A stretch of 46,112 nt of DNA from Modestobacter caceresii (GTDB lineage: Bacteria; Actinomycetota; Actinomycetes; Mycobacteriales; Geodermatophilaceae), in NCBI RefSeq assembly GCF_000761485.1, contig NZ_JPMX01000096.1, forward strand, positions 1 through 46,112, written 5' to 3'. The translations under genes were made by a program, and so were the position numbers. Position 1 is the first letter of the stretch, and each line of letters begins with the position of its first letter. Shown here piece by piece: positions 1 to 46,112 of this stretch. Below the pieces are notes generated by a model, which worked only from the letters and a program-made list of their open reading frames with translations, made no database searches and had not been told where the DNA came from.

Positions 1-1
1 G

Positions 2-46
2 GTCATCCGCCGAGCCGAGACCATCAAGCGGGCGAAGGTTGCCTGA
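2..46 (+). CDS. C-terminal end of an upstream gene (partial)
   Basis: An open frame from the window edge ends in TGA at 44-46 and reads VIRRAETIKRAKVA. It is basic and looks like an ordinary C-terminal helix. Only 14 codons are visible, so neither family nor function can be given. The next gene's -10 hexamer begins 9 nt after the stop, which fits this being a true gene end. Confidence 0.4.
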   Translation, partial: VIRRAETIKRAKVA

Positions 47-54
47 CTCGGCAC

Positions 55-60
55 TAGGTT
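55..60 (+). promoter_or_regulatory. -10 hexamer of a leaderless promoter
   Basis: TAGGTT ends 7 nt before the ATG at 68, so transcription would start at or next to the start codon. There is no Shine-Dalgarno sequence in front of that ATG. The same arrangement recurs across this window. Confidence 0.45.
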
Positions 61-67
61 GCCCGGC

Positions 68-493
68 ATGGCCGCCACCGGGTTCCACACCGCCGACGAG
101 CTCAACGACCTGCTGCCAGGCACCTTCCCGGGGTTGCTCGGCATCGTCGTCGACACCCACGAACCGGGCCGGCTGACCTCCCACCTGGACGTCCGGCCCG
201 AGCTGCTGGCGCCCAACGGCTACCTGCACGCGGGCACCGTGGTGACCCTCGCCGACACCAGCTGCGGCCTGCCCACCCGGGCGCTGCTGCCGGAGGGGTC
301 CAGCGGCTTCACCACCATCGAGCTGAAGAGCAACCACCTGAGCACCGCCCGGGAGGGCCGCATCTCCGCGGTCGCCACCAACGTCCACGCCGGCCGGACG
401 ACGCAGGTCTGGGACGCCGTGGTCACCGCCGAGGCCACCGGGAAGACGCTGGCGCTGTTCCGCTGCACCCAGTCGGTGCTCTGGCCCCGCTGA
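68..493 (+). CDS. PaaI family hotdog-fold thioesterase
   Basis: A small protein (about 141 aa from the ATG at 68) of the hotdog thioesterase superfamily. The family hydrolyses acyl-CoA or aryl-CoA thioesters. The signature HAGTVVTLADTSCG around residues 57-70 matches the family's H-(G/A)-G-x4-LAD helix motif. A TTG three codons upstream is in frame, but the ATG is better because the -10-like TAGGTT lies 7 nt before it. The next gene downstream is an acyl-CoA synthetase, so the pair could make and break the same class of thioester. The exact substrate cannot be read from sequence. Confidence 0.85.
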   Translation: MAATGFHTADELNDLLPGTFPGLLGIVVDTHEPGRLTSHLDVRPELLAPNGYLHAGTVVTLADTSCGLPTRALLPEGSSGFTTIELKSNHLSTAREGRISAVATNVHAGRTTQVWDAVVTAEATGKTLALFRCTQSVLWPR

Positions 494-585
494 CCCCGCG
501 GAGCTACCGGCGGGTAGCCCGGGTGTGGCGCGCGACACGCCGAGTGTGAGACTGGCGTCACCGCACCTGAGTCGAGGAGGACCCC

Positions 586-2181
586 GTGGCGTTCGCCAGT
601 CGCTATCCCGATGTCGAGATCCCCGAGCTGTCGGTACCGCAGTTCGTGCTGGCCGGAGTCGCAGAGCGGGCGGACCGCCCGGCGCTGATCGACGGCCTCT
701 CCGGCGAGACGATCACCCACGGTGAGCTCGCCTTCTACGTCGAGCGGGTCGCCGCCGCGCTGCACGCAAAGGGCCTGCGCAAGGGCGACGTCGTCGCCGT
801 CTTCAGCCCGAACACCATCTGGTACCCGGTGGTCTTCCACGGCATCGCCGCGGCCGGCTGCGTGATCAGCCCGGTCAACGCGCTGTACACGCCGGAGGAG
901 ATCGCCTTCCAGCTGAAGGACTCCGGCGCCAAGGTGCTCGTCACCGTCTCGCCGTTCCTGGACCGTGCGCTGGCCGCGGTGGAGAAGTCGCCCGTCGACG
1001 AGGTCATCGTGATGGACGGCGCCGAGGGCCACACCTCGCTGCGCGACCTGATCACCGCAGACGCCCCCGCCGTCCAGGTCGACATCGACCCGGCGAACGA
1101 CCTGATCACGCTCCCGTACTCCAGCGGCACCACCGGGCTGCCCAAGGGCGTCATGCTCACCCACCGCAACCTGGTGGCCAACGTCAGCCAGTCCCGCCCG
1201 CTGGCCGGCGTCGACGAGGGCAACGAGCGGATCATCGCCGTCCTGCCGTTCTTCCACATCTACGGCCTGACCGTGCTGATGAACCAGGGCCTGCAGTGGG
1301 GCGGCGCCGTCGTCACCCTGCCGCGGTTCGACCTGGAGCAGTTCCTCCGCACCATCCAGGACCAGAAGATCACCCGGGCCTTCGTGGCCCCGCCGATCGT
1401 GCTCGCGCTGGCCAAGCACCCGATGGTCGACCAGTTCGACCTGTCCTCGCTGCGCAGCGTCACCTCCGGCGCCGCCCCGCTGGACGAGTCGCTGGCCCAG
1501 GCCGCCCAGGACCGGCTCCGCAAGGGCGCCGCCGAGGGCACCGCGGTGGGCCAGGGGTACGGCATGACCGAGCTCTCCCCCGTCTCGCACACCACCCCCG
1601 AGGCCGGGCTCGAGCCGGCGGGTGCCGGCGAGACCCCCAAGGGCACGGTCGGCTACGCGCTGCCCAACACCGAGTGCCGGCTCATCGACCCGGCCACCGG
1701 TTCCGACGCCGCCCCCGGCGAGCGCGGTGAGCTGTGGGTGCGCGGGCCGCAGGTGATGAAGGGCTACCTGAACAACCCGCAGGCCACCGCCGAGACGCTG
1801 GACGACGAGGGCTGGCTGCACACCGGTGACGTGGCGATCGTCGACGACGAGGGCCGCTACACCGTGGTCGACCGGGTCAAGGAGCTGATCAAGTACAAGG
1901 GCTACCAGGTGGCGCCGGCCGAGCTGGAGGCCGTGCTGCTGAACAACCCGCAGATCGCCGACGCCGCGGTGATCGGGGTGCTGGACAAGGAGAGCGGCGA
2001 CGAGCTGCCCAAGGCCTTCGTCGTCCGCGCCCCCGGCTCGGAGATCAGCGAGGACGACGTCAAGGCCTACATGGCCGAGCACGTCGCCCCGCACAAGAAG
2101 ATCCGCTTGGTCGAGTTCATCGAGCAGGTGCCCAAGTCGATGGCCGGCAAGATCCTCCGCAAAGACCTCAAGAACCGCTGA
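586..2181 (+). CDS. Acyl-CoA synthetase, 4-coumarate-CoA ligase-like (AMP-binding)
   Basis: A 531-residue ANL-superfamily adenylating enzyme that activates a carboxylic acid to acyl-AMP and then acyl-CoA. The ATP-binding P-loop SSGTTGLPKG is at about residues 179-188, followed by the GYGMTELSP motif. The hinge and A8 region reads DRVKELIKYKGYQVAPAELE, and the C-terminal catalytic Lys sits in KSMAGKILRKDL. The overall layout is closest to 4-coumarate-CoA ligases, but the acid substrate is not determined and a medium/long-chain acid is equally possible. Start: GTG at 586 with a strong GAGGAGG at 574-580. The preceding thioesterase is on the same strand about 90 bp away. Confidence 0.9.
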   Translation: MAFASRYPDVEIPELSVPQFVLAGVAERADRPALIDGLSGETITHGELAFYVERVAAALHAKGLRKGDVVAVFSPNTIWYPVVFHGIAAAGCVISPVNALYTPEEIAFQLKDSGAKVLVTVSPFLDRALAAVEKSPVDEVIVMDGAEGHTSLRDLITADAPAVQVDIDPANDLITLPYSSGTTGLPKGVMLTHRNLVANVSQSRPLAGVDEGNERIIAVLPFFHIYGLTVLMNQGLQWGGAVVTLPRFDLEQFLRTIQDQKITRAFVAPPIVLALAKHPMVDQFDLSSLRSVTSGAAPLDESLAQAAQDRLRKGAAEGTAVGQGYGMTELSPVSHTTPEAGLEPAGAGETPKGTVGYALPNTECRLIDPATGSDAAPGERGELWVRGPQVMKGYLNNPQATAETLDDEGWLHTGDVAIVDDEGRYTVVDRVKELIKYKGYQVAPAELEAVLLNNPQIADAAVIGVLDKESGDELPKAFVVRAPGSEISEDDVKAYMAEHVAPHKKIRLVEFIEQVPKSMAGKILRKDLKNR

Positions 2182-2192
2182 GGCTCGCGCCC

Positions 2193-2269
2193 CGCGACGA
2201 TCATGGAGCCAGCGGGGCGACACGCCGCTGGGCGCGGCGTGTCGCCACCGACACCCCATGATCGTCGCG
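2193..2269. repeat. Nested inverted repeat (long hairpin) between genes
   Basis: The outer arms CGCGACGATCATGG (2193-2206) and CCATGATCGTCGCG (2256-2269) are perfect complements. Inside them, GGCGACACGCCGC (2216-2228) pairs with GCGGCGTGTCGCC (2234-2246) around the loop TGGGC. The two stems are separated by 9 unpaired bases on each side. It starts 12 bp after the synthetase stop and has no U-tract. It could be a processing or termination structure, or a copy of a dispersed intergenic palindrome. Confidence 0.7.
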
Positions 2270-2346
2270 GCGGCGGGTGGTCCTACCGGCCCCCGTGCAG
2301 GGGCCCGCTGCGAACTTGCGAGGAGCGGGGAGCACGGGGGTCCTTC

Positions 2347-2352
2347 TAGGGT
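2347..2352 (+). promoter_or_regulatory. -10 hexamer of a leaderless promoter
   Basis: TAGGGT lies exactly 6 nt before the ATG at 2359, with no ribosome binding site between. It is one of the clearest examples of the recurring leaderless layout. Confidence 0.55.
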
Positions 2353-2358
2353 CGGGGC

Positions 2359-3351
2359 ATGCGTGCGGTGACGATCTCCTCCCCCGGCGGCCCTGAGGTG
2401 CTCGGTTGGGGTGAGGTCCCCGACCCGGTCTGCGGGCCGGGCGAGGTGCTGGTCGACGTGGCCGCCACCGCGGTGAACCGCGCCGACACGCTGCAGCGCC
2501 AGGGGCACTACCCGCCGCCACCGGGCGCCAGCGAGGTGCTCGGCCTGGAGTGCAGCGGCGTCATCAGCGAGGTCGGCGCCGACGTCACCGGCTGGTCGGT
2601 GGGCGACGAGGTGTGCGCGCTGCTGTCCGGCGGCGGCTACGCCGAGCGGGTCGCCGTCCCGGCCGGGCAGCTGCTCCCCCGGCCGGCCGGCGTCGAGCTG
2701 GCCACCGCCGCGGCGCTGCCCGAGGTCGTGTGCACGGTCTGGTCGAACGTCTTCATGCTCGCCGGGCTGCGGGCCGGCGAGGTGTTCCTGGTGCACGGCG
2801 GCTCCAGCGGCATCGGCACGATGGCGATCCAGCTGGCCAAGCGCGCCGGCGCCCGGGTGGCGACGACGGCCGGCAGCGCCGAGAAGCTGGCCTTCTGCCG
2901 CGAGCTGGGCGCCGAGATCGGCGTGGACCACCGCGAGCAGGACTTCGTCGAGGTGGTGCGGGAGGCCACCGACGGGCACGGGGCGGACGTCGTCCTGGAC
3001 ATCATCGGGGCCAAGTACCTGGCCCGGAACCTCGACGTGCTGGCCATCGGCGGCCGGCTGATGGGCATCGGCATGCAGGGCGGCACCAAGGCCGAGATCG
3101 ACCTCGGCAAGCTGATGCGCAAGCGCGGGTCGGTGCACGCGACCACGCTGCGCTCGCGGCCGGCGACCGGGCCCGGCGGCAAGGCCGAGATCGTGGCGGC
3201 GGTGCGACACGACGTGTGGCCCGACGTCGAGCGGGGCGTCGTCCGGCCGATCGTGGACCGGCGGCTGCCGATGTCCCGGGCCGGCGAGGCGCACGCCCTG
3301 CTGGAGTCCAGCACCCACATCGGCAAGGTCCTGCTCGTCCCCGACGCCTGA
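2359..3351 (+). CDS. NAD(P)H:quinone oxidoreductase (zinc-free MDR, PIG3 type)
   Basis: A 330-residue member of the medium-chain dehydrogenase/reductase superfamily, quinone oxidoreductase branch. These enzymes use NADPH to reduce quinones or enones. The N-terminal GroES-like domain contains RADTLQRQGHYPPPPGASEV, the typical QOR/PIG3 segment. The Rossmann loop appears as HGGSSGIGTMAIQLAK at about residue 145-160. The structural-zinc cysteines of alcohol dehydrogenases are absent, as expected for QORs. Start: ATG with TAGGGT 6 nt upstream, so the mRNA is probably leaderless. It ends 4 bp before the stop of the convergent aminotransferase gene. Confidence 0.9.
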   Translation: MRAVTISSPGGPEVLGWGEVPDPVCGPGEVLVDVAATAVNRADTLQRQGHYPPPPGASEVLGLECSGVISEVGADVTGWSVGDEVCALLSGGGYAERVAVPAGQLLPRPAGVELATAAALPEVVCTVWSNVFMLAGLRAGEVFLVHGGSSGIGTMAIQLAKRAGARVATTAGSAEKLAFCRELGAEIGVDHREQDFVEVVREATDGHGADVVLDIIGAKYLARNLDVLAIGGRLMGIGMQGGTKAEIDLGKLMRKRGSVHATTLRSRPATGPGGKAEIVAAVRHDVWPDVERGVVRPIVDRRLPMSRAGEAHALLESSTHIGKVLLVPDA

Positions 3352-3354
3352 CGG

Positions 3355-4572
3355 CTACCGCAGGCCGGCGACGGCGTCGACGAGGCGGTCGACCTCCTCG
3401 ACGGTGTTGTAGTGCATCAGGCCCAGCCGCACGGCGCCGCCGGTCTCGTTGACCCCGATCGCGTCGAACAGCTCGCGGGAGTAGAAGTCGCCGTCCCAGG
3501 CGCAGACGCCGCTCCGGGCCAGCTCGGTGGCCGCCTGCCGGGGCCGCAGCCGGTCGACGGTGAAGGACAGCGTCGGCGTGGTCCACGCCGGGTCGCCCAG
3601 CACCTGCACGTGCACCATCGACCGCAGCGCCCCGTCCAGCCGGGTGAACAGCTGCTCCTCGTAGCGGCTCACCGCGGCCATCGAGGTGCGCAGCCGCTCC
3701 CGCCGGGTGCCGGTGGCCTCGAGGCAGAGGGCCGCCAGGTGGTCCACCGAGGCGGCCACGCCGGCGTAGAGCTCGAACGGCGGCGCGCCCGTCTCGAACC
3801 GGTCGGGCACCCGCTCCGACGCGGGCAGCAGCTTGTCCGGCCACAGCTCCTCGAGCAGGCCGGGGTGGGCGACCAGCGCGCCGACGTGCGGACCGCACCA
3901 CTTGTAGGCCGACAGCAGGAGGAAGTCCGCCCCCAGCTCCTCGACGTCCAGCGGGGCGTGCGGTGCGGCGTGCGCGGCGTCGACGACGACCAGCGCCCCG
4001 ACCCGGTGCGCGCGCTCGGCGATGGAGGCGACGTCGGGGCGGGTGCCGATGGCGCTGCTGGCCGCGGTGACGGCGACCAGCCGGGTGCGGTCGGTGACCA
4101 GCTCGTCGTACTGCCAGTCCGGCAGCTCCCCGGTCTCGATGTCCACCTCGGCCCACCGCACGACCAGGCCGAGCTCGTCGGCGACCTGCAGCCACGGGCG
4201 GATGTTGGCGTCGTGGTCCAGCCGGCTGACCACGATCTCATCGCCGCGGCGCCAGTGCTTGGCCAGCGCCCGGGCGACGGCATAGGTGAGCGTGGTCATG
4301 TTCGGCCCGAGGACGACCCCGCCGGGCGCGCCGCCCACCAGGTCGGCGACCGCGGACCGCGCGCCGGCGACCAGCTGCTCCGCCCGGGCGGAGGAGGCGA
4401 AGACACCACCCCGGCCGGCGATCGGCACCCGCATGGCCTGGGAGACGGCGCGCACGACGCTCTCCGGCACCAGCGCGCCCCCCGGCCCGTCGGCGTGCAC
4501 CAGGCCGTCGGACAGCCCCGGGAACAGGCCCCGGACACGGGCCACGTCCAGCTGGCCCTCCCCCGACGACAT
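3355..4572 (-). CDS. Class V aminotransferase, cysteine desulfurase-like
   Basis: A PLP-dependent fold-type I enzyme of 405 residues. The Schiff-base Lys is in LLLSAYKWCGPH (about residue 223), and the PLP-ring region is VVVDAAHAAPHAP. The whole is closest to the cysteine-desulfurase-like subfamily (VC1184 type). These resemble NifS/SufS, but their substrate is usually unproven. There is no suf or isc partner nearby, so a role in Fe-S cluster assembly is not supported by context. Start: ATG at 4572, reading MSSGEGQLDVARVRGLFPGL. TACGCT lies 6 nt upstream and there is no good Shine-Dalgarno. A long open frame continues upstream but is only a high-GC extension. Confidence 0.85.
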   Translation of the reverse strand: MSSGEGQLDVARVRGLFPGLSDGLVHADGPGGALVPESVVRAVSQAMRVPIAGRGGVFASSARAEQLVAGARSAVADLVGGAPGGVVLGPNMTTLTYAVARALAKHWRRGDEIVVSRLDHDANIRPWLQVADELGLVVRWAEVDIETGELPDWQYDELVTDRTRLVAVTAASSAIGTRPDVASIAERAHRVGALVVVDAAHAAPHAPLDVEELGADFLLLSAYKWCGPHVGALVAHPGLLEELWPDKLLPASERVPDRFETGAPPFELYAGVAASVDHLAALCLEATGTRRERLRTSMAAVSRYEEQLFTRLDGALRSMVHVQVLGDPAWTTPTLSFTVDRLRPRQAATELARSGVCAWDGDFYSRELFDAIGVNETGGAVRLGLMHYNTVEEVDRLVDAVAGLR

Positions 4573-4578
4573 GCGGGG

Positions 4579-4584
4579 AGCGTA
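4579..4584 (-). promoter_or_regulatory. -10 hexamer of a leaderless promoter
   Basis: On the minus strand TACGCT lies exactly 6 nt before the ATG at 4572. It is part of the window-wide leaderless pattern. Confidence 0.5.
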
Positions 4585-4659
4585 GTCAGTCGGCCGGCCG
4601 CGCCGGACCGGTGCGGCCCCTCGACGGGCAGGCCGGCAGCGCCGGGGGAGGATGGGGGC

Positions 4660-5190
4660 ATGACAGCACCAGGCACCGGTGAGCCAGGCCGCCAGCAGGT
4701 CCTCGTCGTGGGGCCGGACGGGCAGCCGGTCGGCGGCATGCACCTGCCGGAGGGCGACGAGGGCGGCATGACCGGGGTCGGCGACCTCGTCGAGCAGCCG
4801 GCGAAGGTCATGCGGATCGGCACGATGATCAAGCAGCTGCTCGAGGAGGTCCGGGCGGCGCCCCTGGACGACGCCAGCCGCAACCGGCTGCGCGACATCC
4901 ACGCCTCCTCCATCCGCGAGCTGGAGCAGGGGCTGGCTCCCGAGCTGCGCGAGGAGCTGGAGCGGATCACGCTGCCGTTCACCGAGGGCGAGACCCCCTC
5001 GGACGCCGAGCTGCGGATCGCCCAGGCGCAGCTGGTCGGCTGGCTGGAGGGCGTCTTCCACGGCATCCAGACCGCGCTCTTCGCCCAGCAGATGGCCGCC
5101 CGGGCCCAGCTGGAGGAGATGCGCCGCAAGGCCCTCCCCCCGGGTGCGCCGGCCCAGGAGCACCGGCCCGGCGGAGGCCAGTACCTCTGA
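4660..5190 (+). CDS. bpa: Bacterial proteasome activator Bpa
   Basis: A 176-residue cytoplasmic protein matching Bpa (PafE), an ATP-independent ring-shaped activator of the actinobacterial 20S proteasome. What is visible is a disordered Gly/Pro-rich N-terminus, a helical core from about residue 45 (PAKVMRIGTMIKQLLEEVR onward), a Gly/Pro-rich tail and the C-terminal GQYL. That tail is the docking motif used to open the proteasome gate. Start: ATG at 4660 behind GGGGGAGGA. Its presence implies a proteasome-bearing actinobacterium. The prcBA genes are not in this window. It converges on the dehydratase operon with 6 bp between stops. Confidence 0.93.
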   Translation: MTAPGTGEPGRQQVLVVGPDGQPVGGMHLPEGDEGGMTGVGDLVEQPAKVMRIGTMIKQLLEEVRAAPLDDASRNRLRDIHASSIRELEQGLAPELREELERITLPFTEGETPSDAELRIAQAQLVGWLEGVFHGIQTALFAQQMAARAQLEEMRRKALPPGAPAQEHRPGGGQYL

Positions 5191-5196
5191 CCGCGG

Positions 5197-5547
5197 TCAG
5201 CCCAGCGGCAGGCCCTTGACGATGCGGGCCGCGGTCCGGCCGGTCCGGCGCCAGTCCCGGGGTCCGGCGTCCGGGCCGGTCGTCGTCGCCGGGCGGTGGG
5301 CGGGCAGCTTGCCGTGGTGCACCGCGACCGCACCTGCGGCGTCGACGCCGACGCCGACCTCCAGCGGGGAGTCGAGGGCGGCCGCGTGCGCCAGCCCGAC
5401 GGCGTCCTCCGGCTGATCCGGGACGTCGACGAGCTCGGTGGGCACCCCCTCCTCCTCCGCACCGGCGCAGACCTCGCGCAGCACCGCAGCCGGTGCGCCG
5501 GGGGAACGGTGGACCACCACGGCCGGCCGCTGCCGGGCGTCGGTCAC
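5197..5547 (-). CDS. pduH: Diol/glycerol dehydratase reactivase, small subunit
   Basis: A 116-residue protein homologous to DdrB/PduH. This subunit swaps with the beta (medium) subunit of diol dehydratase to release inactivated cobalamin. Matching blocks are LREVCAGAEEEGVPTELVDV, LDSPLEVGVGVDAAGAVAVH and the C-terminal GRTAARIVKGLPLG, close to the family's NAARLVKGIPF. Start: GTG at 5547, whose GTGA overlaps the stop of pduG by 4 bp, so the two are translationally coupled. The open frame extends farther upstream only as a shadow. It is the last gene of the operon. Confidence 0.85.
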   Translation of the reverse strand: MTDARQRPAVVVHRSPGAPAAVLREVCAGAEEEGVPTELVDVPDQPEDAVGLAHAAALDSPLEVGVGVDAAGAVAVHHGKLPAHRPATTTGPDAGPRDWRRTGRTAARIVKGLPLG

Positions 5548-7430
5548 CCGGCCGGGCACGGCGAAGACGCAGCGGCGTGCGCCCGGACCAGCCCGGACGC
5601 GACCGCGTTGCGCGGGCCCTGGGTGCCCAGCACGTTGCCCGTCCCGCAGACGATGCCGTAGGGCGCGAGCTCGTCGGCGATCAGCTCGGGGATCTCGAAG
5701 TCCAGCGCCGAGCCGCCCAGCAGCACCACGAAGTCCAGGGCCCGGAGGTCGCCACCCGGCGCGACCTGCCGCAGCGCCCGGACGGCGTTGACCACGAACA
5801 CCCGGCTCTTCGCCGCCCGGCGGACCCGGCGGACGTGGTCGAGGCCGTGCCGGGTCTCGACGGGCACCGGGCCGTCCGGGGTGAGCACCACGACCCGGGC
5901 GAACACGTGCGGCGGGAACGGCTGGTCGAAGAACTGGACGGTGCCGTCCTCGTGCCGCAGGTGGAAGAAGCTCTCCACCTTGGCCAGCGGGTGCCACTTC
6001 ACGCCCTCGGCGACCTCCCGGTCACCCAGCGCCAGCTCGGAGTCGATCAGCTTGGTGACCAGCTCCCCGGCGCCGGCCACGTGGACGGCGGTGCACACGC
6101 CGTCCACGGTCATCAGCGCGGCGTCGGTCGACCCGCCACCCAGGTCCAGGACGGCGACCGGCCGGTCGACGCCGGGGGTGGTCAGCGCCCCACCCACGGC
6201 CATCTCCCCCTCGACGCCGCCGATCTCCGCCCGCGCCCCGAGCTCCGCGGATACCTGGTCGGCGACCAGCTGCATGCGGCTGCGGCTTGTCCGCACCATC
6301 GCCGCGAGCGCGACGGCGTTCTCCAGCGCGATCTCACCGGCCAGTCCCCCGCGCACCTCGGCCGGGACGAACGTGTCGACCGCCAGGACGTCGCGGATGG
6401 CGATCTCGGACGCCGGCTGCGCCGCCCCGTCCGCGCCGCGCAGCACGTCGGACATGGTGTCGCGGACCTGGGCGAGCATCCCGCCGACGTGGGTGCCGGG
6501 TTCCCCGTGCACGTCGTCGAGCGGCTGCAGCCGGGCGACGGTGGCCATGATCGCCTCGGCCCCGGCGTCGACGTCGATGCGAAGCTCCCTCCCCGCCCCG
6601 CGCAGCACCAGCTCGCCCACCGGGATCCGCCGGTCGGTGACGTCCCCGGACGGGGTCCGCACCACCACCGCCGAGCGGTTCCCGGTGAGCGCACGTGCGA
6701 CCGGCGAGACCGCCCGGGTCTGGTCGGGGTCGAGGTCGAACACCGAGGCCAGGCCGTAGGAGTCCGACAGGGTGCGGATGGTCCGGCCCGGTGCGGCCAC
6801 CTCGACCGCCGCCAGCATGCCCAGGGGCACCTTCTCGACCGCGCGCACCTCGTCGACGACGGGCACCGCCCGGTCCAGCCGGTTGGTGACCAGCACGGCG
6901 TCGTCCCCGGCGAGGACGGCGGCCACCACCGCCACCCCACCGGCGACGGCGGCGTTGACCACCCGCGCCACGTCGTCGAAGTCCCAGCCGGCCGGGACCA
7001 CGCAGACCACCGGCTCGCCCGGCGGCTGTGCGGTGAGGTCGGCGATCGAGACGGTGGTGCCGACGGCGAGCCCCTCGCCGCCCGGGGTCGTCGGGTTGTG
7101 CCCGATCATCGTGGACTCGGTGATGATCGTCTCGGTGATGGTCTCCATCGCCAGGCCGCTGATCACCGGGGTCGCCTCGTTGAGCAGCACGGTGTGCACC
7201 TCGTCGGGGCGCCGACCGGCCCGGGCCAGCACGTCGCGGACCACCCGGAGCGCGCCGACGGTGTTGTCCGGCGTGCCCTTGACCCCGGTGGTCCGGGTCA
7301 GGTCGGCGCCCAGGTACGTCAGCGACCCGTCCGGTGCGAGTTCGGCCAGGCACGCCTCGGTCGTCGAGTTGCCGATGTCGACGCCGACCACCAGCCGGGC
7401 CGACGACGGGTCGTGGCCGGGCGCACCCAC
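5544..7430 (-). CDS. pduG: Diol/glycerol dehydratase reactivase, large subunit
   Basis: A 628-residue ATPase of the DdrA/PduG family. With the small subunit it reactivates diol dehydratase by exchanging damaged cobalamin in an ATP-dependent way. The ASKHA/actin-like phosphate loops are visible as VVGVDIGNSTTEACLAE near residue 15 and AVLDLGGGSTDAALM near residue 430. The swivelling-domain region RTIRTLSDSYGLASVFDLD is also conserved. Length agrees with the family (about 610). Start: GTG at 7430, 1 nt after the pduD stop, and it overlaps pduH by 4 bp. All five dehydratase and reactivase genes are contiguous, so the enzyme was probably functional until recently. Confidence 0.92.
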   Translation of the reverse strand: MGAPGHDPSSARLVVGVDIGNSTTEACLAELAPDGSLTYLGADLTRTTGVKGTPDNTVGALRVVRDVLARAGRRPDEVHTVLLNEATPVISGLAMETITETIITESTMIGHNPTTPGGEGLAVGTTVSIADLTAQPPGEPVVCVVPAGWDFDDVARVVNAAVAGGVAVVAAVLAGDDAVLVTNRLDRAVPVVDEVRAVEKVPLGMLAAVEVAAPGRTIRTLSDSYGLASVFDLDPDQTRAVSPVARALTGNRSAVVVRTPSGDVTDRRIPVGELVLRGAGRELRIDVDAGAEAIMATVARLQPLDDVHGEPGTHVGGMLAQVRDTMSDVLRGADGAAQPASEIAIRDVLAVDTFVPAEVRGGLAGEIALENAVALAAMVRTSRSRMQLVADQVSAELGARAEIGGVEGEMAVGGALTTPGVDRPVAVLDLGGGSTDAALMTVDGVCTAVHVAGAGELVTKLIDSELALGDREVAEGVKWHPLAKVESFFHLRHEDGTVQFFDQPFPPHVFARVVVLTPDGPVPVETRHGLDHVRRVRRAAKSRVFVVNAVRALRQVAPGGDLRALDFVVLLGGSALDFEIPELIADELAPYGIVCGTGNVLGTQGPRNAVASGLVRAHAAASSPCPAG

Positions 7431-7431
7431 C

Positions 7432-8016
7432 TCAGCCCGCGTCGGTCAGCTCGAACACGGCCTCGACCTCCACCGGGCCCTGACCTGCCGCGATGCACTC
7501 GAACTCCTTGAGGTGCAGGAGCGCGGCCTTCGCCTGCCAGCGCGGTCGCGCCATCTGGTCGTTGCGCGTGGGCACCGGCTGGGGCGACTCCCCCTTGGCG
7601 TACTGCGCGGCGTTCGAGCCGATCATGCGGAAGACCGCCGGGTCCAGCAGCGGCGACTGCGGGAACAGCTCCAGGTTGCTCAGCCGGGCGAGGTCCTTCT
7701 GGTGGATCATCGTCGTCCCGCGGGACAGGATGCCGACGGAAATGCCGGAGCCGGAGAGCTTGGCCCCGATGTGCGCGATGGCCGCCAGGTCCGCGGTGTC
7801 CCGGACCCGCACCAGCCGGACGCCCACGCCCTGCTCCTCGATGCCGGCCATCAGCTGGCGCAGCACCTCGGCGTGCGGGACGTCGACGATCGTCTTGGTG
7901 AAGTGCCCGGCGAAGGCCGGGGACACGGCGATCACCACCTCGTCGGGCCGGGTCCCGCGGGTCGCCGGGGACAGCTCGCGGAGGCTGACGGTGCGGGTGG
8001 ACGTGGACAGCGTCAT
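7432..8016 (-). CDS. pduD: Diol/glycerol dehydratase, medium subunit
   Basis: A 194-residue medium (beta) subunit of adenosylcobalamin-dependent diol dehydratase. Together with the large subunit it binds B12 base-on. Typical segments are PDEVVIAVSPAFAGHFTKTI, VRLVRVRDTADLAAIAHIGA, LSGSGISVGILSRGTTMIHQ and LSNLELFPQSPLL. The N-terminus is short and lacks the long microcompartment-targeting extension of enterobacterial PduD. This agrees with the absence of shell genes in the window. The gene lies 2 nt after pduC and 1 nt before pduG. Confidence 0.92.
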   Translation of the reverse strand: MTLSTSTRTVSLRELSPATRGTRPDEVVIAVSPAFAGHFTKTIVDVPHAEVLRQLMAGIEEQGVGVRLVRVRDTADLAAIAHIGAKLSGSGISVGILSRGTTMIHQKDLARLSNLELFPQSPLLDPAVFRMIGSNAAQYAKGESPQPVPTRNDQMARPRWQAKAALLHLKEFECIAAGQGPVEVEAVFELTDAG

Positions 8017-8018
8017 GG

Positions 8019-9730
8019 TCAGCCGACCTCGGTCTCGGGGTCCGTCGCCGACGTGACGTGCCGGAGCTTCTTCAGCTCCGCCCAGCGTTCTCCCTGCAGG
8101 CGGTAGCCGGTGCCGGGGCCGGCGTAGTCGTTCGGGTCGTTGATGGCCGACAGCGGGGTGAAGTCGGCGGTGAGGACGGCGGAGGTCTGCAGCAGGTCAC
8201 CGGACACCCGCTGGCGCAGCACGGTCAGCAGGTTCTCGGCGACGTCGTGGAACCCGCTCGCCTCCAGCCCCTTGACGATGTCGAGGCCGGTGATGCCGCG
8301 GTCCATCACCGCCTGGGCGCCCTTGAGGTCGGCCAGCACGTCCCGGAAGGGGTAGTCGGCGGAGGAGTTGGCGTAGGTTCCCGCCTCCACCTCCTCGTCG
8401 GTGACGGCCGGCAGGTCGAGGTACGCGAACAGTGCCTGGAGGGCGCGGGCCGCCTTGCTCCGAGCCAGCAGGATCTCGTCCTCGCGCACGTGCCGTAGCC
8501 CGCCGTCGACCTGGAAGTCGCGCTGGATGGTGTTCCAGTCGTCGTAGTCCTCGGTGTCGAAGTTCGACCCGGCGAACATGTTGTCCGCGTTCGGCACCGC
8601 GGAGAAGCCCGAGCAGACGAAGTCGGTGCCGGGCAGCAGTTGCGGCATCATCCGGGCGGTCCGGCGCATCGCCGAGTGCGAGAAGGACTGGTCGTTCCCG
8701 GAGGCGCACTCCAGGTCCATCATGCTGGCGACCAGGTTCTCCGCGGCCACCGCGCGCAGCCCCCCGGCACGGCACCGGGCACCCCGATGCAGCTGATCGA
8801 GCCGTTCTGCAGCCCCTGCACCCCCGCGCCCTTGGCCATCAGGATGCAGCGGATCTCCAGGTAGAGCATCGACTTGCCCTCGGCGTTGCCCATCTGCACC
8901 TCCGACCCGGTGCCGGAGGTGAAGCGCATCTTGATCCCGCGGGAGGCGTAGGCGGAGGCGAGGAACGCCTTGGACCAGGGGGTGTCGTCCCCGTCGATGA
9001 ACACCGACTCGGTGCCGTAGATGGAGATCGTCTCGGCGTAGGCGGTGATGCCGCGCATGCCGAGCTCGAGCTCGGTGGCCTCCTCCAGCGCGCACTGGGT
9101 CAGCACGCCCCCGCGCCCGACCTGGGCACCGACCTGCAGCGCGATGGCCACCAGCGGTGCGTAGCGCAGCACGCCCAGCGTCGTCTCCAGCTCGGCGAAG
9201 CCGCGCAGCGCGCCCTCCGCCGCGTCGGCGGCGACCTGGACGGGGTTGTCCCGGGCGCTGGTGGAGTGCGCCTGGTTGGCCGGCGTGCGCCGGGCCCGCA
9301 TCTTCTGCATCCCCTGCATGATCTCGACGACGTTCATCAGCTTGAGGACGTCGAGCACCTTCGCCGGGGTCAGGCCCCGGGTGACCGCGAGGACGTCGTC
9401 CCGGGAGGCCCGGGGGTCGATCAGCATCCGGGCGATCTCGGCGGAGGGGAGGGCGTTGGACTCCTCGGCCGAGGACACGTCGATGGCGTGGTCGGCGATG
9501 AAGGTGTCCATGAAGTCGAAGTCGGCGCGCTGCCTGCCGTCCAGCTCGACGATGAGCCCGTCCTCGACCCGCACGCTGGGCGCCGGGTCGTACGCGCTCT
9601 CCATGGCGACGAGGCCCTTCTCGGGCCACTCCTCGACGAACCCGTCGAGGTTGACCGGCCGCGCCTCGAGGACGTCGGTGCGCAGCGAGTGCCGTGGCTC
9701 GGGCGAGCGCCGCGGCTGGGTGGTGGTCAT
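8019..9730 (-). pseudogene. pduC: Diol/glycerol dehydratase large subunit, frameshifted
   Basis: The catalytic alpha subunit, a TIM barrel holding the adenosylcobalamin radical site, is split between two frames. The N-terminal part (9730 down to about 8766) reads correctly to NGSISCIGVPGAVPGG and then shifts into CARWPRR. The C-terminal part continues in another frame as LRAVAAENLVASMMDLECAS and ends GYRLQGERWAELKKL. The break is at six C's (8760-8765; G6 on the coding strand). One extra G would restore GGLRAV and give 570 residues, near the family's 554. Start: ATG at 9730 with GAGAGGA upstream. The cause may be real decay, phase-variable slippage, programmed shifting or a sequencing error. 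The rest of the sequence is well conserved, which favours recent mutation or error. Confidence 0.88.
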
Positions 9731-9742
9731 GGGCGTGTCCTC

Positions 9743-10192
9743 TCAGTCCTCGGACCCGGCGGCGGGCCGGGCGAGCAGGTCGCGGCGGGCGTAGACCTCG
9801 GCCGCCTCCCGGACGAGGGCTGCGCAGACGGGCGCCGACCAGGTCCCCTCCAGCCGATCGGCCATGGAGGCCAGCTGATCGGCGGTGGAGGCGCGCGGGC
9901 GCAGCGCGTTGTACATCCCGAGCACCTCGGCGTCGGGGATCGCGCACATCTCCGCCGCCCGCCGGAAGTTCATCGCCAGCTGCGGGCGGTTGCTCGCGTC
10001 GGCCAGCTGGGCCTGCAGCTCCAGCGTCTCCGGGGCGATCCGCAGGTCCTCGGCCGACAGCTCCCCCGACAGCACCGCGTCCATCGTCAGCGCGGTGATC
10101 GGCTTGCCGGTCGGGGTCCGGAGCAGCTCCGGTCGGTTGACCGACAGCGGGTAGTCCCCCGCGGCCAGCCTGGTGTCCTGCGAGGTGCTCAT
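9743..10192 (-). CDS. pduE: Diol/glycerol dehydratase, small subunit
   Basis: A 149-residue gamma subunit of B12-dependent diol dehydratase. Recognisable blocks are DYPLSVNRPELLRTPTGKPI, LRIAPETLELQAQLADASNR and LGMYNALRPRASTADQL. It is the first gene of the operon and has a good AGGAGG at the expected distance from the ATG at 10192. Having the small subunit first (E-C-D-G-H) differs from the C-D-E order of enterobacterial pdu operons. The ends are only 12 nt from pduC, so the two are co-transcribed. Confidence 0.9.
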   Translation of the reverse strand: MSTSQDTRLAAGDYPLSVNRPELLRTPTGKPITALTMDAVLSGELSAEDLRIAPETLELQAQLADASNRPQLAMNFRRAAEMCAIPDAEVLGMYNALRPRASTADQLASMADRLEGTWSAPVCAALVREAAEVYARRDLLARPAAGSED

Positions 10193-10318
10193 CGGGGCAT
10201 CCCTCCTCGTCCGTCAGTTCACCGGGACTGTGACACAGGACACGTTGCCTGTTCGTTGCCTCCGCCAGCCCGGGGACAGGGGTGTACCGGGGGCCACCCG
10301 GACTGCTTGGCTGTGACG
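10193..10318. promoter_or_regulatory. Divergent promoter region of dehydratase operon and HbpS gene
   Basis: 126 bp separate pduE (minus) from the HbpS-like gene (plus). It holds the short palindrome TGTGACACA at 10229-10237 and a repeated GTTGCCT at 10244 and 10255. The palindrome is a possible operator for the GAF regulator encoded at 10826. No cobalamin riboswitch can fit or is visible. The operator assignment is inference. Confidence 0.35.
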
Positions 10319-10723
10319 ATGACCACATCGCTCTCGCACGCCGACGCCCGCCGGGTCCTGGACGCCGGCATCGCCCGGGCCGAGGAGATCGGCCAGCCGA
10401 TGAACGTCGCCGTCGTCGACGACGGCGGCCACCTGCTCGCGTTCGGGCGGATGGACGGCGCCATCAAGGCGAGCATCGACATCTCCACCCGCAAGGCCGT
10501 CACCTCGGTGCTGATGGCCCTGCCCACGGCCGCCCTGACCGACCTGGTGCAGCCGGGCGCCGAGCTCTACGGCCTGGAGCAGACCGCCGGTGGGATGGTC
10601 GCCTTCGGCGGCGGGATCCCCCTGGAGCGGGACGGCGTGATCGTGGGTGCCGTCGGGGTGAGCGCGGGATCGGTGGCCCAGGACGTCGACGTCGCCACCG
10701 CCGCGGCAGCGGCCCTCGGCTGA
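10319..10723 (+). CDS. HbpS/GlcG family haem-binding-like protein (DUF336)
   Basis: A 134-residue protein of the GlcG/HbpS family, the same fold as the C-terminal domain of PduO. It includes the family segment NVAVVDDGGHLLAFGRMDGA, then IDISTRKAVTSV, and a Gly-rich FGGGIPLERDG close to the end. Relatives bind haem or act as sensory partners. The role in diol degradation is unknown, although the domain recurs in such loci. Start: ATG at 10319, with an alternative GTG two codons earlier. It is divergent from pduE and followed by a regulator, so all three are probably one functional locus. Confidence 0.82.
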   Translation: MTTSLSHADARRVLDAGIARAEEIGQPMNVAVVDDGGHLLAFGRMDGAIKASIDISTRKAVTSVLMALPTAALTDLVQPGAELYGLEQTAGGMVAFGGGIPLERDGVIVGAVGVSAGSVAQDVDVATAAAAALG

Positions 10724-10746
10724 GCCGCGGCCCTCGGCTGAGCCGC
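10711..10746 (+). repeat. Exact 18-bp tandem duplication at a gene end
   Basis: GGCCCTCGGCTGAGCCGC occurs twice in a row at 10711-10728 and 10729-10746. The first copy contains the stop codon of the HbpS-like gene, so the second copy lies wholly in the 3' untranslated region. Confidence 0.8.
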
Positions 10747-10825
10747 GGCAGCGGCCTGCGACTCAGCCGCCCGGGACCGCGGGGCGACCTCCCGCGGCTG
10801 GTTGCCCGGGGTCCGGGCGTGAGCG

Positions 10826-12382
10826 ATGATCCGCACCGACGCCAGTGCCGGCGTCTGCGCTGCGAGGCCGCTCGGGGGTGCGATGTCGTGCGATGCAGAG
10901 CACCTGGCCGACGAGGACGAGCACCTCGCCCCCCGCGAGCGCGCCCGCGCGCTGGCTGAGACGTTCGACGCGGTGCTCGGTCAGGGCACCGTCCGCCGCG
11001 CCCCCCGTCCGGTGGTCTCCGCGTCCTGGGAGCGGAGCCTCGCCGCCCACGTCGACCCGGAGCGCCGGACCCCTCCGGTGGTCCACGCACCCGACGAGCT
11101 GGACGACCTCCGCGCTGCCCATCCGCTGAACGCGGTCATGCCCCTGCTGCGCAGCGCGCTGGCGGGCGTGGCCGACGAGGTGGCGCACCTGGTCCTGGTG
11201 ACCGACGGCGCCGGCCACGTCCTGTGGCGCGACGGCGACCGGGAGCTCCTCGGGCGGGCGGACCGGGTCGGCCTCTTCCCCGGCACCGACTGGAGCGAGG
11301 GGGCCATCGGGACGAACGCGATGTGCACGGCGCTCGCCGTCGGGGCGCCCGTGCAGATCCACTCGGCGGAGCACCTGGTCCGCACGTACCACTCCTGGAC
11401 GTGCGTCGCGGCGCCGGTGCACGACCCGGACACCGGGTCGGTCATCGGCGTCCTCGACGTGAGCGGTCCGCTGCAGACGGTGCACCCGGCCCTGGCGCAG
11501 CTGGTCGCGGCCACCGCACGGCTCGCCGAGGACCAGCTGCGGGTCCGGGTCGCCATCGCCGACCACAACCTGCGGCTCCGGCTGCCGCTGTCCCGCCGGG
11601 ACGGCGAGGCAGCGGCCTTCGTGACCCCGAGCGGCCGGGTGCTGGCCGCCGAGCACGACGGGCGGTGGCCGGCGCGGGTCCAGCTGGACGACACCGACCA
11701 GGTGACGCTGCCCGACGGGCGGGAGGCGCAGGTCGAGCGGCTCCCGGACGGCTGTCTGCTCCGGACTGCGGTCCGCCGCGCCCGGCCGGCACCCCGCCCG
11801 GCTGCCCACGCGCTGTCGTTGCGGTGCACCGGGGAGGGGACGCCCACGGTGGTCGTCGACGGCCGCTGGATCCCGCTGCCCCTGCGCCTGGCGGAGGTCC
11901 TCCTCCTCCTCGCCCGACACCCCGACGGCCTCACCGGGGAACAGCTCGCCCGGCTGCTGTACGGCGACCGCGGGAACCAGACGACGGTGCGCGGCGAGAT
12001 CCGCCGGCTCCGTGCGGTCGTCGGCGCGGACCTGCTGCAGACCCGGCCGTACCGGTTGGTGGCCGAGGTCGCCAGTGACGTCGAGACCGCGGGTCGGGCG
12101 CTGGCGGCCCGGCGCGTGGACGCCGCCCTCAGCGCCTGCCGCGGCCCGGTCCTGCCCCGGTCGGAGGCGCCGACGATCCGGCAGTTGAGCGACGAGCTCA
12201 CCGCGGGCCTGCGCCGCGCCGTGCTCGCCGCCGACGACCCCGAGCTGCTGCACACGTTCAGCACGCACCCCCTGGGCGAGCACGACGGCGCGGTCCACGA
12301 CCGGCTGGCCGAGCTCCTGCCCCCGGGCGACCCGCGGTCGGCGTCGGTGGCCGTCCGTCGCGCGCGACTGCTGGCTGACTGA
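10826..12382 (+). CDS. GAF-domain transcriptional regulator, AcoR/DhaR-like without AAA+ domain
   Basis: A 518-residue protein. The N-terminal half matches the sensor part of AcoR/DhaR activators: VSASWERSLAAHVDPE near residue 65, then a GAF domain with TDWSEGAIGTNAMCTAL and YHSWTCVAAPVHDP. The sigma-54-interacting AAA+ domain is absent. Instead, from about residue 330 there is a winged-helix-like region (LAEVLLLLARHPDGLTGEQL, TVRGEIRRLRAVVGADLL). This is the usual actinobacterial form. It probably senses a diol/aldehyde-related signal and controls the adjacent dehydratase locus, an inference from position. Start: ATG 10826, with ATG 10883 as a likely alternative. Confidence 0.75.
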   Translation: MIRTDASAGVCAARPLGGAMSCDAEHLADEDEHLAPRERARALAETFDAVLGQGTVRRAPRPVVSASWERSLAAHVDPERRTPPVVHAPDELDDLRAAHPLNAVMPLLRSALAGVADEVAHLVLVTDGAGHVLWRDGDRELLGRADRVGLFPGTDWSEGAIGTNAMCTALAVGAPVQIHSAEHLVRTYHSWTCVAAPVHDPDTGSVIGVLDVSGPLQTVHPALAQLVAATARLAEDQLRVRVAIADHNLRLRLPLSRRDGEAAAFVTPSGRVLAAEHDGRWPARVQLDDTDQVTLPDGREAQVERLPDGCLLRTAVRRARPAPRPAAHALSLRCTGEGTPTVVVDGRWIPLPLRLAEVLLLLARHPDGLTGEQLARLLYGDRGNQTTVRGEIRRLRAVVGADLLQTRPYRLVAEVASDVETAGRALAARRVDAALSACRGPVLPRSEAPTIRQLSDELTAGLRRAVLAADDPELLHTFSTHPLGEHDGAVHDRLAELLPPGDPRSASVAVRRARLLAD

Positions 12383-12390
12383 ACGGCCGC

Positions 12391-12424
12391 GAGCCGGGCA
12401 GGACCGGAGGGTCCTGCCCGGCTC
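12391..12424. terminator. Strong hairpin between convergent genes
   Basis: A perfect 15-bp stem (GAGCCGGGCAGGACC, 12391-12405, with its complement at 12410-12424) around the loop GGAG. It lies 8 bp after the GAF regulator and upstream of the end of the convergent chemoreceptor gene. It therefore serves as a bidirectional terminator, without a U-tract as usual in high-GC actinobacteria. Confidence 0.75.
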
Positions 12425-12489
12425 CCGGGATCGGATCGGCCTGAGGCCGGGACGGCACGTGGCCGCGGTGTGGTCCGAGAGACCACAGG

Positions 12490-14130
12490 TCAGACGGTGA
12501 ACCGCCGGACGGCGTCCTGCAGCTCGTCGCTCATCCGGGCCAGGTCCGCGGCCGAGCGCTGCGCCTCCGCGACGCCCTCGTTGGTCTGCTGGGTGCCCGC
12601 GGCGAGACCGGAGATCGCGGTGGCGATGCTGCGCGAGCTGCCCGCCGCCTCGGCCACGTTGCGGTTCATCTCGTTGGTGGTGGCGGTCTGCTCCTCCACC
12701 GCCGCGGCGATGGTGGCCTGGAAGTCGTTGATCTGACCGATGACGGTGCTGATCTCCCCGATCGCGTCGACCGCACCCGCCGTGTCGGCCTGGATCGCCT
12801 CCACCCGGCGGGAGATGTCCTCCGTCGCCCGGGCGGTCTCCTGCGCCAGCTCCTTCACCTCACTGGCCACCACCGCGAAGCCCTTGCCCGCCTCACCGGC
12901 CCGCGCGGCCTCGATCGTGGCGTTCAGCGCCAGCAGGTTCGTCTGCTCGGCGATCCCGTTGATCAGCTTCACCACCGTGGCGATCTCCTGCGAGGAGTCA
13001 CCCAGCTTGCCGACCGTGCGAGTGGTGTTCTCCGCGACGTTCACCGCCTGCCCGGCCACCCGCGACGCCTCGCTGGCGTTCCGACTGATCTCCCGGATCG
13101 CGGCCTCCATCTGCTGGGATCCGGTGGCGACGGTGTCGACGCTGGCGGCGACCTCCCCGGCGGAGCTGACGACGACGTCGGCCTGGCCGGTCGCCGCCTG
13201 CGCGCTCCGGGCCATGCCGGCAGCGCCGGTGTTCAGCGCCTGCGAGGCCACCGCCAGCCGGCCGGCGGAGTCGTTGACCAGCCGCAGCACGCCGCTGAGC
13301 GACTCCAGGGTCGAGTCGAGCGAGCGGGCGACCTCACCGATCTCGGCACCACCGGTGGCGCCGGCCCGGACGCTGAGGTCACCGTCGGCCACCTGGTCGA
13401 GGACCTCCCGCAGGCGCTGCACGGGACCCATCACCGAGCGGACGACGAGCAGGGCCAGCACCACGGAGACGAACAGCCCGATGACGATGATCGCCACCGT
13501 GAGGGTGCGGGCACTGGTGTAGGCGTCCTCCGCCTCCTGCGCCTTGCCCACAGCCGCCTCCTGGGCAGCGCTGGTGGCGGTGACCAGCGCCTCGGAGATG
13601 GTGGCCTGGGCGGCGGTCATCGCCTGGATGATCGGGCCCGCCGCCGCGAGGTCCCCCCCGGGGGCCTGCTGGAGCTGGGTGAGCAGGGACAGGTACTCCT
13701 CGGTCCCTGCGGAGAAGGTCTCGAAGGCCGCCCGGGTCTGCGGGGTCAGCGGCATCTCCGCGACGGCTGCGGTCTGCGCGGCCAGGGCCTCCAGCCCGTC
13801 GGTGAAGCCCTGGGCGGACGCGGCCAGCGTCTGAGGGGGCAGCGTGGGGATGCTCGTCCGAGCGGAGTAGGCCTGCAGCTCCCACCACTGGGCCTGCAGC
13901 TGACGCAGCCCGTCCAGCGGCATGCCGCCCTCCTCGTGGACCTCGGCGGCGGTCTCGCTGAGCGCCGACATCCGCTGGATGCCGACCAGGCCGACGGTCA
14001 GCGTGGTCAGCGCCACCAGCAGGATCGCCAGCAGCAGGCGGCCACGCAGCCCCACCCGGCCGGCCAGCGACGAGCGCCCGGCCCTCCTCGACTCGGTGTC
14101 GGCTGCCGGTCCCTGCGCCATGACGTCCAT
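12490..14130 (-). CDS. Methyl-accepting chemotaxis protein
   Basis: A 546-residue membrane chemoreceptor. TM1 is [20 protein letters not shown] (about residues 31-50). A four-helix-bundle-type periplasmic domain of about 155 residues follows. TM2 is near 208-230, then a HAMP domain ([20 protein letters not shown]) and a long signalling coiled coil. The hairpin tip that contacts CheA/CheW is [20 protein letters not shown]. The ligand is unknown. Start: ATG 14130 with AGAGGGA upstream; an ATG three codons later is possible. The signalling half is nearly identical to that of the gene immediately upstream on the same strand. Confidence 0.93.
12613..13081 (-). repeat. 469-bp block identical to 14443-14911
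   Basis: Line-by-line comparison shows no difference between 12613-13081 and 14443-14911 (constant offset 1830), even at third codon positions. Both copies encode the cytoplasmic signalling tip of a chemoreceptor. Flanking sequences diverge immediately. Confidence 0.95.
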
Positions 14131-14178
14131 CTGTCCCTCTTCTGCCCACGGGCGCGCCCGTGCGGCCCACCCCTGATC

Positions 14179-14205
14179 TCATCGGCAGCGCCGTCGCGTC
14201 CTTGA
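14179..14205 (-). promoter_or_regulatory. Possible FliA (sigma-28)-type promoter of the chemoreceptor
   Basis: On the minus strand TCAA (14205-14202) is followed by exactly 15 nt and then GCCGATGA (14186-14179). The flagellar sigma consensus is TAAA-N15-GCCGATAA, so each box has one mismatch. The start codon is about 48 nt downstream. The upstream chemoreceptor also has GCCGAT in its leader but no matching -35. Confidence 0.4.
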
Positions 14206-14266
14206 CCCCGTGTGTCGCGCGCGACCGTTCCCGGGCAGGACCCCCGCCGGCACCGGGGACGAGGAC

Positions 14267-14301
14267 GGCGCCGGCCACCGCGAGCTGCGGTGACCGGCGC
14301 C
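14267..14301. terminator. Hairpin terminator downstream of second chemoreceptor
   Basis: GGCGCCGGCCACCGC (14267-14281) pairs with GCGGTGACCGGCGCC (14287-14301) apart from one position, around a 5-nt loop. It is located just past the stop of the gene at 14320-15963, separating it from the next chemoreceptor. Confidence 0.6.
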
Positions 14302-14319
14302 GCCGGGTCGGGTCCTGCG

Positions 14320-15963
14320 TCAGACGGTGAACCGGCTGACCGCGTCCTGCAGCTCGTCGCTCATCCGGGCCAGCTCGACCGCGGACCGCTGGGCGTCGTC
14401 GACCCGCTGGTTGGTCTCCGCCGTACCAGCAGCCAGCCCGGTGATCGCGGTGGCGATGCTGCGCGAGCTGCCCGCCGCCTCGGCCACGTTGCGGTTCATC
14501 TCGTTGGTGGTGGCGGTCTGCTCCTCCACCGCCGCGGCGATGGTGGCCTGGAAGTCGTTGATCTGACCGATGACGGTGCTGATCTCCCCGATCGCGTCGA
14601 CCGCACCCGCCGTGTCGGCCTGGATCGCCTCCACCCGGCGGGAGATGTCCTCCGTCGCCCGGGCGGTCTCCTGCGCCAGCTCCTTCACCTCACTGGCCAC
14701 CACCGCGAAGCCCTTGCCCGCCTCACCGGCCCGCGCGGCCTCGATCGTGGCGTTCAGCGCCAGCAGGTTCGTCTGCTCGGCGATCCCGTTGATCAGCTTC
14801 ACCACCGTGGCGATCTCCTGCGAGGAGTCACCCAGCTTGCCGACCGTGCGAGTGGTGTTCTCCGCGACGTTCACCGCCTGCCCGGCCACCCGCGACGCCT
14901 CGCTGGCGTTCTGCGAGATCTCCCGGATCGCGGCCTCCATCTGCTGGGACCCGGTCGACACCGTGTCCACGCTGGCGGCGACCTCACCTGCCGAGGCCAC
15001 CACGACGTCGGCCTGCCCCGCCGCGTTCCGCGCGTTGCTGGCCATCGCCTCCGCACCCGCGTTCAACTGCAGCGACGCCGTGGCCAGCCGCCCGGCCGAG
15101 TCGTTGACCAGGCTGAGCACGCCCCCCAGCGCATCCAGCGTGTCGTCGAGGGACTCCGCGACCTGGCCCAGCTCGGCACCACCGGTCCGGCCGGCGCGCA
15201 CCCGCAGGTCACCGCCGGCCACCTGCTCCAGGGTCTCCCGGATCCGCTGGACCGGGCGGGTGACGCTGCGGGCCATCAGGACGGCCAGCGCGACGGAGAC
15301 CGCGAGGCCGATCGCCACACCGAGCAGCGTCAGCGTGCGCCCCGAGGTGTACGCGTCGCGGGCCTCCTGGACGGTGGCCTCGGTGGCGGCGATCTGCGCG
15401 TCGGTGCCCGCGTTCAGCGCGGCGACGGCGTCCTCCTCGGCCTGGATCAGCGTCGGCAGGACCGAGTAGATGTCCCCACCGGCCGCGCCGATCTCCGCCA
15501 TCTGGGCACTGGTCTCGTCGTACAGCTCGATCGCGGTCTGGAAGTCCTGGAACGCGGCCTCCGTGTCGGCCCCGAGGGAGGCCTCCGCCAGGCCGGCCCG
15601 GAGCTCGTCCAGCGTCCCGCGGATCTCGACCGACTGCTCCTGCAGGGCCTGCACCAGATCCGGCGTGAGGCCGGGGGTCATGGCCCGGGAGCCGGCCGCC
15701 TGCAGCTCCCAGTAGACCGACCGCAGCAGCAGGATGTCGCGGAGCGGGACGGCCCCCTCCTCGTAGACCGCCTCGGCCTGGTGGCTGAGCGCAGCCATCC
15801 GCGAGATGCCGAGGCCACCGACGACGAGGGTCATCAGGGCGACGGTGAGGAAGGCGGCGAGCAGCCTGCCGCGCAACCCGAGCCGGGCCAGCGCGCTGCG
15901 CCCGGGCTCGTCCGCCGGTCCAGGAGCATGCGTTGCGGGCTCGTGGTCGTTCGTCGCGTCCAT
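14320..15963 (-). CDS. Methyl-accepting chemotaxis protein
   Basis: A 547-residue chemoreceptor built like its neighbour. It has TM1 around residues 35-55 ([20 protein letters not shown]), an extracellular helical sensor region, TM2 near 210-235, a HAMP domain ([20 protein letters not shown]) and a signalling domain. The last 240 residues match the downstream receptor almost exactly, but the sensor domains differ. The two probably detect different signals and feed the same CheA/CheW array. Start: ATG 15963 (MDATND) behind GAGAGG. A longer open frame upstream begins with an implausible N-terminus and was not used. Confidence 0.92.
14443..14911 (-). repeat. 469-bp block identical to 12613-13081
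   Basis: This is the second copy of the identical chemoreceptor block. Identity of the silent sites over this length implies recent gene conversion or a recent duplication of the signalling half. Confidence 0.95.
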
Positions 15964-16084
15964 GGCGTGCCTCTCGTCGCTCGGGCGCACCAGCGCGCCC
16001 CTCGCCCATGGGATCGGCACCACGGAGGAACGACTCCACCTGAGACCCGGTTACGGAACCGATGGGTCCGCGTGGGTGGACCGG

Positions 16085-16894
16085 TCAGGCGCGCAGGGAG
16101 GCCAGCAGCCTCGCGACGCCCTCGGCGTCGTTCGAGTCGGTCACGTCGGTGGCCGCCGCGAGCACGTCCGGGTGCGCGTGCGCCATCGCCACGGCGCGGC
16201 CGCCACCCTCGCGCACCCAGTCGAAGGCGGCCAGGTCGTTGGGCATGTCGCCGAAGTAGACGACGTCGGCCGGCGTCAGCCCCCGTTCGGCGGCGAGCCG
16301 CGCGAGGCCGGTGGCCTTGGTGACGCCGCGGGCGGAGATCTCGGCCATCGCGTCGGAGGAGGAGGTGGTGACCGTGGCGGCGTCCCCCACGACCTCGGCG
16401 ACCAGGGCGACGAACTCGTCGCGCCCCAGTCGCTCGTGCCGGGCCAGCAGCTTGGCCACCGGCTGGGCGACCATCTCGGCCAGCGTGGCCACCGCGACGC
16501 CGGGGGCGTCCCGGTCCCAGCGCGGCTGGTAGATCGGCTCGTGCCGGAACTGGTCGCCGTACTCCACCGCGAACCAGGTGTCCGGCTGGTGCTCGCGCAA
16601 CTGCCCGGTGATCTGCTGGAGCACCTCCGGCTGGACCGGGTGCTCCTCCAGCACCTGGAACTCCCCCAGGTCCAGCAGCACCGCGCCGTTGCAGCAGATC
16701 GCGGTGCCGCCGCCCAGGCGGTCCCGCACCCCGAGCATCCAGCGGGGCGGACGGCCGGTGGCCAGCACCAGCGGCACCCCCTCGCCGGCCCAGCGCTGCA
16801 GCTCGGCCAGGGTCTCGTCGCTGATCGTCTCGTCGCTGCGCAGCAGCGTGCCGTCGAGGTCGCTGACGATGAGCTTCGGGCGCCAGTCAGACAT
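16085..16894 (-). CDS. HAD-superfamily hydrolase (Cof type)
   Basis: A 269-residue HAD phosphatase of the Cof/IIB class. Motif I with the Asp nucleophile is [10 protein letters not shown] at residues 9-18. The Thr motif region is LVLATGRP, the Lys is in [12 protein letters not shown], and motif IV is [12 protein letters not shown]. Its alpha/beta C2 cap fits sugar-phosphate or nucleotide-like phosphoesters. The exact substrate is unknown. It overlaps the preceding HAD gene by 8 nt and is the third gene of the serS operon. Confidence 0.88.
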   Translation of the reverse strand: MSDWRPKLIVSDLDGTLLRSDETISDETLAELQRWAGEGVPLVLATGRPPRWMLGVRDRLGGGTAICCNGAVLLDLGEFQVLEEHPVQPEVLQQITGQLREHQPDTWFAVEYGDQFRHEPIYQPRWDRDAPGVAVATLAEMVAQPVAKLLARHERLGRDEFVALVAEVVGDAATVTTSSSDAMAEISARGVTKATGLARLAAERGLTPADVVYFGDMPNDLAAFDWVREGGGRAVAMAHAHPDVLAAATDVTDSNDAEGVARLLASLRA

Positions 16895-17837
16895 CGGTCT
16901 CCCCCAGCGCGAGCACGGCCTCGACGTAGCGGGCGACGCCGTCGGCGTCGTGCCCGCTGGTCCGGTCGCCGGCGGCGGCCCGGACGGCGGGGTGGGCGTT
17001 GGCCACGGCGACCGCCCGACCGCCGGCTGCGGTGACCGCCTCGATCATCGGCAGGTCGTTGGGCATGTCGCCGAACACCAGCACGTCGCCGAACCCGACG
17101 CCCACCTGGTCCAGGACGACGGCCAGCCCGGTGGCCTTGGTGACCCCCGGCGGCAGCACCTCGATGAACCCCAGGCCGGCGTGCGTCAGCTCGGCGACCG
17201 CCGGGTCGACGACCGATCGCGCCAGCGCGACCAGCTCGTCCTCGCCCAGCCGGGCGGAGCGCAGGAACACCTTGAGCACGGCACCGACCGGCAGCACCTG
17301 GTGCCGGGGCAGCAGGTGCGCCGGCTCCGGGTAGGGCCAGTCGAAGCCGTGCTGGACACGCAGCGGGCGCAGCGCCTCGGCCTGTTCGGCGGCGTCCTCG
17401 ACCGCCACGACCAGCTCGCCGGCGACCTCCTCGATGGCGGCGATGACCTCGGTGGCGACGTCGCGGGCCATGCCGACGGTGCGCAGCACCTCGTCGGCGG
17501 CGCCGTCGGAGCCGAACCGGACGACGTACCCGCCCTGGGCCAGGACGGCGAACCCCTGGCCGCCCAGCGCGGCGCGGACGCTCTCCAGCAGGCGGGGGCC
17601 GCGGCCGGTGGCCCCGACGAACGGGACGCCCGTGCCGCGGCAGGCGTCGATGGCCTCGGCGGTACGGGGGCTGACGGCCCCGGCCGAGCCGAGCAGCGTG
17701 CCGTCCAGGTCGCTGACCACCAGCTTCGGCCGCCAGCCGCCGAGCCGGGCGCGCAGGTCACCCAGGTCGACGACCTCGGTGGCGTGCAGGGCGGCGGCCG
17801 GGGCGGTCAGGCCGCCCCCGTGCGGCTGGGCGGTCAT
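16887..17837 (-). CDS. HAD-superfamily hydrolase (Cof type), paralogue
   Basis: A 316-residue HAD phosphatase with motif [14 protein letters not shown] near residue 44, [10 protein letters not shown], Lys in [12 protein letters not shown], and motif [13 protein letters not shown]. It is clearly a tandem paralogue of the downstream gene, with an extra N-terminal stretch of about 30 residues. Start: ATG 17837, whose ATGA overlaps the serS stop by 4 nt. This implies translational coupling with serS. Why two phosphatases follow seryl-tRNA synthetase is not known. Confidence 0.87.
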
Positions 17838-19138
17838 GCGGGGACCCCCGGAGCGGCGACCGCGGCCAGGGACATCCCCGGGGTGAGGACCTCGTGGCCA
17901 CCCAGCCAGGGGCGCAGCGCCGCCGGGACGTGCACCGAGCCGTCGGCCCGCTGGTGCACCTCGAGCAGGCAGGCGATGGTGCGGGCGATCGCGCACAGCG
18001 TGCCGTTCAGCGTGGCGACCGGCTGCGGCCTGCCGTCGGCGTCCCGGCTGCGGACCTGCAGCCGGCGGGCCTGGAAGGTGGTGCAGTCCGACGTGCTGGT
18101 GAGCTCCCGGTAGGCGCCCTGGCTGGGGAACCACGCCTCGATGTCGAACTTGCGGGCGGCGCTGGTGCCCAGGTCACCGGCGGCGATGTCGACCACCCGG
18201 TAGGGCAGTTCGAGTGCGGAGAGGAACTCCTCCTCCCACTGCAGCAGCCGGCGGTGCTCGGCGGCGGCGTCCTCGGGCGCGCAGAAGCTGAACATCTCGA
18301 CCTTGTCGAACCAGTGCACCCGGATGATGCCGCGGGTGTCCTTGCCGTAGGAGCCGGCCTCGCGCCGGAAGCAGGAGGACCAGCCGGCGTACCGCTTGGG
18401 GCCGGCGGAGAGGTCGAGCACCTCACGGGCGTGCATGCCGGCCAGCGCGACCTCGGAGGTGCCGACGAGGTACAGGTCGTCCCGCTCGATCCGGTACACC
18501 TCCTCGTCGTGCTCGCCGAGGAAGCCGGTGCCCTCCATCGCCTCGGGCTTGACCAGCGCCGGGGCGACGACCGGGGTGAAGCCGGCGGCGACGGCGCGGG
18601 TGATCGCCAGCTGGGCCAACGCGAACTCCAGCAGCGCGCCCGGGCCGGTGAGGAAGTAGAAGCGGGCGCCGGAGACCTTGGCGCCGCGCTCCATGTCGAT
18701 GGCGCCGAGGGCCTCACCGATCTGCAGGTGGTCCTTCACCTCGAAGTCGTAGGTGGGCACCTCCCCCACGGTCCGGATCTCCACCGCGTCGTCCTCGCCG
18801 CCCGGCGGCACGTCGGGGTGGACGACGTTGGGGATCCGCAGGTGCAGGGCGTGCAGCGCCGCGTCGGCGGTGCGCTCGGCCTCCTCGGCCTCCTTCACCT
18901 GCGCGGCCAGCGCCTTCGCCTTCTCCAGGACGGCGGGACGCTCCTCCGGGCTGGCCTTCTTCACCGCCTGGGACGCCGCCTTCTGCTCCCCGCGCAGGCC
19001 GTCGGCGGCCTTCACGGCGGCCCGGCGTCCGGCGTCCGCGGCCAGCAGGGCGTCGACCAGGGACTCATCGGCACCCCGGGCACGCTGGCTGGCGCGGACG
19101 AGGTCGGGGTTCTCGCGGACGAGGCGCAGGTCGATCAC
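17834..19138 (-). CDS. serS: Seryl-tRNA synthetase
   Basis: A 434-residue class II aminoacyl-tRNA synthetase that charges tRNA-Ser in the cytoplasm. It has the N-terminal coiled-coil arm (residues about 30-110, rich in Ala/Lys/Glu). Motif 2 is [19 protein letters not shown] and motif 3 ends [17 protein letters not shown]. Both match SerS specifically. Start: GTG at 19138 ([15 protein letters not shown]). TACGAT lies exactly 6 nt upstream and the family N-terminus aligns there, so the longer frame is rejected. It is the first gene of an operon with two HAD hydrolases. Confidence 0.96.
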
Positions 19139-19144
19139 GCCCTG

Positions 19145-19150
19145 ATCGTA
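19145..19150 (-). promoter_or_regulatory. -10 hexamer of the serS leaderless promoter
   Basis: Minus-strand TACGAT is separated by 6 nt from the GTG start at 19138. This decides the serS start and indicates a leaderless mRNA. Confidence 0.55.
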
Positions 19151-19227
19151 GGTCTCCTTCGGAAGGTGCTCTCTGCACTGACCACCTGGACGCCCAGCGC
19201 TCACGGCGCGCTGGCCCGATGACACTC

Positions 19228-19240
19228 ACTCCGATGGAGT
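19228..19240. promoter_or_regulatory. Short palindrome at the left edge of the low-GC cassette
   Basis: ACTCC-GAT-GGAGT is a perfect 5+3+5 inverted repeat. It lies between serS and the cassette terminator. It might be an operator, but nothing else supports this. Confidence 0.2.
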
Positions 19241-19306
19241 AACAGCGGAGCCAGCACGCGAGACTTGGTGTACGTTGTCCATGGCTCGGTAACACGTGAG
19301 CCCCCC

Positions 19307-19341
19307 AAAGCCCCAACTCGTCACTCCTGAGTTGGGGCTTT
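19307..19341. terminator. Intrinsic terminator before the low-GC cassette
   Basis: AAAGCCCCAACTC (19307-19319) pairs perfectly with GAGTTGGGGCTTT (19329-19341) around a 9-nt loop. It has an A-tract on one side and a T-tract on the other, so it can work in both directions. It stands between serS and the plus-strand cassette and ends 28 nt before the first cassette gene, probably insulating it. Confidence 0.7.
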
Positions 19342-19368
19342 CGTCGTGGGCTGACACCTGGAGGTTGC

Positions 19369-19685
19369 GTGGGACTGGCGTATGAGGGCAATCCCCGACA
19401 CCGGGACCCGTGGCAGCAAGGCGCCCGAGGAAGCCGCTGCCCTAAGGGAGCCAACGGCCCCGACTTGCTTTCACAAAGCGTTCCCGATCCGAAGAACTCC
19501 CGTCGACGATTCGCGACAGACGGTGCTGACGCTTTTCAAGCGAAGCCAACCAACACGACCAATGCCGAAGGCGACGAGGTGTGGCACGGCTTCCCAGTCA
19601 ATTGGAACATGGTCCCCATACCTATCAGGCGGCAGTGGATAACTGAGAACGTCATAACACCTCGAGTCCTCAAGGGAGGTCGGTC

Positions 19686-19689
<4 letters not shown>
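19369..19689 (+). CDS. Small protein of unknown function in low-GC cassette
   Basis: A 106-residue protein that I cannot assign to a named family. It is basic and Pro/Asn-rich. A striking second half (ATDGADAFQAKP, then DEVWHGFPVNWNMVPIPIRR) ends in a Trp-Ile-Thr...Thr-Pro-Arg segment. One Cys is present, so no zinc finger. Start: GTG 19369 with GGAGG at 19360-19364. Its TGA overlaps the ATG of the next gene (ATGA), so they are coupled. Codon use (ATA, AGG, ACA) is unlike the neighbours. It could be an antitoxin-, inhibitor- or substrate-like partner of the metallopeptidase, which is inference from the operon alone. Confidence 0.7.
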
Positions 19690-22722
<3,033 letters not shown>

Positions 22723-22732
22723 CCCGGCGCTG

Positions 22733-23080
22733 ATGGACGCGATCCCGCCCCGCCGCTTCGAGGAGCTCGTCGCCGACGCCCTGGACGAGGTGCCCGAGGA
22801 GTTGATGGCGCTGCTGGACAACGTCGTCGTGCTGGTCGAGGACCGGAACCCCGAGGAGCCGAGCCTGCTGGGCGTCTACGAGGGGTACGCGCTGACCGAG
22901 CGCGGCTGGGACCACTCGGGCGCGCTGCCGGACCGGATCATGATCTACCGCGCGGCGATCTGCGACATCTGCGACGACGAGGAACAGGTGGCCGACGAGG
23001 TCACGATCACCGTCGTCCACGAGATCGCCCACCACTTCGGCATCGACGAGGAGAAGCTGCACGCCCTCGGCTGGGGCTGA
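22733..23080 (+). CDS. Small metallopeptidase family protein (DUF1025-like zincin)
   Basis: A 115-residue single-domain protein. The zinc-binding helix is TVVHEIAHHFGIDEEKLHAL, an extended HExxHxxGIDE motif typical of the minimal zincins that are common in actinobacteria. The N-terminus RRFEELVADALDEVPEELM is also conserved. The natural substrate is unknown. It begins 10 bp after guaB1 and is probably co-transcribed with it. The start at ATG 22733 has no clear Shine-Dalgarno. Confidence 0.88.
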   Translation: MDAIPPRRFEELVADALDEVPEELMALLDNVVVLVEDRNPEEPSLLGVYEGYALTERGWDHSGALPDRIMIYRAAICDICDDEEQVADEVTITVVHEIAHHFGIDEEKLHALGWG

Positions 23081-23087
23081 AGAAGGA

Positions 23088-23138
23088 CCTCGTTGCACCC
23101 CATCCCTCGCATGCTCGGGCCGGGCCCTTGCAACGAGG
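23088..23138. repeat. Inverted repeat CCTCGTTGCA ... TGCAACGAGG
   Basis: The 10-bp arms (23088-23097 and 23129-23138) are perfect complements separated by 31 nt. It begins 7 bp after the metallopeptidase stop. It looks like a dispersed intergenic element rather than a compact terminator. Confidence 0.55.
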
Positions 23139-23160
23139 CCGGCAGGTAGCGTTGGCGAGC

Positions 23161-23496
23161 GTGCCTGAGGACGACGCGAACGCCGGCGGGTTGCCGATCA
23201 AGATGCTGCACGACCGGTTGCTGGTCTCCCTCCGCAAGGAGGACGGCGACCGCCGGTCCAGCGGCGGCATCCTCATCCCGGCCACTGCCCAGGTCGCCAA
23301 GCGGCTGGTCTGGGGCGAGGCCAAGGGCATCGGCCCGAACGTGCGGCAGATCAAGGTCGGCGACCGGGTGCTGTTCTCACCCGAGGACCAGCACGAGGTC
23401 GAGGTGCACGGCGAGGACCTGGTCATCCTGCGCGAGCGCGACGTGCACGCCGTCGCCGCCGAGCGGATCGAGGAGTCGACGGGCCTCTACCTCTAG
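23161..23496 (+). CDS. GroES-like (Cpn10 family) co-chaperone
   Basis: A 111-residue Cpn10-fold protein. The segments MLHDRLLVSL, SSGGILIPATAQ, KVGDRVLFSPEDQHEV and HGEDLVILRERDVHAV follow the GroES pattern. The mobile-loop region is unusual (DGDRRSSGGILIPATAQVAK). There is no groEL beside it, so this is likely a diverged GroES paralogue rather than the main co-chaperone. Start: GTG 23161, with TAGCGT at 23147-23152 suggesting a very short leader. Its TAG stop overlaps the stop of the convergent MerR gene. Confidence 0.8.
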   Translation: MPEDDANAGGLPIKMLHDRLLVSLRKEDGDRRSSGGILIPATAQVAKRLVWGEAKGIGPNVRQIKVGDRVLFSPEDQHEVEVHGEDLVILRERDVHAVAAERIEESTGLYL

Positions 23497-23969
23497 GCGG
23501 GCAAGCCCGGCACGACCCCGCGCAGCCGCGGGTCGGCGAAGATCGGCGCGAGCAGGTCGTCGGGCAGCTCGTCCTCGCAGTCCACCCCGCGGGCGATCAG
23601 CTCGCGGAACTGGGCGATCGTGGCCTGCACCACGGCCAGGTCGTCGCGCAGCTCGACCATCCGCTGCTCGATCTGGGCGCACTGCTGCTCCAGCAGCGCC
23701 ATCCGCTCCGGGTGGTGCGCCAGCTCCCCGCCGCCGAGGGTGACGAAGCGCCGGACGTCGGCCACCGGCATCCCGGTCCGGCGCAGCGCCTGCACCAGCC
23801 GGATGAACCTCAGCGCCCCCGGCGGGTAGCGCCGCCGGCCGTCGGCGCTCCGCTCCACGAGCGGCAGCAGCCCCTCCCGCTCGTACCAGCGCAGCGTGTC
23901 GATGCTCAGCCTGGTCTCCTCGGAGACCTGCCGGATGCCGAGGGACGTCTCCCGGGTGACCGCGGTCAT
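23493..23969 (-). CDS. MerR family transcriptional regulator
   Basis: A 158-residue MerR protein. The winged helix-turn-helix is GIRQVSEETRLSIDTLRWYE at residues 8-27, then RRRYPPGALRFIRLVQALRR. A coiled-coil dimer helix covers about residues 85-130. It lacks the Cys set of metal or redox MerR proteins, although one Cys lies in the dimer helix and one in VDCEDE near the end. It is the last gene of the ADH-SDR-MerR operon and is the obvious candidate to bind the 19-bp-spacer promoter at 25840-25870. Start ATG 23969. Confidence 0.87.
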   Translation of the reverse strand: MTAVTRETSLGIRQVSEETRLSIDTLRWYEREGLLPLVERSADGRRRYPPGALRFIRLVQALRRTGMPVADVRRFVTLGGGELAHHPERMALLEQQCAQIEQRMVELRDDLAVVQATIAQFRELIARGVDCEDELPDDLLAPIFADPRLRGVVPGLPA

Positions 23970-23979
23970 GACCGCCAGG

Positions 23980-24807
23980 CTAGGCGGCGGCACGGCGCGC
24001 CACCCCGTCCTCGGCCGCCCGACCGGTGATCGCGGCCATCAGCAGCACCGCGCGCCGCCGGGTCAGCAGCCGCACGGCCCGGACCGAGGCCCGGTTGGCC
24101 CGGCCGACCGCCATGCTGGGCGGCGGGTTGCGCCGGTCGAGCGCCCGGAACGCGGTGGCCACCACCTCCTGCGGCGACTGCCGGCCCCGGCCGCCGTCGG
24201 CGGCGTCGTTGCCCACGACGTCGAAGAACTCGGTGTCGGTGGCGCCCGGCGAGAGGACGAGCACCCGCAGTCCGCTGTCCCGTGACTCGGCCCACAGCGC
24301 CTCGGTGAAGCTCAGCACGAATGCCTTGGCCGCGGCGTAGACGGCCATGTCGGGCGCGGGCAGGTAGGCGGCCATGCTCGCCACGTTCACCAGCACGCCG
24401 GTGCTGGCCCGCAGCCGGTCGACGAACGCCCGGCTCACGTCGACCAGGGCGGTGACGTCGACGGCGACCATCTCGGCCAGCCGGTCGGCGTCCTCCGAGT
24501 GGAAGGGCCCGTGCGTGCCGAAGCCGGCGCAGTTCACCACGCTGGTGACCGCGATGCCCCGTCGGTCGACCTCCGCGGCCAGCGCCCGCCCGGCCGCGGG
24601 CCGGCCGAGGTCGAGCGGGACGACGTCCACCCGGACGCCGGACGCCGCGGTCAGCTCGGCGGCCAGCGCGGTCAGCCGGTCGGCGCGCCGGGCGACGAGC
24701 ACCAGGTCCGAGCCGCGGGCGGCGAGCTGGCGCGCGAACTCGGCGCCGATCCCCGCGCTGGCACCGGTGACCAGCGTCGTCTGCCCGGCCCAGTCGACCC
24801 GGGTCAC
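23980..24807 (-). CDS. Short-chain dehydrogenase/reductase (SDR)
   Basis: A 275-residue classical SDR. The cofactor loop TLVTGASAGIGAEFARQLA is near residue 12. The NCAG motif reads VVNCAGFGTHG, the catalytic Ser is in VNVASMAAY and the catalytic pair is YAAAK. The substrate is unknown. A basic ARGSDLVLVARR after strand 2 favours NADP. Start: GTG 24807 overlaps the ADH stop by 4 nt (GTGA). MerR follows 10 nt downstream, so all three genes form one operon. Confidence 0.88.
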   Translation of the reverse strand: MTRVDWAGQTTLVTGASAGIGAEFARQLAARGSDLVLVARRADRLTALAAELTAASGVRVDVVPLDLGRPAAGRALAAEVDRRGIAVTSVVNCAGFGTHGPFHSEDADRLAEMVAVDVTALVDVSRAFVDRLRASTGVLVNVASMAAYLPAPDMAVYAAAKAFVLSFTEALWAESRDSGLRVLVLSPGATDTEFFDVVGNDAADGGRGRQSPQEVVATAFRALDRRNPPPSMAVGRANRASVRAVRLLTRRRAVLLMAAITGRAAEDGVARRAAA

Positions 24808-25832
24808 GAGGCCACCGCCAGCACGAACCGGTACCGGACGTCGTTGCGCCGCAGCCGCTCGAACGCCGTGTTGACCTCCGCCAGGGGCAGCACCTCGACG
24901 TCGGCGGTGAGCCCGTGCTCGCCGCAGAAGTCGAGCATCTCCTGGGTCTCCGCGGTGCCCCCGGACCCGGAGACGGTGAGCGAGCGGCCGAGCAGGCTCA
25001 TCGGCGACACCACGTACTGCTCCGGGAGGCCGAGCACGCAGAGCGTCCCGTCCAACCGGAGCGCCGCCAGGTACGGCGCGAGGTCGTGCGCGCCGGAGGC
25101 GGTGTCCAGCACGAGGTCCAGCCGGCCGGCGACGGCGGCCATCGCCGCCGGGTCGGTGGAGACGACGACGTCGTGCGCGCCGAGGGCGCGGGCGTCCGCC
25201 TCCTTGGCCGGCGAGCTCGTGAACACCGTGACCCGGGCGCCCATCGCGACGGCGAACCGCACCGCGAGATGGCCGAGCCCGCCCAGGCCCACGATGCCGA
25301 CCTGCTGTCCCGGGCCGACCCCGGCCCGGCGCAGCGGCGACCAGGTCGTGACGCCGGCGCACATCAGCGGCGCGACCGCGGCCGCGTCGAGCCCGGCGGG
25401 CAGGGCGTAGACGAAGGCGTCGCGGACCACGTACTCCGTGGAGTACGCACCCTGGGTGGGGCTGCCGTCGTGCAGGTCGCGGCCGCCGTAGGTCGTCGCG
25501 GGGAACTCGGCGCAGTAGGGCTCCCGGTGGGCCCGGCAGCTGTCGCACCGCCCGCACGAGTCGACGATGTTGCCCACCGCGACCGCGTCGCCGACCCGGA
25601 ACCGGGTGACCTCCGCCCCGACCGCGGTCACCTCCCCGGTGAACTCGTGCCCGGGCACCAGCGGCGGGCTGCCGGCGGCCATCGCCTCGACCGCGTGCAG
25701 CTCGCTGTGGCAGACGCCGACGTGGGTGACGCGGACGGCGACGTCGTCGGGCCGGAGGTCCCGGCGGGTGAACTCGAAGGGCCGCAGCGGCTCGCGCGGA
25801 CCGGAGGCGGCGAACCCGGTGACTGCTCTCAT
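24804..25832 (-). CDS. Zinc-dependent alcohol dehydrogenase (NADP-dependent, CAD/YahK-like)
   Basis: A 342-residue medium-chain dehydrogenase oxidising or reducing an alcohol/aldehyde pair. Catalytic zinc ligands appear in HVGVCHSEL and PGHEFTGEV. The structural zinc tetrad is DSCGRCDSCRAHREPYC. The Rossmann motif GIVGLGGLGHLAVRFAVAMG follows, then TVFTSSPAKEADAR, which suggests NADP. Start: ATG 25832. The MerR-type promoter places transcription at or next to this ATG, so the mRNA is leaderless. In similar MerR-controlled operons, ADH and SDR act in electrophile or aldehyde stress; that role is inferred here. Confidence 0.9.
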   Translation of the reverse strand: MRAVTGFAASGPREPLRPFEFTRRDLRPDDVAVRVTHVGVCHSELHAVEAMAAGSPPLVPGHEFTGEVTAVGAEVTRFRVGDAVAVGNIVDSCGRCDSCRAHREPYCAEFPATTYGGRDLHDGSPTQGAYSTEYVVRDAFVYALPAGLDAAAVAPLMCAGVTTWSPLRRAGVGPGQQVGIVGLGGLGHLAVRFAVAMGARVTVFTSSPAKEADARALGAHDVVVSTDPAAMAAVAGRLDLVLDTASGAHDLAPYLAALRLDGTLCVLGLPEQYVVSPMSLLGRSLTVSGSGGTAETQEMLDFCGEHGLTADVEVLPLAEVNTAFERLRRNDVRYRFVLAVAS

Positions 25833-25839
25833 GCCGGGG

Positions 25840-25870
25840 ACGCTAGGAGCTGGAGTGCACTCCAGCGCAA
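25840..25870 (-). promoter_or_regulatory. MerR-type promoter and operator of the ADH-SDR-MerR operon
   Basis: On the minus strand TTGCGC (25870-25865) and TAGCGT (25845-25840) are separated by exactly 19 nt, the abnormally long spacer that MerR proteins untwist. The spacer region carries a perfect 16-bp palindrome, CTGGAGTGCACTCCAG (25850-25865). The start codon is 7 nt past the -10, so the transcript should be leaderless. Confidence 0.8.
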
Positions 25871-25976
25871 GGCCCGCTCCCCGACCGAGTGTGACGGAAC
25901 GGTCCCGTACCCGGGTGTGCCTCCAGTACTGGGAGGAGCACACTGTGTGATCATGGGCGGTGCAGCAGGACGACGG

Positions 25977-26930
25977 TCAGACCGCCGTCCCGGCGCGCAC
26001 CCGGGCCACCCACGCCTCGGCTGCGGCGAAGGCCTGGTCGCCCACCCGTTCCTCCACCGGCTTGCCCGGCTGCTCGTCGGCACGCGCGTAGGAGCCGAGG
26101 AAGCGCACCTCCGCACAGCGCCGGTGCAGCGCGGCCAGCGCGTCGCTCACCCGGCGGTCGGACACGTGCCCCTCGACGTCGATGGAGAACGAGTACACGC
26201 CGAGCCGCTCGCGGGTGGGCCGGGACTCGATGCGGGCGAGGCTGATGCCCCGCACCGCGAACTCGGCCAGCAGGTCCAGCAGCGCACCGGTGCGGTCGTG
26301 CACGACGGCGGTGATCGTCGTCTTGTCCGCCCCGGTCGGGGCCGGCAGACCGCCGGGCGGCTCCACCAGCACGAAGCGGGTCACGGCGCCCGGGTGGTCG
26401 GCCAGGTCGGTGACGAGGGCGTCGAGGCCGTAGCGGTCGGCGGCGATCGCCGCGCAGACGGCGGCGTCGAACTCCCCCTCGGCGACCCGGCGGGCGGCGT
26501 CGGCCGTGGAGGCGGCCGGGACGACGTCGGCCCCCGGCAGGAGCTCGGCGATCCGGCCGCGGCACTGGGCCAGCGCGTGCGGGTGGCTCGCCACGGTGCG
26601 CACGTCGGCGGCGTCGGTCCCCGGCCGGACGGCGAGCACGAAGGCCACCTCGAGGAAGACCTCGCGGGTGATCACCAGCGGGTCGCCGGTGACCAGACCG
26701 TCCATGGTGGCCGGCACCGAGCCCTCCACGGAGTTCTCCAGCGGCACCAGGGCGGCGGCGCACTCCCCGTTCCGCACCGCGGTCAGCGCGGCCGCCACGC
26801 TGGCCTCCGGTCGGGTGCCGACCGTCCCCGGCGACCCGGTGACGGTGCCGAGCGCGGCCTCGGCGAAGGTACCCTCGGGGCCCAGATAGGCGAACTCCGT
26901 CGGGGCTGTGCTGCGTGGTGCAGTCGGCAT
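25977..26930 (-). CDS. pheA: Prephenate dehydratase
   Basis: A 317-residue enzyme converting prephenate to phenylpyruvate in phenylalanine biosynthesis. Family signatures: FAYLGPEGTFAEAAL at the N-terminus, AALVPLENSVEGSVPATMD, and NxT-like TRFVLVEPPG closing the catalytic domain. The C-terminal ACT domain (about residues 195-275) contains DRTGALLDLLAEFAVRGISL and the allosteric ESRPTRERLGVYSF. Feedback inhibition by Phe is therefore likely. Start: ATG 26930 with TACCCT 6 nt upstream, hence leaderless. Confidence 0.95.
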   Translation of the reverse strand: MPTAPRSTAPTEFAYLGPEGTFAEAALGTVTGSPGTVGTRPEASVAAALTAVRNGECAAALVPLENSVEGSVPATMDGLVTGDPLVITREVFLEVAFVLAVRPGTDAADVRTVASHPHALAQCRGRIAELLPGADVVPAASTADAARRVAEGEFDAAVCAAIAADRYGLDALVTDLADHPGAVTRFVLVEPPGGLPAPTGADKTTITAVVHDRTGALLDLLAEFAVRGISLARIESRPTRERLGVYSFSIDVEGHVSDRRVSDALAALHRRCAEVRFLGSYARADEQPGKPVEERVGDQAFAAAEAWVARVRAGTAV

Positions 26931-26936
26931 CCGGCG

Positions 26937-26942
26937 AGGGTA
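26937..26942 (-). promoter_or_regulatory. -10 hexamer of the pheA leaderless promoter
   Basis: Minus-strand TACCCT ends 6 nt before the ATG at 26930, with no ribosome binding site. Confidence 0.5.
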
Positions 26943-27055
26943 GTGCGGCCGTACCGGACACCGACTCCCGTCGGGTCCCCGGTGCGGGGGGAGCTGCCTC
27001 GTCACCGGCCGGGCACGCGCACGAGGCGTGCCCCGACAGCTGAGTGGAGGGACGC

Positions 27056-28825
27056 GTGAGCCCTGGGCCGTCCGCCGACGAACGGCTGCAGACCGCCCGC
27101 TGGCGGCTGCTGAACGCCAGCGCCGCCGAGGACGCCCGGGTGTTCGCCGACGAGTTCGCCCTGGCCGCGGACGACCTGGCCGCCACCGGCGAGCCCTGCT
27201 GGGACGCGTGGTCGGCCGCCTTCACCGCCCGCGCAGCGCTCTTCGACGCCGACCTCGACGGCGCGGCGGACGCCGTGGGCGCGGCCCGGGCCGCGCTCGC
27301 GGAGTGCCTCCCGTCCGCCGAGCACGCGCTGACACTGGCCTACCTGGCACACCTGGAGGTGGCCGCCGACCGGTTCGACGCGGCGATGCACCTGGCCGTG
27401 GACGCCAGCCTGCTCGCCGACCAGCTGGCCGGGGAACCGCCCAGCCGACCCCTGCACCAGGCCCACCACTGGCTGTCCCTGGCGCTGACCCGGCTGGACC
27501 TCGAGGAGCTCGCCGTGGCCCAGTCGCTGCGGGGTGCCCGGGTCGCCGCGGCCCTCCCCGACCTCGGCGACCAGTGGCAGCTGTTCCGGCTGTGCGCCCA
27601 GCAGCACGCCGAGCTGGCCCAGACGGTGCACCGGCGCGGCCAGCTCGACCGCTCGCAGCAGCTGGCCCAGGCCGCGCTGGAGTGCGCGACCACCGCCCGT
27701 GCACTGCCCTGGGACCCGAGCGATGCCGACGCCGACCTGCTCGACGTCGTCCAGGCCTGGGCCCTGACCCTGGCCGGCCGGCTCGACGACGCCCTCCCGC
27801 CGCTGCGCCGGGTGCGCCGGCACCTGACGGCCGGGGAGGGCGGTCTGTGGCTGGTCGGGTACACCGACCTGGTGCTGGGCAGGCTGCTGACCCGGCTGTG
27901 CGCCCTGGACCCCGGCGCGCACGGCGAGGAGGCCATCGACCTGCTGGTCACCGCCTCCGGTGCCTTCGCCGCGGTGAACGACCGCCGGCGGTACCGCCAG
28001 TGCCTGCTGGAGCTGGGGCAGGCCACCGCGGCGATGGGCTCCACCGCCGAGGCGCTGCACTGGCTGGAGGCCTACCGGGCCGAGACCACCCGGGCGCACC
28101 GCCGCGGGCGCGAGCTGTGGGCGGAGATGTTCGTGCGCCGCAGCCGGTTGCGCGAGGCCGAGCGGCAGAACGCCGTACTGCGCCGGCACGCCCTCGAGGA
28201 CACCCTGACCGGCCTGGGCAACCGGCGCAGCGCCGAGCGGCGGCTGACCGACCTGCGGTTGGACGTCGAGCCGGTGTCGCTGGCCGTCGTGGACGTCGAC
28301 GGCTTCAAGTCCGTCAACGACCAGAACTCGCACCTGCACGGGGACGCGGTGCTGCGCCGGGTCGCCGAGCTGCTCCGCCAGCACAGCCGCACCGGCGACG
28401 AGGTCTTCCGCTGGGCCGGCGACGAGTTCGTGGTCGTGCTGCCGAACACCACCGAGGCGCAGGCCGTGGTCGCGACGGAACGGTTGCGCAGCGCCGTCGC
28501 CTGCGCCGAGTGGGCCCACCTGCAGATGCCCGCCCCGGTGACCGTCAGCATCGGCGTCGCCACCACGGGGCCGGCCGGCGCGCCGGGGCCGAGGTCCTGG
28601 CGGGAGCTGTTCGACCGGGCCGACCTGAACCTGTTCGGCGCCAAGCGCGGCGGCCGCAACCGGGTCCGGGCGTCCGGCGGGGGGCAGCACGCGCCCGCGC
28701 CCGCCGCGCGGCCCGGCGGGCTGCCGGCCGACGCCTCGGTCGACGACCTGGTGGCCGAGGTCCTCGGCACGACCCCCCGGCGACCGGGCTGGGCCTTCGA
28801 CGACGGCACCGAGGTCGCGTCGTGA
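27056..28825 (+). CDS. TPR-like/GGDEF diguanylate cyclase
   Basis: A 589-residue cytoplasmic protein. Residues 1-370 form an all-helical Ala/Leu-rich region like degenerate TPRs. A GGDEF domain runs from EDTLTGLGNRRS (about 381) to ADLNLFGAKRGGRNRV. The active-site loop is AGDEF at residues 454-458. The inhibitory I-site RTGD lies exactly five residues before it, so c-di-GMP synthesis with product feedback is likely. There are no transmembrane segments, so input must be a cytoplasmic ligand or partner. Start: GTG 27056 with GGAGG at 27046-27050. The stop overlaps the next gene (GTGA). Confidence 0.88.
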   Translation: MSPGPSADERLQTARWRLLNASAAEDARVFADEFALAADDLAATGEPCWDAWSAAFTARAALFDADLDGAADAVGAARAALAECLPSAEHALTLAYLAHLEVAADRFDAAMHLAVDASLLADQLAGEPPSRPLHQAHHWLSLALTRLDLEELAVAQSLRGARVAAALPDLGDQWQLFRLCAQQHAELAQTVHRRGQLDRSQQLAQAALECATTARALPWDPSDADADLLDVVQAWALTLAGRLDDALPPLRRVRRHLTAGEGGLWLVGYTDLVLGRLLTRLCALDPGAHGEEAIDLLVTASGAFAAVNDRRRYRQCLLELGQATAAMGSTAEALHWLEAYRAETTRAHRRGRELWAEMFVRRSRLREAERQNAVLRRHALEDTLTGLGNRRSAERRLTDLRLDVEPVSLAVVDVDGFKSVNDQNSHLHGDAVLRRVAELLRQHSRTGDEVFRWAGDEFVVVLPNTTEAQAVVATERLRSAVACAEWAHLQMPAPVTVSIGVATTGPAGAPGPRSWRELFDRADLNLFGAKRGGRNRVRASGGGQHAPAPAARPGGLPADASVDDLVAEVLGTTPRRPGWAFDDGTEVAS

Positions 28826-31743
28826 GACTGCGGCGCGTCCGTGGTCCAGAGGGGCCGATGGGGCAGGAGGGGCCGGCCGACGCGCCGGTGCGTGACACGC
28901 CGTCGACTCCGGGGCACAGTGCCCTGGTGCCACCCGGTCTCCTGCACCAGCAGGTGAGCTCAGCCCTGGCGAACTGGCAGCTCGACACGGCCGAGACGCT
29001 GCTGCGCGAGATCGACGGCGAACTGCCCCCCGCCCCGGCCGACGACCGCCCGGCGCCGCCGCTCACCTCGCTGGCCCGCGCCTGGGCCGACACGCTCCGT
29101 GCCGAGCTCCTGGTCCGGCGCCTGCGGCGGGCCGGCTACTCCCTGCTGGGCGACCCCCTGGTCGAGGGCGGTCCCGAGCAGGAGGGTCCGCTGGACCTGC
29201 ACGGCCCGGTCGGCGCCCCGGGCGAGGCCGTGGACCGCGACAGCCGGTCGGAGTCGGCCACGCACGCGGCCCTGGCCATCTCCCTGGTCCGCTCGGCACG
29301 CGCGGCCTTCGACGCCCAGGACGACGACCTGCAGCGCGCCGCCGGCCTGGCCCGGCACGCCCGGATCGAGCTGCTGTCCCGCCGGGTCGACGCGGCGATG
29401 GACGAGGCGGTCGAGGCAGCCAGCCTGCTGGACCCGGCCCTGCCGCCGAGCCCGCTGCTGGTGCACACGCTGAGCTCCCTGGCCGCCGTGCTGGCCGACC
29501 TGGAGCTCATGCCGCTGGCCCTGGACTACCAGCGCCGGGCCGCCGACGTCACCGCCGAGGCGATCGGCGCGGCCGGCACCGACTCCGAGGCGGGCTCCGT
29601 CGACGCGCTCGCCGGGGAGGCCGCGACCCGGCTGGCCGCGCTGTGCGCCGAGGTCGGCGAGGGCCTGCTCGACGACGGCGGCGCCGACGCCGCGGCACCG
29701 CACTTCGCCGAGGCCCGCGACCTCGCCGTCCGGGCGCTGGGCCAGCTGCCCCCCGGCGTCCCCGGGCTGCTGGACGCGCAGGTGGTGCACGGCTGGGCGT
29801 TGGTCGGCCTGGGCGAGCACGCCGCCGCCCGGTCCCTGCTGACCAGCGTCGCCAGGGCGGCGTCGAGCGTGGAGGACCGCGCCCTGCTGGCCTCCGCCGA
29901 GCTGGGCCTGGGCCGCGCGCTGCGCCGCTCGGGTGACCCCCGGGCCGCCGACGACCACCTGGCCACCGCACTGGCCACCGCGACCGAGCACGGGCTGCCG
30001 CGGTTGCGCCGGGCCGCGCTGCGCGAGCTGTGCACGCTGCACGCCGAGCTGGACGACGCCGCCCGGGCGTTGCCCTACCTGCAGGCCTACCTCGCCGACG
30101 AGCTGGACCGGGTCGACGAGCGGCGCACCCGCTGGGTCGAGCTGTTCGGCCGGCGCAAGAGCCTGCTGGAGACCGAGCGGGCCGCCGGTCAGCTGCGCCG
30201 CCAGGCCTACGAGGACCCGCTCACCCACTTGCCCAACCGCCGTTACGCGGAGGCCCGGCTCGACGGGCTGCTGTCGGCCGGGGCGGTGCCCGCACTGGCC
30301 GTGGTCGACGTCGACCGGTTCAAGGCGATCAACGACGCCGCCGGGCACCCGACCGGCGACGCCGTGCTGCGTGCGGTCGGCCAGCTGCTGGTCGACGGCT
30401 GCCGGGACACCGACGAGGTGTGCCGCTGGGCCGGCGACGAGTTCGTCATCCTGCTGCCGGACACGACCTCCGAGCAGGCCGAGCGGGCGATGGAGCGCAT
30501 CCGCCGGTCGATCGCCGCGCACGACTGGTCGGCCCTCGGCGTGGAGGTGCCGGTGCGGATCAGCGTCGGCATCGCCCAGGCGGCCCGTGGCGACGACCGG
30601 CGCACCCTGTTCGCCGCCGCCGACGGGGTGCTCTACGACGCCAAGCGGGCCGGGCGGGACCGGGTCGTCCGGCTGTCCGGGGTGACCCAGACCCGGGCCG
30701 CCGACGCAGCCCCGACGACCATCGACGGTCAGGTAGCCGAGGCCCTGCCGGCGATCGACCCGTCTCCTGCGGCGGACGACGCGGGCCCGGTCGAGGCCAC
30801 CGAGCACGCCCCGGCGCCGCCTCCCGTCCGCGACGTGACCGCCTCCCCGCTGCCCGAGGAGGACGACGAACAGCCGGCGGACGCCACCGGCGGCTTCGCC
30901 CCCCTGCTGGTCGAGCCGACCGCGGAGGAGCTCGCCGTGCAGGAGCCCGCCGTCGAGGCGGCCGACGCCGAGCCGCCGGCCCGGACGGGCAGCCCGCTGG
31001 ACGAGCTCCCCGGGGGTCCGTCGGCCGGGCGACGGCTGGAGTCCGCCGAGCCCGCGGCTCCGGTGGTGAGCCCGTCGCCGTCCCCTGCTCCGATGATCGA
31101 CGTGCCGGCCCTGACGACGGGCCCGGACGTCATCTGGGGCACCGGACGCAGCACCGAGCAGGTGCTCGCCCTGGTGCGCGAGGCCCGCCGCGAGCACCCC
31201 CAGCACCCGGCGGTGGTGGTGCGGGCCAGCGCCGACACCCTGGTCGCGCTGGCCACCGAGCACGACGCGTACACGACGATGGACGCCGCGGCGATGTCCG
31301 CCGCCGTCGGCCCGGTGCCCGAGCCGGTCGGCCGGGTGGGCGTGCTCTGCGCCAGCAGCGGCGACACCCCGATCGCCGCCGAGGCGGCCTTCGTGGCGCG
31401 GGTCACCGGCACCGAGGTGGTCCGGGTCGACGACGTCGGCGGCAACCGGATCCGCCCGCTGCTCACCGACCGTTCGCTGCTCACCGACGTCGACTGCCTC
31501 GTCGTCGTCGCCGGTCTGGACGCCGCGCTGGCCAGCGTGGTCAGCGGGCTGACCGAGGTGCCGGTGGTCGCCGTCCCGACGTCGGCCGGCCAGGGCGCCA
31601 GCTCCTTCGGCGGGTTCAGCGCGCTGCTCACCATGCTCAACTCCGCCGCGCCCGGCGTCGTGGTCAGCAACATCGACAACGGCTGGTCCGCCGGCGTCTT
31701 CGCCGCCCGCATCGCCCGCCGGACCGCGTCCCTGCCGAGCTGA
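28822..31743 (+). CDS. TPR-like/GGDEF protein fused to a LarB domain
   Basis: A 973-residue fusion. Residues 40-460 are helical TPR-like repeats. The GGDEF domain (about 463-620) has AGDEF at 537-541 and the I-site RDTD five residues before. A 140-residue Pro/Ala/Glu-rich linker follows. Residues 768-973 are a LarB domain (AIR-carboxylase-like): GPDVIWGTGRSTEQV, VGVLCASSGDTPIAAEAAFV, VVVAGLDAALASVVSGL, AVPTSAGQG and NIDNGWSAG. LarB makes the pyridinium dicarboxylate precursor of the nickel-pincer cofactor. At the probable catalytic Cys position (MLNSC in relatives) this protein has Ala942. No stop, Shine-Dalgarno or start context separates the domains. Start: GTG 28822 or ATG 28858 (AGAGGGG before it). 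larC follows directly. Confidence 0.88.
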   Translation: MRLRRVRGPEGPMGQEGPADAPVRDTPSTPGHSALVPPGLLHQQVSSALANWQLDTAETLLREIDGELPPAPADDRPAPPLTSLARAWADTLRAELLVRRLRRAGYSLLGDPLVEGGPEQEGPLDLHGPVGAPGEAVDRDSRSESATHAALAISLVRSARAAFDAQDDDLQRAAGLARHARIELLSRRVDAAMDEAVEAASLLDPALPPSPLLVHTLSSLAAVLADLELMPLALDYQRRAADVTAEAIGAAGTDSEAGSVDALAGEAATRLAALCAEVGEGLLDDGGADAAAPHFAEARDLAVRALGQLPPGVPGLLDAQVVHGWALVGLGEHAAARSLLTSVARAASSVEDRALLASAELGLGRALRRSGDPRAADDHLATALATATEHGLPRLRRAALRELCTLHAELDDAARALPYLQAYLADELDRVDERRTRWVELFGRRKSLLETERAAGQLRRQAYEDPLTHLPNRRYAEARLDGLLSAGAVPALAVVDVDRFKAINDAAGHPTGDAVLRAVGQLLVDGCRDTDEVCRWAGDEFVILLPDTTSEQAERAMERIRRSIAAHDWSALGVEVPVRISVGIAQAARGDDRRTLFAAADGVLYDAKRAGRDRVVRLSGVTQTRAADAAPTTIDGQVAEALPAIDPSPAADDAGPVEATEHAPAPPPVRDVTASPLPEEDDEQPADATGGFAPLLVEPTAEELAVQEPAVEAADAEPPARTGSPLDELPGGPSAGRRLESAEPAAPVVSPSPSPAPMIDVPALTTGPDVIWGTGRSTEQVLALVREARREHPQHPAVVVRASADTLVALATEHDAYTTMDAAAMSAAVGPVPEPVGRVGVLCASSGDTPIAAEAAFVARVTGTEVVRVDDVGGNRIRPLLTDRSLLTDVDCLVVVAGLDAALASVVSGLTEVPVVAVPTSAGQGASSFGGFSALLTMLNSAAPGVVVSNIDNGWSAGVFAARIARRTASLPS

Positions 31744-31811
31744 CCATCGGCGGACGGCTGCCCGGCCCGGCGTGTCGGGCGACCACCTGCCGATGACCGA
31801 CTCGCTCAGGT

Positions 31812-31817
31812 CATGAT
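31812..31817 (+). promoter_or_regulatory. Candidate -10 of larC (leaderless layout)
   Basis: CATGAT lies exactly 6 nt before the GTG at 31824. There is no Shine-Dalgarno. The match to TANNNT is imperfect, so larC may instead be read from the upstream fusion gene. Confidence 0.3.
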
Positions 31818-31823
31818 CAGCCC

Positions 31824-33026
31824 GTGACCATCGGGTGGCTGGACCTCTCGGCGGGTGCCTCCGGCGACATGCTGCTCGGCGCGCTGGTCGACGCCGGGGT
31901 GCCGTTGGACGTGCTGGCCGACGCCGTCGCCGCGCTGCCGGTCGAGCCGGTCACCCTCACCGCCGAGCCGACCACCCGGCACGGGCTGGGCGCCACCCGG
32001 GTGCACGTGCACGCCCCGGCCAGCGACGTCCACCGCACCTGGGCCGACGTCCGGACGGTCCTGGCCGACGCCGCACTCCCCCCGGCCGTCCGGGACGGTG
32101 CCCTGGCCGTCTTCGAACGGCTCGCGGTCGCCGAGGGCCGCGTGCACCGGGTGTCCGCCGACGAGGTGCACTTCCACGAGGTCGGGGCCCTGGACGCGCT
32201 GGCCGACGTCGTCGGGGTGGTCGCCGGGTTCGCCCACCTGGCGCTGGAGCGGCTCACCGCCTCCCCCGTCGCGCTGGGCAGCGGCTCGGCCCGCGGGGCG
32301 CACGGCGTCGTCCCGGTGCCCGGCCCCGCCGTCCTGGAGCTGCTGCGCGGCGTACCGGTGGTCGCCGGCCCGGTGCCGGCGGAGACGTGCACCCCGACCG
32401 GTGCGGCGCTGCTCGCCGCGCACGTGCAGGAGTGGACGACGCTGCCGCCGATGCGGGTGGCCCGGGTCGGGTCGGGTGCCGGCGGCCGCGACCCCGAGCA
32501 GCTGCCCAACCTCGTGCGCCTGGTGCTCGGCGAGCCGGTGGAGGAGCCGGCCACCGGGCTGCTGCTGGAGACCAACGTCGACGACCTCGACCCCCGGCTG
32601 TGGCCCGGTGTGCTCGCCGAGCTGCTGGCGGCCGGGGCCTCGGACGCCTGGCTCACCCCGGTCCTGATGAAGAAGGGCCGCCCGGCGCACACGCTGTCGG
32701 TGCTCTGCCGGCCCGCGGTGCGCGCGGCGGTGCAGGACGTCGTCGTGGCCTCGACCTCGACCATCGGGCTGCGCGTCCAGGAGGTGCAGAAGGTCGCCCT
32801 GCAGCGGGTCGAGCGCACCGTGCCGGTGCTGGGCGGCTCCGTGGGCGTCAAGGTCGCGGACATCGACGGCCGGGTGGTGAACGTCAGCGTCGAGTTCGAG
32901 GACGTGGCGGCCCTGGCCCGCTCGCTCGGGCTGCCGGCGAAGGAGGTGCTGCGGGCGGCGACCGCAGCGGCGCACCGGGCCTACCCGGGGACGTCGGCTA
33001 CGCTCCTGCACCCAGAAGGGGAGTAG
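31824..33026 (+). CDS. larC: Nickel-pincer cofactor biosynthesis protein LarC
   Basis: A 400-residue cyclometallase that inserts nickel into the pyridinium bisthiocarboxylate nucleotide, using CTP. Family blocks: GWLDLSAGASGDMLLGALVD at the N-terminus, VHFHEVGALDALADVVG, the TP-TGAALLAA motif and LLLETNVDDLDPRLWPGVL. The C-terminal LarC2 part has WLTPVLMKKGRPAHTLSVLC and VKVADIDGRVVNVSVEFEDV. Here LarC1 and LarC2 form one continuous frame, unlike the programmed frameshift of Lactobacillus. It is 80 bp after the GGDEF-LarB gene. LarE and the client enzyme LarA are not in the window. The TAG stop is inside the following riboswitch. Confidence 0.94.
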   Translation: MTIGWLDLSAGASGDMLLGALVDAGVPLDVLADAVAALPVEPVTLTAEPTTRHGLGATRVHVHAPASDVHRTWADVRTVLADAALPPAVRDGALAVFERLAVAEGRVHRVSADEVHFHEVGALDALADVVGVVAGFAHLALERLTASPVALGSGSARGAHGVVPVPGPAVLELLRGVPVVAGPVPAETCTPTGAALLAAHVQEWTTLPPMRVARVGSGAGGRDPEQLPNLVRLVLGEPVEEPATGLLLETNVDDLDPRLWPGVLAELLAAGASDAWLTPVLMKKGRPAHTLSVLCRPAVRAAVQDVVVASTSTIGLRVQEVQKVALQRVERTVPVLGGSVGVKVADIDGRVVNVSVEFEDVAALARSLGLPAKEVLRAATAAAHRAYPGTSATLLHPEGE

Positions 33027-33115
33027 CCCCCCGACCGCTGGTCGACATGCTGGCGCGTCCGCGCGCCCGGTCAGCGGGCCCGCGACGCCGCGGGTGGGCG
33101 AGACCTTCCGCCCGC
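33014..33115 (+). promoter_or_regulatory. yybP-ykoY manganese riboswitch
   Basis: The aptamer's conserved strings are in order: GGGGAGTAG (33018-33026), GTCGACAT (33041-33048) and GGGCGAGACCTTCCGCCC (33095-33112). They precede a TMEM165/GDT1 gene, a known client of this manganese sensor. The first conserved box contains the larC stop codon. The Shine-Dalgarno of the next gene (33143-33147) is about 30 nt past the aptamer. Translational control is possible but not proven. Confidence 0.82.
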
Positions 33116-33155
33116 AGTCCACCCATCGGTGCGCTGCCGGACGGAGGCGCCCCGC

Positions 33156-33791
33156 ATGCCCCGGCCGGTCGCGCGAGCAGAGAGAGAACTCGTGGTCCTG
33201 TCCGTCGTCCTGGCCGCCTTCGTGCTGATCCTCCCCGTCGAACTGCCCGACAAGACGCTGTTCGCCACCCTGGTGCTGGCCACCCGGTTCCCGCCGCTGC
33301 CGGTGTTCGTCGGCGTCGGCCTGGCCTTCGGCCTGCAGGTCGCGATCGCGGTGACCGCCGGCAGCCTGCTCTCGCTGCTGCCCGAGGCGGTGGTCAGCGC
33401 CGTGGTCGCGGTGCTGTTCCTGACCGGCGCCGTGCTGCTGTGGCGGGAGTCCCGCAAGGGCGGGGACGAGGACGAGGCCACCGCGCAGGCCCGGGAGCAG
33501 ACGTCGTTCGTGCGTGCGGCGGCGATCTCCTTCGGTGTCCTGTTCGCCGCCGAGTGGGGCGACCTCTCCCAGCTGGCCACCGCCGGACTGGCCGCCCGCT
33601 ACGAAGAGCCGCTCTCGGTCTTCGTCGGGGCCTGGGCGGCGCTGCTGGTGATCTCCGGGCTGGCCGCGTTCCTGGGCCGCAAGCTCGCCGACCGCCTCCC
33701 GGTGACGCTGCTGCACCGGGTCGCGGCCGGGCTCTTCCTGGTCTTCGCCGTCGTCGCGGTGGTGGAGACCGTCCGCACCCTGACCGGCTGA
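33156..33791 (+). CDS. TMEM165/GDT1 (UPF0016) family manganese transporter
   Basis: A 211-residue inner-membrane protein with about six transmembrane helices in two inverted halves. Each half carries the family's metal motif: ELPDKT in the first (about residue 28) and EWGDLS in the second. An acidic/charged cytoplasmic loop (SRKGGDEDEATAQ) lies between. Relatives export Mn2+ (or exchange Ca/Mn with H+). The riboswitch in front fits expression when manganese is high. Start: ATG 33156 with GGAGG 8 nt upstream; GTG 33192 is a weaker choice. Confidence 0.88.
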   Translation: MPRPVARAERELVVLSVVLAAFVLILPVELPDKTLFATLVLATRFPPLPVFVGVGLAFGLQVAIAVTAGSLLSLLPEAVVSAVVAVLFLTGAVLLWRESRKGGDEDEATAQAREQTSFVRAAAISFGVLFAAEWGDLSQLATAGLAARYEEPLSVFVGAWAALLVISGLAAFLGRKLADRLPVTLLHRVAAGLFLVFAVVAVVETVRTLTG

Positions 33792-33900
33792 GCGACCACC
33801 CCTCCGGGGCAGTCGCCGCCCGGGGCGCTCAAGCCCCGACGCCCTGCTGCCGACTCCACATCACGGCCGGCATGCGGCCGGACCGGAGCAGGGAGAGGCC

Positions 33901-34488
33901 ATGCAGACGATCAAGCTCGAGGAGTCGCAGGACGTGCTGGTGCAGACGGCGGCGGCCGTCGCCGCCCAGCGCCAGTTCGCGCTGCGGCTGCGGCAGCGGA
34001 CCGTGGCCGACCCGCTCACCGGGCTGCCGGTGCGCAGCCTGCTCATCGACCGGCTGGAGCTCGCCCTGGCCGCCGCGGGCCCGGCCACCGGCCGGCTCGC
34101 CGTCCTCTCCTGCAACCTCGACGGCATCACCGTCCTGGAGGACACCCGCGGCTCCGCCGTCGCTGATGCCGCCCGGGCCGAGGCGGCCGGCCGGCTGGTC
34201 GGCGCCGTGCGCCAGGGGGACGTCGTCGCCCGGATCAGCGCCCAGACCTTCGTCCTGCTCTGCCCCGGCATCCAGGTCGCCGAGGATGCGCAGGGCATCG
34301 CCCTGCGGATCGCCGCCGCGTTCGACGAGCCGCTGCGGCCGCTGCCGGGCGTGGAGCACCGGGTGCGGCTCAGCGTCGGCGTCGCGCTCTCCGGCCGGGC
34401 CTCGACGCCGGAGTCGCTGGTGGCGTCGGCCAACGAGGCGATGACCTCCATCCGGCACGACCGCCAGGGCAGCGGCCGGCACGGCTGA
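33901..34488 (+). CDS. Degenerate GGDEF-domain protein
   Basis: A 195-residue protein that is essentially one GGDEF domain. The start DPLTGLPVRSLLIDRLELAL and the end RVRLSVGVALS are clear. The active-site loop is replaced: ARISAQTFVLLCPG stands where R-x-GGDEF-xxLL is expected. No RxxD I-site is placed correctly. It cannot be a normal diguanylate cyclase, and a c-di-GMP/GTP-binding or scaffolding role is possible. Start: ATG 33901 with GGGAGAGG before it. A short GGGGC/GCCCC hairpin lies at 33822-33837 between it and the transporter. Confidence 0.8.
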   Translation: MQTIKLEESQDVLVQTAAAVAAQRQFALRLRQRTVADPLTGLPVRSLLIDRLELALAAAGPATGRLAVLSCNLDGITVLEDTRGSAVADAARAEAAGRLVGAVRQGDVVARISAQTFVLLCPGIQVAEDAQGIALRIAAAFDEPLRPLPGVEHRVRLSVGVALSGRASTPESLVASANEAMTSIRHDRQGSGRHG

Positions 34489-34521
34489 CCCGCCGGCCCC
34501 TCAGCGCAGCGTCGGGTCCAC

Positions 34522-35421
34522 TCAGCGGAGCGTCGGGATCCACTCCGCCAGCGCGCGGCCGATCTCGTCGGGCGAGTCCTCGGGCACGAAGTGCCCACCC
34601 GGCACCGTGACCTCGGTCAGCGCCGGCCACCGCCGGACCTTGTCGCGCTGCCGGCCGACCAGGATCGACCCCGGCTCGACGTTCACGAACAGCTTGGGCA
34701 CCTCGCTGTGCGCCAGCCACTGGCCGTACCGGTCGACGACGTCGTGCACGCCCGGCGGCACGTGCTCGATCGGGAGCTGCCGCGGCCACTCCAGGGTGGG
34801 CCAGCGGTCGGCGCGCTCACCGAACGGCGCCCGGTACCGGTCGTGCGCCTCCGCCGAGAGCCCGCGCCGCACCTCGGCTGGGAGGATCTTCTCGACGAAC
34901 ACGTTCTGGTCGAGCACCTTGCGCTCGCCGTCGGCCCCGCGCATCGCCTGGAAGACCGGCTTGGCCGCGCGCGGCCAGTCCGCCCAGATCATCGGGGTGA
35001 CGATCGCCTCCATGAAGGCGATGCCGCGCACCGCCTCGGGGTGGGTGGCTGCCCAGTCGAAGCCGAGCCCCGATCCCCAGTCGTGCAGCACCAGGGTGAC
35101 CCGCTCGGTGACGCCGACCGCGTCCAGGAACCCGGCCAGGAACTCGGCGTGCCGGTCGAAGGAGTAGCTGCCCGGCCCGGGATCCGCCAGCTTGCTCGAC
35201 TCGCCCATGCCGACGAGGTCGGGGGCGAGGCAGCGGCCGAGGTGCCGGACGTGCGGGATGACGTTGCGCCACAGGTAGGACGACGTCGGGTTGCCGTGCA
35301 GGAAGACGATCGGGTCGCCCTCCCCCACGTCGACGAAGGCCATCTCCTGGTCACCGACCTGCACCCGCGAGCGCGGGAACGGGTCGTCGGCGGGCACGGG
35401 CGTGCGGACGTCGTCGGCCAT
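34522..35421 (-). CDS. Haloalkane dehalogenase (HLD-II type alpha/beta hydrolase)
   Basis: A 299-residue alpha/beta hydrolase that hydrolyses carbon-halogen bonds. The nucleophile Asp114 is in LVLHDWGSGLGF, with the halide-binding Trp next to it. The acid Glu138 is in FMEAIVTP and the base His277 is in VPGGHFVPED. These spacings (24 and 139) match the Asp-Glu-His triad of LinB/DhaA. The oxyanion/halide Asn is in FLHGNPTSSYLWRN. Start: ATG 35421 with GGGGAGA before it. A longer frame reaching 35532 adds a low-complexity tail over the MerR promoter and was rejected. The real substrate is unknown. A near-copy of its last codons (about 22 bp) lies just after the stop at 34500-34521. Confidence 0.9.
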   Translation of the reverse strand: MADDVRTPVPADDPFPRSRVQVGDQEMAFVDVGEGDPIVFLHGNPTSSYLWRNVIPHVRHLGRCLAPDLVGMGESSKLADPGPGSYSFDRHAEFLAGFLDAVGVTERVTLVLHDWGSGLGFDWAATHPEAVRGIAFMEAIVTPMIWADWPRAAKPVFQAMRGADGERKVLDQNVFVEKILPAEVRRGLSAEAHDRYRAPFGERADRWPTLEWPRQLPIEHVPPGVHDVVDRYGQWLAHSEVPKLFVNVEPGSILVGRQRDKVRRWPALTEVTVPGGHFVPEDSPDEIGRALAEWIPTLR

Positions 35422-35489
35422 GCCCTGGGTCTCCCCGCCACGTCGCCGTCCGAACCGCCCCCGACCACCAGAATGGCCATTTTGGTGGC

Positions 35490-35520
35490 TTGACCGTGAC
35501 GCGACGTCAGGCTGTTGCGT
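35490..35520 (+). promoter_or_regulatory. MerR-type autoregulated promoter of the TipA-like gene
   Basis: TTGACC (35490-35495) and TTGCGT (35515-35520) are 19 nt apart. The spacer contains the perfect palindrome TGACG-CGA-CGTCA. TipAL proteins bind this kind of site in their own promoter. The -10 resembles the TAGCGT of the other MerR promoter in the window. Confidence 0.65.
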
Positions 35521-35549
35521 GGGCTCCGTCAACGAGGAGAGGAGGGGCG

Positions 35550-36308
35550 ATGAGCTGGACGGTGGGTGAGCTGGCCCGGCTGGCCGGCGTCACGGTGCGC
35601 ACGCTGCACCACTACGACCGGATCGGGCTGGTGCGGCCCAGCGAGCGCACGTCGGCGGGCTACCGCAGCTACGACGCGCACGACCTGGACCGCTTGCAGC
35701 AGGTGCTGCTCTACCGCGAGCTCGGGTTCCCCCTCGACGAGGTCGCGACCCTGCTGGACGACCCCGAGGCCGACCCCGCGGCGCACCTGCGCCGGCAGCA
35801 CGGGCTGCTGCGGGAACGGCTCGAGCGCACCCAGGCGATGGTCGCGGCCGTGGAGAAGGAGATGGAGGCACGGCAGATGGGGATCTCCCTGACCCCGGAG
35901 GAACGGTTCGAGGTGTTCGGCGACTGGCTCCCGGAGGAGTACGCCGCCGAGGCCGAGGAGAGGTGGGGCGACTCGGACGCCTGGGCGCAGTCGCAGCGGC
36001 GCACGGCGGCGATGACCAAGGAGGACTGGCTGCGGGTCAAGGCCGAGGGCGACGACGTCGAACGCCGGTTTGCCGCCGCGATGGCCGACGGGGTGCCCGC
36101 CGACTCGACCGCGGCCCAGGACCTGGCCGAGGAGCACCGGCAGCAGATCAGCCGGAACTTCTACGACTGCTCGCCGGAGGTGCACGCCGGGCTGGGCCGG
36201 ATGTACGTCGAGGACGAGCGGTTCACCGCGTACTACGAGCGGATCGCCCCCGGCCTCGCGCAGTACGTGAGCACCTCCGTCCAGGCCAACGCCGCCCGCC
36301 AGAGCTGA
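35550..36308 (+). CDS. MerR family regulator, TipAL type with TipAS domain
   Basis: A 252-residue protein. The MerR winged helix is at residues 3-70 (VGELARLAGVTVRTLHHYDR). A coiled coil follows to about 110. The TipAS drug-binding domain is at about 118-245, with EEYAAEAEERWGDSDAW and SRNFYDCSPEVHAGLGRMYV typical of it. TipAL proteins bind thiopeptide-like or other hydrophobic molecules and activate efflux/resistance genes. The neighbours are an FUSC protein and an MFS exporter. Start: ATG 35550 with AGGAGAGGAGG. It is divergent from the dehalogenase gene. Confidence 0.9.
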   Translation: MSWTVGELARLAGVTVRTLHHYDRIGLVRPSERTSAGYRSYDAHDLDRLQQVLLYRELGFPLDEVATLLDDPEADPAAHLRRQHGLLRERLERTQAMVAAVEKEMEARQMGISLTPEERFEVFGDWLPEEYAAEAEERWGDSDAWAQSQRRTAAMTKEDWLRVKAEGDDVERRFAAAMADGVPADSTAAQDLAEEHRQQISRNFYDCSPEVHAGLGRMYVEDERFTAYYERIAPGLAQYVSTSVQANAARQS

Positions 36309-36313
36309 ACCCG

Positions 36314-36349
36314 CCCGAGGGGCCGAAGTCGCGATCTCGGCCCCTCGGG
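36314..36349. terminator. Hairpin terminator after the TipA-like gene
   Basis: CCCGAGGGGCCGA (36314-36326) and TCGGCCCCTCGGG (36337-36349) form a perfect 13-bp stem with a 10-nt loop, 5 nt after the stop codon. Confidence 0.7.
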
Positions 36350-36427
36350 TGCGGGACGGCCCCTCGGGCGAGCGACGTCACGTCCCCCCAGTGCCGCCGG
36401 GCGGGCGGCGGGCCGCATCCTGGTCAT

Positions 36428-37516
36428 GTGGTTTGGGTGATCGGGCGACTACAGCAGCCCTGGGTGCAGCGGATGGTCCGGGCGGCGTTGGCCGCGGGGC
36501 TGTCCTGGCAGGTGGCGCTGTTCCTGCCGCCGCAGCTCGCCGAGTACGCCTACTACGCCCCGCTCGGCGCCGTCATCGCCGTGCACCCGACGATCGCCGA
36601 CTCCGCGTCCGCCGCCTGGCGCAGCATCCTGGCGATCCTGCTCGGGTTCGCACTGGCCGTCGGGGTCTACGAGGTCACCCGGGTGGTGCCCAACGCGCTC
36701 ACCATCGCGCTGATCGTCGGGCTGGCGATCGTCGTCGAGCAGTGGCGGATGCTGCGCGAGCAGGCCAGCTGGGTCAGCTTCGCCGCCGTCCTCATGCTGA
36801 CGGTCGGGACGTCGGACCCGGCCGAGTACGCCGTCCGGTACGCCGGGCTCACCCTGCTGGGCGCGGTGATCGGCGTGCTGGTGACGACGGCGCTGTTCCC
36901 ACCGCTGCAGCTGACCACCGCCGTCAACCGGATCGCGCGCACCCGGGAGACGCTGGCCGCCCACCTGGAGTCGATGGCCGCCGCGCTGCGCAGCGGGCAG
37001 CTCCCGGCGCCGCACGAGTGGGAGAACCGGGGTGAGGCGCTGGACGTCGCCCTGGAGCAGATGCGCCGGGCGGAGACCCAGGTCGAGCGGGCCCGGCGGG
37101 CCAACCCGCGCGCCCACCGCTGGCAGGGGGCGGCCGGCAGCATCCGGGACCAGTCGCGTGCACTCGACCGCGTCGCCGTGCTGGTCGACGACCTCACCAC
37201 GCTGGTCGTGGAGTTCCAGCCGCACCGGCGGGGGCTGGACCGGGTGGACGACGGCACCGGCTGGGTCCTCGCCGACGCGCTGGACGGACTGGCCGGCGTG
37301 GTGCGGCTGCCCTTCCACGACGCCGCGGACCAGCCCGACGACCGGGACGCCGCGATCGCCGCCGCGGTGGCTGCGTCGAACCGGCTGACGGCGCTGCTGC
37401 GCAACTCCGAGATCGCCGACGACGAGGGCTTCTTCGCCCTCGGGGCGGTCACCGTCGGGATGCACCGGTCGCTGCAGACGCTGGAGGCGCACGTCCGCTT
37501 CCCCGCCGCTGCCTGA
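36428..37516 (+). CDS. FUSC family membrane protein (aromatic-acid exporter-like)
   Basis: A 362-residue protein. The first 160 residues carry about five or six hydrophobic helices (YYAPLGAVIAVHPTIADSAS, SILAILLGFALAVGVYEV, ALTIALIVGLAIVVEQW, LTLLGAVIGVLVTTALF). The rest is a soluble helical domain. This is the half-length FUSC/ArAE layout that exports aromatic acids or similar compounds. The substrate is unknown. Start: GTG 36428, with CATCCT 6 nt before it. It may respond to the TipA-like regulator upstream, an inference from position. Confidence 0.82.
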   Translation: MVWVIGRLQQPWVQRMVRAALAAGLSWQVALFLPPQLAEYAYYAPLGAVIAVHPTIADSASAAWRSILAILLGFALAVGVYEVTRVVPNALTIALIVGLAIVVEQWRMLREQASWVSFAAVLMLTVGTSDPAEYAVRYAGLTLLGAVIGVLVTTALFPPLQLTTAVNRIARTRETLAAHLESMAAALRSGQLPAPHEWENRGEALDVALEQMRRAETQVERARRANPRAHRWQGAAGSIRDQSRALDRVAVLVDDLTTLVVEFQPHRRGLDRVDDGTGWVLADALDGLAGVVRLPFHDAADQPDDRDAAIAAAVAASNRLTALLRNSEIADDEGFFALGAVTVGMHRSLQTLEAHVRFPAAA

Positions 37517-37599
37517 CCTCGGCCCGACCGGGGCGGTGCCGGTTGCACGTGGACGTCCGCCGTCAGGGGAATGAGGACGACGCCGTCCCTGAGCGGGGC

Positions 37600-37605
37600 T
37601 AAGGT
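37600..37605 (+). promoter_or_regulatory. -10 hexamer upstream of the MFS gene
   Basis: TAAGGT lies 9 nt before the GTG at 37615, predicting a leader of only a few nucleotides. Confidence 0.35.
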
Positions 37606-37614
37606 CTCCTCCTC

Positions 37615-38862
37615 GTGAGCCGCATCGGTGAGGTCCTGGTCCCGGCGCGGCTCGGCACCGGGTTCCGCTGGCTGCTGGCCTCGTCCTGGACGACGAACCT
37701 CGGGGACGGGATCGCGCTGGCCGCCGGGCCGCTGCTGGTCGCCTCGCTCACCCGGGACGCGTTCCTGGTCGCCCTCGCCGCGACGGTGCAGTGGCTGCCG
37801 CCACTGCTGTTCGGCCTGGTGGCCGGGGCGCTGACCGACCGGCTGGACCGGCGGCTGATCGTGCTGACCGTCGACCTCGCCCGCGCCGCCGTCCTCGTCG
37901 TGCTCACCCTGGCGGTGGCGACCGACCGGGTGTCCATCGTCGCGGTGCTCGGCGCGCTGTTCCTGCTGGCCACCGCGGAGGTGTTCGCCGACAACAGCTC
38001 CCAGACGCTGGTGCCGGTGCTGGTCGCCCGCGAGGACCTGGCGGTGGCCAACGGGCGGCTGCAGACCGGGTTCATCACGGTGAACCAGCTCGCCGGGCCG
38101 CCGCTGGGTGCGGCGCTGTTCACCGTCGGCGCGGCGTGGGCGCTGGGCGTCCAGGCGGTGCTCGTGGCGCTCGGGGCGGTGCTGATCACCCGGGTGGTGC
38201 TGCCCGCCCGGGGGCGCGTCGAGGGGGAGCGGACGGCGATGCGGCACGACATCGCCGAGGGGCTGCGCTGGGTACGGCACCACGCCGCCGTCCGCACGCT
38301 CGTGCTGACCATCACGATCTTCAACGTCACCTTCGGCGCCGCCTGGTCGGTGCTGGTGCTCTACGCCACCGAGCGGATCGGGCTGGGCGAGATCGGGTTC
38401 GGGCTGGTGACCACCGTCGGCGCCGTCGGCGGCATCGTCGGCGGGCTGACCTACGGCTGGATCACCCGCCGGGTGAGCCTGGGCGACCTGATGCGGATCG
38501 GGCTGGTCGTCGAGACGCTGACCCACCTGGCGCTGGCTCTCACCTCCAGCCCGTGGGTGGCGCTGCCGGTCTTCTTCGTCTTCGGGGCGCACGCCTTCAT
38601 CTGGGGGACGACGTCGGTCGCCGTCCGGCAGCGGGCGGTGCCGGCGGCGCTGCAGGGCCGGGTGGGCAGCGTCAACGTGGTGGGCGTCTACGGCGGGCTG
38701 GTGGTCGGCTCGGGCATCGGTGGGGTGCTCGCCCAGCACTGGGGCGTGACCGCCCCGTTCTGGTTCGCCTTCGCCGGGTCGGCCGTCTTCGTGGTGCTCA
38801 TCTGGCGCTCGCTGCGGCACATCGCCCACGCCGACGAACAACTGGCGCCGTCCCCCGCCTGA
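37615..38862 (+). CDS. MFS transporter (MFS_3/EntS-like)
   Basis: A 415-residue integral membrane protein with about 12 hydrophobic segments. Family features are WTTNLGDGIALAAGPLLVAS in helix 1, the loop 2-3 motif GALTDRLDRRLIVLTVD and FADNSSQTLVPVLVAREDLA. These are characteristic of the MFS_3 group that includes EntS-type exporters. The substrate is unknown. The gene downstream is on the opposite strand, and a long hairpin lies between. Start: GTG 37615. Confidence 0.88.
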   Translation: MSRIGEVLVPARLGTGFRWLLASSWTTNLGDGIALAAGPLLVASLTRDAFLVALAATVQWLPPLLFGLVAGALTDRLDRRLIVLTVDLARAAVLVVLTLAVATDRVSIVAVLGALFLLATAEVFADNSSQTLVPVLVAREDLAVANGRLQTGFITVNQLAGPPLGAALFTVGAAWALGVQAVLVALGAVLITRVVLPARGRVEGERTAMRHDIAEGLRWVRHHAAVRTLVLTITIFNVTFGAAWSVLVLYATERIGLGEIGFGLVTTVGAVGGIVGGLTYGWITRRVSLGDLMRIGLVVETLTHLALALTSSPWVALPVFFVFGAHAFIWGTTSVAVRQRAVPAALQGRVGSVNVVGVYGGLVVGSGIGGVLAQHWGVTAPFWFAFAGSAVFVVLIWRSLRHIAHADEQLAPSPA

Positions 38863-38898
38863 CCCGGTCGCCGGCGGCGGCCCGGGTCGGGCCGCACT

Positions 38899-38940
38899 GC
38901 CGACCGTCGAGCCGCCGCACGCCGCGGCTCGACGGTCGGC
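38899..38940. terminator. Bidirectional hairpin terminator
   Basis: GCCGACCGTCGAGCCGC (38899-38915) and its exact complement (38924-38940) form a 17-bp stem with an 8-nt loop. It stands between the convergent MFS and methyltransferase genes. Confidence 0.75.
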
Positions 38941-38962
38941 GAGGTGGCTCCACCCGGACTCG

Positions 38963-39757
38963 CTAGACGCGGATGAGCAGCTCGCCGTGCAGCATGCCCA
39001 GCCAGCCGTCGTCGGCCTCGGCCCACGCCAGCCACGCGTCGGCGATCGCCTGCAGCTCCTCCTGGGTGGCCAGACCGTAGGTCCGGGCCTGCTCGGCGAA
39101 CGCCGACGCGGTCGCCCGCCCGGCCCAGGAGCGCCCCCACCAGGTGCGCTCGTCGGGGGTCGCGAAGCACCAGGCGGACGTCGTGGCCACCGTGTCCCGC
39201 AGCCCGGCAGCGTGCGCCCAGGACCGCAGCCGCCGGCCGGCGTCCGGCTCGGCCCCGTTGGCCCGGGCCACCCGCTGGTACAGGTCCAGCCAGCGGTCCA
39301 GCCCCGGAGACGCCGGGAACCAGGTGGTCGCGGCGTAGTCGACGTCGCGGACGGCGATCAGCCCGCCGGGCCGGCAGACCCGGGCCATCTCGCGCAGCGC
39401 GGCGACCGGGTCGGTCAGGTGCTGCAGCACCTGGTGGGCGTGCACGACGTCGAAGGAGTCGTCGGCGGCGGCCAGCGCGTAGCCGTCGCCCACCCCGAAC
39501 TCCACCGTCACCCCGGCCTGCTCGGCCAGCGCACGGGCCTCCGCGAGCGGCGCGGGCGACACGTCGAGCCCGACCACCCGACCCGGCGCCACCCGGGCGG
39601 CGAGGTCCACGGTGATCGTGCCCGGCCCGCAGCCCACGTCGAGGAGCTCCAGCCCCGGACGCAGGTGCGGCACCAGGTGGGCGGCGGAGTTCTCCGCCGT
39701 TCGCCAGCGGTGGGACTCCAGGACCGGTTCGGCGTGCCCGTGCGTGTAGGTGTCCAC
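38963..39757 (-). CDS. Class I SAM-dependent methyltransferase
   Basis: A 264-residue methyltransferase. The SAM-binding motif I is LELLDVGCGPGTITVDLA near residue 38. Acidic motif II is VVGLDVSPAPLAEARALA. FDVVHAHQVLQHLTDPVAAL is motif IV, followed by MARVCRPGGLIAVRDVD. The acceptor is unknown. The start is uncertain. GTG 39757 (VDTYTHGHAEPVLESHRWRT) fits the family start and has CAGGGT 6 nt upstream. TTG 39808 would add 17 residues. Confidence 0.88.
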   Translation of the reverse strand: MDTYTHGHAEPVLESHRWRTAENSAAHLVPHLRPGLELLDVGCGPGTITVDLAARVAPGRVVGLDVSPAPLAEARALAEQAGVTVEFGVGDGYALAAADDSFDVVHAHQVLQHLTDPVAALREMARVCRPGGLIAVRDVDYAATTWFPASPGLDRWLDLYQRVARANGAEPDAGRRLRSWAHAAGLRDTVATTSAWCFATPDERTWWGRSWAGRATASAFAEQARTYGLATQEELQAIADAWLAWAEADDGWLGMLHGELLIRV

Positions 39758-39817
39758 GGCGACACCCTGCACCGTCAGCTCACCTAGTGAAACAGTGTTC
39801 TCGCACAATGGGACGGG

Positions 39818-41353
39818 TCAGCTCTCGGCGGCCAGCACCGCCGCAGCCAGCGGCGCGGCCCGCTCCCGGTCGGTGGGCACCAGGCCGATCCGGGTGCGCC
39901 GGTCCAGCAGGTCGTCGACCGTCCGGGCCCCTTCGGCCCGGACGGCGAACCGCAGCTCCCCCACCGTCTCCGAGCGGCCGTCGACCACCGGCTCCTCCCC
40001 CAGCCCGGCGACCACCGTGGCCTCGGTGCCGTACCGGCGCACCAGCCGGGCGGCGGCGTCCACCCGGGCCAGCGCCCGCCCGGGCGCGGCACCGACCAGC
40101 GGCAGCCGGGCCGTCGGCGACCGGACGGCGCCGCGGCCGAGCCGGGTCACCACGGCGTCGACCGCCTGGGCGGCCGTCGACCGGTAGGTGGTCAGCTTCC
40201 CGCCGACCACGGTGAGCACCGGCCCGTCCCAGGCCAGCAGGGGCCGGCGGGACAGGTCGACCGGGGCGCCTCCCGGCCCGTCGCCCGCGGGAGCCGACTG
40301 CGCCAGCGGACGCAGTCCGGCGTAGGCACCCACCACGTCGGAACGGTCCAGCGGCCGGGCCAGCACCCGGTTCACGGTGGCCAGCAGCTGCGCCACCTCG
40401 GCGTCGCTGGGCACCGGGTCGTCCTCGGACGCCGGCCCGGCCACCGGCTCGTCGGTGATCCCCAGGTGGACCAGCCCGCCGGGCTGAGGCAGGGCGACGA
40501 CGAACCGGGTCCGCGACCCCGGCAGCGGCACGGTCAGCGCGGCCGTCGGTGCGCCGAGTCGCGCCGCCGGGACGACGAGGTGCGATCCGCGCGAGAGCAC
40601 CAACCGGACGCCGGGCGCCAGCCGCTGCGCCCACGCCCCGGTGGCGTTGACCACCACCCCGGCCCGCACCGTCGTCGACCCGCCGTCGACGGTGAGCGCG
40701 ACCGCCCCGCCGTCCACGCCGGTGACCGTGACCCCGGTGAGCACACCGGCCCCGAAGGCGGCGGCGGTGCGGGCCAGCGAGACGACCAGCCGCGCGTCGT
40801 CGACCAGCTGCCCGTCCCAGAAGACGACGCCGCCGCGCCCCGGGCGCACACCGGGCACCAGCCGGGAGACGCCCTCCGGCCCGATCCGGCCGGTGCCGGG
40901 CAGGGAGCGGCGCCCGCCGGGCACGGAGAGCCGGACCGCATCGCCCAGCCGCCCGCCGAGCCCGGCCAGCGCGCTGACGTCCCGGCCGGCCACGTCGGGC
41001 ACCAGGAACGGCAGCCGCCCGACCAGGTGGGGTGCGGTGACGCCCATCAGCACGGCGCGCTCCCTGGCGCTGTGCCGGGCCAGCCCGATCTCCCGCTGCG
41101 CCAGGTACCGCAGCCCGCCGTGCACCAGCTTCGACGACCAGCGACTGGTGCCCGCAGCCAGGTCGACGCGCTCGCACAGCGCGACGCTCAGCCCGCGGGC
41201 TGCGGCGTCCAGCGCGACCCCGGCGCCGGTGACCCCACCGCCCACGACCAGGACGTCGACCCCCTCGGCGACGAGCCGGTCGAGGTCGCGGGCCCGGCGG
41301 CGCGCGTCGAGCGCTGCGGGCCGGGCGACGTCCCTCAGGTCCGGCTCGGGCAC
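39818..41353 (-). CDS. glpD: Glycerol-3-phosphate dehydrogenase/oxidase (FAD)
   Basis: A 511-residue flavoenzyme oxidising sn-glycerol 3-phosphate to dihydroxyacetone phosphate at the membrane. The FAD dinucleotide motif is VDVLVVGGGVTGAGVALDAA at about residue 32. DLAAGTSRWSSKLVHGGLRY is the next signature. A second GlpD block is VVGAYAGLRPLAQSA. The C-terminal part has GGKLTTYRSTAAQAVD and a helical DAO_C domain. It could accept glycerol metabolites if the nearby dehydratase system uses glycerol; that link is speculative. Start: GTG 41353 with TACAGT 6 nt upstream. Confidence 0.92.
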   Translation of the reverse strand: MPEPDLRDVARPAALDARRRARDLDRLVAEGVDVLVVGGGVTGAGVALDAAARGLSVALCERVDLAAGTSRWSSKLVHGGLRYLAQREIGLARHSARERAVLMGVTAPHLVGRLPFLVPDVAGRDVSALAGLGGRLGDAVRLSVPGGRRSLPGTGRIGPEGVSRLVPGVRPGRGGVVFWDGQLVDDARLVVSLARTAAAFGAGVLTGVTVTGVDGGAVALTVDGGSTTVRAGVVVNATGAWAQRLAPGVRLVLSRGSHLVVPAARLGAPTAALTVPLPGSRTRFVVALPQPGGLVHLGITDEPVAGPASEDDPVPSDAEVAQLLATVNRVLARPLDRSDVVGAYAGLRPLAQSAPAGDGPGGAPVDLSRRPLLAWDGPVLTVVGGKLTTYRSTAAQAVDAVVTRLGRGAVRSPTARLPLVGAAPGRALARVDAAARLVRRYGTEATVVAGLGEEPVVDGRSETVGELRFAVRAEGARTVDDLLDRRTRIGLVPTDRERAAPLAAAVLAAES

Positions 41354-41359
41354 CGGCAG

Positions 41360-41365
41360 ACTGTA
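41360..41365 (-). promoter_or_regulatory. -10 hexamer of the glpD leaderless promoter
   Basis: Minus-strand TACAGT is 6 nt before the GTG at 41353. It decides this start over the longer frame. Confidence 0.5.
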
Positions 41366-41461
41366 GCGGTGCCCGACCGGCCGGCACGGTCGATCCACGG
41401 CGAGGCGCACTGCGCCCCGGGTGATCGCGTTTCGGCAGCTCCGCTCGGGTACCGGTGCTCT

Positions 41462-41830
41462 GTGTCCAGCGGCCCCGATCCTGTCGCCGGCGAGGTGGTC
41501 CGGGCCGAGGACGGGGCCGGTCCGCTGCTCCGGTTCTCCGGCCGCATCGACCGGGAGGCCGTGCGCCGCTTCCGGGTGCTCGTGACGCCGGCGGACTGGC
41601 CGGACCGGGCCGACCTCTCCGCGGTGACCGCGATCGACGCCGCGGGCCTGCAGCTGCTGGTGCACCTCAGCCGCAAGCCGCTGCGCCGCGGGCAACGCCT
41701 GCGGCTGCTGGCCGTGCCCGCCGCGCTGCAGCCGGCGCTGGTGCGGGCCGGGCTGTCCCGGTTGCTCACCGGGGACGCTGTCGCGCCGGCCGGAGCCCCA
41801 GCGGACCCGGACCGCCCCGCACCCGGCTGA
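41462..41830 (+). CDS. STAS-domain protein (anti-sigma-factor-antagonist-like)
   Basis: A 122-residue protein with one STAS domain. LLRFSGRIDREAVRRFRVLV forms the first strands and helix. LSAVTAIDAAGLQLLVHLSR holds the phospho-acceptor region, where the usual D-S is A-A (IDAAG), so the phosphorylation Ser is missing. It may bind an anti-sigma kinase or act as a non-phosphorylated antagonist. No partner gene is adjacent. Start: GTG 41462. TACCGG at 41450-41455 is a possible -10. Confidence 0.78.
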   Translation: MSSGPDPVAGEVVRAEDGAGPLLRFSGRIDREAVRRFRVLVTPADWPDRADLSAVTAIDAAGLQLLVHLSRKPLRRGQRLRLLAVPAALQPALVRAGLSRLLTGDAVAPAGAPADPDRPAPG

Positions 41831-41867
41831 CCGGCCCCAGGGCGGCGACTGGCGCACAGCGCTGCGG

Positions 41868-41886
41868 TCAGGTTAGCCTCGCCTCA
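41868..41886 (+). promoter_or_regulatory. Probable IdeR/DtxR iron box
   Basis: TCAGGTTAGCCTCGCCTCA agrees at 15 of 19 positions with the actinobacterial iron box (TTAGGTTAGGCTCACCTAA type). It lies 20 bp before the ATG at 41907, the right place for repression by an iron-loaded IdeR/DmdR1. Confidence 0.65.
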
Positions 41887-41906
41887 CTCGACGTGAGGTG
41901 GGTGGG

Positions 41907-42335
41907 ATGGGTCTGCGACTGTCGGTCGGCGGTGTCACGGTGCTGCTGGGGCCTGCGGGCGCACGGGCGGACACGATGGCCGCCCTGGACCCGGGCAGCG
42001 CCCGGTGCGCCGGAGGGCACGCCTCCCTGTCCGTGGTGCGGCTGACCGCGGCACCCGGCGACGACGTGCAGCAGCGGCTCGCCGCCGTTGCGCAGGCGGG
42101 CACCGGGACGGCGTCCGTCGTCCTGGTCGACCGCCTGACCGACGGCCTGGCCGCGCACGACCGACGCACGGTGCTCGCCGCGCTGCGGCCGGTCGCGACC
42201 GCGGGCCGCGCCGTCCTCGTCGACGACGGCGACCCGATCGCGGCGCTGTCGGTGGCCGACACCGTGCTGCGCACCCCGGCGCTGGCCCTGGAGCAGGTGG
42301 CCGACGCCGACGAGCTGGAGCAGCTGGTCGGCTGA
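41907..42335 (+). CDS. Degenerate mini ABC-ATPase-like protein
   Basis: A 142-residue protein with the outline of an ABC-transporter ATPase reduced to its ends. VTVLLGPAGARADTMAAL stands where GPxGxGKST belongs, but the Lys is absent. Then VVLVDRLTDGLAAHDRRTVL mirrors the Walker B/D-loop LLLDEPTxGLD, with the catalytic Glu replaced by Arg. GRAVLVDDGDPIAAL mirrors the switch region, where Asp replaces His. The Q-loop and the LSGGQ signature are missing. ATP hydrolysis is unlikely; a regulatory or competing partner of an ABC importer is possible. The iron box upstream points to iron uptake. Start: ATG 41907. Confidence 0.65.
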   Translation: MGLRLSVGGVTVLLGPAGARADTMAALDPGSARCAGGHASLSVVRLTAAPGDDVQQRLAAVAQAGTGTASVVLVDRLTDGLAAHDRRTVLAALRPVATAGRAVLVDDGDPIAALSVADTVLRTPALALEQVADADELEQLVG

Positions 42336-42366
42336 GCCGGCAGCCCCACCGGGCCGCCGACGGGGG

Positions 42367-42657
42367 TCAGCGGGTGGTGTAGGTGAGGCAGTCCGCCGCG
42401 TCGGCGCCCGAGCCGACCTGCACGGCGGACGCGCGGCACTCCAGCGCCTCGTTGTGCACGCAGTCCGAGCGGTGGCAGGCGCCGACGACGCCGGTGCGCT
42501 CGAGCCCGGCGCGGAACGAGATCTCCACGAAGGTGCCGCAGTGGGCGTGGTCGCCGCCGACGGTGATGGCGCCGGCGTGGCAGGCATGGTCGGCGTTGTA
42601 GGAACAGCTGTCGACCGAGCAGTCCTGCACCTGGGGCATGTCCAGCATCTGGGTCAT
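42367..42657 (-). CDS. DUF1540 protein with two Cys-rich repeats
   Basis: A 96-residue protein with two copies of the DUF1540 motif. The first is VQDCSVDSCSYNADHACHAG followed by HCGTFVEI. The second is VGACHRSDCVHNEALECRAS followed by DCLTYTTR. Each has four cysteines (C-x4-C-x5/6-C...C), which suggests a small metal-binding module, probably Zn. The function of the family is unknown. Start: ATG 42657, with CAGCCT 6 nt before it. It is divergent from arcA. Confidence 0.85.
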   Translation of the reverse strand: MTQMLDMPQVQDCSVDSCSYNADHACHAGAITVGGDHAHCGTFVEISFRAGLERTGVVGACHRSDCVHNEALECRASAVQVGSGADAADCLTYTTR

Positions 42658-42773
42658 GACCCGAGGCTGACAGCTCCGCGGGGCGCCCGCCAGCCAGGAG
42701 AGGCTGCTCTGGCCGGTGCCGGGGGCGGCGCGAACTCACCCTTTCCGGGCTGGCCGACCCGAGCGAGATCCAG

Positions 42774-42779
42774 CAGGCT
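42774..42779 (+). promoter_or_regulatory. Candidate -10 of arcA (leaderless layout)
   Basis: CAGGCT lies 6 nt before the ATG at 42786. The six bases between are CGGGGG, which is too close to the ATG for a normal Shine-Dalgarno. Confidence 0.35.
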
Positions 42780-42785
42780 CGGGGG

Positions 42786-44012
42786 ATGCGTGCCCCGAAC
42801 CCCACGACCCCCGGCGTGACCAGTGAGGTCGGCCGGCTCCGCACCGTCCTCCTGCACCGCCCCGGCGCCGAGCTGCGTCGGCTCACCCCTCGCAACAACG
42901 ACGAGCTGCTCTTCGACGGCGTCCCCTGGGTCGCCCGCGCGCAGGAGGAGCACGACGCGTTCGCCGCCGCCCTCACCGACCGCGGGGTCGAGGTGCTGCA
43001 CCTGGACCGGTTGCTGGCCGAGGTGATGGCGGTGCCGGCCGCCCGCGCGGAGGTGATCGCCGCCGCGGTCGACGACCCCCGGCTCGGCGCCACCCTGCAG
43101 CACGCCACCACCGCCCACCTCGACGGTCTCGCGCCCGAGGACCTGGCCACCGCCCTGATCGCCGGGGTGGCCAACGACGAGCTGCGCGGCGGACGCGGGC
43201 TGGCCTACGAGCTGATGGGGCGCGGGGACTTCGTCGTCCCGCCGCTGCCCAACCTGATGTTCACTCGCGACTCCTCGGTGTGGGTCGGCGGGCAGGTCGC
43301 CGTCACCTCGCTGGCCATGCCGGCCCGGGACCGGGAGAGCGCGCTGACCGCGGCGCTGTACACCCACCACCCCCGGTTCGCCGGCGTCGAGCAGCTCTAC
43401 GGCCCGCACCTGGAGCACCTCGAGGGCGGCGACGTGCTGCTGCTGTCCCCGGGGGTCGTCGCCGTCGGGGTGGGCGAGCGGACCACGCCCGGCGGCGCGG
43501 AGCGACTGGCCCGGCGGGTGTTCGCCCGCGGGCTGGCGCACACGGTGCTCGTCGTCCCGATCGCCCAGCAGCGGGCGACCATGCACCTGGACACCGTCGC
43601 CACCATGGTGGACGTCGACGCGATGGTCATGTACCCGGCGATCGCCGACCGCCTGCAGGCCTGGACCGTGACGGCCGGGGACGCGTCCCCCGACACGGCC
43701 GAGCTGTCGGTGCAGGGCCCGCAGCCCTTCCTGATCGCCGCCGCGCAGGCGATGAGGATCGACCGGCTGCGGGTGATCGACACCGGGCTCGACCCGGTGA
43801 CCGCCGAGCGGGAGCAGTGGGACGACGGCAACAACACCCTCGCGCTGGCCCCGCGGCTCGCCGTCGCCTACGAGCGGAACACCGTCACCAACGCCGCGCT
43901 GGAGGCCGCCGGGATCGAGGTCGTCGCGATCGCCGGCTCGGAGCTCGGCAGCGGCCGGGGTGGCCCGCGCTGCATGAGCTGCCCGGTGCTACGCGACGCC
44001 GTCCCCGCGTAG
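42786..44012 (+). CDS. arcA: Arginine deiminase
   Basis: A 408-residue enzyme converting arginine to citrulline and ammonia. The N-terminal signature is [40 protein letters not shown] carries the substrate-binding Asp/Arg. [18 protein letters not shown] carries the next Asp/Glu. The catalytic Cys396 is in GGPRCMSCP near the C-terminus, and the catalytic His is in [11 protein letters not shown]. No arcB, arcC or antiporter gene is next to it, so it does not form a classical ADI operon here. It may serve pH homeostasis or arginine catabolism. Confidence 0.94.
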
Positions 44013-44016
44013 TCGG

Positions 44017-45951
44017 TCAGGGGGCGGGGTCGAACGCCTCCACGGCCGGGTCGAAGACCTGCTCCCGGTGGACGTCGCTGCGCCCCGGGCTCGAGGTCAG
44101 CTGCACCACGGCCAGGCCCGCCGGGGTGTCGGCCAGGGCCAGGTCGACCCGCTGGCCGAGGTCGTCGAGCCGGTACAGGTCCCAGGTGGCCGACCCCGTC
44201 TCGCGCTGACCCACCGGCTCGAGGGGCCCGCCGGTGCCCAGCTGCGCGGCGAGCTGCGGGAGCAGCTGGTCGGCCGTCGCACCGGGCACCACCTGCTGCA
44301 CCAGCGAGACCAGCGGCGACTCCTGGAACGCACCGGGGAGCACCTCCGACCAGCCCTCCGGCCGGACCCCGGCGATGCCCAGCTCCTCGCTCTCCCAGGC
44401 CGCCATCTCCACCTGCACCCCCTCCGCGGTGAAGGCGGGGGGCTCGACGTCGTCGACGCAGGAGGCGTCCGGCTCGCGGTCCGGGTCGGCGAGGAAGTCG
44501 CGGGTCAGCTGCACCGCGCACTCGTGCGTCGCCACCGAGCCGTGCCCGGTGGCGGGGAACTCGACGAAGACGCTGTCGCCGAGCTGCTCGGCCAGCTGCG
44601 CACCCCACCGGGGCGGGGTGATCGGGTCGAGCTCACCGGCCAGCACCAGGGTGGGCAGGTCGCTGGTCAGCGCGTCGTCCTCCCCCGCGCCGGGCTCACC
44701 GGCGTCCCAGTCGGCGCAGACGTCGAAGACGCCCGGCCCCATCGTGGGGGTGCTGTCGAAGAAGCCCTCCACCAGCGGGTGCTCGGCGGTCGCGTCCGCC
44801 ACCGCCTCCGGGTCGCTGAAGCTGATCTCCTCCTCGCACTGCACGGCCAGCTGCTGACCGACGCTGACCAGGTCCAGCTGTTGGGAGAAGGCGCTGAGCA
44901 GCAGGCCGATCGAGCCGAAGTCGTCGTTCGCCGCGGCCTCGACGATCTCCGGGAGGTACGGGATCAGCTCGGTCGAGTACATGCTCTGGAAGAGGAACCC
45001 GACGAGTCCGGCGCCGTCCAGCGGGCTCTCCACCCGCTCGCCGGTCGTCGGGTCGAGGACCGTGACCGTGGCAGGTGCGGCGTCCAGCTCCGCGACCAGG
45101 TCGGTGACCGTCTGCTCCAGGTCGGGGTACCGCTCGGCGCACCCGGCGTCGGCGGCGCAGGTGGCGAACAGCGCTTCCAGCGCCCGGGCGGCGTTGCCCG
45201 GCGTCTCCTCGTAGAGGTCGGCGTCGATGGGGTACGCGGCGTCGAGCACGACCGACCGGATGCCCTCGGGGTGGTCGCGCATGGCGGTCTGCGCCAGCCG
45301 CGTGCCGTAGGAGATCCCGTAGAGGTTCCACTCCTCGTGGCCCAGCGCCCGGCGCAGGTCCTCGAGGTCGGCCGCCGAGGCCGCGCTGTCGTAGTCGGCG
45401 AAGTCGACGCCCTCGTCGACCAGCCGCTGCCGGCACTCCTCCAGCGAGGCCGCGGCCTGGGCCGCCAGCTCCTCGACCGGCTCCTCCGACCCCAGCGACT
45501 CCCGCACCCAGGAGCTGTACTCCTCGCACGCCAGGGACGGCTCGGTCAGCCCGGTGCCGCGCTGGTCGAGCAGGACCAGGTCCCGGTCCTGGGCGAGCGG
45601 CTCGTACAGCTCCCCGAACGCGAGCGGCACGAACTCCAGCGCACCCTGGCCCGGGCCGCCGGAGAGGTAGACGAGCGGGTCCTCGGCCGGGTCCTCGGCC
45701 GCCGCGGCGACGACGCCGAAGGCCAGGCTGACCGTGCCGGCACCCGGGTCGTCGCGGTCGGCCGGCACCTCGAGCGTGCCGCACTCGATGTCGACCCCGG
45801 CCGGGACGTCGAAGTCGCAGGCGCCCCACTCGACCTCACGGGCCGCCGAGGTGGACGTCGTCCCCGCCGCGTCCGCGCCGTCCTCGCCGTCACCGGTACA
45901 GCCGGCCAGGAGCAAGACGGCGAGCGGCACCAGAGCCAGGCGACGGTCCAT
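44017..45951 (-). CDS. Secreted lipoprotein alpha/beta hydrolase (TAP-like tripeptidyl aminopeptidase family)
   Basis: A 644-residue protein. The signal peptide has the lipobox LLAGC at residues 14-18 (MDRRLALVPLAVLLLAGCTG), so the mature protein is a surface lipoprotein. The alpha/beta hydrolase has Ser214 in YGISYGTRLAQ and the HGG-like YLSGGPGQG. The C-terminal TAP domain holds LVLAGELDPITPPRWGAQLA and His in FPATGHGSVATHEC. About 130 further C-terminal residues have no recognised domain. The family releases tripeptides or other N-terminal residues; the substrate is unknown. Start: ATG 45951 with GGAGGAA. It is convergent with arcA, 4 bp between stops. Confidence 0.9.
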   Translation of the reverse strand: MDRRLALVPLAVLLLAGCTGDGEDGADAAGTTSTSAAREVEWGACDFDVPAGVDIECGTLEVPADRDDPGAGTVSLAFGVVAAAAEDPAEDPLVYLSGGPGQGALEFVPLAFGELYEPLAQDRDLVLLDQRGTGLTEPSLACEEYSSWVRESLGSEEPVEELAAQAAASLEECRQRLVDEGVDFADYDSAASAADLEDLRRALGHEEWNLYGISYGTRLAQTAMRDHPEGIRSVVLDAAYPIDADLYEETPGNAARALEALFATCAADAGCAERYPDLEQTVTDLVAELDAAPATVTVLDPTTGERVESPLDGAGLVGFLFQSMYSTELIPYLPEIVEAAANDDFGSIGLLLSAFSQQLDLVSVGQQLAVQCEEEISFSDPEAVADATAEHPLVEGFFDSTPTMGPGVFDVCADWDAGEPGAGEDDALTSDLPTLVLAGELDPITPPRWGAQLAEQLGDSVFVEFPATGHGSVATHECAVQLTRDFLADPDREPDASCVDDVEPPAFTAEGVQVEMAAWESEELGIAGVRPEGWSEVLPGAFQESPLVSLVQQVVPGATADQLLPQLAAQLGTGGPLEPVGQRETGSATWDLYRLDDLGQRVDLALADTPAGLAVVQLTSSPGRSDVHREQVFDPAVEAFDPAP

Positions 45952-46020
45952 CGGGTTCCTCCGTGTTCGTTGCCGGTCACACCGGCTGGTCAGCGCGGGC
46001 AGTCAACCAGGGGCATGCGG

Positions 46021-46112
46021 TCAGGCGGCCGCCCGCTCGCCACCGCCTTCGGCCCGGACCGCGGCACGCGCGGCCGGGCCGGCGGCCCGCCAGCCGGGCG
46101 CCGCAGGACGCT
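46021..46112 (-). CDS. C-terminal end of a gene continuing beyond the window
   Basis: A minus-strand frame enters at the edge and stops with TGA at 46021. It reads Arg/Ala/Gly-rich (…VRAEGGGERAAA) with G/C in almost all third positions, as in coding DNA here. Only about 30 residues are visible, so the family cannot be named. The 69 bp between it and the lipoprotein gene show nothing special. Confidence 0.4.
   Translation of the reverse strand, partial: RPAAPGWRAAGPAARAAVRAEGGGERAAA

Follow-up and report, generated by a model that had tools for sequence, protein, structure and literature searches.

The window, a stretch of 46,112 nucleotides from Modestobacter caceresii (contig NZ_JPMX01000096.1), carries two consecutive genes for GGDEF proteins between a prephenate dehydratase gene and larC, and the second of these genes continues in the same frame into a LarB-like domain. 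The locus comprises the following genes and features:

25977–27005, minus strand: pheA, prephenate dehydratase (PDT and ACT domains; Pfam PDT 160.7 bits, ACT 39.3 bits), the left border of the locus
27044–28825, plus strand: gene for a LarB-less GGDEF protein, a tandem paralogue of the cyclase portion of the fusion (GGDEF 110.5 bits)
28858–31743, plus strand: fusion gene, TPR–GGDEF–linker–pseudo-LarB, 961 amino acids (open reading frame and domain matches)
28939–30057, plus strand: helical TPR-like region, residues 40–412 of P0001 (weak TPR_12 and TPR_10 matches, below cut-offs)
30058–30207, plus strand: single long helix, residues 413–462, from the TPR region to the GGDEF domain (AlphaFold secondary structure)
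30205–30663, plus strand: GGDEF domain (PF00990 132.7 bits, TIGR00254 125.5 bits)
30403–30414, plus strand: I-site RDTD, the RxxD of the GGDEF domain
30430–30444, plus strand: AGDEF, the signature of the GGDEF domain
30685–31122, plus strand: Pro/Ala/Glu-rich linker of about 145 residues, predicted to be disordered (pLDDT below 50, residues 622–767)
31123–31719, plus strand: pseudo-LarB domain (LarB and AIRC profile matches)
31258–31284, plus strand: EHDAYTTMD, motif of the pseudo-LarB clade (sequence alignment)
31645–31647, plus strand: Ala codon where Lactiplantibacillus plantarum LarB (L. plantarum LarB) has its catalytic Cys221 (alignment with that protein)
31824–33026, plus strand: larC, nickel insertion protein of the nickel-pincer pathway (PF01969 432.3 bits, TIGR00299 191.7 bits)

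Comparison of loci showed that the position of pheA is conserved in relatives and in some outgroups. The larC gene, which lies directly downstream of the fusion as the earlier note had reported, had a normal profile score. The two cyclases were 38% identical over 533 alignment columns, marking them as tandem paralogues, and the family of the upstream gene had both AGDEF and RxxD in all 46 loci scanned. Beyond larC, the window contains a gene for a GDT1-type cation exporter (33129–33791, plus strand), which remains near the fusion in the larC-free loci L016, L017, L031, L044, L048 and L109–L111, and a third, short GGDEF gene of the cluster (33901–34488, plus strand; 73.9 bits), whose signature by eye is SAQTF, not GGDEF, and which therefore probably encodes no cyclase.

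The fusion was as first described, a single open frame with TPR-like repeats, a GGDEF domain bearing AGDEF and RxxD, a linker and a LarB-like domain, with the TPR matches falling below cut-off. Pfam placed GGDEF at residues 462–614 (132.7 bits, cut-off 23.8) and AIRC at residues 839–966 (37.9 bits), together with a weak TPR_12 match. LarB was the best family match of the C-terminal domain, which was assigned to the LarB/PurE fold and whose list of structural matches was dominated by PurE and LarB, a list in which the lack of other folds carries no weight. The NCBIfam LarB profile (NF033503, positions 12–208 of 209) matched residues 768–966 and scored below its curated equivalog cut-off of 175 bits with either the full protein (165.3 bits) or the domain alone (169.7 bits), and two relatives passed that cut-off (G093 at 178.7 bits and G090 at 177.3 bits). 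In the AlphaFold model the TPR-like region was all-helical, with high confidence from about residue 220; the long helix that follows had pLDDT values below 50 at residues 441–453, and the full-length model gave no confident domain arrangement (pTM 0.47). The linker was 80–193 residues long (median 137) in the 101 of the 120 listed relatives in which a script could measure it. Inside this otherwise variable linker, the motif GGFAPLL, near residue 692 of P0001, was conserved in 63 of the 120 listed relatives and may be a docking motif.

The frame ran uninterrupted between the parts, as the earlier note had claimed, both in the window and in 49 of the 52 loci carrying both parts (58 loci minus L018, L030 and L043, which had no GGDEF match, and minus L019, L037 and L051, in which the LarB piece lay near a contig edge and the GGDEF match belonged to another gene). 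The other three had a frame change in the linker (L137 and L141) or a stop (L143); pheA is also broken in L141, which suggests an assembly error there, and in L137 the fusion may conceivably be split. The claim that no credible start separates the parts stood with respect to the ATG at 31093, which had no SD-like match upstream and was shared only with L046 among the 55 loci scanned (in L018, outside that scan, the codon is GTG), so that a separate LarB beginning at this unconserved start is unlikely. Some ATG, GTG or TTG did lie near the start of the LarB domain in 40 of the 55 loci, and six loci had a GTG with an SD-like match, at differing places. The start of the fusion itself had been set at GTG 28822, which overlaps the stop of the preceding gene and would give 973 amino acids. 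A purine-rich stretch precedes both this codon and ATG 28858, and the ATG is the likelier start because the database copy of the protein (P0002) has 961 amino acids.

Such fusions are abundant. A set of some 5.8 billion proteins, searched for the architecture as had been proposed, yielded 309 matches, and each of the 120 that were listed had both GGDEF and AIRC Pfam domains. Literature searches, which covered few subscription papers, found no description of a GGDEF–LarB or nickel-pincer–cyclase fusion, in line with what the earlier note had stated.

On the cyclase side, the fusion is an active-looking diguanylate cyclase, as judged by its motifs. Its signature is AGDEF in the window, and the last F was retained in 98 of the 120 listed relatives; the remaining 22 had AGDEY, so that cyclase activity may vary and some members are perhaps inactive. 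RxxD was found at the standard spacing in all 50 fusion GGDEF domains counted (46 with AGDEF and 4 with AGDEY, omitting the matches in L019, L037 and L051, which belong to other genes). The genome is rich in c-di-GMP genes, with 30 GGDEF matches and 22 EAL matches, 21 of the latter above cut-off, and a published survey reports a twin-motif RsiG, a c-di-GMP-binding anti-sigma factor, in 16 of 16 surveyed species of the family (PMC8325347). Like sensor-coupled diguanylate cyclases, the fusion has a GGDEF domain with an I-site and a long helix leading to an N-terminal helical region; unlike in those proteins, its extra domain is C-terminal, follows a disordered linker and derives from a biosynthetic enzyme.

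The LarB part had been called full, yet as an enzyme it is not complete, the catalytic Cys being replaced by Ala in the window. Cys221 is reportedly the nucleophile of LarB, and a cysteinyl-pyridine intermediate is named in the title of a 2021 PNAS paper on the enzyme; Ser127 is a catalytic residue too. Both roles agree with that title and with the titles of the S127A structures. We compared 49 pseudo-LarB rows (omitting the partial L024, L043 and L051) with 34 canonical rows (33 distinct, one gene appearing twice). Position 221 was Cys in all 34 canonical rows and A (39), G (4), S (3), T (2) or P (1) in the pseudo rows, and position 127 was Ser in all 34 canonical rows and G (26), A (20), V (2) or a gap (1) in the pseudo rows. 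The Ser127 of the GTSD motif was likewise replaced in the 120 listed fusions, by G in 99 and by A in 21. Also gone in more than 80% of the 49 rows were T126, Y204, K57, H158, R159, residues 154–156 and F234, with H158 retained in 4 of the 49 rows and in 6 of the 120 listed fusions; retained in more than 90% of the rows were D128, E134, D151, A177, G178, P199, T200, S201, D231 and G233. The catalytic Cys was found in none of the 120 listed fusion proteins (of 309 matches). We also considered whether another Cys might substitute for Cys221 and rejected the candidates: the Cys at column 135 of alignment A1 starts a core strand, and a Cys near S127 is not invariant.

By its residues, then, the domain at the C-terminus is a pseudoenzyme, a LarB that is catalytically dead. 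It differs from L. plantarum LarB (PDB 7mj0–7mj2, 8soq, 8stc and 8std) in lacking Cys221, Ser127, Tyr204 and Lys57 in 120 of 120 listed proteins and His158 in 114 of them, in being fused to a cyclase and in persisting where the other genes of the pathway are missing. Relative to the PurE/AIR carboxylase fold (PF00731), the aligned domain has no counterpart of the His in the SAHR-type loop of PurE, a residue that has a known role and whose mutants are named in structure titles.

A Cys-bearing canonical larB is present elsewhere in the same genome (G000:C63, 233.9 bits), answering the earlier note's question of whether a separate copy exists and ruling out that larB is otherwise missing. This larB and larE are convergent neighbors (L002, G000:C63:8041–11430) away from larC, and larA lies on another contig, C75. 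Across 112 genomes of the window's family, a pseudo-LarB domain was present in 102 (a count of domain presence, the fused state having been verified at the scanned loci), canonical larB in 73, larE above cut-off in 72, larC in 82 and larA in 35. Canonical larB and larE co-occurred (both in 72 genomes, larB only in 1, neither in 39), and presence of the pseudo-LarB had no association with larE (Fisher p 0.09): larE above cut-off was absent from 39 of the 102 pseudo-LarB genomes, and 38 of the 102 had neither canonical larB nor larE. Of these 38, 28, all at least 90% complete, also had neither larC nor larA. Single-contig examples were G093 (L109), G022 (L110) and G043 (L111), each without larC and with the tandem cyclases and the fusion between pheA and the GDT1-type gene. 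In many loci larC does lie near the fusion, so a connection with the pathway is conceivable in those loci.

These distributions bear on the proposal, also made in the earlier note, that the fused LarB is still active, an alternative cofactor-making LarB gated by c-di-GMP. The directly downstream larC in the window and many other loci would suit it, as would LarB being the best family match and the passing of its cut-off by G093 and G090. However, the nucleophile is absent from every listed protein and other catalytic residues are gone with it, the window's score falls below the family cut-off, the genome has its own canonical larB, and the domain is kept where larC and larE are gone, including the 28 near-complete genomes without larA, larB, larC and larE. 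We consider an active fused LarB very improbable.

Exceptions to the family-wide presence were few. In G097 the pseudo-LarB amounted to a fragment of 61 positions where a contig ended. G071 was tallied as having no domain, although a fragment of 33 positions at the end of one of its contigs may belong to one. The copy in G107 was eroded in its C-terminal half, with both pieces in one frame and EHDAYTTMD kept. Strongly diverged copies were found in G107, G005, G019 and G020, and near-complete G081 had no pseudo-LarB match, from which it follows that the domain is not indispensable. Two further genome-level observations concern the lar genes themselves. In five genomes of genus g2 (G002, G011, G013, G015 and G018), larC without canonical larB or larE scored only 312–362 bits and, by that score, looks like a gene in decay. 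G091, a genome of the window's genus (L137–L140), had two canonical larB–larE pairs, a third larE with a larB fragment next to it, two larC genes and a fusion with the linker frame change.

Substitution rates point to continued selection on the pseudo-LarB. Pairwise dN/dS was 0.08 to 0.36 in seven hand-picked pairs of larC-free loci (L016/L017, L016/L109, L047/L049, L044/L031, L036/L050, L039/L050 and L110/L045) and 0.05 to 0.24 in eight other hand-picked pairs, indicating that a domain fused to a cyclase and stripped of its catalytic residues is retained under purifying selection even where the pathway is missing. A functionless, decaying relic or an assembly artefact, which the frame changes of L137 and L141, the stop of L143 and the missing domain of G081 might bring to mind, is barely credible against in-frame fusions in 49 of 52 loci, dN/dS values well below 1, and occurrence in 102 of 112 genomes and many separate assemblies.

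The locus also suggests where the domain came from. In four of the nine outgroup loci read (L125, L126, L128 and L131), pheA (minus strand) was followed by canonical larB and larC (both plus strand); pheA was kilobases away in L127 and L129 and off the stretch in L130, L132 and L133. The order pheA, larB, larC was also found within the family, in genus g8 (L105–L107). In pseudo-LarB loci with the upstream side on the contig, two TPR-GGDEF genes lay between pheA and larB, the second fused to larB. The canonical larB–larC of related families of the order thus occupies the same place next to pheA as the fusion (L125, L126, L128 and L131), but those larBs are standalone, have the Cys and have no cyclase match in between. 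A tree of 75 rows, midpoint-rooted and weak at its deep forks, placed all pseudo copies in one clade with support 100/100 and a long stem of 0.63. The larE-linked larB of these genomes, a candidate source of pseudo-LarB, fell in the same tree, with the same reservations, into a clade of its own apart from the pseudo copies.

In a sample of 397 genomes from the order, matches beyond the window's own family reached no more than 215 bits, and the pseudo copies within it scored 205 to 370 (eroded G107 excepted), so that diverged pseudo copies overlap outside-family matches in score. We read nine of the 64 listed matching genomes outside the family; their larBs were standalone, with the Cys in all nine. 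The relatives carrying the fusion belong by name to Geodermatophilaceae (Modestobacter, Blastococcus, Geodermatophilus, Klenkia and Goekera). One pseudo-LarB locus with 73% identity (L030) came from a record labelled 'Bacillus sp. AZ43', a label that is probably wrong. From the shared position and the single clade we infer the following steps: a tandem TPR-GGDEF pair would have come between pheA and an ancestral larB–larC, and its second gene would have fused with larB, once. Cys-bearing larB copies elsewhere would provide the enzyme where the pathway persists, and the dead domain would then have been retained for a non-catalytic job.

With the loss of catalytic residues, conservation moved toward the N-terminal half of the domain. 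Mean pairwise identity in the canonical LarBs was 0.74–0.76 over residues 48–112 and 0.90–0.93 over the catalytic part, residues 113–245, and in the pseudo set it was 0.83 and 0.74, respectively (sets of 13 and 12 canonical and 49 pseudo sequences of unequal divergence, to be compared only within a set). The N-terminal part of pseudo-LarB also holds the new motif EHDAYTTMD, which was invariant in 38 of 38 rows of alignment A1 and, among the 120 listed fusions, exact in 88, altered at one residue in 18 and at more than one in 14.

One use of such a surface would be as a tether, in which the linker and the conserved N-terminal half that bears EHDAYTTMD would attach the cyclase to another protein, for example canonical LarB, LarC or a c-di-GMP effector. 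The invariance of the motif in A1, its survival in G107 despite the eroded C-terminal half, and the recurrence of GGFAPLL in the linker are consistent with docking. Against it, EHDAYTTMD differs at two or more residues in 14 of the 120 listed proteins and is hence not essential everywhere, and the 28 genomes without LarB and LarC mean that neither can be the general partner. We regard a partner-binding tether as distinctly unlikely.

Alternatively, in keeping with the sensing idea of the earlier note, pseudo-LarB might be a nucleotide sensor that binds NaAD, NAD or a relative without turnover, so that NAD-precursor status would act through the cyclase on c-di-GMP. The fold and several LarB-conserved residues are retained, LarB structures with NAD and AMP exist (7mj1 and 7mj0), and the natural changes of Ser127 to G or A in the listed fusions resemble the S127A variant of 8soq, 8stc and 8std. 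However, K57, R159, Y204 and the VAG of residues 154–156 are lost, as is H158 in most copies, so that the chemistry of the pocket has probably changed; moreover, the long linker is unlike the rigid-helix coupling of GGDEF input domains, and it is the N-terminal half that is now the better conserved. We find this sensor unlikely, if worth keeping in view. The same goes for its most far-reaching form, in which the dead nickel-pincer enzyme would be a ligand-responsive cyclase module that lets NaAD or another nicotinate-type nucleotide determine c-di-GMP family-wide, the receptor having outlived its pathway; this, too, we think improbable.

The explanation we favor, and hold to be rather probable, is a diguanylate cyclase joined to a dead LarB of single origin that is kept for non-catalytic, tethered oligomerisation, possibly with a ligand. 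A dead domain kept family-wide, even without its pathway, was most probably given a new use in binding or assembly, and its position on a flexible tether behind the GGDEF domain makes a rigid allosteric push unlikely. PurE-type proteins are oligomers (an octamer is named in one structure title), and GGDEF domains function as dimers. As a tethered oligomerisation module, the PurE/LarB fold could raise the local concentration of GGDEF domains or place the cyclase at its target. The TPR region and the long helix would form the usual input side, with the TPR part receiving a protein signal, and assembly might respond to a ligand bound in the remodelled pocket.

What the family carries is a captured pseudoenzyme domain on a diguanylate cyclase, family-wide and independent of its source pathway. 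It is a clean example from nature of a signalling protein that has taken over an enzyme as a non-catalytic component, with apparent before and after states at one syntenic place, and should a ligand be found, it would be an unexpected new input to c-di-GMP signalling. For annotation, calling the fusion gene larB would falsely predict synthesis of the nickel-pincer cofactor in members of this family, as in the 38 of 102 pseudo-LarB genomes without canonical larB or larE. Elsewhere in the window, the region of 19686–21251 (plus strand) and 21274–22821, which holds an ORF resembling an IrrE/M78 peptidase and an adjoining ORF without a Pfam match (minus strand tested), forms a low-GC stretch, with GC of 0.68 and 0.65 in successive 2-kb steps spanning 18–22 kb.
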